The notes under the pieces were generated by a model, which was given only the letters and a program-made list of their open reading frames with translations, was not told the origin of the DNA and did not search any database. Below, piece by piece: positions 1 through 58,443 of a DNA stretch of 58,443 nt. A program made the translations under genes and the position numbers. The DNA is from Geobacteraceae bacterium (GTDB taxonomy: Bacteria > Desulfobacterota > Desulfuromonadia > Geobacterales > DSM-12255), in contig JACABD010000005.1 in the NCBI GenBank assembly GCA_013377075.1, positions 1 through 58,443 on the forward strand, in the 5' to 3' direction. The stretch's first letter is position 1. Each line of letters starts with the position of its first letter.

Positions 1-528
1 ATGTCCAGATCACCTTCAAACATCATCCTCATCGGCATGCCGGGGGCGGGCAAGAGCACCATCGGCGTTATCCTGGCAAAGCAGGCCTCGCTTCAGTTCG
101 TGGATACGGACATCCTCATCCAGAGCGGACAGAAAAGGCTTTTGCAGGATATTGTCGATAATGATGGCTACCTGGTTCTGCGGCTGATTGAGGAAGAGAC
201 TCTGCTCGGGCTTGAGATCAGCAACTGCGTCATTGCCACCGGCGGCAGCGCCGTTTATAGCGACAAAGCCATGCAGCATCTCAAAAGAAACGGTATCGCC
301 ATCTTTATCGACGTGGATCTGGCGGTGCTGGAATCGCGGGTCAAGGATTACAGCAAACGGGGGCTGGCAAAACGCCCTGACCAGGACTTTGCCGACCTGT
401 TTCAGGAGCGCACCCGGCTCTACAGGCAGTACGCAGACATCACCATCAGCAACATCAACCTGACCACTGAAGAGATCTCTGCTGAGATTATTGAGCGGAC
501 GAAGCATCTAATCGTCAGGGAGAGATAA
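1..528 (+). CDS. shikimate kinase-family P-loop kinase
   Basis: A 175-residue protein with the shikimate kinase layout. It has a Walker A loop GMPGAGKST at residues 12-20, the substrate/Mg motif DTD near residue 36, an arginine (LRLIEEE, about 60) where shikimate kinases have FRxxE, then ATGGSAV (about 80-86), a lid arginine region (SKRGLAKRP) and the C-terminal ERxxLYxxYAD helix. Shikimate kinase phosphorylates shikimate with ATP in the cytoplasm for chorismate synthesis. The usual GGG substrate loop reads GGS here and the lid is divergent, so substrate specificity is uncertain. It could be a second, non-canonical family member. The window begins exactly at this ATG, so its ribosome binding site and any upstream in-frame start cannot be seen. 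Confidence 0.75.
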   Translation: MSRSPSNIILIGMPGAGKSTIGVILAKQASLQFVDTDILIQSGQKRLLQDIVDNDGYLVLRLIEEETLLGLEISNCVIATGGSAVYSDKAMQHLKRNGIAIFIDVDLAVLESRVKDYSKRGLAKRPDQDFADLFQERTRLYRQYADITISNINLTTEEISAEIIERTKHLIVRER

Positions 529-558
529 CACCCCTTCCCTGCCCATCTCAGGCAGAAG

Positions 559-587
559 TTGACTGAATCCTGCCAATGATTTAAAAC
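559..587 (+). promoter_or_regulatory. candidate promoter of the 594 gene
   Basis: TTGACT (559-564), a 17-nt spacer, then TAAAAC (582-587). The box ends 6 nt before the ATG at 594, and no Shine-Dalgarno sequence is visible, so the transcript would be almost leaderless. Confidence 0.45.
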
Positions 588-593
588 ATCCCG

Positions 594-2123
594 ATGGAGA
601 GACCGCAACTACTCACTTTTGGCAGCAAAATTCTGCACACGGTTCTGGTGCTGTCCGGCATTTGTTGTCTGCTTGTTTTCCTGCTGAAACCGATAAACGA
701 CCCTGACTTTTTTTGGCATCTGAAGTCAGGGGAATGGATCATCCAGCATCACGCAATCCCACAGGTCGACCCATTCGGGATTAATCCTCCTGATGCTTCT
801 GATCCGCGCCAGAAGTTGATCCTTACCTCCTACTGGCTTTATCAGGCTTTGATTGCCCAGGTTTTCAGCCTGTGCGGCTTCAGCGGCATTATCCTCATCC
901 GCTTCCTGCTTGCCGGGATTGTCACCTTCACCATCTGGCGCACTTTCCGACCTTTCAACATCCTCAACTCCGCAATCTGTATCCTGTCGGCACTACTTTT
1001 TCTGAAAGAGTATACCTTGGACAGGCCCCAGACCCTCTCCTTTGTCCTGTACCTGCTGATGCTGCTTTTGCTGTTCCGCTTCATCGACAACAGGAGTTGC
1101 AACCGCCCGACTCTCCGCTATGCAGCCGGCATGGCTACTGTCATGCTTGTCTGGAGCAACATGCATGGCGGCTACCTGGTCGGGCAGGTGATTGTGGTGC
1201 TGGTATGCATAACCGAAGGGGCCAGGTTTCTTCACCAATCCCTGCGACCCATGGATCGCTCCAGCTATCTGAGACTGATCGGGATTGCTTTAGCTGCGCT
1301 TGTCGGCTCTTATGCAAATCCGAATTTTGTAAATATCATCAGACAAGTTGATTCGGTTTTTGCCCTGAACTCCCTGTCATCAAACATCAACACCGAATAT
1401 ATTTCCGTTTTCAGGAAGTGGCAGGAGACCGGATCAACCGTAATTCTCCTTTACTATTTTATTGCGGCAGCAGCTCTGATTGTTGCCGTACATTCGTACC
1501 GGCGAACGGATATCACCAGGCTGGCAATTCTTTTCTGCACCGGCTATTTCGGCTTTGCCCATATCCGCTACTTCCCGTTTTTCCTGATTGCAGCAGTCAT
1601 TTTCATCATGCCGACAGAGACAACTGAAAGTGGGGCGAAATTTATCAGAGCAGTCGTCGTGATTGGGGCAGCAGCCTCGCTCTTCCTCTGTTTCCCTTAC
1701 GGACCTGTCATCCCGGAGAAGAACAACGGCAGCAGATGGGTAACCAACGAAATCTTCCCGGTTGCTGCTGTGGATTTTCTGAAAGCGCGCAAAGCCAGAG
1801 GAGCAATTTTCTCCCACTATCGCTGGGGAGGGTACCTGATATGGCGGGTGGCACCGGAGCTAAAGCCGTTTATCGACAGCAGAAGCCTTGATTTCATCAG
1901 GTTTTTCGATTATTCGTACTGCGAGGAGATAGTCGAAGGGAGCAATGCCGCCGATCAGAAATGCAGCCGCATTTTTCAGGAGTACGGGATCAATTACCTC
2001 CTGATCAACATCCATGAGCCGTCCGGCGAGGCACACCCCCTGCTCTACTCCATTGGCGAAAACCCGGACTGGAAGCTGATCTACAAAGAGGATAACCTAG
2101 CTCTTTTCCAAAAGAATGACTGA
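594..2123 (+). CDS. polytopic membrane protein, unknown function
   Basis: A 509-residue protein with about ten hydrophobic segments, starting at residues 14-31 (VLVLSGICCLLVFLLK). An acidic/aromatic loop with DPDFFWHLKSGEWI follows the first segment. That is the place where GT-C-fold glycosyltransferases and related PMT-like membrane proteins carry catalytic acidic residues. The C-terminal 110 residues are soluble and contain SHYRWGGYLIWR and FIDSRSLDF. I recognise this as a bacterial family of predicted inner-membrane proteins of about 500 residues and cannot assign a substrate. A role in glycan or lipid-linked sugar metabolism is inference from the GT-C resemblance only. The next gene follows directly, and a short upstream ATG of that gene would overlap this stop codon by 8 nt. 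Confidence 0.6.
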   Translation: MERPQLLTFGSKILHTVLVLSGICCLLVFLLKPINDPDFFWHLKSGEWIIQHHAIPQVDPFGINPPDASDPRQKLILTSYWLYQALIAQVFSLCGFSGIILIRFLLAGIVTFTIWRTFRPFNILNSAICILSALLFLKEYTLDRPQTLSFVLYLLMLLLLFRFIDNRSCNRPTLRYAAGMATVMLVWSNMHGGYLVGQVIVVLVCITEGARFLHQSLRPMDRSSYLRLIGIALAALVGSYANPNFVNIIRQVDSVFALNSLSSNINTEYISVFRKWQETGSTVILLYYFIAAAALIVAVHSYRRTDITRLAILFCTGYFGFAHIRYFPFFLIAAVIFIMPTETTESGAKFIRAVVVIGAAASLFLCFPYGPVIPEKNNGSRWVTNEIFPVAAVDFLKARKARGAIFSHYRWGGYLIWRVAPELKPFIDSRSLDFIRFFDYSYCEEIVEGSNAADQKCSRIFQEYGINYLLINIHEPSGEAHPLLYSIGENPDWKLIYKEDNLALFQKND

Positions 2124-2163
2124 ATCTCAACCGGAACATTTAACAAAGAAAGCGGACAACTCC

Positions 2164-3093
2164 ATGAAAATCAACAACCTGCTGATTCACCTGCAAAACA
2201 GCGTCGATGCCTTCTCCTTCAAACCGCGCCACCTTGAGCGGATCCGCGCCGCGCTTCCTAACACCTGCATCACCGTTGCCAGAGACAACCATGACTTCAT
2301 GGAGCAGCTCCCCCATGCGGACTGCGCCCTGGTCTGGGTGTTCAAGTCACAGTGGTACGAAAATGCCCCGAAGCTGAACCTGCTCTTCACCCCGGCGGCA
2401 GGACACGACTGGGTTCGCAAAGACCCGTCAGGCCGGGTGCAGCCTTGCTATGGCAGCTATCATGGTCGCATCATGCGTGAGAGTCTCCTATCGATGATGC
2501 TCCATTTCAACCGGCGCATGGCAATGACGATTGAGGACCAGAAAAAGAGAGTATGGGGGCGACTGGCCTACAGCGACTGCGTGTCGCTCTTCAGCCAGCA
2601 GGTACTGATCGTCGGTTACGGTTCCCTTGGAAAATCTATCGGCGAAATGCTCAACTGGTTTGGCGCCAGGGTTGTCGGGGTAAAGCGGCAGGTGACAGAC
2701 GCTGATACAAATGCTGCCGTTGACCGGCTCATCCCCTTTGCCAGGCTGGAGGAGGAGCTGCCACATGCTGATCACGTGGTGCTGCTCCTGCCGGGCGGTG
2801 AAGAGACAAACGGGATCTTCACGGCAAAGCACTTCAGCGCCATGAAACCGGGGGCCTGCCTCTACAACCTGGGCCGCGGCAACTGCTGCCAAGAGGAGGA
2901 TCTGCTTGATGCCCTGAATGACGGCGCTCTACAGGGGGCCGGACTCGACGTCTTTGCCGAAGAGCCGCTGCCAATGGAGTCCCGGCTCTGGGATCATCCG
3001 AAAGTGCTGATCACCCCCCACTCCAGTGCCATCAGCCGGGAGTATATCGATCTCTTCATCGAGGAATGGCTTGGCGTAGTTAATAGTCTATAG
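2164..3093 (+). CDS. D-isomer-specific 2-hydroxyacid dehydrogenase
   Basis: A 309-residue NAD(P)-dependent dehydrogenase of the D-2-hydroxyacid family, which interconverts 2-oxoacids and D-2-hydroxyacids. The Rossmann motif is VGYGSLGKSIG in the middle of the protein. The catalytic triad is visible: Arg in NLGRGN, Glu in DVFAEEPLP and His in ITPHSSA. The N-terminal substrate domain is shorter and more divergent than in phosphoglycerate dehydrogenase, so this is not serA, and the substrate cannot be read from sequence. The start is placed at the ATG at 2164. An ATG at 2116 overlaps the upstream gene by 8 nt and would add 16 polar residues. Neither start has a strong ribosome binding site. It probably shares a transcript with the membrane protein upstream. 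Confidence 0.85.
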   Translation: MKINNLLIHLQNSVDAFSFKPRHLERIRAALPNTCITVARDNHDFMEQLPHADCALVWVFKSQWYENAPKLNLLFTPAAGHDWVRKDPSGRVQPCYGSYHGRIMRESLLSMMLHFNRRMAMTIEDQKKRVWGRLAYSDCVSLFSQQVLIVGYGSLGKSIGEMLNWFGARVVGVKRQVTDADTNAAVDRLIPFARLEEELPHADHVVLLLPGGEETNGIFTAKHFSAMKPGACLYNLGRGNCCQEEDLLDALNDGALQGAGLDVFAEEPLPMESRLWDHPKVLITPHSSAISREYIDLFIEEWLGVVNSL

Positions 3094-3117
3094 TTTTTCC
3101 AAGACCGGGAAAACTAT
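3090..3117 (+). terminator. hairpin at the end of the dehydrogenase gene
   Basis: ATAGTTTTTCC (3090-3100) pairs with GGGAAAACTAT (3107-3117), with one T-G pair, around a 6-nt loop. It overlaps the stop codon. No T-tract follows, so it may stabilise the 3' end rather than act as an intrinsic terminator. Confidence 0.45.
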
Positions 3118-3194
3118 CTCAACCGACCCCACTTTCCCCATCTGAAAACCAGTGCGGCGTTCCGGCGCGGCCAAGTAATTATTGGGCTGCCAGG

Positions 3195-3223
3195 TTGCAG
3201 TCAGGCCACTTATGTAGGATAAT
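3195..3223 (+). promoter_or_regulatory. candidate promoter of lpdA-aconitase
   Basis: TTGCAG (3195-3200), a 17-nt spacer and GATAAT (3218-3223). The box lies about 30 nt upstream of the lpdA start, after the hairpin that ends the preceding gene. Confidence 0.45.
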
Positions 3224-3254
3224 GAATCTGTTAAGTAATAATCATGGAGGGGAT

Positions 3255-4673
3255 ATGTCTGCTGAAATTTTCGATCTGATAATTATAGGTGGCGGCCCTG
3301 GTGGTTATGTGGCTGCGATCCGTGCCGGCCAGCTTGGTATGAAAGTAGCGGTAGTGGAGAAACGGCAGACTCTTGGCGGGGTCTGCCTCAACGAAGGGTG
3401 CATACCGAGCAAGGCGCTGCTTGACTCTTCAGAGCATTTTGCTTTTGCCAGGGACAAGTTCGCCAGACATGGAATTATCATACCGCCGCCAGAGCTTGAC
3501 CTTGAAAAGATGATGGCTCGAAAAGATGACGTTGTTAAGAAAAACACCGATGGAATCGCTTTTCTCTTCAAGAAGAACGGCATTACGCTGGTGCAGGGGA
3601 GCGGCAGCATCGGCAAGAAAGCCGGGGATCTGCACTGCGTTGACATCGTTATACCGGGGCATGGCAAAACGGAGGTTCTCACCGGCAGGCGGATTCTGCT
3701 GGCAACCGGCAGCAGTGCCATTGAGCTTCCGGGACTGCACTTCGACGGCGAGCGAATTGTCTCCGCCCGTGAAGCCCTGTCATTTGCGGCGGTACCGGAG
3801 CATCTCGTTGTCATCGGCGCAGGTTTCATCGGGCTTGAGCTCGGTTCTGTCTGGATGAGACTGGGAGCGAAGGTTACAGTTGTCGAAATGCTGGAAAAAC
3901 CGCTCCCCACCATGGATGGCCAGGCGGCTGACACCCTTGTGCGCAGCCTGAAAAAGCAGGGGATGAAGTTTCTCTTCGGCACAAAAGTCAACTCGGCTGT
4001 CAGTGAAGGAAACGGCCTGAAAGTCTCCGTCAGCGGACTCTCCGGGGATGATGAGATCCTCTGCGACCGGATTCTGGTTGCTGTGGGGCGCAAACCTTTG
4101 ACTGCAGGGCTGGGGCTTGAAGAGGCCGGAATTGTGGTGGAGAAGTCAGGCAGGATCAGCGTCGACGAAAACTTTCAGACAAATGTCCCCGGAATCTACG
4201 CCATCGGCGACCTTATTGCCGGGCCGATGCTGGCCCACAAGGCTTCGGAAGAGGGGGTTGTCTTTGCCGAAAGGCTCCATGGCGAAGGGGGCAGAGTCGA
4301 GTACGAATACCTCCCCGGAGTCTGCTACACCTGGCCCGAAGCGGCGTCAGTGGGGAAGACAGAGGAGCAGCTCAAACATGAAGGGGTTGACTACGCTGTC
4401 GGCAAATTCAACTTTCTCGCCAACGGTCGGGCCCGCTGCATGGACGAAACCGACGGCTTTGTGAAGATACTGGCGGAGAAGGAGTCAGGCCGGATTCTCG
4501 GCATCCATATCGTCGGCCCAAGGGCGTCGGACCTGATTACCGAAGCTGTTACGGCAATGACATTCGGGGCGACAGCCGAGGATCTGGCAATGACCTTCCA
4601 TGCCCACCCGACCCTGGCGGAAGCGATCAAGGAAGCGGCGCTGGATGTGATGAAACGGGCGATACATTCTTAA
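3255..4673 (+). CDS. lpdA: dihydrolipoamide dehydrogenase (E3)
   Basis: A 472-residue flavoprotein that reoxidises dihydrolipoamide in 2-oxoacid dehydrogenase or glycine cleavage complexes using NAD+. It starts with the FAD-binding GGGPGGY (12-18). The redox-active disulfide is C44-LNEG-C49, followed by IPSK. An NAD-binding VIGAGFIGLELG lies mid-protein, then the second FAD contact AIGDLIAGPMLAHKA and the C-terminal HAHPTLAE base pair. Length is normal for the family. The ATG at 3255 was chosen because GGAGG lies 4 nt upstream. A TTG 60 nt earlier would add a non-homologous leader that overlaps the promoter. The aconitase gene follows after 12 nt, so the two are probably cotranscribed. Confidence 0.95.
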   Translation: MSAEIFDLIIIGGGPGGYVAAIRAGQLGMKVAVVEKRQTLGGVCLNEGCIPSKALLDSSEHFAFARDKFARHGIIIPPPELDLEKMMARKDDVVKKNTDGIAFLFKKNGITLVQGSGSIGKKAGDLHCVDIVIPGHGKTEVLTGRRILLATGSSAIELPGLHFDGERIVSAREALSFAAVPEHLVVIGAGFIGLELGSVWMRLGAKVTVVEMLEKPLPTMDGQAADTLVRSLKKQGMKFLFGTKVNSAVSEGNGLKVSVSGLSGDDEILCDRILVAVGRKPLTAGLGLEEAGIVVEKSGRISVDENFQTNVPGIYAIGDLIAGPMLAHKASEEGVVFAERLHGEGGRVEYEYLPGVCYTWPEAASVGKTEEQLKHEGVDYAVGKFNFLANGRARCMDETDGFVKILAEKESGRILGIHIVGPRASDLITEAVTAMTFGATAEDLAMTFHAHPTLAEAIKEAALDVMKRAIHS

Positions 4674-4685
4674 AGGAGACTCCAA

Positions 4686-6653
4686 ATGGCCAAAAATCTC
4701 GCAACTAAAATCCTCGAAGCCCACCTCGTCAAGGGTGAACTGATACCCGGCACTGAGATCGCCATAAAGATAGATCAGACCCTGCTCCAGGATGCGACCG
4801 GCACCATGGCGATGCTGGAGTTCATGGCAATGGGGGTTGACCGGGTGAAGGTGGAGCTGGCGGCCCAGTACATCGACCATAACCTCTTGCAGACCGACAA
4901 CAAGAACGCCGATGACCATATCTTCCTCATGACCGCGGCCGAACGCTACGGCATTCACCTCTCCAAGCCGGGAAACGGCGTCTCCCACCAGGTGCATCTT
5001 GAGCGTTTCGGCGTGCCTGGCAAGGTAATGCTCGGCGCTGACTCCCACACCCCGTCCGCAGCCGGGGTAAGTATGCTGGCAATCGGTGCCGGTGGCCTCG
5101 ATGTGGCCCTTGCCATGGCCGGGCACCCGTTCTATCTCCCCTGCCCTAAAATCTGGGGGATCAAGCTGACAGGGGCGCTCCAGCCGTGGGTCTCTGCCAA
5201 GGATCTGATTCTTGAGATGCTCCGCCGCCACTCGGTCAAGGGGGGGGTCGGCAGGATCGTCGAATATTACGGTGACGGCGTAAAAACCCTCTCTGCCACT
5301 GACCGCGCTGTCATCGGCAACATGGGGGCAGAACTCGGGGCAACCACCAGCATCTTCCCATCGGATGAGCGGACAAAGGAGTTCCTGGAAGCCCAGGGGC
5401 GGGGCGAATGCTGGACACCGCTGGAGGCGGATGCAGGGGCGCTCTACGACGAATATGATGAAATCGATCTCTCCACCCTTGAGCCGCTCATCGCCAAACC
5501 GACTTCACCGGACAATGTGGTGCCGGTCAGGGAGCTTGCCGGACTGAAGGTCGATCAGGTTTTGGTCGGCAGCTCGGCAAACTCGGCTTTCCGCGACCTG
5601 ATGAGCGCCTGCCGCATCCTTGAGGGGCGCAAAGTTGCGCCGCACCTCTCATTCAATGTCAATCCCGGCAGCCGTCAGGTCATCGAAAATGTCGCTGCCG
5701 AAGGGGGCTTTCTCATGCTTCTCCAGGCCGGAGCACAGGTGCATCAGCCCGGCTGCCTTGGCTGCATTGGCATGGGACAGGCGCCCGGAACCGGCCATGT
5801 GTCACTGCGCACCTTTCCCCGCAACTTCCCCGGTAGAAGCGGCACCAAGGGGGACCAGGTCTATCTCTGCTCGCCGGAGACAGCCGCTGCCGCCGGTATC
5901 TTCGGCGTTGTCACCGACCCCCGTGAGCTGGGCAGGCTGATGGAATATCCGAATGTGCAGAACCCGTCAAAATACCTGCTCGACGACTCCAGCATCATCT
6001 TTCCACTGCCGGCTGCAGAGGCAGAAAAAGTCGAGATCATCACCGGGCCAAACATCCTCCCGTTCCCGGACTTTAGCGAGCTGCCGGAAAATCTCTCCGT
6101 GGAGGTCATACTCAAAGCGGGTGACAACATCTCCACCGACGGCATCATGCCTGCCGGCAGCAAGGTTCTCCCCTTCAGGAGCAACATTCCGGCCATATCG
6201 CAGTTTGTCTTCGAGCAGATAGATCCGGGCTTCGCAGCCAGAGCCATGGCAAACCAGCCCGGCGCAGTCATCGGCGGAGATAATTACGGCCAGGGCTCAA
6301 GCCGCGAACATGCCGCGCTGGCGCCTCGCTATCTGGGGATACGACTGAAGATTGCCAAGAGCTTCGCCAGGATTCACAAGGCGAATCTGGTCAACTTCGG
6401 CATCGTGCCGCTGGTCTTCAAGGATCCGGCTGATTACGATCTGCTGCAACAGGGCGACAGACTGCTCGTCCCCCATCTGCGCACCATGATTGTCCGCGGC
6501 GCGACAGTAATTCCGGTTGAGGTTGGTGAACGGACTTTTCTGACGATTCTCGACATCTCCGACCGGCAGCGGCGGGAACTTCTCTCCGGCGGAACCCTGA
6601 ATTACGTAAGAACAGCCGGAAACTGGGAGGAAGATCCCCATGGATGCCTTTGA
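4686..6653 (+). CDS. aconitate hydratase-like protein, Aquifex type
   Basis: A 655-residue member of the aconitase superfamily, resembling the shorter Aquifex-type aconitase rather than AcnA (about 900 residues) or AcnB. Conserved aconitase elements include GADSHTPSAAG near residue 118, the CxxC at C357 and C360 (GCLGCIGMGQ), GRSGTK, a C-terminal swivel domain with DNYGQGSSREHAA, and KSFARIH. The usual first iron-sulfur ligand, the Cys of the GSCTNSS motif, is Ser297 in GSSANSA. The nearest cysteine is C309. If active, it would isomerise citrate and isocitrate in the TCA cycle or act on a related acid. A strong AAAGGAG precedes the ATG, and lpdA is 12 nt upstream. Family assignment is firm. 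Catalytic competence with a standard [4Fe-4S] cluster is open. Confidence 0.88.
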   Translation: MAKNLATKILEAHLVKGELIPGTEIAIKIDQTLLQDATGTMAMLEFMAMGVDRVKVELAAQYIDHNLLQTDNKNADDHIFLMTAAERYGIHLSKPGNGVSHQVHLERFGVPGKVMLGADSHTPSAAGVSMLAIGAGGLDVALAMAGHPFYLPCPKIWGIKLTGALQPWVSAKDLILEMLRRHSVKGGVGRIVEYYGDGVKTLSATDRAVIGNMGAELGATTSIFPSDERTKEFLEAQGRGECWTPLEADAGALYDEYDEIDLSTLEPLIAKPTSPDNVVPVRELAGLKVDQVLVGSSANSAFRDLMSACRILEGRKVAPHLSFNVNPGSRQVIENVAAEGGFLMLLQAGAQVHQPGCLGCIGMGQAPGTGHVSLRTFPRNFPGRSGTKGDQVYLCSPETAAAAGIFGVVTDPRELGRLMEYPNVQNPSKYLLDDSSIIFPLPAAEAEKVEIITGPNILPFPDFSELPENLSVEVILKAGDNISTDGIMPAGSKVLPFRSNIPAISQFVFEQIDPGFAARAMANQPGAVIGGDNYGQGSSREHAALAPRYLGIRLKIAKSFARIHKANLVNFGIVPLVFKDPADYDLLQQGDRLLVPHLRTMIVRGATVIPVEVGERTFLTILDISDRQRRELLSGGTLNYVRTAGNWEEDPHGCL

Positions 6654-6656
6654 GGC

Positions 6657-6685
6657 TTGCCCGAAGCAACATACTGATGTATAAA
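6657..6685 (+). promoter_or_regulatory. candidate promoter of mltG
   Basis: TTGCCC (6657-6662), a 17-nt spacer and TATAAA (6680-6685), ending 10 nt before the mltG ATG. No Shine-Dalgarno sequence follows, so a leader of only a few bases is predicted. Confidence 0.5.
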
Positions 6686-6695
6686 GTTTAATTCG

Positions 6696-7790
6696 ATGAG
6701 TGACCTTTTTCCGAAAATGACTTTTAAAGAGCTGCTCTCCGGCAAAACCGGATACCTTGTCATCTCCCTGCTGCTGATAGTTCTGCTTGGCGGAGGGCGA
6801 TTCGGCCTTTTCATCATGATGCCGACAGGTGATGGCAAAAACGTGAAAATCGTCGATTTCCCCAAAGGGAGTTCGGTCAGAAAGTTTGCCGAAGAGCTGG
6901 AAAAACAGGGGGTAATCGGCAGCTCGACACTTTTTGCCCTCTACGCCAGGATCAGCGGCGTTTCCGGCAAGGTACAGGCAGGCACCTATCAGCTGAGCGA
7001 TGCCATGACACCCCCTGAAATTCTGCACAAGCTGGCAACGGGTGATGTCTTTGAAAAGAAGTTTGCCGTGCCGGAAGGGTATTCGATCTTCCAGATCGCC
7101 GAGATGCTGGACAGCAGAGGCTTTTTCAAGAAAGGTGAGTTTCTGAAGGCATGCAAAGACCATGGCCTCCTTAAAGAGCTGGGGATAAAAGGAGAGAGCG
7201 TCGAAGGGTACCTCTACCCGAGCACCTACAATCTGCTCAAGACAAAAGAACCGGCTGAACTGATCAGGCAGATGGTGACACAGTTCAATAAAGTGTATGA
7301 CGAGCGGCTGGCACCCCTTGAGGCAGGCTCAAAACTCTCCCGGGCACAGGCAGTCACCCTTGCCTCTATCGTGGAAAAAGAGGCTGTCGCCCCTGCGGAA
7401 AAACCTCTGATAGCTTCGGTCTTTCATAACCGACTGAAAGCAGGGATGCCGCTGCAGAGCGATCCGACGGCAGTCTACGGAACAAAGGTTTTTGGCGGCA
7501 AAGTTACCGGGAGCGATGTCAGGCGCAATTCCGCCTACAACACCTACACGATCAACGGTCTGCCGCCCGGCCCAATCGGCAATCCCGGTGCAGATGCAAT
7601 TGAGGCCGTATTCAAACCGGCGGCAACCGGTTACTACTATTTCGTTGCGAAAAATGACGGTACCCATCATTTTTCAAAGGATCTGGACGAACATAATCGC
7701 GCGGTACGCCTCTACCTGAAGGGTGGAGCAGCTCAAACAGGGACTCCGGAACTAAAAAATGACGCTCCGAATATTACTGGCAGAAGATAA
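6696..7790 (+). CDS. mltG: endolytic murein transglycosylase MltG
   Basis: A 364-residue YceG/MltG-family protein that cuts nascent peptidoglycan strands at the outer face of the inner membrane. It has one N-terminal transmembrane anchor (about 20-42), a LysM-like region (KIVDFPKGSSVRKFAEEL) and the catalytic domain. That domain carries EGYLYPSTYNL, ASIVEKEA (containing the catalytic Glu) and VFHNRLKAGMPLQSDPT, ending with the NGLPPGPIGNPG signature. Length is typical. The last 32 nt overlap the start of the downstream receiver-domain gene, implying translational coupling. The start lacks a Shine-Dalgarno sequence, but a -10-like TATAAA lies just upstream. Confidence 0.94.
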   Translation: MSDLFPKMTFKELLSGKTGYLVISLLLIVLLGGGRFGLFIMMPTGDGKNVKIVDFPKGSSVRKFAEELEKQGVIGSSTLFALYARISGVSGKVQAGTYQLSDAMTPPEILHKLATGDVFEKKFAVPEGYSIFQIAEMLDSRGFFKKGEFLKACKDHGLLKELGIKGESVEGYLYPSTYNLLKTKEPAELIRQMVTQFNKVYDERLAPLEAGSKLSRAQAVTLASIVEKEAVAPAEKPLIASVFHNRLKAGMPLQSDPTAVYGTKVFGGKVTGSDVRRNSAYNTYTINGLPPGPIGNPGADAIEAVFKPAATGYYYFVAKNDGTHHFSKDLDEHNRAVRLYLKGGAAQTGTPELKNDAPNITGRR

Positions 7791-9699
7791 CGAAAATCTT
7801 GCGCAGATTCTTGCCAGATTTATCGAGTCCCGGGGGGACACCGTTGTCAGGGCTGCGACCGGAACCCAGACTGTAAGGGAGCTCGCAAAGGGTGACATTG
7901 ACCTCCTTCTGCTCGACCTTGGCCTGCCGGAAATAAGCGGCGTCGAAATCCTCCAGAAAATCCGCAAATCCTCCAAACTTGCCTCTCTCCCCGTAATTAT
8001 CATCACCGGGGTCTATAAAGGTGACAAATATGCTACTGCCGCCCTCAAACTGGGGGTACAGCACTATCTGGAAAAGCCTTTTGGCAGAGAGACTCTGGAA
8101 GCCGCTCTCAATGAAACCGCCAAAGAGATAAACTCCGGACAGCAGCCATCCCTTCTTAACCGACTCCTTTTGATCTATAACGCCAAAAAGAGCGGCCTTC
8201 TGACAATAGGAAATCTTTCACCCATAACCTTTGTCAAGGGAGAACCATCCTCATTTCTAGCAAAAGGAAAGAAGGACTTCCCGGAGTTTTTGCTGGCGAA
8301 GGGGTCCATAGCAATCGACGACATGCAGGCTTTTCTCGAATCCGGCGAGGAGAGGATATTTTTCACCGAGTCGGGAATCCTCTCATTTGATGAGCTTGCA
8401 ACCGAATCGCAGCTCTATCTGACAAAGCTTCTTACAGAAAATCTCTCCAAATCCGAGGGGATCACCTTTGAGGAGAACAGCGGCAGTGAGGTCCATCCAC
8501 TGCTGCACCTCTCGATTCCGAAAGCTGTGTATGATGCTGTGAAAATTTTTCCGGAACAGTTTCAGGCTGAAAACTTTATCTCAAAAAACTCAGCCCTCTT
8601 CCCTGCCCGGACATGTCTCTTTTACAGGCGTGCAAACCTCATAGCCATGCGCGAGACTGATATTCTCACCCTGGAGAAAATAAACGGACAGCGAACGGTT
8701 GCCGAGCTTTTAAAGGAGTCCGGTGCAACACAGGAGCCGGCACTCTTTATCAACTTCCTCCATCTCATGGGGATGATCGCCCTCAATAAATCCCCCGGTG
8801 ACGAAGCATCTCCCGATTTCCACCTGAAAACCCTTTTCAACAGGCCTATTGAAGAGAGCAGAATTATGGAAGATCTGGTAATAGACTTTACCGATATTGT
8901 CGAGGAGGTTGCCGACAACGTAGTCTCGGCAATGGGAAGCAGCGGCATGGCGGCACCGCTTTCGGAACAGGAGATCAGCTTCGAACAGGCGGTGCAGAGG
9001 GAATTTGCCCTGGTCAAGGACAAGGATTATTACGCCATATTCGGCATGACTCCGGCGAAATTCAGCTTCAACACCCTTAAAGAAGCATACTTTGCAAAGA
9101 CAAGAGAGTACTCGCCAGAGCGGTTCATGGAGCTCTCCGGTTCGACATCGGCCAAGGCCCAGGAGATCCTCTCGATTTATGCCGATGCCTACAATACCCT
9201 CTCCAATGTGGTTGCCAAAGAGCGCTATGACGAAATGCTCAATGACAATATGACAATGGGGATCGACGGCAAGCAGGACGGCAAGCTCCATGCGAGGATT
9301 CAGTTTCAATCCGGCAAGGTTTTCCTCGACATGGGGGAGTATGAAAATGCCGAGAAAGCTCTCCAGGAAGCCTACACTCTTGAGCCTGACAACAGCAGTC
9401 ATGCGGCATTCCTTGCCTGGGCAATCTACAATAACAGCAGCAACAGCAAGTCGCGGGCAGCACTTGATAAGGCACGCTCACTGCTGTCAAAATCATTACA
9501 GATTGAAAAGATACCGGAAGCCTTTGCCTTCAGAGGGTGGATGCTCTATGATGAGGGACGTGACGGGCTTGCAGAAGGGGAATTTGCCAAAGCACTGAGA
9601 ATAAACCAGAAAGAGCCGACCGCTCTCAAAGGGATGAAACTGCTGAACGAAAAGCGCGAGAGCGAAAAGAAAGGTGTTTTCAGGAGATTATTCAACTGA
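7759..9699 (+). CDS. response regulator with PATAN-like, degenerate J and TPR regions
   Basis: A 646-residue multidomain cytoplasmic protein. Residues 4-115 form a receiver domain with acidic pair E9/D10, phosphoacceptor D53, T83 and K106. Residues about 130-220 (SGLLTIGNLSPITFVKG) resemble the PATAN/DUF4388 domain found in gliding and motility regulators. Residues about 420-500 (DYYAIFGMT, AYNTLSNVVAKERYDEML) fold like a DnaJ J-domain, but the HPD tripeptide that stimulates DnaK is missing: the helix II end reads REYSPERF. Residues about 505-625 look like tetratricopeptide repeats. No DNA-binding domain is present, so output is probably protein-protein interaction. It overlaps mltG by 32 nt. 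Similar receiver/J/TPR fusions occur in Geobacter-type genomes. The signal sensed is unknown. Confidence 0.82.
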   Translation: MTLRILLAEDNENLAQILARFIESRGDTVVRAATGTQTVRELAKGDIDLLLLDLGLPEISGVEILQKIRKSSKLASLPVIIITGVYKGDKYATAALKLGVQHYLEKPFGRETLEAALNETAKEINSGQQPSLLNRLLLIYNAKKSGLLTIGNLSPITFVKGEPSSFLAKGKKDFPEFLLAKGSIAIDDMQAFLESGEERIFFTESGILSFDELATESQLYLTKLLTENLSKSEGITFEENSGSEVHPLLHLSIPKAVYDAVKIFPEQFQAENFISKNSALFPARTCLFYRRANLIAMRETDILTLEKINGQRTVAELLKESGATQEPALFINFLHLMGMIALNKSPGDEASPDFHLKTLFNRPIEESRIMEDLVIDFTDIVEEVADNVVSAMGSSGMAAPLSEQEISFEQAVQREFALVKDKDYYAIFGMTPAKFSFNTLKEAYFAKTREYSPERFMELSGSTSAKAQEILSIYADAYNTLSNVVAKERYDEMLNDNMTMGIDGKQDGKLHARIQFQSGKVFLDMGEYENAEKALQEAYTLEPDNSSHAAFLAWAIYNNSSNSKSRAALDKARSLLSKSLQIEKIPEAFAFRGWMLYDEGRDGLAEGEFAKALRINQKEPTALKGMKLLNEKRESEKKGVFRRLFN

Positions 9700-9715
9700 C
9701 AAAGGGGGATCAACC

Positions 9716-10447
9716 ATGTCCAAAAAAACCGGGATACTTGCTGTTGCAGCACTGTTGACTTTGTTTGCAGGCATATCAATTGCTGAGACGGTTCAGTCAC
9801 CGGCACAAGGCAAAGGGCCGGCATCGATGATGAGACAAAGGGGAGAACTTGCCGACCCTGACAACAGATTGAAGCTGATCCGTGAAAGGCTGGGGCTTTC
9901 CGATGAGCAGGCAGCGAAAATAAAGCCGATTCTGGTTGCAGAGCAGGCGGAAATCGAGAAACTGCGCGGCAACAGCTCTCTTAACAGGGATCAGCGCCGG
10001 GCAAAACTTGAAGATCTGAACAAGGGGACATCGGAAAAGATCCGCCAGGAGTTGACCGAAGAGCAGCAGAAAAAGTATGACGCCATAAAAACAAAGATAA
10101 CTGAGACCCGCTCAAAAACCCGCGGAGTCACACCAGGCACTCAGCCTATGGATTTTACCCCTGAAAAGCGCCTTACCCGACTGACCGAGCGTCTTACTCT
10201 CACAAAAGAGCAGCAGGATCTGATCAAGCCTATCCTTGAGAGTGAATATACCAAACTCAAAGAGCTCCCGGCAAACGACACTTTCAACCGCGACCAGAGA
10301 AGGGCAAAACTTCAGGAGATAACAGGCGAAACAAATGCGAAAATAATGCCTCTCCTCACCCCGGAGCAGCAGACAAAATACAAGCTGGCAAGAGATACCA
10401 TTATTGACCGCAGATCGCAAAAAAAGAGAAGTACGGAAAAGCAGTAG
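9716..10447 (+). CDS. secreted Spy/CpxP-like protein with two tandem repeats
   Basis: A 243-residue exported protein with a Sec signal peptide (KKTGILAVAALLTLFAGISIAE). The mature part consists of two homologous helical units of about 80 residues. Unit one has LGLSDEQAAKIKPIL, then LNRDQRRAKLEDL and LTEEQQKKYDAI. Unit two has LTLTKEQQDLIKPIL, then FNRDQRRAKLQEI and LTPEQQTKYKLA. The xLTxxQ-like pairs recall Spy/CpxP periplasmic chaperones, but the sequence is not close enough to call a chaperone function. The ATG at 9716 is preceded by AAGGGGG at good spacing. An upstream start would overlap the previous gene and hide the signal peptide. The gene is 16 nt downstream of the receiver/J/TPR gene. 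Confidence 0.75.
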   Translation: MSKKTGILAVAALLTLFAGISIAETVQSPAQGKGPASMMRQRGELADPDNRLKLIRERLGLSDEQAAKIKPILVAEQAEIEKLRGNSSLNRDQRRAKLEDLNKGTSEKIRQELTEEQQKKYDAIKTKITETRSKTRGVTPGTQPMDFTPEKRLTRLTERLTLTKEQQDLIKPILESEYTKLKELPANDTFNRDQRRAKLQEITGETNAKIMPLLTPEQQTKYKLARDTIIDRRSQKKRSTEKQ

Positions 10448-10535
10448 TTAACAACAAGGAACAGGGATCAGGGGGTCAATGAAGTCTCACAATCCCCGTT
10501 CACAGTTCCCTGACTTTCAATAAGGAGTTTTACCA

Positions 10536-10826
10536 ATGATCGTCCACATTGTCCTTTTCAAACTCAATGAAGCAACCGCAGAAAATGCCGATGCAGTCAA
10601 AAACATGCTCCTCAGCATGGATGGCAAAGTACCGATGTTAAGGCATCTTGAGATAGGTACAGACATCATCCGCTCCGAGCGTTCTTATGACGTTGCTCTC
10701 TACAGCAAATTCGACAGCATTGAAGATCTTAAGGCCTATCAAATTTATCCGTATCATGCAGACACGGTTGTGCCGTTCATGAAGGCAAACTGTTCGGCAA
10801 TAGTTGCAGCAGATTACGAACTTTAA
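10536..10826 (+). CDS. Dabb (stress-responsive A/B barrel) domain protein
   Basis: A 96-residue single-domain protein matching the dimeric alpha-beta barrel (Dabb) family. It begins MIVHIVLFKLNE, has a central EIGTDIIRSERSYDVALYSKF and ends with the YQIYPYHADTVVPFM helix and the conserved AADYEL tail. Dabb proteins are small ferredoxin-fold dimers. Most bacterial members have no assigned reaction, and nothing here indicates a ligand. AAGGAG precedes the start. A YchJ-like gene follows after 12 nt, so they form a pair. The 88 nt before it include an imperfect hairpin (GGAAC at about 10461 with GTTCC at about 10506) with no T-tract. Confidence 0.85.
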   Translation: MIVHIVLFKLNEATAENADAVKNMLLSMDGKVPMLRHLEIGTDIIRSERSYDVALYSKFDSIEDLKAYQIYPYHADTVVPFMKANCSAIVAADYEL

Positions 10827-10838
10827 GGAGAATAAGAG

Positions 10839-11324
10839 ATGGCAGCAAAGAAGTGCCCGTGCGGAAGCGGACTGATATTTACAAAGTGCTGTGAACCCTT
10901 AATAAAAGGGACTTCACCGGCGTTAACAGCAGAAAGCCTCATGCGTTCCCGTTATGCAGCATACGTGAATGCAGAATTCGACTACCTCTTTGAGACGACA
11001 CACCCCCAGCACCGCAAGGGGTATGACCATGAAGGGACAAAGAAGTGGGCAGAGAGCGCCGAATGGCTTGGGCTTGAGATAGTCTCCAGCCGTGGCGGCA
11101 TTGATGATGCCCTCGGCGAAGTCGAGTTCATCGCCAGATACAACGAAGATGGAGCCGAAACAGCCCATCACGAACTTGGCAAGTTCAAGAAACTGGAAGG
11201 GAAATGGTACTTCACCGACGGCAAGATGGTAACTTCAAAACCGATCATCAGCAACAAGGTCAGCAGAAACGACCCCTGCCCCTGCGGCAGCGGCAGCAAG
11301 TACAAAAAGTGCTGCGGCAAGTAA
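10839..11324 (+). CDS. YchJ-like SEC-C motif protein (UPF0225)
   Basis: A 161-residue protein with a zinc-binding SEC-C motif at each end: [15 protein letters not shown] (6-20) and [15 protein letters not shown] near the C-terminus. Between them lies a NTF2-like YchJ middle domain ([35 protein letters not shown]). The SEC-C motif is the zinc site found at the SecA C-terminus. In YchJ-type proteins the function is unproven. Its length and double SEC-C arrangement match UPF0225. GGAG precedes the start, and the gene ends 6 nt before a strong terminator. Confidence 0.9.
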
Positions 11325-11330
11325 TCCGCT

Positions 11331-11370
11331 AAAAGAAAAGCTCCGGCCAGATGACCGGAGCTTTTCTTTT
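11331..11370. terminator. perfect bidirectional intrinsic terminator
   Basis: The arms 11331-11346 and 11355-11370 are exact 16-bp reverse complements around an 8-nt loop, rich in A on one side and T on the other. It can end both the plus-strand ychJ-like transcript and the converging minus-strand transcript, and its right arm overlaps the stop codon of the minus gene. Confidence 0.93.
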
Positions 11371-12427
11371 ACTTCACCTGCTTCAACAGCTGCTTCCATC
11401 GCAGGATAAACCCTCGCCTGACACCGTCAGGCATGAATCTGGCAACCTCAGAATCTGCCGCAATAATCCTCAGCCGCCCACCTTCAGGGAGTACTCCTGC
11501 CTGCCCGCTCATCCCGGCAACTGTCAGATCCTTTCTTACAGGGTAGCGGTTCAGTCCTGAGCTTATGATTTTCTGGGCCTTTTCCGTACGGATAAAATCA
11601 ATCCAGAGCCTTGCATTTACCGGATTTGTGGCTCGTTTGGCAATAAGTGATGTCTCGGGAATGGCAAGGTTGTAATCAGCCATGTAGTACCAGGCAGCAG
11701 TTTTCCCCTCACCGCTAAATTTCAGCGCCTCAGAAAGGGGAATATTGTAGGCAAAAAGAAGCTCGCCACTATCAACTGCTGACAGAACAGCCTGATAGTC
11801 AGGGAACATTTTCATACTGCCATTGCCAAATCTGCGCACAAGCCCCCAGAAATCCCGGTCATGGGCAAGATCCTGGGTCAGCAGAAGCAAGGCTTTACTG
11901 CTCTTCTCCGGATCAACTGTGCCTGTTTTCCCTCGCCACTGTTCCACCCCGGCCTTCTTGCCGAGCGCTTCCCTTGTCAGGGGGAGATCCTTCTGGATAA
12001 TCAGATTTTTATTGTAAACCATGACAACCGGCTCGATGGCTACAGCAAATACCGATTGGGAAGTATCACCACCCTTCAGTATGGCTGGATCAGGCGAAGA
12101 CTGGTTGCCAAGGGCATATCCGTCCTTCATAAGAGCTGCCTGAAGGGTTACATCCCTGTTCCAGAGGATATCGGCCGAAACCTTGCCAGCAGCCACATCA
12201 CCCATGTAGCGATAGAAAACCTCACTGCTGGACATGTTGATAAAGTCGATCTTCACCCCATTGTGAAGGGCTTCGAACTCCTTTACCAGCGGGGTCGAAA
12301 CAGCACTGTCCAGATCGCCGTAGATGTAGAGATTTTTCTCTTTCAGCGGCTCCTGGGCATTAACTTCGGCAGTCAAAGAAGCCAGTACCATGAACAGCAG
12401 TGATAAAATTATTCTTGTAAGCCCCAT
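11369..12427 (-). CDS. periplasmic solute-binding protein, ABC transporter type (orphan)
   Basis: A 352-residue exported binding protein with signal peptide GLTRIILSLLFMVLASLTAEVNA. The mature sequence (LYIYGDLDSAVSTPLVKEFEALHNGVKI, FINMSSSEVFYRYMGDVAAGKVSADILW) fits the class II solute-binding proteins for Fe3+ and similar anions (FbpA/AfuA-like). Key ligand residues cannot be assigned with confidence. No ABC permease or ATPase gene is adjacent, so it is an orphan. It sits at the end of the efflux gene run, 11 nt after tolC. The start at 12427 has GAGGAG 7 nt upstream, while an upstream in-frame ATG at 12442 overlaps the tolC stop. Confidence 0.8.
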   Translation of the reverse strand: MGLTRIILSLLFMVLASLTAEVNAQEPLKEKNLYIYGDLDSAVSTPLVKEFEALHNGVKIDFINMSSSEVFYRYMGDVAAGKVSADILWNRDVTLQAALMKDGYALGNQSSPDPAILKGGDTSQSVFAVAIEPVVMVYNKNLIIQKDLPLTREALGKKAGVEQWRGKTGTVDPEKSSKALLLLTQDLAHDRDFWGLVRRFGNGSMKMFPDYQAVLSAVDSGELLFAYNIPLSEALKFSGEGKTAAWYYMADYNLAIPETSLIAKRATNPVNARLWIDFIRTEKAQKIISSGLNRYPVRKDLTVAGMSGQAGVLPEGGRLRIIAADSEVARFMPDGVRRGFILRWKQLLKQVK

Positions 12428-12438
12428 AACTTTTCTCC

Positions 12439-13734
12439 TCACTCTCCGATTCCTCCCATGGCCCAGTCAAGATTGGCTTTGGCCATCAGATAATCTGCCG
12501 CTGCCTTTGCCCTGTTGACCCGGGCTTTGAGCAGATTGGTCTGGGCATCCTCAACTTCGAGGCGGATCTTTACGCCGAATTCGAACCCCTTCTCCGCCAT
12601 GCTGAGAAGTTTTTCAGCCTGCCTGACCGTACCGGAAAGGGCCTGATAGATCTCCCCTGCCTCACGCAGGTCGTTGAGGGAGGTCTCCACCTGGAGCCTG
12701 ATGCTGTCCACCAGCTGCCGTTTCTCGATCTCCTTGGAGGCCAGATCACTCTTTGCCTGCATCACCTTGCCGTCACTTCTCATGCCGTCGAAAAAAGGGA
12801 AGGAGAGGAAAACACCGACGTTCCAGAGAGCACCGCTGCTCCTCATATCGCCCATCTCCAGCCGATGCCAGCCGCCGCTACCCTTCATGTCGATGCGCGG
12901 TTTGTTCTCAGCCGAAGCGATTTCCACCAGCTGGCCGTAAATGCCGATGCGGTGATTCAGATCCTTCAACTCGGGTCGCTTGTCAAGCGCCTGTTTCAAG
13001 GCATCTGCAAAGGGTTTACCCGTTTCCACCTTCGGGGCAAGCTCGCCAATGGCATCGACATCATAATCTACCGCCAGATTGAAACGGAGCCGCTCCTTTG
13101 ATATTTTCAGCTGGTTTTCAGCCCGTATCTGCGCAGGAACAGCATTCTCCACCGCCACCTCGGCGGCAAGGATATCGTAATCGGTTGCCACCCCGGCTGC
13201 AAAGCGGTTGCGCGACTCGTCATGATGGCGCTTTTTCTGCTCCATCTCCTCATTGGCAACCCTCAAGAGTTCCTTGGCAAGAAGCAGATTGGTAAAGGCA
13301 ATGGTCACATCGCGACGGGTAACCTGACGGGCAAGCTTCATCTGCTCGTCCGAAGTCTGTAGCCCGATCTCGGCAGCCTTAATCGCCGCGCCGATCTTAC
13401 CCCAGGTATACAGCGGTTGGGAAAATGAGAGCCCGAGCGAAGAGTCGTACTGCTTCATCCCGCCACCAAACTGGATCGGCATACCGCGATCTTCCGAGGC
13501 GGTATAGGCACTGTTCAAAGAGATCTGTGGCAGCGCTGCCGCACGCTCCTCAATGTAGCGTCCCTGCACACTTTTGCCATACTCACCGGCCCTGGCAACC
13601 TCGCGGCTTTTCTCAAGGGCAATGGAGAGCGCCTGCTCCAAAGTCAGGATCTGCGGAGCTGCATGGGCGGCAGTTGCAACGGTCAGCAGTGTGATCATGA
13701 AAATTGTTGTGCGTAATATTATATTCGGTTTCAA
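12439..13734 (-). CDS. TolC-family outer membrane efflux protein
   Basis: A 431-residue outer-membrane factor with a Sec signal peptide ending in AAHAAPQ. The body shows the two-fold TolC/OEP repeat: LTLEQALSIALEKSREV near the start, long coiled-coil helices (EEMEQKKRHHDESRNRFAAGVATDYDI), and a second copy (AEKGFEFGVKIRLEVEDAQ) near the end. TolC proteins form the trimeric exit duct for RND pumps. The RND pump and membrane fusion genes lie upstream on the same strand, so it is probably their partner. The start codon is TTG, with AAAGGAGA about 7 nt upstream. Confidence 0.9.
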   Translation of the reverse strand: MKPNIILRTTIFMITLLTVATAAHAAPQILTLEQALSIALEKSREVARAGEYGKSVQGRYIEERAAALPQISLNSAYTASEDRGMPIQFGGGMKQYDSSLGLSFSQPLYTWGKIGAAIKAAEIGLQTSDEQMKLARQVTRRDVTIAFTNLLLAKELLRVANEEMEQKKRHHDESRNRFAAGVATDYDILAAEVAVENAVPAQIRAENQLKISKERLRFNLAVDYDVDAIGELAPKVETGKPFADALKQALDKRPELKDLNHRIGIYGQLVEIASAENKPRIDMKGSGGWHRLEMGDMRSSGALWNVGVFLSFPFFDGMRSDGKVMQAKSDLASKEIEKRQLVDSIRLQVETSLNDLREAGEIYQALSGTVRQAEKLLSMAEKGFEFGVKIRLEVEDAQTNLLKARVNRAKAAADYLMAKANLDWAMGGIGE

Positions 13735-13785
13735 CCCTGTTCTCCTTTAACCTTTTTACATGGCGTTGGTAGTTGGCGGTTGCCG

Positions 13786-15543
13786 TCACACGTACGCAGG
13801 CGGCTGCCGACTGTAAACGCACTTGCGCACCCCGCGCACCCCATTTGTCAGCAGAATCTCCTCCGCCCGCTCCAGATCCTCCGGATAGAGAATCGCCTCT
13901 GCAGCATCACCATCATCAAGAAGCTTCTGCCGCATCACCCCACCCAGGAGCCCTGATTCCAGCCTTGGAGTCAGCAATCTACCATCAATTTTCAGGAAGA
14001 TGTTGTGATAGCTCCCTTCGGTCAGCTCCCCCCGCTCGTTGAGAAAGACCACCTCATCGACTTCCGGCATCGCCTGTCTTGCCGTGTCAATTGGCACTCT
14101 GCGGGTGGTCTTGTGGTAGCGGAATCTGTCGTTTGAATCGACCCTTGTGACGCTTATGGCGATACGCAGCGGCCTTTCATCGGCGGGTACCGGCTCAGAA
14201 GTGATGGTGAAGCTGCCGTTTCGTGCGAGGAGAAGCCGCACCTTCTGGGTGCCGCTGGCTGACTGCCCATGGCTCTCCAGAGCATGACGAATGGCCTCCA
14301 GATCCACAGTAAAGCCGAAAAGTTCTGCAGAGCAGCAAAGTCTTGCCAAATGGCGCTCCATGAGAGGATAACTGCCATCTTCCCGACGCAGCGACTCAAT
14401 CAGGGCAAACTCCTCCTCGAAGAGGAAAGAGGATTTCAGCAGACACTCCCGATACTCATGCTCAGGAGATGAATCGGACGTGATACCGCTGCCGATACCG
14501 AGGGTGAGGAGCTGCCTTTTTTTATCCAGATATGCCGTCCTGATGGCGACCGAGAAGAGCGCCTCGCCACCCGGAGCCACGTAGCCGATGGCGCCGCAGT
14601 AGCAGCCGCGGGGGGCACTTTCAAGCTCGAGAATGATCTCCACGCTCCGCTTTTTCGGCGCTCCGGTTATTGAACCGCAGGGGAAAAGGGCAGAAAAGAT
14701 CTGCGGCAGCGTTGTCTCCTGCTTCAGCTCTGCCGTGATGGTCGAAGTCATCTGGTGCAGGGTCGGGTAGCTCTCCACATCAAAGAGTGATTCAACCTGA
14801 ACTGTGCCGGTTCTGGCGATGATCCCCAGATCGTTTCTGAGGAGATCGACGATCATCAGATTCTCCGCCCGATCCTTTTCACTCCCCTTCAAGGCTTCAA
14901 TCTGCTCCGTATCCTCTGCAAGCCACCTGCCGCGGGGCGCTGTCCCTTTCATCGGTCTCGTTTTGATGACGCCGTTTTTCAAGGAAAAGAAGAGCTCTGG
15001 CGACGGCGAGATGATGGCAAAATCATCGGTTTCAATGTAGGCGCAAAAAGGGGCTGACTGCTTCCCTGCTGCCTGAAGGTAGAGCTGGAGCGGATCGCCT
15101 GAGAACTCTCCCTCCATGTTGAAGGTGTAATTGACCTGGTAGCAGTCGCCATCTGCTATGTATCGCTTGATCCGCTTGACCCGCTGGATGAAGTCAGCTT
15201 CGGATATGACCGGCTGTAGCAATGGCAGCTCTGAAATGCCGCTGACAGGCGTTGCAGCAGCCTCTAACCGCTCACGGAAGATGGCGAACCAGGCAAGGGG
15301 AAGTCCATCTCTCTTTTCAAGGGTTGGCAGATCGGGGTTGATGCCGCTGGCAGCCTCATAGGAGACAAAACCGGCGGCATAAAATCCACGCTTCGCATAC
15401 TCGTCAACCCTTGTCAATAGCGGCATCAACTCATCTGGACTCACTGCCGAGATTCTCTCCACGTATCCGCCAAAGCGCCAGGAGTGGGCAAATTCACCGC
15501 GGCCGAAACTGTCCAGCCTTATGAGTGGCTCAACCGTGGGCAT
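13786..15543 (-). CDS. pabB: aminodeoxychorismate synthase I / aminodeoxychorismate lyase fusion
   Basis: A 585-residue fusion for 4-aminobenzoate synthesis, a folate precursor. Residues about 70-350 form the chorismate-binding PabB domain, with RPMKGTAPRG (active-site Lys), DRAENLMIVDLLRNDLG and GSITGAPKKRSVEII. Residues about 370-585 form a class IV PLP aminotransferase fold (PabC, 4-amino-4-deoxychorismate lyase), with the PLP lysine in RYHKTTRR and a GLLGGVMR loop. A fused enzyme can convert aminodeoxychorismate directly to 4-aminobenzoate and pyruvate. The glutaminase subunit PabA is not in the window. The gene overlaps the end of the RND pump gene by 14 nt and lies between it and tolC, an unusual place for a folate gene. 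Confidence 0.92.
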   Translation of the reverse strand: MPTVEPLIRLDSFGRGEFAHSWRFGGYVERISAVSPDELMPLLTRVDEYAKRGFYAAGFVSYEAASGINPDLPTLEKRDGLPLAWFAIFRERLEAAATPVSGISELPLLQPVISEADFIQRVKRIKRYIADGDCYQVNYTFNMEGEFSGDPLQLYLQAAGKQSAPFCAYIETDDFAIISPSPELFFSLKNGVIKTRPMKGTAPRGRWLAEDTEQIEALKGSEKDRAENLMIVDLLRNDLGIIARTGTVQVESLFDVESYPTLHQMTSTITAELKQETTLPQIFSALFPCGSITGAPKKRSVEIILELESAPRGCYCGAIGYVAPGGEALFSVAIRTAYLDKKRQLLTLGIGSGITSDSSPEHEYRECLLKSSFLFEEEFALIESLRREDGSYPLMERHLARLCCSAELFGFTVDLEAIRHALESHGQSASGTQKVRLLLARNGSFTITSEPVPADERPLRIAISVTRVDSNDRFRYHKTTRRVPIDTARQAMPEVDEVVFLNERGELTEGSYHNIFLKIDGRLLTPRLESGLLGGVMRQKLLDDGDAAEAILYPEDLERAEEILLTNGVRGVRKCVYSRQPPAYV

Positions 15544-18500
15544 TCTTCCCCTTCCATTTGCGCTTCATCCAGCCGCCAAGGTCATCCATGAGGGTGTACA
15601 TCACCGGCACAACCAGAAGGGTCAGCAGGGTCGAGGTCATCAGGCCGCCGACAACAGCCCGTGCCATTGGGGCACGCATTTCAGCTCCTGCGCCAAGGGC
15701 GAGGAAAAGGGGGAGCATACCAAAGATCATGGCAAGGGTGGTCATAACGATGGGGCGCAGCCTGGTCCGCCCGGCGAGGATGACAGCATCGCGCCGGTTC
15801 ATGCCGTCCCGCCGCTGTAGTACCTTGGCGTAGTCCACCAGGAGGATGGCGTTTTTCGTCACCAGACCCATGAGCATAATCAGGCCGATGAGGGACATGA
15901 TGTTGACCGTATCGCCGGTGATTTTCAGCATTCCGGCCATGCCGACGATGGAGAGAGGGAGTGAGAGCATGATGGCGAACGGCTCGAAAAACGACTCGAA
16001 CTGGGCAGCAAGAATGAGGAAGACGAAGACCACCGCCAGAAGCAGCGACTCACCCATGTAACCGAAGGATTCGGCCATATCCTCGGCCTCGCCGGAGAGG
16101 TCGATGCTGTAGCCCGGCGGCATGTTGATCTTTTTTGCCGCCTCCTCAACTTTTTTAGCAGCGGTGCCGATGGGGAGGTTATCGAGGTTGGCACTGACCG
16201 TGATCTGCCGTGCCAGATCGCGGCGGTTGATTTCCGTGGGTGATGCTGCGGTGCGCAGGGTAACAAGGTTGGCAAGGGGGATCAGTCTTGTGTTGCCAGT
16301 TGCATCGGCCACGGAGACCTTCAGGTTGCCGATCTGTGACGGATTGTTACGCATCGCCTCCGGCAGACGGACGCGGATATTGACCGCATCACCATCCTCA
16401 TCCTCAAAGGTGCTGATCGCTTCGCCGCCGACAAGACGGCTCAGGGAGGAGACGATGGCGTTTGTAGTAACCCCGGCTGCCAGGGCCCGTTCACGGTCAA
16501 CCTTCAGGCGGTATTCAGGAATGTCATGCTCAAGGGTTACTGCCAGATCCACAATTCCCGGCACCTTGTAAAGCTCCTCTTTGAGCTTCATGCCAAGTAT
16601 TTTCAGGGTGTTCAGGTCATCACCCTTGAGATTGACGTTGAGGGGCTTCTGCGCCCCGCCGATCTGCCCCACCTCTTCGATGGAAAAGGTTATCCCGGCA
16701 ACCCTGGTGAACTTTTCCCTGATATCCCGCTGGATCTGGAACTGGTTCCGCTTCCGCTGATCCCGTTCTTTCAGCTTCAGGTAGATAAGGCCGTCACGGA
16801 CTGTGCCGTTGTCACCGGCACCGATGGTTGCGTAGTTGTGGTCGATCTCCGGAATTGTTTTCACCACATCCAAAAGCGCTGCCATCCTCCCTTCAGTCTC
16901 GGCCATGCTGGCGTCGGGCGAGGTCTTGAAGGAGACCTGGAATTCCCCCTTGTCGTAGAGCGCCATGAAGGATGATTCCAGGGTGGAGAAGATGTAGAGC
17001 CCGCCGATAAAGGCTGACAGAGCGAGAAACATCACCTTCTTGCGGTGATCCAGGGCCCAGGCGATGACGCGTTTGTACTTGTCGGCAGACAGATCGAACC
17101 AGGTGTTAAATTTTTCCAGCCACCTGGCAAGCCCCTTGCGGCGGCCCTGCATATGGATGGAGGGGTCGTGCCAGCGGGAGGAGAGCATCGGGTCGAGGGT
17201 GAAGGAGACGAAAAGTGAGACCAGCACGGCAAAGGCGACGCTGATGCCGAACTGGTAGAAGAAGCGGCCGACGATCCCCTTCATGAAGGCGACCGGGATG
17301 AAGACGGCGATGATCGACATGGAGGTGGCAAAGACCGCCAGACCGATCTCGGCGGTACCGAAGCGGGAGGCCTGCATGTGATCCTCACCTTTTTCCAGGT
17401 GGCGGACGATGTTCTCCCGGACAACAATGGCATCGTCGATGAGCATGCCGATGGCTAGTGATAGCGCCATCAGGGTCATGACGTTGAGGGTCATGCCAAG
17501 GGCGTACATGACGATGAAGGCGGAGATGACCGAGATTGGCAGGGTCACGCCGGTGATGACCGTGGAGCGCCACGAGTTGATGAAGCAGAAGACAATGAGG
17601 ATGGTGAGTATGCCGCCGATAATGAGGGTGTCCTTGACATCGGTAAGGGAGTCACGGGTCATGATGGTGCCGTCACGCACCATGGTCAGGGTGACGTCAG
17701 GGGGCAGCTCCCCCTTTACCTTCTCCATCCGCTTCTTGACGTTATCGACCAGCTCCACCTCGTTGCCGCCGGACTGCTTGTAGATGTCGAGACCGATGGC
17801 TGGCTGGCCGTTAATCAGGGCGAGTTTCCGCTTCTCCTCGGTGCTGTCCTTGACTGTCGCCACCTCGGAAAGGGGGATGGCACGGCCGTTTCGGGTGGCA
17901 ACGGTCATTGCGCCGTAACCCTCCACCTGCTGGGGCTTGCCGTCGATCCGCACCGGATACTCTGCCGTCCCCTTTGTCAGGCGGCCAAGCGGGGTATTGG
18001 TGTTCTCGGAGCGGATACCGGCAACAACATCGTTCACCCCAAGACCAAGGCTGTCAAGCCTCACAGGATCCAGGTTTACACTCACCTCACGCTTCCTGCC
18101 ACCAACCATCTCCACCTTGCCGACCCCGCCAAGGCTCTCGAAGCGCTTCTTCACCTTCTTTTCCACCAACAGGGTCAGGTCACGGGGCGAAAGGGTTGAC
18201 GACTGCACCGCCAGAGCCGCCACCGGCGCGGCATTAAAGTCCATTTTCTGAATAATCGGTTCGTCGATACCATCAGGGAGTGTCCCCCTGATGGCACCGA
18301 TCTTCGCCCGCACCTCCTGGGCGCTCTCGTTCACCTTCTGCTCCAGCTGGAACTGCACCATGACCGTGGAGACCCCCTCGCGGGAGGTTGAGAAGACATG
18401 CTTTACCCCGGCAATCTGGTTGACAGAATCCTCAATCCGTTTGGAAACCTCCCGTTCGACGGTCTCGGGAGAAGCGCCGGAAAAGGTGGTGATGACCGAG

Positions 18501-18634
18501 ACCAGCGGAAACTCCACATTGGGAAACATCTCCAACGGCAGCCGCTTGTAGGAGAAAATGCCAAGGGTCACCAGAGCCAGCATCATCACAGTGGCGAATA
18601 TGGGGCGTTTTATTGATAGGTCGGAGAGTATCAT
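15530..18634 (-). CDS. RND efflux pump inner-membrane transporter (HAE1/AcrB type)
   Basis: A 1034-residue transporter with the classical RND layout: TM1 in the first 30 residues ([14 protein letters not shown]), a large periplasmic loop, TM2-6, a second periplasmic loop and TM8-12. The proton-relay aspartate pair is seen in [15 protein letters not shown] (TM4). The sequence is closer to hydrophobe/amphiphile pumps (AcrB/MdtB) than to CzcA heavy-metal pumps. It exports drugs or lipophilic compounds using the proton gradient, with the membrane fusion lipoprotein encoded upstream and TolC downstream. The specific substrate is unknown. A 49-nt gap separates it from the upstream small gene, and the stop codon region is shared with the PabB-PabC start. 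Confidence 0.94.
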
Positions 18635-18683
18635 CGGTATTTTATTCCTTGGGAGTCCGTTTCAATTCTACTCTGGATATTTA

Positions 18684-19046
18684 TTAAACCAATTTATCTG
18701 AAATGAGTTGCTGCAACCCCGCCAGATCCGCACAGGCGTTGATCTCTTCAGCCCTGATCCAGACCTGCAGCCCGTCTTCAGACTTTTTGAAGATCACCGG
18801 CAGTTCGACATCCCCGACAGCGTACTTATCCTGCAGCTCGTCACGGTGGAGAAACTCCAGATCTGCATCCAATGTCTCTAAAAACGCCTGCCATTCCTTG
18901 CGGATGGCGAAGTTGCCGTAGGTGATGGCACAGAGGTTACACTGGTAAGTCTGGGGCGAAAAGACCTTGTGGGCAATGTCGGTCAGGGTGTTGAAAAGAC
19001 CGCTGTCGGCGTTATAGACAAAGACAAGTACCGGACGGGTCACCAT
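18684..19046 (-). CDS. conserved small protein, unknown function
   Basis: A 120-residue soluble protein beginning [20 protein letters not shown]. It contains [23 protein letters not shown], with a CNLC pair at about residues 37-40, and a C-terminal LPVIFKK stretch. The opening [12 protein letters not shown] and the mid-protein CxxC give it a thioredoxin-like flavour. I recall similar stand-alone proteins in diverse bacteria, but I know of no experimentally established role. It starts within the last 7 nt of the metallo-beta-lactamase-fold gene, so the two are translationally coupled. It precedes the RND pump gene. Confidence 0.7.
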
Positions 19047-19846
19047 GTGATCGTCTCCCCTACTTTCATCTGCCTGAGCAGCTTTTCAATCTGCAGTTTC
19101 TTCAGTTCGGTGCGAAAATCCTCGGCTGTGCCGGTAAGTACCGAGTAGGTACCAAAATGCATCGGCACTGCCATCTTCGGCATGATCAGCTTTACCGCTG
19201 CCGCCGCGCCGACCGGCCCCATGGTGAACTTGTCGCCGATACAGACCAGCATCATATCCACTTTGCCGTTTAAAAGAGCCATATCGCCGAAAAGATCGGT
19301 ATCGCCGGTGTGGTAGATGGACGGACCGCCTTTGACCGAGATGAGGAAACCACCGGCTCTGCCGCCGTAGACCGGCCCGTTATCGGTATCCAGGCTGTCA
19401 CCATGGACTGCATGGACAAATTTCACCTTCACTTCACCATCAAGCAGAGTCAGCTCGCCGCCGAAGTTGCCTGTGGTTGACCTGTCAGCCTGCTCATTCG
19501 GGAACCCCTTGTAGGCGACCATCGCCTTTTGCAGGTCGAACATGGCAACCAGCTTTGCCCCGCTCTGTTTGGCGATCTGTACCGAATCGCCGATATGGTC
19601 GCCATGGCCGTGGGTAAGGAGGATCAGGTCAACTTTGGTCATCCCCTCAAGGTCTTTCTCACCGTTCTTGTTTGCCGGGTTCTTGATCCAGGGGTCAACC
19701 ACCAGCACCTTGCCGCCGGGAGTTACCACCTTGAATGCCGACTGACCGTACCAGGTCACCTGCGTCTTTTCCGATGCAAAAAGCGGTGCTGCGAAAAGCA
19801 TTATCGCCATAGCGACCAGAGATGCCAAGAATCCCACCTTTTTCAT
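19040..19846 (-). CDS. exported metallo-beta-lactamase-fold hydrolase (UPF0173-like)
   Basis: A 268-residue protein with a signal peptide ([24 protein letters not shown]) followed by a metal-dependent hydrolase domain. It shows [11 protein letters not shown], the metal motif [22 protein letters not shown] and the C-terminal [12 protein letters not shown]. These match the UPF0173/YtkL-type metallo-beta-lactamase superfamily, most of which are cytoplasmic. Here an N-terminal signal sequence places it in the periplasm. The substrate is unknown. It follows the membrane fusion gene by 2 nt and has AAGGAGA before its ATG, so it belongs to the efflux transcript. It may process a compound exported by the pump, which is inference from position only. 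Confidence 0.85.
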
Positions 19847-19848
19847 GA

Positions 19849-21018
19849 CTATCTCCTTTTTGCTGATGATGCGGCGCTGTAAGCCGATTTGGAAACCGCA
19901 ACCCTGTCGCCATCCTTGAGGTTGAAGCCGCCACGGATGACATATTCTTCACCGACTTTGAGCCCTTCGATTATCTCCACCATGTCGCCACTTGCAGCGC
20001 CGCTCTTGACGGTGCGTCGCGAAGCGGCTCCATTTGTGATGGCATTGATATTCCCCTTTGCCGTTGCCAGATCAAGTCCGCTGATGGCGCTCCTCGGGAT
20101 GAGCAGGACATTTTTCCGCTCGCCAACGACAATCCGCCCCTTGGCAAAGAGGCCGCCTTTAAGCAGTTCAGGGGAGTTCTTCACCTCGGCAATGACCTTG
20201 AGCGAGCGGTCTGACGGGGAGAGCTCCGGGTTGATGAACATCACCCTGCCGCTGAAGGTTTTGCCCGGAATGGAGTCGACGCTGAAATCGAGACTCTGGC
20301 CGACCTTCACTTTTGCCGAATCAACCGAAGGTACGGTCACGGTGAGGTTGAGCAGGCGGTTATCGACAATGCGAAAGATCGGTTTGCCTGCGGCGGCATC
20401 GCTGGCCAGATCACCAACATTGACAGTGCGCTCGGCAACCATGCCGTCAATGGGTGAAGTAACCACCCCTTTGGCAAGGCGGGCCCTGGCCTGTTTCAGA
20501 TCTTCATCAGCAACGCGAATTTGCGCTACAGCCGCTTGCAATCTGGCTTTGGCAGCTTCGGTCTCGGTCTGGGCTTCATCTATCTGCTGCTGGGTGGCAA
20601 GTCCTGTGCTTTTGAGTTTCAGCACCCGCGCCTGCTCCCGCTCGGCCCGAACCACCATTACCTGGGACTGCGCCTGACCGGCCTTTGCCGCCTCAAGAGC
20701 CGCCTCGGCCCGCTTGACAATCGCCTCGGTCTCGCCCAGATCGATCTTCGCAAGGAGCTGCCCTTTCTTCACCCGCACCCATTCGGTGACATAGACCTGC
20801 TTCACCAGTCCGGGTATCTGGGTCTTCACATCTGCTGAAAACTTCGCTTCCAGTGAACCGGTCACCTCCACCGCCTCAACAAGGGACATGGCAGCGGCAA
20901 CTGCCGTCTCAACGGCAACCGGCGGTTTTTCCGTCTGCGCTTTCTTATCCGCTTTGCCGCTGCATGCAGAAAGTGTTAACAGCCCCAATGAAAGCAGAAC
21001 ATAGAACCTCTTACCCAT
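19849..21018 (-). CDS. RND efflux periplasmic adaptor lipoprotein (HlyD/MFP family)
   Basis: A 389-residue membrane fusion protein that bridges the RND pump and TolC. The N-terminus [20 protein letters not shown] carries a lipobox (LSAC), so it is a lipoprotein. Next come a lipoyl half-motif ([22 protein letters not shown]), a long coiled-coil hairpin with [13 protein letters not shown] and [16 protein letters not shown], the second lipoyl half ([20 protein letters not shown]), a beta-barrel and a C-terminal membrane-proximal domain. The ATG at 21018 was chosen because it begins the signal peptide. An upstream start at 21054 overlaps tetR and adds hydrophilic residues. It begins 4 nt after the tetR stop. 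Confidence 0.92.
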
Positions 21019-21022
21019 CACC

Positions 21023-21640
21023 TTACCCCTTTTTAGCTGCTGAAACTCCATCAAGAATCATATTGAGAACCTTCACCAGAGAGTCACAGTTCATTCTCGG
21101 CACCTCCCGGCAGATCTGCTCTTCCAGTATTGTGTTGTAACTGCCGACAAGGGCCCACTTCAAAATGTTCCGGTCAACCTGAAAAAATTCGCCACACTCC
21201 ATCCCTTCGGAAATAAGCGAATCAACTATCTCCAGAGTCCGGTCAAAGAATCTGTTAAAATCGATGAAAGGCGCACCCTGGGGTGGACCGTAATAAATCG
21301 AAAAAGCGAGCCGAACAGCATCCAGATTCCCCTGCGCACCGGTAAACATCCCGGTGAAAAAATGAATCATTCGCTCACGGACACTGCCTGATAAAATCTG
21401 CTGTTCATTGACCTTCTGCTCGAAAAGCTGGCTGATCCCCCCCATTATCTCAAGGTAGAGCCCTTCCTTGCTGTTGAAGTAGTAGTAAAGCACCGGTTTG
21501 GTGACACCGGCAGCCTCGACAATCTCCCGCACAGTTGTCGCGGCGTAACCTCTGGAGGTAAAGAGCAGCAGCGCCTCTCGCAGCAGCCTTTCCCTGACAT
21601 CGGGATTCTCCTGAACTATTTTCGAACTCGTTTTTTTCAT
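21023..21640 (-). CDS. TetR-family regulator of the efflux operon
   Basis: A 205-residue repressor with a TetR N-terminal helix-turn-helix (RLLREALLLFTSRGYAATTVREIVEAAGVTKPVLYYYF, residues about 18-55) and an all-helical ligand-binding domain with FSIYYGPPQGAPFIDF. Such proteins repress neighbouring genes until a ligand binds. It is the first gene of the efflux run, and an imperfect palindrome centred on TACCGGTA lies 22-38 nt before its start, suggesting autoregulation. It is a clear paralogue of the TetR protein encoded at 22532-23143: both share TTVREIVE.AGV..PVLYYYF.. and YFGPPQGAP-like cores. Confidence 0.9.
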   Translation of the reverse strand: MKKTSSKIVQENPDVRERLLREALLLFTSRGYAATTVREIVEAAGVTKPVLYYYFNSKEGLYLEIMGGISQLFEQKVNEQQILSGSVRERMIHFFTGMFTGAQGNLDAVRLAFSIYYGPPQGAPFIDFNRFFDRTLEIVDSLISEGMECGEFFQVDRNILKWALVGSYNTILEEQICREVPRMNCDSLVKVLNMILDGVSAAKKG

Positions 21641-21661
21641 CAGATCTCGCAGAAATTTAAT

Positions 21662-21678
21662 TTACCTACCGGTAAGTA
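21662..21678. promoter_or_regulatory. candidate TetR operator
   Basis: TTACCTACCGGTAAGTA is an imperfect inverted repeat around the perfect 8-bp core TACCGGTA (21667-21674), 22-38 nt upstream of the tetR start. A TTGACA hexamer on the minus strand (21702-21697) lies an 18-nt spacer from TACTTA (21678-21673) inside this palindrome. Bound repressor would therefore cover the -10 region. Confidence 0.6.
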
Positions 21679-21773
21679 CAATAGGTGTAACATAATTGTC
21701 AAGTTACAAATATCCGTCAACTTGAAATATCTACTCGATGTTTTTTTAAGTAAAGGATTCACCCAGTTTTCTG

Positions 21774-22457
21774 TCACAAAACACTATGGAATGTTTCAAA
21801 GCTCTTTATAGCCTTCCGAATGTCAACCGTCTCATAATGCTTCAGGGACTCTGTTTGGTGCAAATTCATCCAGACCATCGATTGGGCAAGTTTCTGAACA
21901 GGAAGACCAAATATCCCCCCTAAAGTGCCCACCTGCTCCATCCATCCCCTTCTACCTTTCCCTCTGTTAAGAAGACCTGGTCTTAGAATCGCTATCCTCG
22001 GAAAGCCCTGCGATATGACAAAATCCTCAGTCTCCCCCTTTACTCTGGTCATTCTAAATTTGCTCTTGGAGTCAGACCTGTCACCAGTTATAATCGTGAA
22101 AAACTCAACTTCGGACAGCTTTGCCAATTTGGCAAACTCAGTAGCTATACCAAAATCTACTGCTTGGTATTCAGCTGCTTTACTTTTCTTGAATACGTCG
22201 TTGAAGGTTGTTCCGATGCAACAAAATGCAGCGTCGTAACCATTTGCAATGTTGGGGAGTGTTGTGCTCATCTCAATCATATTCTCAACGACATGTTGCT
22301 TCAGCTTTGGTTCCCCTCTGTGTGCCACACTTTCACGTCGTCCGACTGCAACAATAGATTCATAGTCGGGTGAGGCTATCAGCTCATTAAGCAATGCTTG
22401 CCCAGTGGCACCGGTATGCCCGCAAATCAGTGCTTTCAGGTTCTTCTTGGTACTCAT
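21774..22457 (-). CDS. TIP30/HTATIP2-like NAD(P)-binding oxidoreductase
   Basis: A 227-residue atypical short-chain dehydrogenase. Its glycine-rich nucleotide-binding motif CGHTGATGQALLNEL lies at about residues 11-25. DAAFCCIGTTFND and AILRPGLLNRGKGRRG match the HTATIP2/TIP30 branch of NAD(P)H-binding Rossmann proteins. The usual SDR YxxxK is not evident (RVKGETEDF occupies the corresponding position), as in other family members. Substrate unknown. The ATG at 22457 was preferred over 22475 because GGGAGT lies 7 nt upstream of it. It follows the second TetR gene on the same strand, and the DNA is AT-richer than the neighbouring efflux genes, which suggests a separately acquired two-gene module. 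Confidence 0.8.
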   Translation of the reverse strand: MSTKKNLKALICGHTGATGQALLNELIASPDYESIVAVGRRESVAHRGEPKLKQHVVENMIEMSTTLPNIANGYDAAFCCIGTTFNDVFKKSKAAEYQAVDFGIATEFAKLAKLSEVEFFTIITGDRSDSKSKFRMTRVKGETEDFVISQGFPRIAILRPGLLNRGKGRRGWMEQVGTLGGIFGLPVQKLAQSMVWMNLHQTESLKHYETVDIRKAIKSFETFHSVL

Positions 22458-22488
22458 TTTGTAACTCCCTTTCATGGTTATATAATTG

Positions 22489-22511
22489 GTCCGTTCTGTT
22501 AATTAACGGAC
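22489..22511. promoter_or_regulatory. inverted repeat between the second tetR and the reductase
   Basis: GTCCGTT (22489-22495) and AACGGAC (22505-22511) are perfect complements around 9 AT-rich bases. It could be an operator or a short RNA hairpin in front of the reductase gene; there is no T-tract. Confidence 0.45.
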
Positions 22512-22531
22512 GGTGAAATCTCTCATGGCAT

Positions 22532-23143
22532 TCATTTACTGCCTCCTACTCCTGTAAATAGAAGACCGAGCACCTGACGCATACCAGCTTTGTCCATCTG
22601 CGGTTGTGGGGACATCTGCTCCAGATAGACTGCATTGATAATGCTGCCAATTGCCCAAGCTATCTGCTTTGGGTTTCCCTCATTAATTTCACCCGCTGCA
22701 ATTGCCTCCTTAACCAGATTGGCAAACACATTGGTTATTTCCTGACACTGTTCATCAAACTTGAAATTCGGTGCCCCTTGCGGAGGTCCAAAATAGATGG
22801 ACATCATTAAACGACCGACATCGATGGTTTCCATAAAGAGGTCGAAAAGTTCGTCACACAGTACAAATATTCTTGCGACATGCGAACCCTCTCCAGTTCC
22901 GGCTCGATTATAAAACTCTTGCTGGCGTGCAAAGGGTTCAGATATCAATTCCAAATAAAGACCTTCCTTGTTTTTGAAATAATAGTAAAGCACTGGGGCT
23001 GAAACTCCGGCGTGTTCCACGATTTCCCTGACAGTAGTTGCGGCGTATCCTTTGGTGGTGAAGAGTTCAACTGCGGCTTTCAATAGGCGAATGCGTGCGC
23101 CAGGGTCTCCGGGTGATTCTTGGTTCTTTTTAGGGCGTACCAT
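22532..23143 (-). CDS. TetR-family regulator (second paralogue)
   Basis: A 203-residue TetR-type protein with an N-terminal helix-turn-helix (LLKAAVELFTTKGYAATTVREI, then EHAGVSAPVLYYYF) and a helical effector domain containing MSIYFGPPQGAPNFKFDEQ. It is similar along its length to the regulator at 21023-21640, pointing to duplication or related descent, but its operator looks different (see 23165-23176). The start at 23143 is preceded by GGAGG, which is itself part of an upstream in-frame ATG codon region at 23155. It probably controls itself and the TIP30-like reductase downstream. Confidence 0.88.
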   Translation of the reverse strand: MVRPKKNQESPGDPGARIRLLKAAVELFTTKGYAATTVREIVEHAGVSAPVLYYYFKNKEGLYLELISEPFARQQEFYNRAGTGEGSHVARIFVLCDELFDLFMETIDVGRLMMSIYFGPPQGAPNFKFDEQCQEITNVFANLVKEAIAAGEINEGNPKQIAWAIGSIINAVYLEQMSPQPQMDKAGMRQVLGLLFTGVGGSK

Positions 23144-23164
23144 GCTGACCTCCATTTATTTATC

Positions 23165-23176
23165 TAACGATAGTTA
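23165..23176. promoter_or_regulatory. candidate operator of the second TetR
   Basis: TAACGATAGTTA has perfect outer arms TAAC/GTTA around GATA and lies about 22 nt upstream of the tetR start at 23143. It differs from the TACCGGTA core of the first TetR operator, so the paralogues may have separated their DNA specificity. Confidence 0.45.
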
Positions 23177-23333
23177 TATAATCATCTTGAACAAGTTCTG
23201 TCAAGTGGGTTCTACACTTTTATTTCCGCTACCGAACCTTATCAGAATATTTACAAACGGTTTCACTCAGCGATTTACCCGTCAGAGTAAATCCGGCTTT
23301 CACCCTAAGCAGCCATTTTTAACAAGGAAGAAA

Positions 23334-23362
23334 TTGCATTTTCAGCGGCAAGTTAATATACT
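23334..23362 (+). promoter_or_regulatory. candidate promoter of def-fmt
   Basis: TTGCAT (23334-23339), a 17-nt spacer and TATACT (23357-23362). The box ends 9 nt before the def ATG, which has no Shine-Dalgarno sequence, so a leaderless or nearly leaderless transcript is likely. Confidence 0.5.
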
Positions 23363-23371
23363 CATGAGACT

Positions 23372-23875
23372 ATGATACGAACAATACTCACATACCCAGA
23401 TCCAGAACTTAAGAAGAAGTCAGCACCGGTAACTGTCATTAACGACAGCCTCCGCCAGCTTGTCGAGGACATGGCTGAGACAATGTACGACGCCCCTGGC
23501 ATCGGCCTTGCCGCCCCGCAGATAGGGGTTCTCCAGAGAGTCATCGTCATTGACATTGCCGGCGGTGACGAGCCGCCGGAACTGATTGCCGCCATAAACC
23601 CGGTCATCGTCCATGCCGAGGGTGAGACCTTCGAAGAGGAAGGATGCCTCTCTGTCCCCAAGTATGCGGCCAATGTCCGTCGCCACGGGAAGATTGTCGT
23701 CAAGGGGCTGAATCCCGATGGTGAAGAGATGACCTGGAAGGCTGAGGGCCTCCTGGCAATAGCCTTTCAGCATGAAATTGATCACCTCGACGGCATTCTT
23801 TTCATCGACCAGATCTCCCAGCTGAAGCGGGACATCTTCCGCCGCAAATACCGGAAAAGCCAGGAGGAGGAATAA
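23372..23875 (+). CDS. def: peptide deformylase
   Basis: A 167-residue enzyme that removes the N-formyl group from nascent proteins using a metal ion. All three family motifs are present: GIGLAAPQIG (about 45-54), EEGCLSVP (about 89-96, metal-binding Cys) and QHEIDHLDG (about 132-140, two metal-binding His and catalytic Glu). Length is standard. The N-terminus MIRTILTYPDPELKKK is canonical, fixing the start even though no ribosome binding site is seen. The stop overlaps the fmt start as TAATG, linking formyl removal to formyl addition, a common arrangement. Confidence 0.97.
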   Translation: MIRTILTYPDPELKKKSAPVTVINDSLRQLVEDMAETMYDAPGIGLAAPQIGVLQRVIVIDIAGGDEPPELIAAINPVIVHAEGETFEEEGCLSVPKYAANVRRHGKIVVKGLNPDGEEMTWKAEGLLAIAFQHEIDHLDGILFIDQISQLKRDIFRRKYRKSQEEE

Positions 23876-24807
23876 TGCCTCCCTTAAAGATCATCTTCAT
23901 GGGAACCCCCCAGTTCGCCTGCCATACCCTGCAGATGCTCATTGATCGCGGCGAGAACGTTATTGCTGCCGTCACCCAGCCGGATCGCCCCAAAGGCCGC
24001 GGCCAGCAGATGCAGCCGCCGCCGGTGAAAGAACTTGCCATGCAGCACGGCATCCCGGTCATCCAGCCCCTCAAGGTCAGGGCTCCGGAAGCGGTCGAAG
24101 AGATCAGGGCCCTTGCGCCGGATCTGATTGTGGTTGTCGCCTTCGGCCAGATCCTGCCCCAGTCGCTGCTGGATATTCCGAGACTCGGCTGCATCAACAT
24201 CCATGCCTCCCTTCTCCCCCGCTACCGTGGCGCAGCTCCGCTCAACTGGTGCATCATCAACGGTGAGACAGAGACCGGCATTACCACCATGATGATGGAT
24301 GCAGGCCTAGATACCGGTGATATGATTCTGAAAAAAACCACTCCGATTACACCTGAAGATGACGCATCATCGCTCCACGACAGACTCTCCCTGCTTGGTG
24401 CCGAGACCATGGCCGAAACCCTGGATCTGCTGGTTGCCGGAAAGCTTGAACGTGAAAAACAGGACGATGCCCTCACCTGCTACGCGCCGATGATGAAGAA
24501 GGATACGGGCTGTATAAACTGGAACAGTCCGGCAGAGACCATCCTCAACCTGATCAGGGGTGTCACCCCCTGGCCGGGAGCCTTCACCACCCTTGACGGG
24601 AAAACCCTCAAGATCCATAAAGCCGGCAGAGGCGAGGCTCCAGGGAATCCAGGGGAGGTTATCTCAGCCGGAAAGAACGGCCTCGAAGCTGCTGCAGCCG
24701 ATGGCAGCGTGATAATTGAAGAGCTTCAGCTTGAAGGGAAAAAACGGCTTAAAGCTTCAGAATTTCTTGCAGGCTACAAAGTCGAACCCGGCACCCTTCT
24801 TGGGTGA
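23875..24807 (+). CDS. fmt: methionyl-tRNA formyltransferase
   Basis: A 310-residue enzyme that formylates initiator Met-tRNA using 10-formyltetrahydrofolate. The N-terminal formyltransferase domain shows IIFMGTPQFA, TQPDRPKGRGQ, the catalytic HASLLPRYRGAAPLNW with its histidine, and DAGLDTGDM. The C-terminal OB-like domain includes NLIRGVTPWPGAF. Length matches the family. It overlaps def by one base (TAATG) and is cotranslated with it. The downstream pseudouridine synthase begins 67 nt later. Confidence 0.97.
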   Translation: MPPLKIIFMGTPQFACHTLQMLIDRGENVIAAVTQPDRPKGRGQQMQPPPVKELAMQHGIPVIQPLKVRAPEAVEEIRALAPDLIVVVAFGQILPQSLLDIPRLGCINIHASLLPRYRGAAPLNWCIINGETETGITTMMMDAGLDTGDMILKKTTPITPEDDASSLHDRLSLLGAETMAETLDLLVAGKLEREKQDDALTCYAPMMKKDTGCINWNSPAETILNLIRGVTPWPGAFTTLDGKTLKIHKAGRGEAPGNPGEVISAGKNGLEAAAADGSVIIEELQLEGKKRLKASEFLAGYKVEPGTLLG

Positions 24808-24874
24808 TTCCAAACAAACAACTGCCAGCTCCCATGGTGACAATAGCTGTGCTGTCACCTGCGCTGATCGACCG

Positions 24875-25618
24875 ATGGAACCCCTCACCCTCCTACACCG
24901 TGATGAAAGAGTCGCTCTGTTCAACAAACCCTCTGGCCTGCTACTCCACCGAAGCTTCATCGACCGCCGCGAAAAGAGATTTGCCCTGCAGATGGCCCGC
25001 AACATCCTCGGACAGCGGGTCTATCCGGTTCACCGCCTCGATAAGCCGACTTCAGGCGTGCTCCTTTTCGCCCTGTCAGCGGAGGATGCAGCCATTCTCA
25101 CCGCCTCATTCACAGCAAAAGAGACCATCAAAAAGTACCTTGCCATCTGCCGCGGCATCCCTCCTGAAAGCGGCATCATCGACCATCCGCTGATCGAAGA
25201 GCAGGACAGGCATGACCCCTATCGTCAGGAGGGAAAAGATGCCCAGGATGCGGTCACAGCCTATCGCCGCCTGGCAACTGTCGAACTCCCCTTCCCTGTG
25301 GGGCGCTACCCGACAAGCCGCTATTCGCTGGTGGAAATAAAGCCACTGACAGGTCGCAGGCATCAGATCCGCCGCCACTTCAAACATATTTTTCATCCAC
25401 TGGTCGGTGACGTGAACTACGGTGAAGGGCGACACAACCGTTTTTTTCGGGATGAGTTCGACTGCCCAAGGCTGCTTCTTCACGCCGCCGAGCTCACTTT
25501 CCCCCACCCCGAGGATGGCAGACCCATCACCTGTAGCGCGCCGCTTGATGCGGCTTTCCAGAGGGTGATAGAATCACTTGGCTGGCAGAATACCGGCCAT
25601 CAGGCACTGCTAAGATGA
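24875..25618 (+). CDS. truC: RluA-family pseudouridine synthase, TruC-like
   Basis: A 247-residue stand-alone pseudouridine synthase without an S4 domain. It begins LLHRDERVALFNKPSGLLLHRS, contains the catalytic aspartate in HRLDKPTSGVLLF and ends with the RluA signature LTGRRHQIRRHF. The lack of S4 and the opening sequence best fit TruC, which modifies U65 in the tRNA acceptor/T-arm region. The exact target is inference. The ATG at 24875 begins the conserved domain. Longer in-frame starts would overlap fmt and add non-homologous sequence, but no strong ribosome binding site supports either. It overlaps the next gene by 4 nt (ATGA). Confidence 0.88.
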   Translation: MEPLTLLHRDERVALFNKPSGLLLHRSFIDRREKRFALQMARNILGQRVYPVHRLDKPTSGVLLFALSAEDAAILTASFTAKETIKKYLAICRGIPPESGIIDHPLIEEQDRHDPYRQEGKDAQDAVTAYRRLATVELPFPVGRYPTSRYSLVEIKPLTGRRHQIRRHFKHIFHPLVGDVNYGEGRHNRFFRDEFDCPRLLLHAAELTFPHPEDGRPITCSAPLDAAFQRVIESLGWQNTGHQALLR

Positions 25619-26499
25619 GAGCTCTTCTTTCAATATCAATCATTACTGTTGCTCTACTTGCTCGGGTCGTTTTTGCCAATGAGCCGCTCTATGCCGTATC
25701 TCTTTCCGCCACGCCGGTATTCAATACTCCGGAGATCAGCTCAGTATTTGGCGGCAAAAACGGAAAAACTCTGCAAACCGATAGTTGCGGACAGCTCCGC
25801 GCCCTGGAGTTTGTTGCTCTGCCCGGTACGCTCTTTACTGTTGAAAAGGTTATCTCAGTAGGCGGACGCAAGGTCTACCGGGTGACAACCACCGACTATC
25901 CCTATACGGCAAAAAACGGCTACTACATAGACTCGGATTTCGTAGAGTTTCACAGGGATAGCCCCCATGAACGCCCAAAACATCTCCCTTTACTGGAAAT
26001 GATCCTCACACGGCTGAAAGCTGCCAACAACAGCAGGTATGTCTGGGGAGGAAATGTCGCAAAGGGGTTACCGGAGATGCTGAATCGGCATCCGGCAGCA
26101 CGCTCCCTTTCTTTAGCCGAGCAGAAAGCCTGGACACTGCATGGCGTTGATTGCTCCGGCCTTCTCTACGAAGCGACCGGCGGTTTTACGCCGCGCAACA
26201 CCAGCAGCCTCGTCAGCTACGGCAGCGGAGTGAAGATTGCCGGTAAAAGCCCGAAGGAGATCGCCGCAGCCCTGAAACCGCTGGATCTGATTGTCTGGCC
26301 GGGGCATGTAATGATCGTCATTGATGAGGGGAAGGTGATCGAGAGCCGCCTTGTCTGCAATAATCCGGAAAACGGCGTCAGGATAAGAGATATCAGGGAG
26401 GCACTGGCGGAGACAATGAAGAGACGCACCCCGTCAGACCGGATCAGCAGCGGCTCAGGCGAATTTGTTGTCCGCAGATGGTATCAAAATCAGGAGTGA
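25615..26499 (+). CDS. secreted NlpC/P60-type peptidoglycan hydrolase
   Basis: A 294-residue exported protein with a signal peptide (LSISIITVALLARVVFANE). An SH3-like N-terminal region (about 45-110) is followed by a C40 cysteine-peptidase domain. The catalytic cysteine is in HGVDCSGLLYEATGG, and the conserved histidine is in PLDLIVWPGHVMIVID. NlpC/P60 enzymes usually cut D-gamma-glutamyl-meso-DAP bonds in cell wall peptides. An extra, roughly 40-residue insert (GGNVAKGLPEMLNRHP) precedes the cysteine. The gene is coupled to truC by a 4-nt overlap and converges on the next minus-strand gene with a 10-nt overlap. Confidence 0.85.
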   Translation: MRALLSISIITVALLARVVFANEPLYAVSLSATPVFNTPEISSVFGGKNGKTLQTDSCGQLRALEFVALPGTLFTVEKVISVGGRKVYRVTTTDYPYTAKNGYYIDSDFVEFHRDSPHERPKHLPLLEMILTRLKAANNSRYVWGGNVAKGLPEMLNRHPAARSLSLAEQKAWTLHGVDCSGLLYEATGGFTPRNTSSLVSYGSGVKIAGKSPKEIAAALKPLDLIVWPGHVMIVIDEGKVIESRLVCNNPENGVRIRDIREALAETMKRRTPSDRISSGSGEFVVRRWYQNQE

Positions 26500-27263
26500 C
26501 GCCCGGCAAGACGATCTTCAACTGCTTTTTTCTGTGCAAAAGTAAGCCGGGTTGAGGCAAGGAGTCGTCTGACTTCGGGGAGTTTCATTGCGGGGAGCCA
26601 GAGGGTGAACCAGATGAGCGGCGTCTTTGGGTTGGTCAGGATGGCTTCACGAATATTGGCCCGGCCCTGCCATCTCTGGTTTCTGGCAATCATGGAGATG
26701 GTTTCAGCCGTGGCAGCGCTGCTGCGCAGGAACTGGAAAACCACCCCCTCTTTGAGTTTTGGATTGGCGAGGCAGATCTCAACCAGGCGGGGGTCACCCT
26801 CTTTCAGCAGCGCTTCGAGGATCAGCGGCGTGGCGCGCCTTGCCAGAGTGATCCTGTTACCAAGTGGGGTCAGCGGCAGCCGCTGCATGATGGTTCTTTC
26901 TGCTGCAAGTTTGTGATCAGGCGTTATACTTTGCAGCAGGCAGAGGTTCAGCAGTTCAAAAAGATGCAGATGGGGGAGTATCCCGAGAAGAATGGCTGCC
27001 GGACTGTTCTGGTGAGCTGCAACTGCCAGCTTCAAGGTATGGCTTGTTTCTGTCTGCGATAGCCTGTATATCCTCTTTATGCTCTCCTCCGCCAGGTCCC
27101 TGCGTCTTAAGGCGGCAAGCAGGTGGCTCTCCGTGATAAGCGGATTTTTCAGTGCCGCATGGAGTATCTCTGTAGATGCCTGGGGGATTATTGAAAGAAG
27201 CTCCTCGGCGGAACAGGTGAGCGCTTTTTGTAACAGTTCGACTTTAGCAAGGTCAAAATCCAT
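26490..27263 (-). CDS. helical repeat protein, LRV-like, unknown function
   Basis: A 257-residue, all-helical cytoplasmic protein. Repeating units such as EILHAALKNPLITESHLLAAL, AVAAHQNSPAAILLG, EICLANPKLKEGVVFQFL and REAILTNPKTPLIW share an A..NP.....L pattern, like leucine-rich variant (LRV) or HEAT-type repeats. Such repeats form binding surfaces; no catalytic site is seen. It is transcribed divergently from a Crp/Fnr regulator, with only 20 nt between the two start codons. A -35/-10 pair for this gene (TTGCAG at 27298-27293, TATCCT at 27275-27270) overlaps the start of the regulator gene. Confidence 0.65.
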   Translation of the reverse strand: MDFDLAKVELLQKALTCSAEELLSIIPQASTEILHAALKNPLITESHLLAALRRRDLAEESIKRIYRLSQTETSHTLKLAVAAHQNSPAAILLGILPHLHLFELLNLCLLQSITPDHKLAAERTIMQRLPLTPLGNRITLARRATPLILEALLKEGDPRLVEICLANPKLKEGVVFQFLRSSAATAETISMIARNQRWQGRANIREAILTNPKTPLIWFTLWLPAMKLPEVRRLLASTRLTFAQKKAVEDRLAGRHS

Positions 27264-27269
27264 ATAAAA

Positions 27270-27298
27270 AGGATACCACCAGATTGGAAAACCTGCAA
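27270..27298 (-). promoter_or_regulatory. candidate promoter of the LRV-like gene
   Basis: On the minus strand TTGCAG (27298-27293), a 17-nt spacer and TATCCT (27275-27270), ending 6 nt before the ATG at 27263. No Shine-Dalgarno sequence lies between. The promoter lies over the ribosome binding site and start of the divergent Crp/Fnr gene. Confidence 0.45.
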
Positions 27299-27979
27299 AC
27301 CCTCAAAAAATCACTTCTCTTCGCCGGTCTTGATGAAGAGCATCTTCAACAGGTCGCGGCAATATCCCATCGCAGAAGCTTTATAAAAGGGGAGACTATC
27401 TTTGCAGAAGGGGATACTGCCACTGGCTTCTTCCTCCTGGCAAAGGGTGGTGTAAAGCTCTGCAAAGTCTCGCCTGACGGCAGGGAAAAGGTGCTGCACT
27501 TCGTTCATCCGGGCGAGACCTTTGCCGAAGCAGCATTTTTCGGTGACGGCAGATATCCGGCTGAAGCAAGGGGGGTAGAAGCAGGAGAGCTGCTGATATT
27601 CCCCAAAGATGGATTCATGGGGCTTCTTGAGCGTAACCCGCAGTTTTCCCTTAATCTGATAATTTCGCTGTCACTTCTTTTGCGGCGGTTTGCCCGGCAG
27701 ATAGAAGAGCTTTCATTTGCCGAAGTCCCGAACAGGCTGGCAGCCTATTTGATTGAAATGGCACAGCGCAAATCGACATCTTTTCAGGGGAAAAGCTATA
27801 TAGACCTGGAGATGAAAAAAGGTGAACTGGCCTCAAGGCTTGGCACAGTCAGTGAAACACTTTCAAGGGCCTTTAGAAAATTGAAAGAGGAAAACCTTAT
27901 CGAAGTCGACGGCAGCAGAGTTATCATACTGGATATGCAGGCCCTTTCCAGCATTTCATCGTCCGCCTCGAAAGGTTGA
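27284..27979 (+). CDS. Crp/Fnr-family transcription regulator
   Basis: A 231-residue regulator with an N-terminal cyclic-nucleotide-binding-like beta-roll (FAEGDTATGFFLLAKGGVKL, HPGETFAEAAFFGDGRYPAEA, about 35-115), a dimer helix and a C-terminal winged helix-turn-helix (KKGELASRLGTVSETLSRAFRKL, about 180-205). It lacks the N-terminal Fnr cysteine cluster, so it is not an O2-sensing Fnr; its effector is unknown. The start codon is TTG with AAAGGA upstream. It sits between the divergent LRV-like gene and a histidine kinase, but the target genes cannot be read from this window. Confidence 0.9.
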   Translation: MENLQTLKKSLLFAGLDEEHLQQVAAISHRRSFIKGETIFAEGDTATGFFLLAKGGVKLCKVSPDGREKVLHFVHPGETFAEAAFFGDGRYPAEARGVEAGELLIFPKDGFMGLLERNPQFSLNLIISLSLLLRRFARQIEELSFAEVPNRLAAYLIEMAQRKSTSFQGKSYIDLEMKKGELASRLGTVSETLSRAFRKLKEENLIEVDGSRVIILDMQALSSISSSASKG

Positions 27980-28020
27980 CTGGACTTTTGCCACAGGACT
28001 TGTTAATTTAATCCAATCTC

Positions 28021-29589
28021 ATGCCAAACAGGCGTTCTATGCCAACACTCTCTCAAATCTTTGGATCAGGTTTATCAGGAAAGCTCCGAAGCAGCTTCAG
28101 AGTCAGGCTGTTTACCGGCATTACTGTCGTCATCCTGATCGTCTGTTGCAGCTTTGCCACCCTGCTTTTTTACCAGCAGTATCAGGCACAGCTCGACAAA
28201 AGAGAGAGCGAGGGGAGCCTGATGGCAAAGCTCCTTGCCCGCGATGTCCGCCTGGCAGTCTTTTCCGGCAATCGCGACGAAATCATCCTCGCCGCAAAAG
28301 GGACAATGTCCCTTCCCGAGGTGCAGTCCGTCGAAATATATGACCCGGAAGGGTTGCTGATTGCCAGACTTGCCACACCAGCCGATGACAGTGCCCGCTA
28401 CTCAACCTTCAGAGAACTTATTCCGGGACTATTGAACGTTGAACTTGAAAAGTCACTGTTCGTGGGAAAACGATGGGGAAGCGCACCGGATGCCGCCATA
28501 GGCTCAGTCCGCATTGTCGTTGATGAATCAAAGGCCGAGGCACATCTACACCGCCTTATCATCACCGTTTTGACAGCTACCATCATCTTCATCACCTTCG
28601 GCATACTGGCAGCCTACCTCCTGGCAAAGAGCATGACAAGGCCTATCATCGAACTCTCTGAATGTGCTGCTGCGCTCAAAGACGGCAATGACTCCGTCCG
28701 GGCTCCCATTGAAACATCCGACGAAATCGGTCACCTTGCCTCCTCCTTCAACAGCATGGTTGATGCCATCCGTCTAAGGACAAGAGATCTTGAAGAGGCA
28801 CTGGAAGAACTTTACCAGCTCAACATTGCCCTTGAAGACAAGGTAGCAAAAAGAACCTCCCAGCTTGAAAATGCCAACCGCGAACTTGAATCATTCAACT
28901 ACTCTGCATCCCACGATCTGCGTGCCCCGCTGAACCGACTCACCGGTTTTTGCGAGGTCTTAAAGGAAGAGTACGGCGATAGACTGGGCAAGCAGGGTCT
29001 GCACTACATCCAAAGGATAGCAAGCACTGGAGATCAAATGAATCTTGTTCTCTCTGCGATGCTGACTCTTTACCAGGTTCAGCAGAGGGAGATGAGCCCA
29101 AGACCTCTCGATATAAGCGAGCTCGCAACCGCTGTTGCTGCCTCCCTGAAACAGCGGGAGAGCGACAGAAAAGTGGAATTCGTAATCGAGCCGAATATAA
29201 TCGTTTTTGCGGACATGAAGCTGATCTGGCTGGCTCTGGAGAATATTCTTGGGAATGCCTGGAAATTCACGAAAAGCAGGGATGACGCTAAAATTGAGTT
29301 CGGCAGACTGGGAAATGACGGAGAAACTGTCTGCTATGTAAGAGACAACGGTGCCGGATTCAACATGGAATATTACGACAAACTCTTCACTCCATTCCAG
29401 AGGCTTCATAATTTTGAGGATTTCCCCGGAACAGGCGTGGGGCTTGCAATTGTGCAGAGGATAATATCACGCCATGGTGGCAGGATTTGGCTTGAGAGCA
29501 ATGAAGGTCTCGGGACAACCTGCTACTTTGTCCTTCAGCAACACGAAAGGATAAAAGAGCCCCTGGCCGAAGGCAATATTCATGGATAA
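28021..29589 (+). CDS. membrane sensor histidine kinase
   Basis: A 522-residue two-component kinase. TM1 lies at about 28-52, a periplasmic sensor at about 53-175 (CHASE8-like by eye: LARDVRLAVFSGNRDEII), and TM2 at about 180-205. A HAMP domain (SMTRPIIELSECAAALKDG) is followed by a coiled coil (about 250-290), HisKA with phosphoacceptor H298 in SASHDLRAPLNR, and HATPase_c with N, G1 and G2 boxes (ENILGNAWKF, DNGAGF, GTGVGLAIV). The bacteriophytochrome-like HisKA type often pairs with single-domain receivers, and one follows with an 8-nt overlap. The signal is unknown. Confidence 0.93.
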   Translation: MPNRRSMPTLSQIFGSGLSGKLRSSFRVRLFTGITVVILIVCCSFATLLFYQQYQAQLDKRESEGSLMAKLLARDVRLAVFSGNRDEIILAAKGTMSLPEVQSVEIYDPEGLLIARLATPADDSARYSTFRELIPGLLNVELEKSLFVGKRWGSAPDAAIGSVRIVVDESKAEAHLHRLIITVLTATIIFITFGILAAYLLAKSMTRPIIELSECAAALKDGNDSVRAPIETSDEIGHLASSFNSMVDAIRLRTRDLEEALEELYQLNIALEDKVAKRTSQLENANRELESFNYSASHDLRAPLNRLTGFCEVLKEEYGDRLGKQGLHYIQRIASTGDQMNLVLSAMLTLYQVQQREMSPRPLDISELATAVAASLKQRESDRKVEFVIEPNIIVFADMKLIWLALENILGNAWKFTKSRDDAKIEFGRLGNDGETVCYVRDNGAGFNMEYYDKLFTPFQRLHNFEDFPGTGVGLAIVQRIISRHGGRIWLESNEGLGTTCYFVLQQHERIKEPLAEGNIHG

Positions 29590-29983
29590 ATTCTCCCTGC
29601 TTCTGGTGGAAGATAACGAAGACGATCGTTTTTTGACTACACGAATAATCAAAAAACTCCCTTTTGCGGTAGATCTGGAGATCTGTAAAAACGGCGATGA
29701 TGCATTTAAACGCATCCTGACAAACTCTCTTGAACTCCCTGCGCTGATACTTCTCGACCTGCAACTTCCAAAGATGGGGGGGATCGATCTTCTCGCAAAG
29801 ATCCGTGGGACATACACCGCCAAAGAACTGCCGGTTATCATTCTCAGTTCATCGGACAATCCAGGAGACATTGCCCTCTGCAAGGAACTGGGAATCAGCG
29901 GCTACCTGTCCAAACCCCCTGAGCTTCAAGCACTACTCACACATCTGCAAATGGTACTACCCCTCTCCCCTACTCCACAGTAA
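29582..29983 (+). CDS. single-domain response regulator (Rcp1-like)
   Basis: A 133-residue CheY-like receiver with acidic residues E10/D11, phosphoacceptor D59 in [13 protein letters not shown]89 and K111 in YLSKPP. There is no output domain. The extra length between beta3 and beta4 ([15 protein letters not shown]) is typical of Rcp1-type partners of phytochrome-like kinases. It overlaps the kinase gene by 8 nt and is presumably phosphorylated by it. Its 3' end overlaps the converging glmS gene by 14 nt. Confidence 0.92.
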
Positions 29984-31805
29984 CACTCTTGGCCAGATTC
30001 CTCGGCTGATCCACATCGGTCCCTTTGAGCACGGCCACATGATAGGCAAGGAGCTGCAAGGGGATTGAGAGGATGAGCGGCAGCATCTCTTCCGGTGCGT
30101 CTGGAATCTCGATAACTGTTTCGACCTTGCCCTTTACATCCTGATCACCTTTCGAACATACGGCAATAACCCTGCCGCCACGAGCAATGACCTCCTCCAT
30201 GTTGGAGGCGACCTTTTCGTAGGTGCTGTTCTTCGGCACAAGAACAACGACCGGCATATTTTCATCAATGAGGGCTATGGGACCGTGCTTCATCTCCCCT
30301 GCCGGATACCCTTCTGCATGGATATAGGAGATTTCCTTCAGCTTCAGCGCCCCCTCAAGGGCGATTGGGTAGTTCATACCCCGACCGAGGAAGAGGAAAT
30401 CGCGGGCATTCATGTACTGCCTGGCGACTTTTTCTACTGCTGCATCGAGCTTGAGGGTCTCCTCCATGATGGCAGCCACCTGTAACAGCCCTGAAATCAG
30501 CGTTTTCCCTTTGTTTTCATCGATCCTGCCGATGGCGCGGCCAAAGCGGATTGTGAGGAGATAAAGGGCTGTCAACTGGGTGACAAAGGCTTTTGTGGAG
30601 GCAACCCCGATTTCAGGTCCGGCATGGGTGTAGATCACCCCGTCAGCCTCACGGGCAATTGACGAATCAACCACGTTGCAGATGGCAACGGCCTTTGCCC
30701 CACGTGAGCGCCCTTCACGCATGGCAGCCAGGGTATCTGCAGTCTCTCCTGACTGGGAGATGAGAATCAGCAGAGTCCGCTCGTTTACCACAGGGTTGCG
30801 ATAGCGGAATTCCGAGGCGATATCGACTTCGACAGGAATTCGGCAATGTTCTTCAAGGAGAAATTTCCCCACAAGCCCGGAGTGCCACGATGTGCCGCAG
30901 GCAACGATACTGATCCGGTCAACAGTGGCAAGATATTGGTCGGAAAGATTGAAATCACCGAGGAAAACATCCCCCTGATCCTCGATCAGCCTGCCTGCGA
31001 TGGTGTCCCGCACCGCCCGTGGCTGCTCGTAAATCTCCTTGAGCATGAAGTGCTTGTAGCCCCCCTTTTCAGCCATAAGCGGCGACCAGTCAATATGCCT
31101 TGGCTGCTTCACCAGGCGCTCACCGGAAATGGTTGAAAATTCCGCCTCAAGGCAATCCTTGCGAAAGAGAACGAACTCACCATCTTCCATGAAAACCATT
31201 TTTCTTGTGTGGGCAAGTATGGCCGGGATATCAGAGGCGACAAAAAATTCGTCCTCGCCAATCCCCACCACCATGGGGGAACCCTGTTTGGCAGCGATCA
31301 TCACCCCCGGCTCATCTTCACAGAGGACGCAGACGGCAAAGGCGCCGCGCACCTTCTGCAGAGCCAGGCGCACAGCAGCTTCAAAGCCGCAGCCCGATTT
31401 CAGCTCTTCATCAACCAGATGGGAGATAACTTCTGTGTCAGTCTCGGATTTGAAAATATGGCCTATGCTACGCAGATGCTCTCGCAAGTGGAGGTAGTTT
31501 TCGATGATGCCGTTATGGACGACAATCACAGGGCCGGCCTTGTGGGGGTGGGCATTGATCTCTGAAGGTCTGCCATGGGTCGCCCAGCGGGTGTGGCCGA
31601 TGCCGATGGTGCCGGAAAGCGGGGTTTCCAGAAGCCGTCTCTCCAGATTAACCAGCTTCCCTTCGCTTCTCGCCATTATGGCAGCACCATCAAGGAGCGT
31701 ACATATGCCGGCCGAGTCATACCCCCGGTATTCGAGCTTTTTCAGCCCATCTAGAATGACAGGGGAGGCCTGCTGTTTGCCTATGTAACCAACTATTCCG
31801 CACAT
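29970..31805 (-). CDS. glmS: glutamine-fructose-6-phosphate aminotransferase
   Basis: A 611-residue enzyme making glucosamine-6-phosphate from fructose-6-phosphate and glutamine, the first step to UDP-GlcNAc for peptidoglycan and lipid A. It starts MCGIVGYIG with the N-terminal nucleophile Cys2 of the glutaminase domain ([24 protein letters not shown]). Two SIS sugar-isomerase domains follow ([38 protein letters not shown]), and the C-terminus KSVTVE is canonical. AGGAG precedes the start. It lies 56 nt downstream of glmU in the same direction. No glmS ribozyme is visible in that short gap. Confidence 0.97.
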
Positions 31806-31861
31806 GTGAAACTCCTGTTAAAATCAATAGGTAAAAGGTCAAGGGTTAAGGGTTTTTACCT

Positions 31862-33244
31862 TTAGCCTTTAACCAACCTGTTTTTAACCCAATCAACCTT
31901 GTTAACCTGGGCTGTTCTGGCAATGGCCAGCGAATCCGGCGGGACGTCGATTGTTACGGTTGTTCCTGCGGCGATGAGGGAATTGCTGCCGACGGTTACC
32001 GGGGCAACCAGCTGGACGTCGCTGCCGACAAAGACGTTGTCGCCGATGACTGTCTTGTGTTTGTTGACCCCATCGTAATTACAGGTGATGGTTCCGCAGC
32101 CGATATTGACATCGGCGCCTATCTCGGCATCACCAAGATAGGTAAGATGTGAGGCTTTCGAACCTCTCCCCATGGTGATCTTCTTCGTCTCGACAAAGTT
32201 GCCGATCTTGACATGCTCTCCGAGTCTGGTTCCGGGGCGCAGATGGGCCATCGGGCCGATTGAGGCTTCGTCACCGATTCTGGACTCTTCAGCAACCGAG
32301 CCTGCCTTGATGGTTACCCGATCGCCTATGACAGAGTCTCGGATCGATGCGCCCTGCTCGATTATGCAACCGGTACCGATGACGGTACTGCCGGTGATAT
32401 GAACATTTGGATGAATTATGGTATCAGCACCAATTGAAACACCTTCTTCAATGTAGGTGGCAGCCGGGTCGATCATGGTTGTGCCGGAGAGCATCAGCCC
32501 CCTGTTGATCCTGCTTCGCATAATTGTGGAGACTTCAGCGAGTTGAACCCGGTCGTTAACCCCCATCACCTCGGTAGGATCATCTGTGGGAAACGCCAGA
32601 CAAAGGCGACTCTCCTGGGCTGCAATCTTGACGATATCTGTCAGATAATACTCCCCCTGGGCATTGTCACACTTGAGCCCGGCAAGGGCCTTGAAAAGAA
32701 ACTCTGCCGATACGCAGTAAATTCCGGAATTAATCTCGTCGATCTCCCGCTCTTCAGGAGTTGCATCTTTTTCTTCAACAATCCTGCTGATCCGCCCCCC
32801 TTCCCTCTTGACCACACGGCCATAGCCAAAGGGATTCTCAAGGTGGGTTGTCAGGACAGTGACTACCGCCCCTCTCTTCTCATGGTTTTCGAGCATGGCG
32901 CCGACTGTTTCACTCTTCAAGAGGGGCACATCGCCGCAGAGAATCAGAACCGTTCCGCTAAAATCTTCGAGGGCAGTGCGGGCGCAGGCAGCAGCGTGCC
33001 CGGTTCCCAGCTGCTCCTCCTGAAGGGCAAAGACTATGGTTTCGTCGGATGAAAAAAAATCCCTCACCGTTTGCGCCTGGTGCCCGACGACAACAGCAAG
33101 CCGTCCTGCGCCGACGGCTTTGGCCGCACGGACTGAATACGAGATCATCGGCTTGTCTACGACCCTGTGCATTACTTTCACAAGGCCTGACTTCATGCGG
33201 GTACCTTTGCCGGCTGCGAGGATTATCGCTGCAACATTAGACAT
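31862..33244 (-). CDS. glmU: bifunctional UDP-GlcNAc pyrophosphorylase / GlcN-1-P acetyltransferase
   Basis: A 460-residue enzyme for the last two steps to UDP-GlcNAc. The N-terminal nucleotidyltransferase domain has LAAGKGTRMKS, QLGTGHA and LCGDVPLL. The C-terminal left-handed beta-helix acetyltransferase shows hexapeptide repeats and GNFVETK, HLTYLGDAEIG and NYDGVNKHKT. The ATG at 33244 is preceded by GGAGG. An upstream TTG at 33262 would place that ribosome site inside the gene. It is read from a good promoter (TTGACG/TATAAA) about 80-110 nt upstream and followed by glmS. The glmU-glmS order makes this a UDP-GlcNAc operon. Confidence 0.97.
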   Translation of the reverse strand: MSNVAAIILAAGKGTRMKSGLVKVMHRVVDKPMISYSVRAAKAVGAGRLAVVVGHQAQTVRDFFSSDETIVFALQEEQLGTGHAAACARTALEDFSGTVLILCGDVPLLKSETVGAMLENHEKRGAVVTVLTTHLENPFGYGRVVKREGGRISRIVEEKDATPEEREIDEINSGIYCVSAEFLFKALAGLKCDNAQGEYYLTDIVKIAAQESRLCLAFPTDDPTEVMGVNDRVQLAEVSTIMRSRINRGLMLSGTTMIDPAATYIEEGVSIGADTIIHPNVHITGSTVIGTGCIIEQGASIRDSVIGDRVTIKAGSVAEESRIGDEASIGPMAHLRPGTRLGEHVKIGNFVETKKITMGRGSKASHLTYLGDAEIGADVNIGCGTITCNYDGVNKHKTVIGDNVFVGSDVQLVAPVTVGSNSLIAAGTTVTIDVPPDSLAIARTAQVNKVDWVKNRLVKG

Positions 33245-33323
33245 ATTTAAAAAAACCTCCAATGTACGGATGGCTTGTATTTATCCTTAACTGTCATTTG
33301 GCTGCGACCAACTGACGTCCTCT

Positions 33324-33352
33324 TTTATAGATTATGCCCCCTGTATCGTCAA
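33324..33352 (-). promoter_or_regulatory. glmU-glmS promoter
   Basis: On the minus strand TTGACG (33352-33347), a 17-nt spacer and TATAAA (33329-33324), about 80 nt upstream of the glmU start, leaving a 5' leader of roughly 70 nt. It lies back-to-back with the promoter for the 33428 gene. Confidence 0.65.
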
Positions 33353-33382
33353 GGAATTAAAGCCTTTACAGCTTATTTTGGC

Positions 33383-33411
33383 TTTACATGACGCATAGTT
33401 CCGCATATATT
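33383..33411 (+). promoter_or_regulatory. promoter of the 33428 gene cluster
   Basis: TTTACA (33383-33388), an exact 17-nt spacer and TATATT (33406-33411). A CGGAGAAAAG ribosome binding site follows just before the ATG at 33428. Confidence 0.65.
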
Positions 33412-33427
33412 CTCTTACGGAGAAAAG

Positions 33428-33997
33428 ATGGCCATACAGGATGACATAACATTTCTTGAAAGCAGCATTGCCGAGCTTGTTGTCAAGTACGAACAGTACT
33501 TTCTCGGCATTGAGAAACGTGAGCCGCTGAAACTCTACGAGGATATTGAGCGTTTCATCAGGCGCTACAACACCTCCACCATCATCAATACAATGATGAA
33601 GTTCAAGTTTAATACGCTTGTGGGAAAGTTCAACAGTTACAAACAGTATTGGACCAGGATTAACCGGCTTATTGAAGAGGGGAAATACTCAAGAGACAAA
33701 TTCATCATGGCCCGCCACCTTGCTGAAGGCGCTCCGCGCCAGACTGCAGAGCACCATGAAAAACCGCGGGCGAATGATACCGAGATGGTCTTCCAGCACT
33801 ACCTCGAGGCCCGCAGAAAATGTAATCTCCCCACAGACAACATCAGTCGTGAAACAATGATTTCTGTTATCGAGAAGCAGCGTGAGGCTCTCAGAAGCAA
33901 GCATCACTGTGCAGAAGTGGAGTTCAGGGTTGTCATTGAAGACGGCGCTCCCAAGCTTAAAGCCAGGCCCTCTAAAACCGCAGTAAAAAATCATTGA
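33428..33997 (+). CDS. MXAN_5187-like conserved protein
   Basis: A 189-residue soluble, charged, mostly helical protein. An N-terminal helical region (LVVKYEQYFLGIEKREPLK, YNTSTIINTMMKFKFNTLVGKFNSYKQYW) is joined by a variable linker to a C-terminal segment, EFRVVIEDGAPKLKARP. This architecture resembles proteins annotated in myxobacteria and Geobacter as MXAN_5187 C-terminal domain proteins; I make that match from memory. No catalytic motif is seen and function is unknown. It has its own promoter and shares a base with the radical SAM gene (TGATG), so it is probably a partner or regulator of that protein. Confidence 0.6.
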   Translation: MAIQDDITFLESSIAELVVKYEQYFLGIEKREPLKLYEDIERFIRRYNTSTIINTMMKFKFNTLVGKFNSYKQYWTRINRLIEEGKYSRDKFIMARHLAEGAPRQTAEHHEKPRANDTEMVFQHYLEARRKCNLPTDNISRETMISVIEKQREALRSKHHCAEVEFRVVIEDGAPKLKARPSKTAVKNH

Positions 33998-35892
33998 TGA
34001 AATCTGACCGTCAGCTCACACTAGCACTTATCTCCATACACCCATCGAAATCGCCACAGTCGGTTCCACTGGCTGCGGCCTTTCTTTCTGCGGCAATCAA
34101 GAAATCCTCTGAACTTTCCGGATCAGTCCAAGTGCAGCTTATGGATCTCTTTGCAGACCAGACGGCGCGGGAGTGCGCAGATACCATAAAGAGTGCGGCA
34201 CCGGACATGGTCGGATTTTCCGTCTACACCTGGAACAGGCGTCTCTCTGCATCAACTGCCACTCTGCTGAAAAATGAGCTGCCTGGGACGACACTATTTT
34301 GCGGCGGTCCGGAAGCGACTGCTGATCAGTCAGGCCTGCTCCATGAAGCACCGTGGGACTTTCTTGTGCATGGCGAGGGTGAAGGTACGCTGGTTGAGGC
34401 CCTGAAAGCCAGACTGCACGGGGGCCCACAGGGGGCGATTCCCGGTCTGGCAACCCTTGAAAACAAGAAACTGATTTCATCTCCGCCAGGAAATCAGCTC
34501 GATCTGGCAACAGTCCCCTCGCCGCTCCTTTCAGGAGAGATCGACCCGGCCGGATATTCCGGTATGCTCTGGCAGATCTCCCGCGGCTGCAGCTTTGGCT
34601 GTGAATTCTGCTTTGACGGCGGCGGCAGCCGTAAGGTACGGCGTTTCCCACTGGAGCGGATAGAGTCTGAACTTCGTTGGTTTGTAAAAAACGGTGTCTC
34701 CCAGGTATTTGTCCTCGACTCCACATTCAACAGCGACCGGGAGCGTGCTGTCAGCATCCTCAGGCTGATAAAGAAAATCGCCCCCCAGATCCATTTCCAC
34801 TTTGAAGTGCGGAGCGAGTTCCTTGACAAAAGTCAGGCTAAGCTTTTTGCATCAATCACCTGCTCATTGCAGATCGGCCTGCAGAGCGCCGATCCGGTTG
34901 TGCTGAAAAATTCCGGCAGAAACTTTAGCGCAACAGATTTCAGTTCGAAGATCGCCCTGTTGAACGAAACAGGGGCAGTATTCGGCTTTGACCTGATCTA
35001 CGGACTCCCCGGCGACACCCTGTCCGGGTTCAGAAAGAGTCTCGACTTTGCCCTGAATCTCTACCCGAATCACCTCGACATATTCCCGCTGGCAGTTCTC
35101 CCTGGCACAAGGGTGGCAGAGCGAAGCCGGGAACTGGCCCTTGAGCACCTTGAGGCGCCACCATACACGTTGATAGCCTCACCATCCTTTGGCAAAAAGG
35201 ATATGGCCGCCGCTGCCAGGCTTGCCGCTGCCTGCGATATCTTTTACAGCCGCGGGAAAGCAGTGTCGTGGTTCATGAGCCTTCTGCATCTTCTGAAGAT
35301 GAAACCGAGCGAGCTTCTTGAACGTTTTTACGATTACGCCCTGAAGGCCGGAGTTTCGCTGGAATCTGCTACAGAGCTTGATGACGAGCGGATCTACACC
35401 CTCCAGTCCGGGTTCGTAACCGGGATATTGAAGGAGAGGAAACTCGGGAAATTTCTGCCTGCTGCCCTCGACATGATCACTTTCAACTACCACTATGCAG
35501 CCGCTCTGATGGCGGCTCCACCTTTACTCCCTACAGAAAAGGGGCTAGCCGGGGTTAACCTTTGCGGATTACCATTGACACTCGCCTCTTCAGCCCGCCT
35601 TGCAACATTCAGCTATGAAATCCTTGAGCTGCTTGATTCCGGGGTTGCTGATCTGCGCGAAATATCCTCCATATTCTCTCCGACCGGCTCATATGCCGTC
35701 ATCTATCCAAAAAACGGAGAAGTCCTCACAGAGTCCCTGAATGAGGCGTTCTACAGACTCCTTGAAAAACTCGACGGCACTACCAGAGCAGGTGAAATTG
35801 CCCGAAAGTTTGGAATTCCCAAAACTGAGACAGAATCATTTCTCAGGATTGCGGCCCTTGAAGGGATAGTCTCATTGACAGGCAAAGCCTGA
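33997..35892 (+). CDS. B12-binding-type radical SAM protein
   Basis: A 631-residue protein. Residues about 1-150 resemble the Rossmann-like cobalamin-binding domain (VPLAAAFLSAAIKKS, DMVGFSVYTWNRRLSAS) but have no DxHxxG, so cobalamin would bind without histidine ligation or not at all. Residues about 185-420 form the radical SAM barrel with CSFGCEFC (C198, C202, C205; CxxxCxxC) binding a [4Fe-4S] cluster. The C-terminal roughly 200 residues resemble the DUF4080-type extension of this class. Such enzymes methylate or rearrange unactivated carbons; the substrate is unknown. The start ATG overlaps the upstream stop (TGATG), giving tight coupling to the MXAN_5187-like gene. Confidence 0.85.
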   Translation: MKSDRQLTLALISIHPSKSPQSVPLAAAFLSAAIKKSSELSGSVQVQLMDLFADQTARECADTIKSAAPDMVGFSVYTWNRRLSASTATLLKNELPGTTLFCGGPEATADQSGLLHEAPWDFLVHGEGEGTLVEALKARLHGGPQGAIPGLATLENKKLISSPPGNQLDLATVPSPLLSGEIDPAGYSGMLWQISRGCSFGCEFCFDGGGSRKVRRFPLERIESELRWFVKNGVSQVFVLDSTFNSDRERAVSILRLIKKIAPQIHFHFEVRSEFLDKSQAKLFASITCSLQIGLQSADPVVLKNSGRNFSATDFSSKIALLNETGAVFGFDLIYGLPGDTLSGFRKSLDFALNLYPNHLDIFPLAVLPGTRVAERSRELALEHLEAPPYTLIASPSFGKKDMAAAARLAAACDIFYSRGKAVSWFMSLLHLLKMKPSELLERFYDYALKAGVSLESATELDDERIYTLQSGFVTGILKERKLGKFLPAALDMITFNYHYAAALMAAPPLLPTEKGLAGVNLCGLPLTLASSARLATFSYEILELLDSGVADLREISSIFSPTGSYAVIYPKNGEVLTESLNEAFYRLLEKLDGTTRAGEIARKFGIPKTETESFLRIAALEGIVSLTGKA

Positions 35893-35937
35893 AATTGTAA
35901 GGTAAACGCCTCCCGCAAAGGGGCTTTGAGGGGTTGA

Positions 35938-37557
35938 ATGCAACGTTTTTACAGACACTTTGTATCACTTACCATCTGCACACTTCTGCTCTTTTCCATC
36001 TCCCCGGCAGCAAGGTGTGAAGATGCAGGAGCATCATCAATTAACATCAAGCAGGTGGCCGATGGACTGGTCCTCATTGTCAACAGCAGCCAGAAGAGCC
36101 TTGATGACGTAAAATTCGACTGCAGCCAGGGTAGTAACGAAATCGTTGTCGAACTCCCCGCCGCCAATGAGCCGTCAATTCTAGATCCGCTGAAGAAAAA
36201 CCCCAATGTGGCAATGAACGGACTTTCATCAACAATGCTCTCCAGAGAGATAATGCAGGCCAGAATTACCCCGAAACTGAAGCTGAACTGCTCCGGCCTG
36301 AAGATGGTGAGCAGATTCCAGAGATACGTCACCTATCTTTATCCGGCCGGAAGGGATCTGAAGCTTGTCTCTGCCGAGATCAAAGGCTTTGACTTTGATG
36401 AGAACAGGCCACGATCCCAGGTAAACGGCTCCCTCAATCTGAAATTCAATGAACCTCTCGGCTCTGTCGACATTACGGATGCAGTAAGTTCGGCTGATAA
36501 CAGGTTATCAATCAATCTGAATCCAAAGGATTTTGTCCGCCTTGAAGCTATTTCCAGCACCTCATATCCAAACGAGTTGACCCTGAAGATCTCCAGACCG
36601 GATCCTTTTGAGCCTTATCTTCTCACCTTTGAGAGCCTGAAAAGTGCCGTTATCAGCAAGGTGAAGGCCAAAACCGTAAGATCAGCGGAAAGCAATGAAC
36701 TGCGCATTGACCTGACCCTGACGCTCGCGCTCTACGAAACCGGCAAAAAACTCTATCAGGACGGAGATACCCGCAAGGCACTTCTCTACATGGATGCAGC
36801 CAAGAGCGACCCGGCCACTGCCCTCGTATCACGGATGTCGGTCGGGACAATTCTCTGGAATGACGACAACTACAAGGATGCGGCAAAGAGTTTTAAAGAG
36901 CTGGTAGAGATGGATCGGGGGTGGGAATTCCCTGAAGCCAGGTTCTATCTGGCAAAAACATCGTACATGGCAAACAACCGCCTCAGCTTTGAACAGACAA
37001 ACATGCTGAAAGAGTTTTTACGGCGCTGCGACAGGATGAAATACGGGACCTGTAGCGATGCAAAGGAACTGTCAGACCAGGTGAATGAACCGGCGCTGAA
37101 ACTGAACCTTGCCTCAAAGCCTGAGCTGAAAAAGCTGGCAGCAAAACTCGCAGATCCGCGTATAAACCAGAGCGAGGTACAGAAAAACATCTTTCACTAC
37201 TGGGCGACCTGGTGCCCGCTCTGTCTGGAAGAGATGCCTAAAATCATGAAATACGCCATGGCCCATCCGAATGTGTCGATCTACATTGTTGCCAAAAACG
37301 ACACCCCGAAGGCGATAATGGCCACCCTGTTAAAGGCCGGGGCAATCAGAAGGAATAACATTTTCTATTATATCGACACAAAGGACGATATTATGCTGCG
37401 CCAGACTGTGCCGCTGATCCTGGCGAACAAGGAGCCTGTGACGCCGCTCCCCATCTCGGTCTTCATGCAGCGGGAGGTCCCGTTCTACATTACGGACCGG
37501 CTTGACTGGAACGAGGCGCAGCTCTCGCAGATCTGGAAGTTGAAGTATAATGAATGA
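35938..37557 (+). CDS. exported TPR/thioredoxin-fold protein
   Basis: A 539-residue periplasmic protein with a signal peptide (LTICTLLLFSISPAARCED). Residues about 30-260 are beta-rich and resemble AMIN-like secretin/peptidoglycan-binding repeats (KFDCSQGSNEIVVELP, SLNLKFNEPLGSV). Residues about 265-365 look like tetratricopeptide repeats (LYETGKKLYQDGDTRKALLYM). Residues about 415-535 are a thioredoxin fold with the redox motif WATWCPLC (C426, C429). TlpA/ResA-like proteins use such CxxC sites to reduce periplasmic disulfides. The combination is unusual and its partner is unknown. GAGGGG lies 4 nt before the ATG. A DsbD-alpha-like gene lies downstream in the same direction. Confidence 0.75.
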   Translation: MQRFYRHFVSLTICTLLLFSISPAARCEDAGASSINIKQVADGLVLIVNSSQKSLDDVKFDCSQGSNEIVVELPAANEPSILDPLKKNPNVAMNGLSSTMLSREIMQARITPKLKLNCSGLKMVSRFQRYVTYLYPAGRDLKLVSAEIKGFDFDENRPRSQVNGSLNLKFNEPLGSVDITDAVSSADNRLSINLNPKDFVRLEAISSTSYPNELTLKISRPDPFEPYLLTFESLKSAVISKVKAKTVRSAESNELRIDLTLTLALYETGKKLYQDGDTRKALLYMDAAKSDPATALVSRMSVGTILWNDDNYKDAAKSFKELVEMDRGWEFPEARFYLAKTSYMANNRLSFEQTNMLKEFLRRCDRMKYGTCSDAKELSDQVNEPALKLNLASKPELKKLAAKLADPRINQSEVQKNIFHYWATWCPLCLEEMPKIMKYAMAHPNVSIYIVAKNDTPKAIMATLLKAGAIRRNNIFYYIDTKDDIMLRQTVPLILANKEPVTPLPISVFMQREVPFYITDRLDWNEAQLSQIWKLKYNE

Positions 37558-37566
37558 TTCATCGTT

Positions 37567-37740
37567 GGCAGATGGCAGCTGCCGGAGTGAGTGCTCAGGC
37601 TCTATTTCGTCGTAACTCTTGGTGAAATGGAGCGTAAAGCAGATCCTGTCTGAGCGAAGCGAGTTGATCTGCTGTAGCGCAATGAGCCTAGAGTTACAGA
37701 AATTGAGCCGTCACACGAACGAAGGTAGCTGCCAGCTGCC
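37567..37740. repeat. long palindromic MITE-like element
   Basis: A stretch of about 174 bp that is nearly self-complementary from end to end. The outer arms 37567-37583 and 37724-37740 match as inverted repeats at 15 of 17 positions. Inside them GGCTC (37598) pairs with GAGCC (37705), ATTTC (37604) with GAAAT (37699) and GTAACTCT (37612-37619) with AGAGTTAC (37690-37697). The core AGCAGATC (37638-37645) pairs with GATCTGCT (37666-37673) around a 20-nt loop containing GAGCGAAGCGAG. No open reading frame of its own is supported, and no clear target-site duplication flanks it. It looks like a non-autonomous mobile repeat or extragenic palindrome that would fold into one long RNA hairpin. Confidence 0.8.
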
Positions 37741-37786
37741 GGTTTCAAACAGATATTCAAAACCAATAGGCATTCGGAGGAGCACC

Positions 37787-38779
37787 ATGAAAAGCGGTAA
37801 ACTGGTAATTTGTCTGTCAATATTTTCCCTGTTTCTAAGCGTCAGCAGCTTTGGGGCAACCTATGACGTTATTGCCCCGAAAGCGCAGAAAGCTGCCGAG
37901 AAGAAGCCGACTGCCGAAGCCCAGGCTGTTACTGCAAAACCGGCACAGACCTTCCAGCCAGATGCCGTATCAGCCAATCCATGCCCCAATGAAACCGGCT
38001 GGCTCCTCTCCACCGTCCCCATGACCACCCCGGAAAGCAATGATCAGAAATTCTCCAAAAACCCGGGAAGCGCCTTTCTCCCTGAAGATATGCAGAAAGA
38101 GCTGGTGAATATTGCCGCCAAGGAAAACATCTCAATGAAGGAGCTCTGCGGCAAGCTGAGCACGTACAAAACCAGACTGGAGGAGTATTCAGGCGACCCA
38201 CAGGAGTACAACCGGCAGCGGATGCTGGTACTTGATGAGATGCTCGACTGCAGAAAAAGCTGCGGCAAGATCCTCAACAAATTTGCAGCGCTTTACACAG
38301 AAAGCTCCAGAGTCTATTTCAGCGGCATAGTCAGGTTCAACGCCGGCTCTGCCAGGGTTGTCAGCAGCTTCAAGGGGGACAAGAGCCACGGCCCGATCCA
38401 GATCAACAATGAAGAGCAGCTGAAAGCAGCCCTTGTAAAGTGGCAGAAAGACCCGAGCCAACGGATCCAGCTTGACGCCAGGTCGTCAATCCCCGGCTCC
38501 GTAGAGATCAATGACCGCATCTCCAAGGTGAGAGCAGAAGCGGTTCAGGGGTGGCTGGTTGCGAAAGGGGTTCCGGCAGGGCAGATCAACATCAAGTGGC
38601 TCGGCAAATACGGCCCGTTGATCAACAAATCTGTAGCAGCGGCATATAACATCGAAGCTGTTTTCAACGAGTACAAAAATATCGGCGCAAAGCAGTCCAC
38701 AAGCCTCATCGGCTCACAGGGGATTGAGTCGTTTTTCGACGGTCTCAACCAGAGCGTCTGTATCTTCGTACTCCCTTAG
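37787..38779 (+). CDS. secreted OmpA-like domain protein
   Basis: A 330-residue exported protein with a signal peptide (KLVICLSIFSLFLSVSSFGA). After a proline/alanine-rich linker and a helical middle region with paired cysteines (LDCRKSCGKI), the C-terminal half resembles an OmpA peptidoglycan-binding domain: VRFNAGSARV, then NDRISKVRAEAVQGWLVAKG and VPAGQINIKWLG. The canonical GHTD loop is replaced by DARSS, so peptidoglycan binding is uncertain. The ATG at 37787 has GGAGGAG upstream. An apparent upstream extension runs into the palindromic element and is not part of the protein. The DsbD-alpha-like gene follows after 21 nt. Confidence 0.65.
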   Translation: MKSGKLVICLSIFSLFLSVSSFGATYDVIAPKAQKAAEKKPTAEAQAVTAKPAQTFQPDAVSANPCPNETGWLLSTVPMTTPESNDQKFSKNPGSAFLPEDMQKELVNIAAKENISMKELCGKLSTYKTRLEEYSGDPQEYNRQRMLVLDEMLDCRKSCGKILNKFAALYTESSRVYFSGIVRFNAGSARVVSSFKGDKSHGPIQINNEEQLKAALVKWQKDPSQRIQLDARSSIPGSVEINDRISKVRAEAVQGWLVAKGVPAGQINIKWLGKYGPLINKSVAAAYNIEAVFNEYKNIGAKQSTSLIGSQGIESFFDGLNQSVCIFVLP

Positions 38780-38800
38780 GTTGACCATGGAGGCAATGTA

Positions 38801-39274
38801 ATGACTAAATGTATAACTATCGCTACTGCCGTGCTGTTCCTGGCTTCACAGGTGTTTGCCGCCGATGCTCCCTACAGCTTCGAGGATCAGCATATCCGTA
38901 TCGAAGGGGAGGTAAAATCTGCTGCCGGGAAGAAGAGCGCAACCCTTGAGCTGAAGATGACGCCGAAAGAGGGGTGGAAGCTCCTCGCTGACAACTCCTC
39001 CGGCACAAAGCCGCTCCGCCTGACCGTCGGCGGAGCCAGGTGCATCAAGGCATCGGGGGTGGCAAGCTTCTCAAAGCCGGACATTTCGGGCTACGACGAG
39101 AGCGGCGCCTACTCCGAGTACTACACGAAAACCGCCACTGCAAAGCAGGAGTTCACCAGACAGGGATGCGGGAAAAACGACAGCGAACCGGTCGCCAAAC
39201 TGACCTACCTCCTCTGCCAGGAGAGCAGATGCGTCGGGCCGTTTTCACGGGAGCTGAAGGCGAAGGGGAAGTAG
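38801..39274 (+). CDS. secreted DsbD-alpha (N-terminal DsbD)-like protein
   Basis: A 157-residue exported protein with a short signal peptide (CITIATAVLFLASQVFAAD). The mature beta-rich sequence (IRIEGEVKSAAGKKSATLELKMTP, EGWKLLADN) ends in the cysteine pair of LLCQESRCVGPF (C139, C144). That is the same position and context as the active-site cysteines of the periplasmic DsbD alpha domain. DsbD alpha normally passes electrons from the membrane DsbD core to DsbC or DsbG. Here it is a free protein without the membrane core, so it may exchange disulfides with the thioredoxin-fold protein encoded upstream. Two further cysteines (ARC, QGCG) are present. Confidence 0.65.
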   Translation: MTKCITIATAVLFLASQVFAADAPYSFEDQHIRIEGEVKSAAGKKSATLELKMTPKEGWKLLADNSSGTKPLRLTVGGARCIKASGVASFSKPDISGYDESGAYSEYYTKTATAKQEFTRQGCGKNDSEPVAKLTYLLCQESRCVGPFSRELKAKGK

Positions 39275-39349
39275 GATGACCAAGTGGAGTTACTGGCATT
39301 ACGTAGAAAAGAATTGTATGTAAGTGATGTAAGCGGTATTAATCAAATA

Positions 39350-39385
39350 AAAGGGGTAGCGGCTGTTTAAAGCCGTTACCCCTTT
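39350..39385. terminator. bidirectional terminator between the redox cluster and aroC
   Basis: AAAGGGGTAGCGGCT (39350-39364) pairs with AGCCGTTACCCCTTT (39371-39385), with one G-T pair, around a 6-nt loop. A/T-rich tails lie on both sides: TTTATTTGATT on the minus strand and a weaker ATGTTT on the plus strand. Confidence 0.88.
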
Positions 39386-39410
39386 ATGTTTGCAGGCTAA
39401 CAGTTGAAAC

Positions 39411-40466
39411 TCAACTGAGCATGGCAGCCTGACGCTTGAAATGGTCTTCAAGAACGAGGCAGGCCATGGCCTCGATGACCGGAACGATCCGTGGACAGAT
39501 ACAGGTATCATGGCGCCCTTCGGTGATGATATCCACCTCTTCCCCCTTGAGGTTAACGGTTTTCTGGGGGGTTGCGATACTGGAGGTCGGCTTGACCACC
39601 ACCCGGAAGATTATCTCCGCTCCGGTGCTGATGCCGCCAATGATGCCGCCGGCGTGGTTGGTTTTGAAGCCGTTTTTATCCATGGCATCGTTGTGCTCGG
39701 AACCGGTCATGTCTGCGGCCGCAAAGCCTGTTCCGAACTCGATCCCCTTGACTGCGCCGATGGAGAGCATTGCATGGGCTATTTCGGCGTCAAGTTTGTC
39801 AAATGCCGGCTCACCCAGCCCCGCAGGTATACCGGTAATCCGGCATTCGATGATGCCGCCGGCGCTGTCGTTCTGATCCTTGATAGCCTTGATCTTTACC
39901 ATCATCAGCTTGGCAGCCTCAGCGTCGCAGGCACGCAGCAGATTGTTTTCGATTACGGCAGGGTCGTATGTCCGGCATTCGATGCCGGCGACTCTTTTGG
40001 AGTAGGCGATGATCTTCACCCCCCTGTTTTCGAGGAGTTTGCGGGCTACGGCACCGGCTGCGACCCTGGCGGCGGTTTCACGGCCCGATGCCCGGCCACT
40101 GCCACGGTGATCGCGGATGCCGTATTTTTTCAGGTATGCAAAGTCAGCGTGACCGGGTCTGAATTTGTCCCTGATGTCGTCGTAGGCAGCCGGATTATGG
40201 TCGGAGTTGTAGAGCACCAGCGACAGCGGCGTGCCAGTGGTCTTCCCCTCAAAAATACCGGAGAGGATATGCACCTCGTCGGTCTCTGTCCTCGGGGTGG
40301 TGATGAATGACTGCCCCGGTCTGCGGCGGTCGAGTTGCACCTGTATATCGGCTTCACTCAGCTCAAGGCCGGGAGTAACGCCGTCAACGATGACCCCAAC
40401 CCCTTTGCCATGGGACTCGCCAAAAGTAGTGATCCGGAAAATTTCGCCGAAACTGTTGCCTGCCAT
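39411..40466 (-). CDS. aroC: chorismate synthase
   Basis: A 351-residue FMN-dependent enzyme making chorismate from EPSP in the shikimate pathway. Signatures include GNSFGEIFRITTFGESHG at the N-terminus, RRRPGQS, the central RDHRGSGRASGRETAARVA and the C-terminal GRHDTCICPRIVPVIEAM. Length is normal. The ATG has AAAGGGG upstream. It is the last gene of a minus-strand run and is flanked by a bidirectional terminator. A shikimate-kinase-like gene at the window start and the PabB-PabC fusion belong to the same branch of metabolism, but they are not adjacent. Confidence 0.97.
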   Translation of the reverse strand: MAGNSFGEIFRITTFGESHGKGVGVIVDGVTPGLELSEADIQVQLDRRRPGQSFITTPRTETDEVHILSGIFEGKTTGTPLSLVLYNSDHNPAAYDDIRDKFRPGHADFAYLKKYGIRDHRGSGRASGRETAARVAAGAVARKLLENRGVKIIAYSKRVAGIECRTYDPAVIENNLLRACDAEAAKLMMVKIKAIKDQNDSAGGIIECRITGIPAGLGEPAFDKLDAEIAHAMLSIGAVKGIEFGTGFAAADMTGSEHNDAMDKNGFKTNHAGGIIGGISTGAEIIFRVVVKPTSSIATPQKTVNLKGEEVDIITEGRHDTCICPRIVPVIEAMACLVLEDHFKRQAAMLS

Positions 40467-40514
40467 AATAAATCCCCTTTCAATAACTTAACTCTCTGCA
40501 CGAAAGCAGAAAAA

Positions 40515-42011
40515 CTACTGCGCCCCTCTCACCACTACCCGGCTACCCCTCTCACCACCGGTCTCAGGCATCGGCTCGACCTCAAGCAGCAGAAGCCTGC
40601 CGGTTCTGCTGTCATGGGAGAAATCTGCCAGATACCCCTGACTCTGGGTTGAACGCCACTTTTCCTGAAGCGCAGCACCATCCCACTTCAGCTTTACCAG
40701 AGCGTTTTTTGAATAGCTCCGCCTGTCACTCTCAAAATAGATACCGGTATTACGTGCGGCAATAACCTCACCCGCGGCTGTTACCTGAATCCGCTGGGGC
40801 AGATAGCTGTTGCACGGTTTTGGCGTCTGGGTCAGAGGATCAATCTTTTCTGCCTTGCATAGTTGCACTTCACTGCCGCCGAACTTTTCACGGCTCTTCC
40901 AAAGCTGTTTCTTATCCTTGGAGTAGACCAGCAGATAGCCGTCAGGATGGGTTACCACAAAGTGAGGTTTCCCCTTTGCATCAACAAATCTGCCGAAGTT
41001 GTAGAGATTGCCGAATAGCGGCAGCTGGATCGGATTTTTGACGCTGTACTCATCACCACCCTTTACAAGCTGATAAACCTCACCTACGAATTCGGTATTA
41101 GCATCAAGCCTCTGGGCATAGATCCTCTTCTCCTTACCGTCGAGAGCGATTCCTCTAAGGAGGTACGGGATATTGTCTTTTACTTTTCGTAAAGTTCTGT
41201 TTTCCAGCTGATAAACCTGGGAGGCAGGCAACCCGAGCTTCAGGATGCTGACATAGACTTCAACAGTCCCGTTACCCTCCAGATCAGCCACATCAACTCC
41301 GACAATCTTTTCATCGGCCTCGAACTGTGTCTCCGAGACAAACTGAAGGCTCTCACCTTTCAGATAAAAGTTCAGCGAGCGCTCCGTTGCGGCAAAGATC
41401 TCTACTCCATCAGCACCTCTGTCCAGACCAGAGGCGATGAAGCTGTACCTTTCGGCAAGGCGCTGGCTGGTCCATGGTTTTTCCGGCACTTTTTCCGCTT
41501 TTGGCGGTTGAAGCGCTTTGACGTCCTTACGTGACTCCTTCTTGACCGGCGCTACCGGAGCCTTTACATCTGCAACCAGCAAAGGTTTCTCAGCTTTGGC
41601 TTTAGCAGCAAGTTCCGGATGCCACTTGAGGATCGAATAGCGAAGGCGCTTTGCCATCTCGACGACTGATGGAATCAGCTCATTCTGGGTATCCCCCTGC
41701 ACAAAGACACGATCGACAAACTGGCCTGAAGCTGTCTTCACCAGGGCATCAAGACTGAATACGGTACCAAAGGCGATGTAACTCGGGTCTATGAGAATAT
41801 CTGCATCGGACGGTCTATCGGTCGCCTGAATCTCTTCGCTGTTCAGTCGGGACATCAAAAGAACCTGCATGGAACCTTTCAGCTCCTCCCTGTTTTCACC
41901 GGTCGAGACCGTAAACCGGTTAACAAAGGCCTTAACCACGGCGGCTTGACAGCTGTTTGCTCCCAAAAACGATGCACACAGCAGAACTGCGATTATAGCG
42001 GCCTTTTTCAT
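40515..42011 (-). CDS. exported beta-propeller-like protein, unknown function
   Basis: A 498-residue protein with signal peptide KKAAIIAVLLCASFLGANSCQA. An N-terminal domain (VKAFVNRFTVSTGENREELKGSMQVLL) resembles outer-membrane assembly or FlgT-like modules. A lysine/proline-rich linker (about 165-205) follows. The C-terminal roughly 290 residues contain repeated strands such as VGVDVADLEGNGTVEVYVS and RFVDAKGKPHFVVTHPDGYLL, reminiscent of FG-GAP/VCBS beta-propeller repeats. No catalytic residues are evident, and I do not recognise a characterised homologue. It lies 20 nt downstream of the lipoprotein gene at 42032-43069 and is probably cotranscribed. Confidence 0.6.
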   Translation of the reverse strand: MKKAAIIAVLLCASFLGANSCQAAVVKAFVNRFTVSTGENREELKGSMQVLLMSRLNSEEIQATDRPSDADILIDPSYIAFGTVFSLDALVKTASGQFVDRVFVQGDTQNELIPSVVEMAKRLRYSILKWHPELAAKAKAEKPLLVADVKAPVAPVKKESRKDVKALQPPKAEKVPEKPWTSQRLAERYSFIASGLDRGADGVEIFAATERSLNFYLKGESLQFVSETQFEADEKIVGVDVADLEGNGTVEVYVSILKLGLPASQVYQLENRTLRKVKDNIPYLLRGIALDGKEKRIYAQRLDANTEFVGEVYQLVKGGDEYSVKNPIQLPLFGNLYNFGRFVDAKGKPHFVVTHPDGYLLVYSKDKKQLWKSREKFGGSEVQLCKAEKIDPLTQTPKPCNSYLPQRIQVTAAGEVIAARNTGIYFESDRRSYSKNALVKLKWDGAALQEKWRSTQSQGYLADFSHDSRTGRLLLLEVEPMPETGGERGSRVVVRGAQ

Positions 42012-42031
42012 AAATATTCCTTATGCAGTTA

Positions 42032-43069
42032 TCACTGATACTGGATATAGATCGGCTTTGGATTGAGTTTGAGCAGATCCTGGGGAGTCATCATCGGATC
42101 CCCCTTCTTTGTATCATTATGATAAAAGAGTTTGAACCCTGTGTACTGTACCGGCTCTTTTACTATGTACGCCTTGTATGAATCCCGCTTCAACCAGGGA
42201 GCCCCCCAGCCATCCATATGCATGACGATCTGCACCTCTGGCCGCAGGGCAATTTTCTGATAATTTGTTACCCCGTTCTGTGTGAACCTGTGAACAGTAA
42301 AGACCTTTGGCGGCAGATTGTATTTTTTTACCAGCCCTTGCAGATAGTCGGCAGCAAAATTGATATCTGCCGCATCATAAGTCCCTATCTTTGTCCCCGG
42401 TTTCTTGCCGCTGGCAATGAGGTTGAACTCCGGGTCAATGCCAAGATGGACATCCGGATTTTTCAGTATCCACTCGAATCTCGGCAGAAGCGTGCGGATA
42501 TCCTCATGGCCGGTCTGAATATCGATGAAGAGGATCGCATTGGCCTCTTTCGCCCAACCGTATACCTGGTTGATAGTCGCATCCGGCATTATCATCCTGT
42601 ATTTGCCCGCTTTGCCGGGAGCCCCCTGGGCAACGGCAGCTATGAGGTGCAGAGCAGGCTGCACCGGCAGAGCAGGATCAGCAGCCTTCCAGCGCTCAAC
42701 CTCGACCTTCAGGCGGCCAAGCATCTCGTCTTTTGGAAATTCGCCAAGTGCACCCATCTTTTTAGAGAGAGGATTGCCGTAATAGGCAACGATCCTTTTT
42801 GCAGGGAGAATCGATCCGGGCAGAACAGACGGCGTTTTTGGCGGCCAACCGCTTTTGCGGGCAAACTCAGGGTCCTCACCGGCATTGTACTTGATCCCCT
42901 TGGTTGATGCGGTTGTAACAGAGGCAAGCACCGCTGATGTGGGCTTCTTGAAGGTTGGCTGGCTGACAGCCTGCTGCTCAGGTTTGGCCGGAGCAGCTTT
43001 TTGACATCCGTTGACAGAAAATAGAAAAAGCCCTGAAAGGGCAATCAGACAAAATCCTCTAAATTGCAA
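42032..43069 (-). CDS. lipoprotein with TIM-barrel-like domain, unknown function
   Basis: A 345-residue protein with a lipoprotein signal (IALSGLFLFSVNGCQK, lipobox VNGC). After an alanine/proline-rich linker, residues about 90-340 contain alternating strands and helices: RIVAYYGNPLSKKMGALG, PALHLIAAVAQGAPGK, NAILFIDIQTGHEDIRTLLP, DVHLGIDPEFNL, VQIVMHMDGWGAPW. This suggests a TIM barrel with acidic residues at strand ends, as in glycoside hydrolases. I do not recognise a named family and no activity is claimed. The start is TTG with GAGGTG upstream. It pairs with the secreted propeller-like gene downstream. Confidence 0.6.
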   Translation of the reverse strand: MQFRGFCLIALSGLFLFSVNGCQKAAPAKPEQQAVSQPTFKKPTSAVLASVTTASTKGIKYNAGEDPEFARKSGWPPKTPSVLPGSILPAKRIVAYYGNPLSKKMGALGEFPKDEMLGRLKVEVERWKAADPALPVQPALHLIAAVAQGAPGKAGKYRMIMPDATINQVYGWAKEANAILFIDIQTGHEDIRTLLPRFEWILKNPDVHLGIDPEFNLIASGKKPGTKIGTYDAADINFAADYLQGLVKKYNLPPKVFTVHRFTQNGVTNYQKIALRPEVQIVMHMDGWGAPWLKRDSYKAYIVKEPVQYTGFKLFYHNDTKKGDPMMTPQDLLKLNPKPIYIQYQ

Positions 43070-43108
43070 AACAACACCTCTACTTTATTAAATTCCCTTT
43101 TTACAGGG

Positions 43109-43693
43109 TCATGCTTTAAATTTGCTCTCAGTCCCTTCCCGCAGGCGATTGATATTTTCCCGATGCTTCCAGACAACCAGGAGTGCGATGACTATTGTCA
43201 TCAGCAAAATCGGCGGACGGGGGTCAAAAACTGCCACAAATCCCGGGATCGACAGTGCCGCCAGGATCGAGCCGAGGGAGATATAGCGCCATTTCCAGAC
43301 GATGAGGGCAAACAAAAGAGCTGCCAATCCTACTGCAGCAGGCGAGACTGCGAGGAAGACCCCAAGGGCTGTCGCCACCCCCTTCCCCCCCTTGAAGCCA
43401 AGAAAAACCGTATAGACATGGCCGAGAAAAGCGGCAAGCCCCACAGCCGCGATCATGGCATCCCCCATGCCGAGATATCTGGCAGCAAGAACCGGGATGA
43501 CCCCTTTGAGGCAGTCACCGACAAGGGTAAGGATGCCGATTGTCCGGCCAAGAGTGCGATAGGCATTGGTTGCGCCGATGTTACCGCTGCCGCTTTTTCT
43601 GATATCGACTCCGGCACTCTTTGCCAGAAGGAGCCCGGTGGGGATGGAGCCAAGCAGGTATGCTGCGATCAGGGTGATTATTTCGATCTTCAT
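43109..43693 (-). CDS. plsY: acyl-phosphate:glycerol-3-phosphate acyltransferase
   Basis: A 194-residue integral membrane enzyme of phospholipid synthesis that transfers an acyl group from acyl-phosphate to glycerol-3-phosphate. Five hydrophobic segments and the three PlsY motifs are visible: LLGSIPTGLLLAK, SGNIGATNAYRTLG and GHVYTVFLGFKGGKGVATALG. Length is typical. The N-terminal GSIPTG and the C-terminal HRENINRL agree with the family. It begins 8 nt after the copper ATPase stop and is likely on the same transcript. The pairing with copA is probably positional rather than functional. Confidence 0.96.
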   Translation of the reverse strand: MKIEIITLIAAYLLGSIPTGLLLAKSAGVDIRKSGSGNIGATNAYRTLGRTIGILTLVGDCLKGVIPVLAARYLGMGDAMIAAVGLAAFLGHVYTVFLGFKGGKGVATALGVFLAVSPAAVGLAALLFALIVWKWRYISLGSILAALSIPGFVAVFDPRPPILLMTIVIALLVVWKHRENINRLREGTESKFKA

Positions 43694-43701
43694 CGTGATT
43701 A

Positions 43702-45864
43702 TCAGAGCCTCTCTCTTTTCAAAAGAAGTGAATTTGTTACTACTGATACTGACGAAAGTGCCATGGCAAGCCCAGCGTATTCCGGATTCAAGGTGATGGC
43801 AAAAGCCGGATAGAGGGCTCCTGCAGCCACCGGAATACCGATGCAGTTATAAAAAAGTGCCCAGAAAAGGTTCTGTTTCACTTTTGACAGGGTCTTTCTG
43901 CCAAGCTTTATTGCTCTGGCAACATCCATCAGCGAGCTGCGCACAAGGACTATGTCGCCGGTCTCTTTCGCCACATCGGTGCCGCTGCCGATGGCAATAC
44001 CCACATCTGCCGCTGCCAGCGAAGGGGCGTCGTTGATGCCATCGCCGACCATTGCCACCCGGAACCCTTCCGCCTGCTTCCCTTTTACCGCTTCCAGCTT
44101 CTGCTCCGGGAGCAGTTCGGCCATATAGCCGTCAAGTGCCACCTCTTTTGCAACGGCTGCCGCAACTCTGTTGTTGTCGCCGGTGAGCATTATGCAGGTT
44201 ATTCCATATTGACGCAAGACCCTGATAGCCTCTTTGGCATCGTTTTTTACCTGATCGCTAAAGGCGGCAACCCCAGCAAGCGCTCCGTCAGAGGCGAGCC
44301 AGACCGTCGAAGCCCCTCTGTCAGCAAATTTTTCAGCAGCCTGCTGCGAGGGTAATGTATCAATCCCCCGCTCCTCAAGGAGACGACGGTTCCCCATGAT
44401 AAGCTGAGATGTGCCGTAGCGGCACGAGACCCCGCGCCCCTTGAACTCTTCGTAGTCGCTCACCGCGCCAACCGTAATCCCCCTGTCAGCCGCCGCTGCA
44501 CAGGCTGCCACAGAGAGCGGGTGAAGCGAATGTGCCGAGGCGGCCGCAAGTTCTTCGAGAAACCGGTTACCATCCATTGCCGAAATCGGCTCGAAATCTG
44601 TCAGCAGTGGTTTGCCAACGGTTATGGTACCGGTTTTGTCGAGCATCACCAGGTTTACTCTGGAGATATGCTCCAGCACCGAACCGCGCCGCACAAGGAT
44701 ACCGTTTGCCAGACCGACACCGCTACCTGCCATGATGGCAGTCGGTGTGGCCAAGCCCATGGCGCAGGGACAGGCAATGACCATAACGGCAACAGCCAGC
44801 TTGAACGCGAAGAGTGCTCCATTGGATGAGAGCAGATACCAGCCGAAGAAGGTAGAAACGGAGATCAGCACCACCAGCGGCACAAAACGGGCAGAGACCA
44901 TGTCGGCAAAGCGCTGGATCGGTGCCTTGTCGCTCTGTGCCTCCTGCACCATGCGCACAATCCTGGCAAGTGCCGTCTCTTCTCCTACGGCAGTCGCCCT
45001 TATCTGCAGAAGTCCGCTCAGATTGACCGCACCGCCGGTGACCCTGTCGCCGCATTTTTTAAGCACAGGCATCGACTCGCCGGTGATAATCGATTCGTCC
45101 AGATCGCTTGTGCCTTCGATGATTGCACCGTCAACCGGAAAGCTCTCCCCGGGCCTTACCAGAAGCAGATCCCCTGACTTGATCAGATTGGCCGGGATCT
45201 CCTCCTCCCCCTTATCTGTAAGCAGCCGTCCGAAAGGGGGTTGCAGGTCAAGCAGCTCCCGCAGCGCTCTGCTGGCCCTGCCACGGGCCCCACCTTCAAG
45301 ATATTTGCCGAGACGGATAAAGGCGATGAGCATTGACGATGTTTCAAAGAATACACCGCCATGCCAGCCGGCAAAAAATGCTGCCAGAGAGTAGAAGTAG
45401 GCAGCTGAAGTGCCGAGGGCCACCAGAACATCCATGTTGGCGCTGCCGCTTTTCAGGGAGTACCAGGAGCCACGGTAAAAGGTCAGGCCGGCACTGAACT
45501 GGATCAGCGTAGCCAGTATCAGGTTCAGCCAGCCGACAGCCCGGTTGTCATGGATCAACATGGTCGACATGATAATGGCGGCGATAGCCAGGGAGAATAT
45601 CAGCCAGCTCCGCTCCCGGCGAAGTTCTTCAGCCTCCTTGTTACTACTGCCGCTGCCGCTCTGCACGCCGTATCCGAGGGTTTTCACCCCCTCTTCAATA
45701 TCAGCTGCGGTAAGGACCTTCTCGTCATACTCCACCAGAAGGCTACTGATAGCGAAGTTGACTGTGGCAGAAGTTACGCCCCCCTTTTCCCGCAGCCCCT
45801 TTTCAATCCTGGCTGCGCAGTTGACACAGGACATACCGCTTATCTTGAAGTTCTCTCTTTTCAC
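43702..45864 (-). CDS. copA: copper-type P1B ATPase
   Basis: A 720-residue heavy-metal P-type ATPase with one N-terminal HMA domain (GMSCVNC, C13/C16) and eight predicted TM segments. The metal-binding CPC sits in VIACPCAMGLATPTA (about residue 363). The phosphorylation motif DKTGT, the HP nucleotide motif (HSLHPLSVAA) and GDGINDAPSL are all present. The CPC motif and a single CxxC HMA domain fit Cu(I) or Ag(I) export, with copper most likely. The start codon is GTG with AAAGGGG upstream. No CueR-like regulator or copper chaperone gene is adjacent. Confidence 0.94.
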   Translation of the reverse strand: MKRENFKISGMSCVNCAARIEKGLREKGGVTSATVNFAISSLLVEYDEKVLTAADIEEGVKTLGYGVQSGSGSSNKEAEELRRERSWLIFSLAIAAIIMSTMLIHDNRAVGWLNLILATLIQFSAGLTFYRGSWYSLKSGSANMDVLVALGTSAAYFYSLAAFFAGWHGGVFFETSSMLIAFIRLGKYLEGGARGRASRALRELLDLQPPFGRLLTDKGEEEIPANLIKSGDLLLVRPGESFPVDGAIIEGTSDLDESIITGESMPVLKKCGDRVTGGAVNLSGLLQIRATAVGEETALARIVRMVQEAQSDKAPIQRFADMVSARFVPLVVLISVSTFFGWYLLSSNGALFAFKLAVAVMVIACPCAMGLATPTAIMAGSGVGLANGILVRRGSVLEHISRVNLVMLDKTGTITVGKPLLTDFEPISAMDGNRFLEELAAASAHSLHPLSVAACAAAADRGITVGAVSDYEEFKGRGVSCRYGTSQLIMGNRRLLEERGIDTLPSQQAAEKFADRGASTVWLASDGALAGVAAFSDQVKNDAKEAIRVLRQYGITCIMLTGDNNRVAAAVAKEVALDGYMAELLPEQKLEAVKGKQAEGFRVAMVGDGINDAPSLAAADVGIAIGSGTDVAKETGDIVLVRSSLMDVARAIKLGRKTLSKVKQNLFWALFYNCIGIPVAAGALYPAFAITLNPEYAGLAMALSSVSVVTNSLLLKRERL

Positions 45865-45873
45865 GAAACCCCT

Positions 45874-46932
45874 TTAGTTACTCTCGCCCACCTTTATACC
45901 GAGCAGATGCCTCATCTCCTGGGTGCATATCTTGAAAACCGCAGCTGACGGGATCGCGAGGACCACCCCCCAGAAGCCGAGCAGCTCACCCATTGACATG
46001 ACCACAAAGATGACCGCCAGCGGATTAAGGCGGAGTGTATGACGCATCACCAGCGGCTTGATCAGGTTCCCTTCAATAATAACATTAATCACAAAATAGG
46101 CTGCACAGACTTTCGGGATGATCCAGATGTCACCACTGTTGAGATAACCGATAAGGGCAGGTGGAATCACGGCAACTATGGCCCCCAGAAATGGGATAAT
46201 AGTTGCAAACCCTGCAAAGAAGCCGTTCAGCAGGGGGAACTCAACTCCGAGAAGAGCAAGGGCAATCGAGGTAAGGATGGCAACAAACAGGCAGTCGAAG
46301 AACATGCCAACAAGAAATCTCTCAAGGCTCCGGTTCAGCTCCCTGCCGAGCTCAATAAGATGCTGACGGTCGCTGTGATGAAACATCCTCCTGACAAAAT
46401 CCTTGGCATGCTGCTTATAAAGAAGCATGAAAAAGACAAGTATGGGCGAAAGGATCAGATTGAATCCGGCAAAAAAGAGGTTTTTAAGGTGATACAAGCC
46501 GAAGCTGGAGAGGTATGAGGTCAGCTCTTCGACGGCCCTGGTTATCTGGCCGAGAACCCATGCGCCTTCATCGCCGCCGTAGTAGCCCGACATCTTTGAC
46601 TGCCACTTGTCCAGTGCGAACTGAAGATTCCTGATGTAGAGCGGCAGGGCCTTTACCAGGGCATCGACCTGATGCCCAAGATAGGGGATGAGTATGAAGG
46701 AGGCCAGAAAAGCAACAAAGCTGACCACTCCATAGAGAAGTAAAAGTGCCGTCAGGCGGTTAAAGCCCTTTTTTTCAATATATTTGAGCTGGGGATTTAA
46801 CAGGTAGGCAATTACCAGAGATGTCAATACAGCGGAAAAGGTATGGCCGACAAAATAGGCCGCAGCAATAATGGCGGCAAAGCAGAAGAGTATTGCGAAA
46901 AATATTCTGTTTCTCTCTCTTTCGCCTGACAA
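45874..46932 (-). CDS. AI-2E family (PerM-like) permease
   Basis: A 352-residue inner-membrane protein of the AI-2E/PerM transporter family with about eight TM helices. Characteristic segments include LVIAYLLNPQLKYIEKKG, NLILSPILVFFMLLYKQHA, GFFAGFATIIPFLGAIVAVIPP and GNLIKPLVMRHTLRLNPLAVI. Family members export diverse small molecules; autoinducer-2 export was proposed for one, and transport of other solutes for others, so the substrate is unassigned. The start codon is TTG with GGAG upstream. It is adjacent and similar to the next gene, so this is a tandem duplication. The spacing is 2 nt. Confidence 0.88.
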   Translation of the reverse strand: MSGERERNRIFFAILFCFAAIIAAAYFVGHTFSAVLTSLVIAYLLNPQLKYIEKKGFNRLTALLLLYGVVSFVAFLASFILIPYLGHQVDALVKALPLYIRNLQFALDKWQSKMSGYYGGDEGAWVLGQITRAVEELTSYLSSFGLYHLKNLFFAGFNLILSPILVFFMLLYKQHAKDFVRRMFHHSDRQHLIELGRELNRSLERFLVGMFFDCLFVAILTSIALALLGVEFPLLNGFFAGFATIIPFLGAIVAVIPPALIGYLNSGDIWIIPKVCAAYFVINVIIEGNLIKPLVMRHTLRLNPLAVIFVVMSMGELLGFWGVVLAIPSAAVFKICTQEMRHLLGIKVGESN

Positions 46933-46934
46933 AG

Positions 46935-47984
46935 TTACTCCTTGACCGAAAAGTCACCACGACGCCAGTGTATGGACATAATTTTAAGCGCCGCTGCAAT
47001 CGGGATTGCCAGCAGTATCCCCCAAAAACCCATCATCTCGCCAAACGCCATAACAACTATCACGGTCATCAAAGGATTGAGGTTCATGGACTCCTTGAAG
47101 ACCAGCGGCTTTACCAGATACCCTTCCAGAAAGTAGATGGCTGCAAATGAGCCGATAACCTTGAGAATTATTGTCCCGTTCTGAAATTTGATATATGCAA
47201 AAAAGAGCGGCGGCACTGTCGCCAGGAAAACACCTATGAACGGGAGCACAGAGGCAGCACCGGCAAAAAGACCGTTCAAAAGCGCATAATCAACATCGAG
47301 AATAAACAGTGCAATGGTTGAAAATACGGCAACAATCGCCGAGACTATCAGCTGTCCGCGCAGATAGCCGCCGATACTGTCGTTGATCTCGACACCGATT
47401 TTAAGGATATGATCCTTGTGGCGAAGAGGAAGCCAGACCTTAAGTCCGTCAAGAATCTGTGGTTTGTAGTGGAGCATGAAAAAGACAAGTATGGGAGCAA
47501 GAATCAGGTTAAACAGGTTGAAAGCAAGGCTTGACGCGGCCGAGTAGACACCTGAGCCAAGCTTTCCGGCTACGGCATCAAGCTTCGTAGAGGCTGAATC
47601 GAGCAGCCACTCCCACTCACTAAAGGCTGGTGAATTGATGAGCTCAGCCTTTTGAACCTCCATAAGCCCTTTCATCTTCTGGACATATGATGGCAGAGTC
47701 TGAAGCAGAGAAATCCAGCGATCTGCCACAAGCGGTACTATGAAGAGCATGGCAAAAAGAGAGAGCACCCCCAAAAGGGCATAGAGGACAACTATCCCAT
47801 AGCCTCTTTTGATGCGGCACTTCTCCATGTAGACCATGAGAGGATCGAGAAGGTAGGCAATGACAAAAGAGAGCAGAAAGCAGGATACAGTATGCCGTAT
47901 GGCATAACCACCAGCTGCAACCGCTCCAATCACCAGTACAACAGAAATCGTCCTGAAAACCGTACTGTCATTAGTGTGTGCCAT
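46935..47984 (-). CDS. AI-2E family (PerM-like) permease, paralogue
   Basis: A 349-residue permease with the same architecture as its neighbour. It has SFVIAYLLDPLMVYMEKC, NLILAPILVFFMLHYKPQI, GLFAGAASVLPFIGVFLATVPP and GYLVKPLVFKESMNLNPLM, in the same order. The two proteins are clearly related but far from identical, indicating an old tandem duplication. ATG start with AAAGGG upstream. A UPF0158 gene lies 8 nt upstream, so the order is UPF0158, permease, permease, copA, plsY. No substrate can be assigned. Confidence 0.88.
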   Translation of the reverse strand: MAHTNDSTVFRTISVVLVIGAVAAGGYAIRHTVSCFLLSFVIAYLLDPLMVYMEKCRIKRGYGIVVLYALLGVLSLFAMLFIVPLVADRWISLLQTLPSYVQKMKGLMEVQKAELINSPAFSEWEWLLDSASTKLDAVAGKLGSGVYSAASSLAFNLFNLILAPILVFFMLHYKPQILDGLKVWLPLRHKDHILKIGVEINDSIGGYLRGQLIVSAIVAVFSTIALFILDVDYALLNGLFAGAASVLPFIGVFLATVPPLFFAYIKFQNGTIILKVIGSFAAIYFLEGYLVKPLVFKESMNLNPLMTVIVVMAFGEMMGFWGILLAIPIAAALKIMSIHWRRGDFSVKE

Positions 47985-47992
47985 ATGACCCT

Positions 47993-48430
47993 TTAGAACA
48001 GCGACGCCGGAGAGTAGATGTCATGCTCTTCAAGCCATGATCTGATCTTGGTGTTGAGCATTTCGTCTTTGAACGCATAGTAGGTTTCAAGTTCGTCAGG
48101 ATAGAAAGAAAGGATCTCCTCGACCTTGCCGAAAGAGTTTTTCCCGGCAAAAGTTTTTCCCAGAAGAGACTTCAACGTAATGTCAGAAAGACCTTTTATG
48201 AACTCGTGCAAAAACACCCGTTCCTCTTCATAGTTAAACCCCGGTATCTGCAAAAACTGGTCGGCATTGGCATTTATCTGTTGCCAGAATGCCTCGTCTT
48301 CATAATCATCCGGGACAAAGAAGACCTCTCCTGTTGCCCTGTCCAGAAAGTATATTATTTGGACATCCTCGTTGAGGAAAGCATCAATCAGCTCATCCCA
48401 GACGACTTCTACTTCTCGTGCCGTACCCAT
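47993..48430 (-). CDS. UPF0158 family protein
   Basis: A 145-residue acidic soluble protein. It contains VVWDELIDAFLNEDVQIIYFLDRATGEVFF, an ERVFLHEFIKGLSD segment and a C-terminal WLEEHDIY. These match the UPF0158 family of uncharacterised proteins, whose opening strand-turn-strand includes a D..TGEV motif. The ATG at 48430 has GAGG 5 nt upstream. An in-frame ATG at 48463 lacks such a site. It is transcribed divergently from the lpxH-like gene, with about 45-55 nt between starts, and leads the permease run. Confidence 0.8.
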   Translation of the reverse strand: MGTAREVEVVWDELIDAFLNEDVQIIYFLDRATGEVFFVPDDYEDEAFWQQINANADQFLQIPGFNYEEERVFLHEFIKGLSDITLKSLLGKTFAGKNSFGKVEEILSFYPDELETYYAFKDEMLNTKIRSWLEEHDIYSPASLF

Positions 48431-48471
48431 CAAAACCTCACAACCTGCTAGACCTTGCCGCATTTATAAAC

Positions 48472-48477
48472 TATATT
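48472..48477 (+). promoter_or_regulatory. -10-like box of the lpxH-like gene
   Basis: TATATT ends 7 nt before the ATG at 48485 and no Shine-Dalgarno sequence is present. A matching -35 hexamer is not evident. Confidence 0.35.
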
Positions 48478-48484
48478 GAAATCC

Positions 48485-49216
48485 ATGCACGCATTTTTTT
48501 TAGCTGACGCACACCTTAGAAATCCGGATGATCACAACTATCTTCTTATGCTGAGCTTTCTTGAAGGGCTCCCGGCAAGCGTTGATATGCTTGTGATCGT
48601 GGGTGATTTCTTCGAGTTCTGGATTGGCGACTCCGCCGAAGCCTTCCCCCATTACAGACCCGTCCTTGATGCAGTCGAGAGGTTAACACAAAAAGGGGTG
48701 AAACTCCTTTTTTTTGAAGGAAACCACGATTTTCACCTGGGACGTTACTTCAAAAAAACCTTTAACGCAGATGTGTACCCGGACAAAGCCGACATAACCC
48801 TTGACGGCAAGCGCCTCTTCATCTGCCATGGCGACATAATAAACCGGGCAGACTACGGCTACAGGGCTCTAAGACTGGCTTTTCGCAACCCGTTTACCAG
48901 GCTTCTTGCAAAAATACTCCCACCGTCAGTACCGGCTTTTGTTGCAGACAGGCTTGGCAGACGTTCAAAAGGGAATCACAAGGCAGCTGAAGCGAAATGG
49001 GATTACAGGCGTCTGGTCAAGGATTTCGCTATCGCCAGATTTGAAGAGGGTTTCGATGTTGTTGTTACCGCCCACTATCACCGTCCCATGCTTGAGAACA
49101 TTCACGGCAAAAGCATCCTGGCTCTTGGAGACTGGATCACCCAGTTCTCCTATAGTGAATGGATTGATGGCAAACTTGAACAGAAAAGTTATCAGCAAGA
49201 GCAGGCTGAAGTCTGA
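48485..49216 (+). CDS. lpxH: UDP-2,3-diacylglucosamine diphosphatase-like (LpxH type)
   Basis: A 243-residue calcineurin-like metallophosphoesterase. All metal motifs are present: DAH (ADAHLR), GDFFEFW, GNHDFHLG, CHGD and TAHYHRP. The FEFWIGD string and the HGD region match LpxH, which makes lipid X in lipid A synthesis at the inner membrane. The GNHD instead of GNRD is like the LpxH2 subgroup, so the specific reaction is probable but not certain. The start is set at the ATG at 48485. A TTG at 48476 is in frame. Neither has a Shine-Dalgarno sequence. Confidence 0.78.
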   Translation: MHAFFLADAHLRNPDDHNYLLMLSFLEGLPASVDMLVIVGDFFEFWIGDSAEAFPHYRPVLDAVERLTQKGVKLLFFEGNHDFHLGRYFKKTFNADVYPDKADITLDGKRLFICHGDIINRADYGYRALRLAFRNPFTRLLAKILPPSVPAFVADRLGRRSKGNHKAAEAKWDYRRLVKDFAIARFEEGFDVVVTAHYHRPMLENIHGKSILALGDWITQFSYSEWIDGKLEQKSYQQEQAEV

Positions 49217-49257
49217 AGGTAGATAGTAAAACAGCTTAAAGACTTTCCTTCAGCCTT

Positions 49258-50610
49258 TTACCTAAAAAACGCCTCCAAAGCCTTCTCTCCGACATTCGAC
49301 GCTTTCACATTCCATTTCCCCTGATTGACAACCAGTACCACAAGGGCTATCTGCGGGTCTTCCATAGGTGCATAGGCAGCAAACCAGCTGTACTGACCTT
49401 CCGGATCCTTGCCATCGATCGATCCTGTCTTGGCGGCAATATTGATCTTTGAAAGCAGAGCCCTGCCGCGACGGTCATGGAAAGCCCGTCTGGAAGTCCC
49501 CTTGTTTACTGTTGTTGAGAGCGTTCTGGCAAGCTTGACTGTTGACTCCTCCGAAAGGAATCTCCTTAGTTCAAGGGGTGCCGCAGAGAAGAGCAGCTCA
49601 CCTGTCCCGCTTGTCACCTTTTCCGCCAGAAGCGGAGTCATCATGACGCCGTGATTAGCAACTCCGGCCATGACCGCTGCAGCATGAATCGGCGAAATCT
49701 TCACCTCACGTCCAAGACCGGCACCCATTAGTTTCAGCTCGGCATCGTTCTGCGGTGGAACCGTGGTGCTTGGCAGAATTGAAGTGCCGGGGAAGAGCTG
49801 CCTGTTGAAGCCAAAGCGGTCAGCCTGAAGAAGAAGCTGCTCCTTGCCGACATATGAGCTGGCAATCCGCCCGAATATCGGATTCACAGATTTGCCCATG
49901 GCATCAGTCACGGTCATCTCCGGGCTTTTGCGCCCGTGAGGCTCCCAGCGGCGCGGATCTACAGAGGTAAGCTTCCCGTTGAAGGCAATTACCGTGTCCG
50001 GCGTAACCCTGTTCTGCTCAAAAGCCGCTGATGCAGTGATTATCTTGAAGAGAGATGCCATCGGATAGATCTGGTTGAAGGCCTTTTTATGCCAATCCTT
50101 GTCAACCGTTGAGTGGCTCACCATGCCAAGAACCCTGCCGCTTTTCGGCTCAAGTGCCACCATTACGGCATAGGGGACACGCCTTTCTGCCAGATACTGG
50201 GAAACTTTCCCCTGAAGGACCGGATCAATATTGTAGGAGATGACACCACCATCCGGCAGGGATGATTCGAGACGGCTGCCAACAACCCTTGCAGAGGGTA
50301 CGAGATCAGCTGCAACCTGCAAAGACTGGAATGTGTCAAGGGGAGCAAGCTTCTGCACCGGTTGGGCAGACGGTTTTGCATCAGCCTTTGGGACCGGGGA
50401 GATCTGCTTTGCAGATGGCGCTAAAAGGTTATAAATCGGCCACAGGCCTAATGCTACAGCTATTGCGGGTAGAATCAGGCGAAGGCGGAGCTTTTTGCGG
50501 GGAGGTTCGGCAAGACGCCTGCGCATATTGGCACTACTGGCCTCGCCACCTTTGAAAAGACGCTTTAGCAGACTTTTTTTCTGTTTTGTAATGTGTTTGA
50601 TATCCTGCAT
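49258..50610 (-). CDS. penicillin-binding transpeptidase, class B-like
   Basis: A 450-residue membrane-anchored penicillin-binding protein. An N-terminal basic cytoplasmic tail precedes one TM helix (about 42-60). The transpeptidase domain begins near residue 120 and contains the three active-site motifs: ASLFKI (SxxK, nucleophile Ser), SVN in GKSVNPIFG, and KTGS in AAKTGSIDG. It lacks a long PBP dimerisation/pedestal domain, so it is smaller than FtsI or MrdA; closest is a class B or FtsI-like small transpeptidase. It probably crosslinks peptidoglycan in the periplasm. A strong promoter (TTGACA/TATAGT) is just upstream. Confidence 0.85.
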   Translation of the reverse strand: MQDIKHITKQKKSLLKRLFKGGEASSANMRRRLAEPPRKKLRLRLILPAIAVALGLWPIYNLLAPSAKQISPVPKADAKPSAQPVQKLAPLDTFQSLQVAADLVPSARVVGSRLESSLPDGGVISYNIDPVLQGKVSQYLAERRVPYAVMVALEPKSGRVLGMVSHSTVDKDWHKKAFNQIYPMASLFKIITASAAFEQNRVTPDTVIAFNGKLTSVDPRRWEPHGRKSPEMTVTDAMGKSVNPIFGRIASSYVGKEQLLLQADRFGFNRQLFPGTSILPSTTVPPQNDAELKLMGAGLGREVKISPIHAAAVMAGVANHGVMMTPLLAEKVTSGTGELLFSAAPLELRRFLSEESTVKLARTLSTTVNKGTSRRAFHDRRGRALLSKINIAAKTGSIDGKDPEGQYSWFAAYAPMEDPQIALVVLVVNQGKWNVKASNVGEKALEAFFR

Positions 50611-50620
50611 AAGGGAGGCA

Positions 50621-50650
50621 ACTATATGTTAAAGGGGGGGCTCTTGTCAA
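50621..50650 (-). promoter_or_regulatory. promoter of the penicillin-binding gene
   Basis: On the minus strand a perfect TTGACA (50650-50645), an 18-nt spacer and TATAGT (50626-50621). The -10 ends 10 nt before the ATG at 50610; the intervening bases (TGCCTCCCTT) contain no Shine-Dalgarno sequence. It overlaps the end of the upstream brkB-like gene. Confidence 0.6.
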
Positions 50651-51999
50651 TGAGGGGAGGAGCTTTCATTGCGTGGAACTTCATCGGCCAGATCCCTGAG
50701 AGATATACCGGAGAGACTTTTGGCCATACATGTATCCACCCTGGCAAGCAGGTCAGCCAGATAGGACTCCCCTTTTGTCATCGTGAGCGGCTGCCAGCCA
50801 ACCGGTGAATTTTGTAACGCAGAAAGAACTTCGCTGACCATTATCTCTTCCGGCTCTTTTGCAAGGGCATAGACAGGTGGAGCGTCATCTGTTGAAATTA
50901 TGAACCCTTGCAGCATAAGGGAGGAAAGCAGTTCTTTGAGAATTTTTTCCGGGAGATCAAATGCATCACCCAGATGTTCACCAGTCCATCCTTTCACACG
51001 GCTTCCGCTGAGAGTTGAAATATCCTGTAAAATCGCCAATGACAAGAGTTCGCGGACTCTCTGACTTACGGGCCCCACCTTGAGCTCCCTTCTGATCGTC
51101 CGGATATTCTGATGGGCATGAACAATTTCGACACCCAAAAGAACAATCAACCAGCTTACATATATCCAGATCATGAAGGTAGGAAGGGCGGCCATGGTGC
51201 CGTAAATCGCATTGTTTCTGGCAACTCCGAACTGAAAGTGCACATAAAACCTCTGGGCAAGCTGCCAGAGCGTCCCTGCCAGAAAAGCCCCTATCAATGC
51301 GGAACCGGAACTGACCACGGTATTTGGCACAATTTTGTAGAGAAATGTCAGGGCAATGCAGACCATCAGGTAAGGAAGAAAATGAAGAATATCAGGCAGG
51401 ATTTCACCCAGGGATGCAGACGTAAGAAACCAGTTGAAAGCCGCCTGTCCCTCAAGAAAAGTGGTCAAGCTTAAGGCAGCAAATATCAGAGCCGGCATAC
51501 TGATTAAAAGGATCAACTGTCCACCGATTTTCTTGCCGAGCGGTCTGGTCTCCTTAACGATCCATATCTGGTTGAAGCTCTCTTCAACGCTGTCAAGAAG
51601 CATTACTACCGTGACCAGAAGGCCTGCAAGTCCGAATCCTCCAAGAGATGTCATATTCGTATTGTCTATATACCGGATAATTCTTGCAGCAACATCCTGA
51701 GACCCTGCTGAAAGCTGCTCAAGAAGGGCAGGCGCTACCTGGTTCTGGACACCAAGGCCTTTAAGTATTGAAAAGATAATTGCGAGAAATGGAACAAGAG
51801 CCAAAAGGGAGGTAAAAGCCAGCGATGACGAGCGGAGAAACCACTGGTTACGCCAGGAGTTGCGAACAACAATTGAAATAAACTGTATGACAATAAGCCA
51901 GAAGCGCTGCAATCCTCTGTAATCTTCAGGATCCGGCTCCCAGACACCCTTGGAAAAATAATGAATGATCGGGTTTATTACGTTCATTAATGGCGCCAT
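50647..51999 (-). CDS. YihY/BrkB-family inner-membrane protein
   Basis: A protein of about 450 residues with five to six TM helices of the YihY/BrkB (virulence factor BrkB/RNase BN-like) family. Signatures include SSLAFTSLLALVPFLAIIFS, GLAGLLVTVVMLLDSVEESFNQIW, GALIGAFLAGTLWQLAQRFYV and YGTMAALPTFMIWIYVSWLIVLLG. A cytoplasmic C-terminal extension (about 320-450) adds a winged-helix-like domain (SLAILQDISTLSG, LLSSLMLQGFIIS). The start is set at the ATG at 51999; 51987 is an alternative, both without clear ribosome sites. The longest frame would begin inside a terminator hairpin and is rejected. Transport or enzymatic roles are not established. Confidence 0.85.
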   Translation of the reverse strand: MAPLMNVINPIIHYFSKGVWEPDPEDYRGLQRFWLIVIQFISIVVRNSWRNQWFLRSSSLAFTSLLALVPFLAIIFSILKGLGVQNQVAPALLEQLSAGSQDVAARIIRYIDNTNMTSLGGFGLAGLLVTVVMLLDSVEESFNQIWIVKETRPLGKKIGGQLILLISMPALIFAALSLTTFLEGQAAFNWFLTSASLGEILPDILHFLPYLMVCIALTFLYKIVPNTVVSSGSALIGAFLAGTLWQLAQRFYVHFQFGVARNNAIYGTMAALPTFMIWIYVSWLIVLLGVEIVHAHQNIRTIRRELKVGPVSQRVRELLSLAILQDISTLSGSRVKGWTGEHLGDAFDLPEKILKELLSSLMLQGFIISTDDAPPVYALAKEPEEIMVSEVLSALQNSPVGWQPLTMTKGESYLADLLARVDTCMAKSLSGISLRDLADEVPRNESSSPH

Positions 52000-52020
52000 A
52001 AACAAAAAACCTGTAAAAAA

Positions 52021-52041
52021 GGGGCGCACACTGTGCACCCC
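52021..52041 (-). terminator. intrinsic terminator of the ytxH-DUF948 genes
   Basis: On the minus strand GGGGTGCAC pairs with GTGCGCCCC (one T-G pair) around a 3-nt loop, followed by TTTTTT (52020-52015). It lies between the ytxH and brkB-like genes in the same direction, so brkB is likely separately transcribed or reached by read-through. Confidence 0.88.
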
Positions 52042-52077
52042 TCGCTGTGAAAACCGTGATTGATCGACAGGCCTCTT

Positions 52078-52392
52078 TCAGGCACTCTTGAGGCGTTCCT
52101 TCTCGCGTTCGATAGCCTCTTTACCAGCTTCGATGGCAGAGGTGAGAATGCTTTTCTTCTCGTTAATAATATCCTTACCATCCTCGATTGTCGTCTTGAT
52201 CTTCTCCTGGGCCTCGGTTGTATACTCCTTGATCTTGTCAATTGCGTCGTCAGCAAGACCTTTTATCTTTCCGCGAATCTCCTCACCGGTATTCGGCGCA
52301 ACAAGAAGTGCCACACCTGCGCCAACTGCCGCACCGGCAAGAAATGAGAGAATAACTGCGCCGACACCTGCTCCGTTATCATTTTCAGCCAT
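52078..52392 (-). CDS. YtxH-domain small membrane protein
   Basis: A 104-residue protein with one glycine/alanine-rich N-terminal TM segment (GAVILSFLAGAAVGAGVALLVAP), followed by the YtxH signature NTGEEIRGKIKGLADDAIDKIKEY. A long charged amphipathic helix with alternating Lys and Glu follows, likely a coiled coil. YtxH proteins are membrane-associated, apolipophorin-like stress or surface proteins in other bacteria. No function is assigned here. GGGGG precedes the start. It is 6 nt downstream of the DUF948 gene, a common pairing. Confidence 0.88.
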   Translation of the reverse strand: MAENDNGAGVGAVILSFLAGAAVGAGVALLVAPNTGEEIRGKIKGLADDAIDKIKEYTTEAQEKIKTTIEDGKDIINEKKSILTSAIEAGKEAIEREKERLKSA

Positions 52393-52398
52393 ATCCGT

Positions 52399-52788
52399 CT
52401 ACCCCCTTTTTTTTGTAAATCTGTCAACTATGAATGAACCGGCAACCTTGGCACCGGTAATCCATAAAGATGATTTTGAGAGAACCTCGGCAGTCCTGCC
52501 AACAACAGTACTGATAGTCCTTAGGCCCTTGCCTGCCTCACCCACAACTGACAAAAAGCTTTTTACATCCTCCACATTTTCAGCAGCACCGGATGTAATT
52601 ATCTTAAGGTCGGCCAGGGTATCCTGTAGTTCTTTCAGGGTAGGCTGAATATCGGCATCAAGCTTTACGACGATAGTCCTGACTGTTGCCGTTGTCTCCT
52701 TAAGCTCCCTTATCAGCGGGATAAGGGATATAACCAGTGCAACAACCGCAATTGCAACTGCTATGGCTGCAATATTAATAATCATCAT
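52399..52788 (-). CDS. DUF948 family membrane protein
   Basis: A 129-residue protein with one N-terminal TM helix (IAAIAVAIAVVALVISLIPLI), followed by the helical DUF948 region (LKETTATVRTIVVKLDADIQPTLKELQDTL). It ends in a second hydrophobic stretch with FIVDRFTKKRG. DUF948 proteins occur beside YtxH genes in many bacteria, as here. Their role is unknown, though the helical hairpin resembles methyl-accepting or coiled-coil scaffolds. GAGGCGG lies upstream of the ATG. The neighbouring tatA gene is 70 nt further upstream. Confidence 0.85.
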   Translation of the reverse strand: MMIINIAAIAVAIAVVALVISLIPLIRELKETTATVRTIVVKLDADIQPTLKELQDTLADLKIITSGAAENVEDVKSFLSVVGEAGKGLRTISTVVGRTAEVLSKSSLWITGAKVAGSFIVDRFTKKRG

Positions 52789-52858
52789 GATGACCGCCTC
52801 CGGAATGTTACTGAAAAAGAGTTAGGAAATTATATCTCTTATTCACAGCCATGCAACC

Positions 52859-53047
52859 TCAACCCTTCTTTTCATCATCCGGCTTGCCGGGTTTGATCAC
52901 AATCTCTTCCTTGCCGTCGGAAGCACGCTTGAAATTTCTTATGCTCTTGCCGAGCGCTCCACCTATTTCAGGCAACCTGCCTGCACCGAATACTACCAGC
53001 ACTATCACCAGAACAACTATCAATTCCGGCATACCGAATCCGAACAT
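52859..53047 (-). CDS. tatA: twin-arginine translocase subunit TatA/E
   Basis: A 62-residue protein with one N-terminal TM helix ([21 protein letters not shown]). The conserved [20 protein letters not shown] amphipathic helix and a charged tail ([16 protein letters not shown]) follow. TatA/E forms the pore of the Tat export system with TatB and TatC, neither of which is in this window. The ATG at 53047 has GGGAGGGG upstream. A longer frame from 53113 would add a non-conserved leader. Confidence 0.95.
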
Positions 53048-53158
53048 ATTCCCCTCCCAATAGCCTGACCAGCGTAAGTCAGGCCATAATACACTCAGGT
53101 GAGAAAAAATCAAGCTGACGTTTCATCCTCCTATACCGCGAAGCCCCTGACAAAACCG

Positions 53159-53184
53159 GCTATTTAGCGCCGAATGTAAATAGC
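53159..53184. promoter_or_regulatory. inverted repeat, possible operator
   Basis: GCTATTTA (53159-53166) and TAAATAGC (53177-53184) are perfect reverse complements around GCGCCGAATG. The right arm overlaps the -35-like TGTAAA (53175-53180) of the candidate promoter that ends at TATAAT (53198-53203). Confidence 0.4.
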
Positions 53185-53393
53185 AGTAGCTGTTGGTTAT
53201 AATGTCAGACTAATTAATGGTTCCATGGAGGGCAACGCAAAAAGAGTTTCATAAAACAAAAACCTCCGAACTATAAGGCTTTTTAAATGACCATATTAGC
53301 TATAATCACCACATTGCTTTAAGATACCTTCAGGAATGGGCAATTGCACATAAATTGCATATCTTTAGCCTCTAAACTCTCCCAAACATGGAA

Positions 53394-53399
53394 TATAGT
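53394..53399 (+). promoter_or_regulatory. -10-like box of the first lipoprotein gene
   Basis: TATAGT ends 7 nt before the ATG at 53407. No Shine-Dalgarno sequence is visible; the -35-like hexamer TCTAAA lies 17 nt further upstream (53371-53376) and is weak. Confidence 0.35.
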
Positions 53400-53406
53400 G
53401 TCCTTT

Positions 53407-54114
53407 ATGATCCACTCTACCATTCGGAATACAGTCTGCATAATACTCCTCTTTTTTATTGCCGGCTGCTCCGGAGAAAAGACTTCAAGCTACAGCAGAA
53501 CAGTGACGCAACATAAAAGCAACGTTGTTACCGGACTGCTTTACGGCTATGGAGCAAGAACCCCAATCAGTATCACCGGTGAAGGGCAACCTTCGGTTTC
53601 CCCCACCGACTATTTTTCGCTAATAACCGGCAGGTACGCCATCGCCGATTACAAAACTTATCCGCCCCCCAACGAGCACATTTTCACTGCCTCATTCAGC
53701 GACAACACCCGTCTCTACAGCGTCTGGAGCGGCATCCCGACAGCTTCGGCAGATATTGAGACAATTTTTGACCAACTAGGCATCTCTTCGCCATCATCGC
53801 TGACAGTAGCTCCGGACATTTTTAACGCAAGAGCCAACATAAACCCGCTTACTGATCTTGCCTACTGGTACTGGTTACATGAGAACAAGCAAAGCCCTTA
53901 CTACTACTATCAGACCGGCGTTTTCCTCTTTTTCAGACAGATGTATTCTCTGCCGGAGCAGGATATTGTTCATGATTATCCAAGCCCAGAGCTTAAGCAG
54001 CTACTCGACAAAATAGAAATAAAAACAAGCGCTTCCGGATTTGCACTCATTGAAAGAGCTTCCGGCATAACTATCTGCCAATCGACATTTGCGCTGTTTC
54101 CAGTATGTCAATAA
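53407..54114 (+). CDS. putative lipoprotein, unknown function
   Basis: A 235-residue exported protein with a lipoprotein signal (NTVCIILLFFIAGCSG, lipobox IAGC). The mature part is rich in Ser, Thr and Tyr (VVTGLLYGYGARTPISIT, YWYWLHENKQSPYYYYQTG) and contains no motif I recognise. The ATG at 53407 was chosen because it begins the signal peptide. A TTG at 53344 would add 21 residues ahead of the signal. It is followed after 48 nt by a second lipoprotein gene, and the two may form a surface-exposed pair. Confidence 0.55.
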   Translation: MIHSTIRNTVCIILLFFIAGCSGEKTSSYSRTVTQHKSNVVTGLLYGYGARTPISITGEGQPSVSPTDYFSLITGRYAIADYKTYPPPNEHIFTASFSDNTRLYSVWSGIPTASADIETIFDQLGISSPSSLTVAPDIFNARANINPLTDLAYWYWLHENKQSPYYYYQTGVFLFFRQMYSLPEQDIVHDYPSPELKQLLDKIEIKTSASGFALIERASGITICQSTFALFPVCQ

Positions 54115-54162
54115 CAACTGAAAATTAGACTTACGATACCTCTAAAAGCAAAGGAGAAAAAA

Positions 54163-55386
54163 ATGCTTCTGAGATTACTTGTTTTATCTTTCACACTGTT
54201 TTCCCTGAGTGGCTGCGGCAGTAAAAGTTCCTCAACTCCGGCGACCTATTCGCAAGTTCCTGCAGGGACAGAACTGACTGTTTACGGAGTAACCGATGGG
54301 TCGGTAATGAGCCGTAACAACCTCTATGTCACCGTAAAGCGCCCGGCTGTGCCTCTGTTTCGGGCCTATTCAGGCATTCAATTCACCCTCGATACACAGC
54401 TTCAAGAATATGCCACTGCCTATTTCCACGGAAAGGAAACAATACAGTTGCAAATTCCGGTCAATACTGCCGGAGCCCATCAGTTTGTAGTTAAGGGAAT
54501 ATTGTCTGGCAATCAGATTGAGCCCGGGAGGAAGATAAACTTCTCCGTCGACTACCATCTGGATAGCGCCGGTTCAGGGAAGTACATCGGTGACAGGACG
54601 GTTTATGATTCTGCCCCTGCCGGTTCATTTAATAATATGAAAGTTGAGTTTGCATCCTACTCTGCAACAAGATCTGCCAGCATTTTTGCAAAAGCCGGCA
54701 TTAATTTTACCGGACTTGGCGGAAGCAGCACCGGTTTTGCCAGCTCACCGATGTCAGGTGTTGCAGCTCAAAATGATGTAAGCGATCCTTTTGCAACCAT
54801 CGACCTGACAATGGGACCGGCTTCAAACTTACTTTATCTCTCTGGGCCTGCATTCAATCACTTCATGGAACTGAATGCAAGCCAAGGGGGCAGCACTGGA
54901 GATCTCAGGCTTTACAGGGCAGACCCATCAAGCAAAGTTATCAGTGCCTACTGTTCAAGCCTGACACCGCAGACAGCTGCATCCGGCAATATGCAGGCAG
55001 TGTTCACACTCCAGTCATTCGACAACGTCAATTTCTTTGGTCATATGCGTCTCTGGAAGACCAATGGTGGACCAGTCTGGACCTATCAGGTTGCAGCGTA
55101 TAACGAAGCAAACGGATTATCGCTTGCGCATAATGCTCTGAGCCTGTGGTTGAGTATCCCTGCTTCGACTCTTGATGATTTTCTGCTCGGATCGATCACC
55201 TACACAAGTCAGTACCTGATGAAGAATCCCTCTGGAGCGCTTCCAAGCCAGCTACCGGGCAGTTTGACAGTTGTTCAAGGAAGTGACGGCAAATTCAAGA
55301 TCAATGATCTCATTCTAAAACTTGACGATATGTACAGATCTATTGACCCAGGTAACATCCAGATGAAGTATTCCTACAAACCCTGA
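54163..55386 (+). CDS. putative lipoprotein, unknown function
   Basis: A 407-residue exported protein with lipobox LSGC in LLVLSFTLFSLSGCGSK. The mature sequence is beta-strand-like and rich in Ser, Thr, Gly and Asn (GTELTVYGVTDGSVMSRNNL, FSVDYHLDSAGSGKYIGD), like a secreted adhesin-type or assembly protein. It has one cysteine after the lipobox (AYCSS). I find no catalytic motif and no named family. AAAGGAG precedes the ATG. It is probably cotranscribed with the preceding lipoprotein gene and ends at a strong terminator before uvrB. Confidence 0.55.
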   Translation: MLLRLLVLSFTLFSLSGCGSKSSSTPATYSQVPAGTELTVYGVTDGSVMSRNNLYVTVKRPAVPLFRAYSGIQFTLDTQLQEYATAYFHGKETIQLQIPVNTAGAHQFVVKGILSGNQIEPGRKINFSVDYHLDSAGSGKYIGDRTVYDSAPAGSFNNMKVEFASYSATRSASIFAKAGINFTGLGGSSTGFASSPMSGVAAQNDVSDPFATIDLTMGPASNLLYLSGPAFNHFMELNASQGGSTGDLRLYRADPSSKVISAYCSSLTPQTAASGNMQAVFTLQSFDNVNFFGHMRLWKTNGGPVWTYQVAAYNEANGLSLAHNALSLWLSIPASTLDDFLLGSITYTSQYLMKNPSGALPSQLPGSLTVVQGSDGKFKINDLILKLDDMYRSIDPGNIQMKYSYKP

Positions 55387-55416
55387 TTTATTTGACAATA
55401 CAGAGAACTGACCCAC

Positions 55417-55447
55417 AAAAAAGGAGCCTCCAAATGGCTCCTTTTTT
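55417..55447 (+). terminator. intrinsic terminator upstream of uvrB
   Basis: AAAAAAGGAGCC (55417-55428) pairs with GGCTCCTTTTTT (55436-55447) around a 7-nt loop, and more T residues follow. It ends the lipoprotein transcript, leaving only 30 nt before uvrB. Confidence 0.92.
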
Positions 55448-55464
55448 TTATCTCCGACTCGGGC

Positions 55465-55470
55465 TATACT
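55465..55470 (+). promoter_or_regulatory. -10-like box of uvrB
   Basis: TATACT ends 7 nt before the ATG at 55478, with no Shine-Dalgarno sequence between. The position 17 nt upstream falls in the terminator T-tract (TTTTTT), a poor -35. Confidence 0.4.
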
Positions 55471-55477
55471 TACCGCC

Positions 55478-57472
55478 ATGATCCCTTTCAAACTGACTTC
55501 CGACTACCAGCCACGCGGCGACCAACCACAGGCCATTAGTGAGCTTGTTGAGGGGCTTGAGCGCGGCGACCGCCATCAGGTTCTGCTTGGGGTTACGGGT
55601 TCCGGCAAGACCTTCACAATGGCAAATATCATTGCCGAAACGGGTCGCCCGGCCCTGGTACTGGCACCCAACAAGACCCTTGCCGCCCAGCTCTACGGAG
55701 AATTCAAGGAACTGTTCCCGGAAAATGCCGTCGAGTACTTCGTCTCCTACTACGACTACTATCAGCCCGAAGCCTACATACCGACAACCGACACCTTTAT
55801 CGAAAAAGACTCCGCCATTAACGACGAGATCGACAAGCTGCGCCATTCGGCCACCAGAAGCCTGTTGACGCGGCATGACGTGATAATCGTCGCCTCCGTA
55901 TCCTGTATCTACGGTATCGGTTCACCATCCGAATACGAAGCGATGCATATTTTCTTCTCCCTTGGTGAGGACTTCGGCAGGGACACGCTTCTTCGAAAGC
56001 TTGTCGAGATTCAGTACGAACGTAATGATGTTGATTTCCACCGTGGTGCCTTCCGGGTGCGTGGTGACAACATCGAGATCTTCCCGGCCCATGACGATGA
56101 GAAAGCTATCAGGGTCGAGTTTTTCGGCGATACGGTTGAAGCAATTTCGGAGATCGATCCGCTCAGGGGGATTGTTCTGGGAAGACCCTCCAAATGCGCC
56201 ATCTATCCGGCTTCGCACTATGTTGCCACAAAAGAGACTTTGGAACGGGCAGTCGAAGAAATCCGGATTGACCTGCGGGAAAGGCTCCAGTACTTCCGCA
56301 CCGAGAATATGCTGGTAGAGGCGCAGCGCCTTGAGCAACGGGTCATGTTCGACCTTGAGATGATGGAAGAGATGGGGTTCTGCCAAGGAATCGAAAACTA
56401 CTCCCGCTACTTTGACAACAGAAAAGTCGGCGAAGCACCCTACACCTTGATCGATTATTTCCCTGAAGATTTTATCCTCTTTGTTGACGAATCGCACATC
56501 ACCAACTCCCAGGTGGGAGCCATGTACCGTGGCGACAGGAGCAGAAAGGAGACCCTGGTAAACTTCGGGTTCCGCCTCCCGGCAGCCCTTGACAACCGAC
56601 CGCTTAACTTCACCGAGTTCGAGGCAAAACTGCGCCAGACCATCCATGTATCTGCCACCCCGTCAGATTACGAGCTGAACAAGGCTGAAGGTGTAGTTGT
56701 GGAGCAGGTAATCCGCCCAACCGGCCTGCTTGATCCGGTCATTGAAATCAGACCTGCCACCATGCAGGTTGACGATCTGCTCGTTGAAGTCAGGAACACT
56801 GCCGAAAAGGGTGAAAGGATACTTGTCACCACCCTGACAAAGCGCATGGCAGAGGAGCTGACAGAGTATTACCGCAATGTCGGCGTCCGCGTAAGATACC
56901 TTCATTCGGACATAGACACTATCCAGAGAATGGAAATTATCCGTGATTTGAGGCTCGGTGAATTTGACCTGCTTGTCGGCATCAACCTGCTGCGGGAAGG
57001 GCTCGACCTCCCTGAAGTATCGCTGGTAGCGATCATGGATGCTGACAAAGAGGGGTTTCTCAGGTCTCACCGTTCCCTAATCCAGACCTGCGGCAGGGCG
57101 GCCAGAAACATCAGTGGCAGGGTCATCATGTATGCGGACAACATCACCCGCTCCATGCAGGCATGTTTGGACGAGACCTCGCGAAGAAGACAGATTCAGG
57201 AAGAGTACAACCGCGGACACAACATAACTCCCCAGTCTGTACGCAAAGGGCTGCGCAGCATCCTTGAATCGATCGAGGAGAAGGATTACTACGACCTCCC
57301 CCTTGCCGCAGATCCGCAGGAAGAGTACCTCCCCCCGAAGGAGCTTGCAAAGCTGGTCAACAAGCTGCGCAAGGAGATGATTGCCGCTGCCAAGGAGCTT
57401 GATTTTGAAAAGGCGGCAAAGCTGCGCGACAGGGTCAGAGCTCTTGAAGTACGGGCACTGGGGGTGAAATGA
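55478..57472 (+). CDS. uvrB: UvrABC excinuclease subunit B
   Basis: A 664-residue DNA repair helicase that loads UvrC at lesions found by UvrA. The Walker A GVTGSGKT lies at about residues 37-44, followed by the beta-hairpin region [12 protein letters not shown]. The DEAD-like DESH sits in FVDESHIT, helicase motifs V and VI are present ([26 protein letters not shown]), and a C-terminal UVR coiled-coil ([21 protein letters not shown]) contacts UvrC. Length is standard. The N-terminus [20 protein letters not shown] fixes the start. A TATACT box 7 nt before the ATG, without a ribosome binding site, suggests a leaderless message. It overlaps the next gene by 4 nt. Confidence 0.98.
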
Positions 57473-58125
57473 AGTTCGATCCATTCGGCCAGGCAAGCGC
57501 CTATCTCTCTGAAGAGCTGCTGCACCGTATCATCAGGCTCTTCATGACCGTTCTCCTCGGAGTTTTTCTGCTGCACAGGCTGCAACAGTACAATCTCTTT
57601 GCAGTCAAAGGCCTCTGGCTCGCCGAAAGCACCCTCTTTATTGTGCTGATATCAGCCTACCTCCTGCGCAGCGCCCCTGTCAGCCGCTCCAGAGGTGTCT
57701 ACGAGATTATCATCCCTCTAATCGGCAGCGCACTACCGTTTCTGCTGCTCATTTCGCCACCATCTCCACTGGTTACCACCAACATCAAGCTCCTTTACGG
57801 GCTGCTCTGGTGGATGACAGCGGCAACAGCCCTGACCGTCTGGGGGATGTGGGCACTCCGCTCCTCCTTCAGCATCACTGTTGAAGCAAGAAAGCTGGTG
57901 ACTACTGCGCCATACCGTTTCATCCGCCACCCCGTTTACCTCGGCGAGATACTTGCGGCTGCGTCTGTCGCCATAATCCGCTTATCGCCCCAGGGGATTA
58001 TTATCCTATTTATTTTCATAGCGATTCAGCTGTATCGGACCCGCATGGAAGAGAAAAAACTGGTATCTGTTTTTCCGGAGTACAAAACCGGTCTGGCGAA
58101 AAGCATCTGGCTCTGGAGGCTGTAG
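57469..58125 (+). CDS. ICMT/PEMT-like integral membrane methyltransferase
   Basis: A 218-residue membrane protein with five to six TM segments. Its C-terminal half carries the isoprenylcysteine carboxyl methyltransferase/phospholipid methyltransferase signature: [15 protein letters not shown], then [16 protein letters not shown]. These residues form the SAM-binding site in family members. Substrates range from isoprenylcysteine to phospholipids, and none can be chosen here. It overlaps uvrB by 4 nt (ATGA). The comF-like gene begins 1 nt after its stop, so all three are probably cotranscribed. Confidence 0.85.
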
Positions 58126-58126
58126 T

Positions 58127-58443
58127 TTGAAAAGGATTTTCTCCATACTTGCGGCACAGATTGGCGGACTTCTTTTTCCCAAAATCTGCCATCTCTGCAA
58201 GGAGTTTGTCCCTGATGCAGGAGATATTCATATCTGTGCAGACTGTTTTGAGAAAATCACCCCGCTGACTTCCCCTAAATGCTGCAGTTGCGGGCACCCT
58301 TTTGAATCGCCCATCGGCTCAGACCACCTCTGCGGAGCCTGCATAACCGATCCTCCCCCTTTCTCCAAAGCCAGAGCAGCTCTCCTTTTTGATGGCAACA
58401 CCAGAGAACTTGTCCATCAGTTCAAATACAGCAGACGGGTTCT
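58127..58443 (+). CDS. ComF-family phosphoribosyltransferase, truncated by window end
   Basis: The first 105 residues of a ComF/GntX-like protein. It begins KRIFSILAAQIGGLLFPKIC and continues with the characteristic N-terminal zinc-binding cysteines (CHLC, CADC, CCSCG, CGAC), then AALLFDGNTRELVHQFKYS, which precedes the phosphoribosyltransferase domain. ComF proteins take part in DNA uptake in naturally competent bacteria; many others have no assigned role. The start codon is TTG with GGAG 8 nt upstream. The 3' part, including the PRPP-binding loop, lies beyond the window. Confidence 0.88.
   Translation, partial: MKRIFSILAAQIGGLLFPKICHLCKEFVPDAGDIHICADCFEKITPLTSPKCCSCGHPFESPIGSDHLCGACITDPPPFSKARAALLFDGNTRELVHQFKYSRRV

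Follow-up and report, generated by a model that had tools for sequence, protein, structure and literature searches.

A probable IS1380-type MITE in Geobacterales whose hairpin RNA appears to be kept by selection

The palindromic element discussed here, about 190 bp long, is very probably a MITE, i.e., a non-autonomous DNA transposon, of a type that IS1380-family transposases mobilise, with a + strand hairpin RNA that is kept by selection. It lies in the window, i.e., the whole 58,443-nucleotide stretch of a Geobacteraceae genome that was analysed, and would have inserted directly after the stop codon of one gene, 37 nt before the start of the next, and co-oriented with both. The preliminary description had placed a palindrome without a gene between an exported thioredoxin-like gene and an OmpA-like gene, and the ORF list and the coordinates bear this out. 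The upstream gene, encoding the exported thioredoxin-like protein (539 aa), occupies 35938..37557 on the + strand, and the downstream OmpA-like gene, with its ATG at 37787, occupies 37787..38779 on the same strand. Within the element, a frame that opens with a TTG at position 37619 continues into the OmpA-like ORF without a change of frame (37619-38779). This frame could mislead gene callers; we read it as chance and not as a gene.

Positions 37567-37740 fold as one hairpin without branches, with an energy of -85.4 kcal/mol against a mean of -54.7 for shuffles (sd 4.23, z -7.26), and 0 of 200 shuffles were as stable as the native fold, which confirms the near-complete palindrome reported for this interval. 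The internal blocks named in the preliminary description are partners of each other in the computed fold. The slight offset of the symmetry axes was also recovered; its cause, previously sought in transposition or recombination of a palindrome, is assigned here to small unequal internal loops of one conserved hairpin. The hairpin body (37567..37740) is assigned to the + strand, the strand under structural selection as judged from folding, covariation and wobble bias (see below). In the fold, its outer helix is formed by inverted repeats at 37567..37583 (left arm) and 37724..37740 (right arm), both given on the + strand. The apical module spans 37638..37673 (+ strand), with the family consensus TGTYTGA-hairpin-GAGTTNATC inside its stem and with columns that are conserved in two alignments (A2 and A4), and the apical motif is exact at 37647-37669. 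In copies that have target duplications, each end of the element is 8 nt outside the model match (see below), so that the element in the window should extend over about 37558-37749. With these family boundaries the whole MITE copy (37558..37749, + strand) adjoins the stop codon ending at 37557; its ends are degenerate or eroded and a target duplication is not recognisable. At about 190 bp (below 500 bp), noncoding, and with an outer helix of 16 pairs as terminal inverted repeat, the element has the features by which a MITE is recognised.

A search for further copies, proposed in the preliminary description, found the palindrome to be dispersed and multicopy. BLAST located it at 21 places in its own genome (a 3.71 Mb draft), 18 of which cover at least 154 of the 174 bases at 78-100% identity. 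By BLAST the element is present in 15 of 58 genomes including its own, i.e., in 14 of 57 relatives, and a covariance model built from 72 copies detects it in 19 of 58 (18 of 57 relatives). The model matches number 30 in G003, 21 in G000, 20 in G048 (which we take to be Pelobacter propionicus), 18 in G005 and 18 in G002. When contigs of named genomes were scanned with an exact pattern, 55 stretches were returned, 54 of them titled Geobacter, Geobacteraceae, Deltaproteobacteria or Geomobilimonas luticola. The pairwise identity among 20 model-placed own-genome copies (median 0.835, max 0.938) argues against a very recent burst. One copy (L261, 85.5 bits) sits on a contig of 77,113 bp (G036:C2), presumably a plasmid of G. 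lovleyi, the species that we assume for G036; this is a possible route of spread. At another locus (L070), two copies in inverted orientation are separated by about 850 bp; the 241-aa ORF between them resembles ribulose-phosphate epimerase by eye, and on this ground it was rejected as a transposase.

The sites of insertion can be compared with vacant orthologous sites. Strong orthologues of the thioredoxin-like gene are found in four of the 12 relatives searched, and in the other eight the match is weak and confined to a short segment. The four with strong orthologues keep the thioredoxin-like and OmpA-like pair; in each of them the OmpA-like gene comes next after a few tens of bases, nothing being inserted between, and the covariance model finds no copy in these four junction loci (L109-L112). 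The window junction is too diverged for a base-exact insertion point; by eye, sequence resembling that of G002 resumes about 17 nt past the hairpin, which would agree with an element longer than the hairpin itself. A second own-genome copy (L018) lies between two genes that we presume, from their sequences, to be queA and mutS. The queA orthologue is present in eight of nine genomes, and the model detects no copy at these eight loci; four of them have mutS next, with spacers of about 30 to 170 nt, and the element is absent in 4/4. The insertion at L018 has altered the end of queA, in that the frame enters the element and its last codons and stop come from the element. For a third own-genome copy (L014), the search returned no close orthologues of the site. 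The empty sites that had been asked for are therefore vacant in 4/4 relatives at the window junction and in 4/4 syntenic relatives at queA-mutS, the comparison genomes being other species. The preliminary description had named a single copy in all relatives, or a lack of covariation and of empty sites, as what would speak against a mobile element; the outcome was the opposite.

These data bear on the possibility that the palindrome is a conserved host structure, which between these two genes could be a cis-regulatory RNA of fixed position or an intrinsic terminator. Such a role would agree with a strong hairpin just after a stop codon and with the placement of the copies in the own genome, 0 of 19 of which lie inside an ORF according to crude ORF calls, while some overlap an ORF end. 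T-rich stretches (at least 6 T in 10 nt) follow the + end in 5 of 150 copies and the - end in 21 of 150, relative to a background of 3/450. We nevertheless consider a host structure improbable, given the absence of the element from the same junction in the four relatives, and given that the own-genome copies show no orientation preference. For the 17 of 19 that could be scored (crude ORF calls), 10 have both neighbours in the same direction (5 and 5), four are convergent and three divergent. Moreover, most copies are without a T tract on either side. In our interpretation, the 21/150 T tracts of the - strand are probably due to the AAAA at the left end of the element, and the 9/150 and 13/150 T tracts that are seen after skipping the ends fit AT-rich insertion sites.

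The family alignment (A2) holds 72 of 81 copies; L017, L019, L020, L021, L062, L075, L096, L107 and L108 were omitted before folding as truncated, interrupted or poorly bounded. The 72 copies fold as one hairpin of 48 pairs, in which 95.9% of the cells are paired and 39 pairs have changes on both sides. None of 500 shuffles reaches any of five structure measures, and slid registers drop to 29-44% paired. The arm sequences vary between copies and are complementary within each copy. The mismatched parts are strongly conserved, namely tandem G.A steps (e.g., GUGAGU/CGAAC and GCGAA/UGAGC) and the apical module UGUCUGA...GAGUU. Rfam returned nothing at gathering score in the window region or at 10 further loci.

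The wobble pairs suggest which strand is under selection. On the + strand, G.U is found in 169 cells and A.C in 23, with 31 of the 48 columns favouring G.U, four favouring A.C and 13 tied (these counts ignore kinship). The best fold of the reverse complement has A.C 96 vs G.U 51, and for the 41 pairs common to the folds of both strands the + strand gives G.U 93 vs A.C 19, again ignoring kinship. In G048 the bias is reversed (G.U 2 vs A.C 7). Distant copies outside the model training give G.U 40 vs A.C 0, or 29 vs 0 when one conserved U.G pair is left out; this count comes from 19 rows (16 full length) in an alignment fitted to the model, with kinship ignored. Relative to their neighbours, the own-genome copies are found in either orientation, so that any strand bias in mutation caused by host transcription should largely average out. 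Collectively, the covariation, the conserved G.A modules and the one-sided wobbles point to selection on one strand, which we read as the + strand, most simply as RNA; selection on it as single-stranded DNA is less likely. The strand-specific covariation (39/48 pairs) and the conserved G.A modules thus support the structured RNA element that the preliminary description had offered as one reading.

An ordinary IS1380-type MITE without RNA function could also have matching arms, if these are kept complementary by DNA-level template switching (quasi-palindrome correction). Quasi-palindrome template switching is described in PMC8794818. The 151 model-placed copies (excluding L020 with an N run, L108 with an internal deletion, and L230, which is the same site as L075) contain six with at least five perfectly complementary bases beyond the model boundary (shuffle mean 0.47, max 3). 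In L002, the arm ends are jointly changed with four complementary bases beyond the boundary, and L010 and L078, which are outside the CCTGAATCC subfamily, have six complementary bases past it. In our reading, four of the six boundary-exceeding copies belong to the CCTGAATCC subfamily, the ends of which are further out, and the remaining two are within the shuffle range. If template switching perfected the arms, however, the mismatched G.A loops and the apical loop would be lost, and yet few parts of the element are better conserved than these; it also predicts no strand preference, against G.U and A.C cells of 169 to 23, and 40 to 0 in the distant copies. We therefore regard a MITE with no RNA function as unlikely, while template switching between arms may contribute to the arm matching of an element with a selected hairpin RNA.

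With respect to mobility, the left and right flanks of 150 of the 151 model-placed copies were compared at 625 offset pairs, the remaining copy being without a flank. At offsets of 8/8 nt beyond the model match, 11 of the 150 copies have exact 5-bp direct repeats, and 21 have a match of at least 4/5. Shuffles at this offset gave a mean of 0.43 exact repeats and a maximum of 3 in 500; they cover this offset alone, which was picked as the best of the 625 pairs. Exact repeats at other offset pairs number four in a neighbouring register and otherwise at most two. The duplicated words are ATAAA (twice), TTGAA (twice), TTTAT, ATTAT (twice), TTAAA, TTGAT, ATAAC and CTGAA, mostly of a WTNAW type. That the duplications are at different loci and mostly of different words argues for separate insertions. 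The 11 exact duplications come from five genomes: 7/29 in G003, 1/17 in G005, 1/13 in G048, 1/7 in G014 and 1/31 in a mixed group, where the one is from G035, presumably G. uraniireducens Rf4. No exact duplication was found among 19 own-genome copies, 17 in G002 and 17 in G009; the own-genome copies L012, L014 and L015 have a 4/5 match. Between 5-bp duplications, the intact ends of the subfamily to which the window copy belongs read CCTGAAAACGGCAG...CTGCCGAATCTAGG. Three copies of the CCTGAATCC subfamily (L242, L256 and L257) have, by eye, apparent 5-bp duplications (TTAAA, TGTAA and TTCAA) at a slightly shifted position. In addition, a 77-bp internal-deletion form in G003 (L293:1501-1577) is flanked by ATGAA on both sides, as read by eye, which suggests that the long interior may be dispensable for movement.

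A candidate source of the transposase is provided by the IS1380 family, of which ISEcp1 is a member. PF13701 (IS1380-type transposase) is above cut-off in two of the 58 genomes, G052 and G010, and each has a complete IS1380-family IS. The IS of G010 (L299, 1344-3035, 1692 bp) terminates in CCTGACTCCGTGA and TCACGGATTCAGG and is flanked by ATATA on either side, and that of G052 (L298, 43-1735, 1693 bp) has CCTGAATCCGTGA at both ends and the flanks AAAAA and AACAA. The L299 and L298 proteins score 298.6 and 329.9 bits, respectively, with the NCBIfam IS1380 transposase model (NF033539; cut-off 180). G010 contains both the IS1380 transposase and 10 copies of the element, and G052 is without a model match. 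The ends of a sister MITE subfamily are the CCTGAATCCGTGA of the IS: L240 is exact at one end, and its 15-nt terminal piece is identical to the L299 end, and L232, L256, L257 and L248 have the IS end with one mismatch at one end. The other ends of the sister-subfamily copies fit less well (two to six mismatches), and comparison of the MITE body with the IS interior gave no convincing relation beyond the ends. For the subfamily of the window, the agreement with IS1380-type elements is limited to CCTGAA and the 5-bp duplication. In the seven copy-rich genomes, including the own genome, PF13701 gave nothing over cut-off and one weak fragment in G005, and an IS with the ends of the window subfamily was not found in the genomes searched. 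An end-pattern search returned family copies and places at or near control level. Two facing exact end-words 33 kb apart in G048 enclose no element body and no recognisable transposase in the ORF lists, and were set aside as chance. We infer that the subfamily of the window owes its mobility to an IS1380-type transposase that has matching ends and acted in trans. Hence, the proposal of a MITE in the preliminary description has gained support from the dispersed copies, the vacant sites, the 5-bp duplication in a subset and the IS1380-type partner of the sister subfamily.

A hairpin that is strand-specific would also suit a REP/REPIN-like element mobilised by a RAYT (Y1 transposase) via a single-stranded DNA hairpin, and PF01797 is present in 50 of the 58 genomes, the own genome among them. 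Whether a genome has PF01797 is unrelated to whether it has the element (11 of 15 carriers of the element vs 39 of 43 non-carriers, as judged by BLAST), and neither the 5-bp duplication nor the ends common to IS1380 fit RAYT. To our knowledge, REP elements leave no duplication. We give this explanation hardly any weight.

If the element is indeed an IS1380-type MITE with a selected hairpin RNA, transcription of its + strand would give a hairpin RNA in the shape of a rod, in which the apical module is conserved and the internal loops have tandem G.A pairs. In a transcript reading through both genes, this hairpin would come to lie between the cistrons. Locally, it would most likely affect mRNA processing or stability and not termination. 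The hairpin might also have a cost-reducing role, either because a compact RNA rod would let operon transcription pass or because RNase III would process the rod. Such a role would fit the many copies close to gene ends.

Thus far, the discussion has concerned the order to which the genome belongs. In a phylum sample, 42 of 395 genomes match the model, four of them from the own order. Outside the order, only matches of at least 70 bits were counted as members, since the opposite strands of true copies score up to 68.1 bits and any long palindrome gains score. At this threshold, 18 genomes outside the order remain, the best with 112.6 bits over the full model length. The occurrence is patchy; in other orders of the same class, 0 of the eight genomes listed match. 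An alignment (A3) of 16 of the outside loci and three partial plasmid matches has double changes at 43 of 48 pairs. An exact 20-base apical piece, with a weak E-value of 0.4, was found on plasmids of Ilyobacter (Fusobacteriota), Parabacteroides and Aureibacter (both Bacteroidota). At three plasmid loci the apical piece caps a hairpin that is about 125 nt long (z-scores of -4.3, -2.8 and -2.6), and a shorter version is present on a Gastranaerophilales contig (L177; 37.7 bits, z -3.6). A fifth plasmid match, in Sphingobium, looks like chance and was rejected. Whole-element BLAST gave no match to plasmids, and the apical 38-mer none to phages. Four viral contigs that have the apical motif did not show the long hairpin when tested with the model, which matched no more than the tip in L305 (21.0 bits) and nothing in L306-L308.

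Several further features of these loci were observed. The viral contigs L306, L307 and L308, which are from one metagenome, have a common word close to AATAAGACCCTAGATGTYTGAGCGAAGCGAGTTGATCTT around the apical motif. Downstream of the hairpins of other phyla in L327, L328 and L329, a second hairpin of a GTTACTTTT...AAAAGTAAC type was seen by eye, and likewise one with TTTCTTTC...GAAAGAAA in L177. That the matches in other phyla belong to one family with the element is a lead, not proof. We consider it possible, if rather doubtful, that the element is part of a cross-phylum superfamily of mobile hairpin RNAs with a common apical module (TGTYTGA-GCGNAGC-GAGTT) and AGCGTNAA-type internal loops, with a folded RNA that is needed for spread in addition to the DNA ends or acts in trans in the host. 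If this is true, what these MITEs carry would be a structured RNA that has gone unrecognised.

What lies between the ends of a MITE is generally taken to be a leftover. In the present family no part is better conserved than the interior, across the order and, with lower certainty, beyond it, and the strand bias points to RNA. This makes it a testable question whether selection acts on the RNA of a non-autonomous transposon, and whether the RNA aids mobility, limits harm to operons or serves the host. A candidate IS1380-type transposase is now in hand, together with a model with which many intergenic repeats of Geobacter relatives can be annotated.

How, then, does the family relate to known systems? 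With the IS1380 family (NF033539) it has in common the 5-bp duplication and ends starting with CCTGAA, and one MITE subfamily has the ends of the G010 and G052 IS, whereas the window subfamily diverges after CCTGAA. As the MITE body is unrelated to the IS interior beyond the ends, the family would be a type II MITE by the definition given in PMC10969869 (section 6). The same review describes Chunjie, a small, intergenic MITE of Geobacter uraniireducens (variable in length, 178-235 bp, 38 copies with ends), which resembles the present element in being a small intergenic MITE of the same bacterial group. In G035, the probable Chunjie host, we find two model matches and one match of the apical motif. 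By copy number (two matches relative to the 38 copies of Chunjie), the two families appear to be different.

The ERIC elements of enterobacteria and the Correia elements of Neisseria have TA targets. Like the present family they are palindromic repeats of intergenic regions; they undergo transcription and are able to influence how mRNA is processed (PMC10969869). Compared by description, the window family differs in its 5-bp duplication, tandem G.A modules and apical motif. Palindromic multicopy intergenic families have been reported in Geobacter genomes (PMC2700814, PMC2996986 and PMC3543383), one of which is also in P. propionicus according to the legend of Additional file 19 in one of these papers. 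The accessible portions describe these "multicopy nucleotide sequences" with no model, target duplication or strand-specific covariation. The window family may already be among them, their alignments being in the supplements. In the literature covered, supplements being outside its scope, no named description of the window family was found. With REP/REPIN-RAYT systems it shares a hairpin, an intergenic location, non-autonomy and a high copy number; it differs in its target duplication, its IS1380-type ends and the lack of association with a Y1 transposase. MITEs as such are known; what sets the window family apart from an ordinary MITE is a covarying hairpin that is conserved on one strand.
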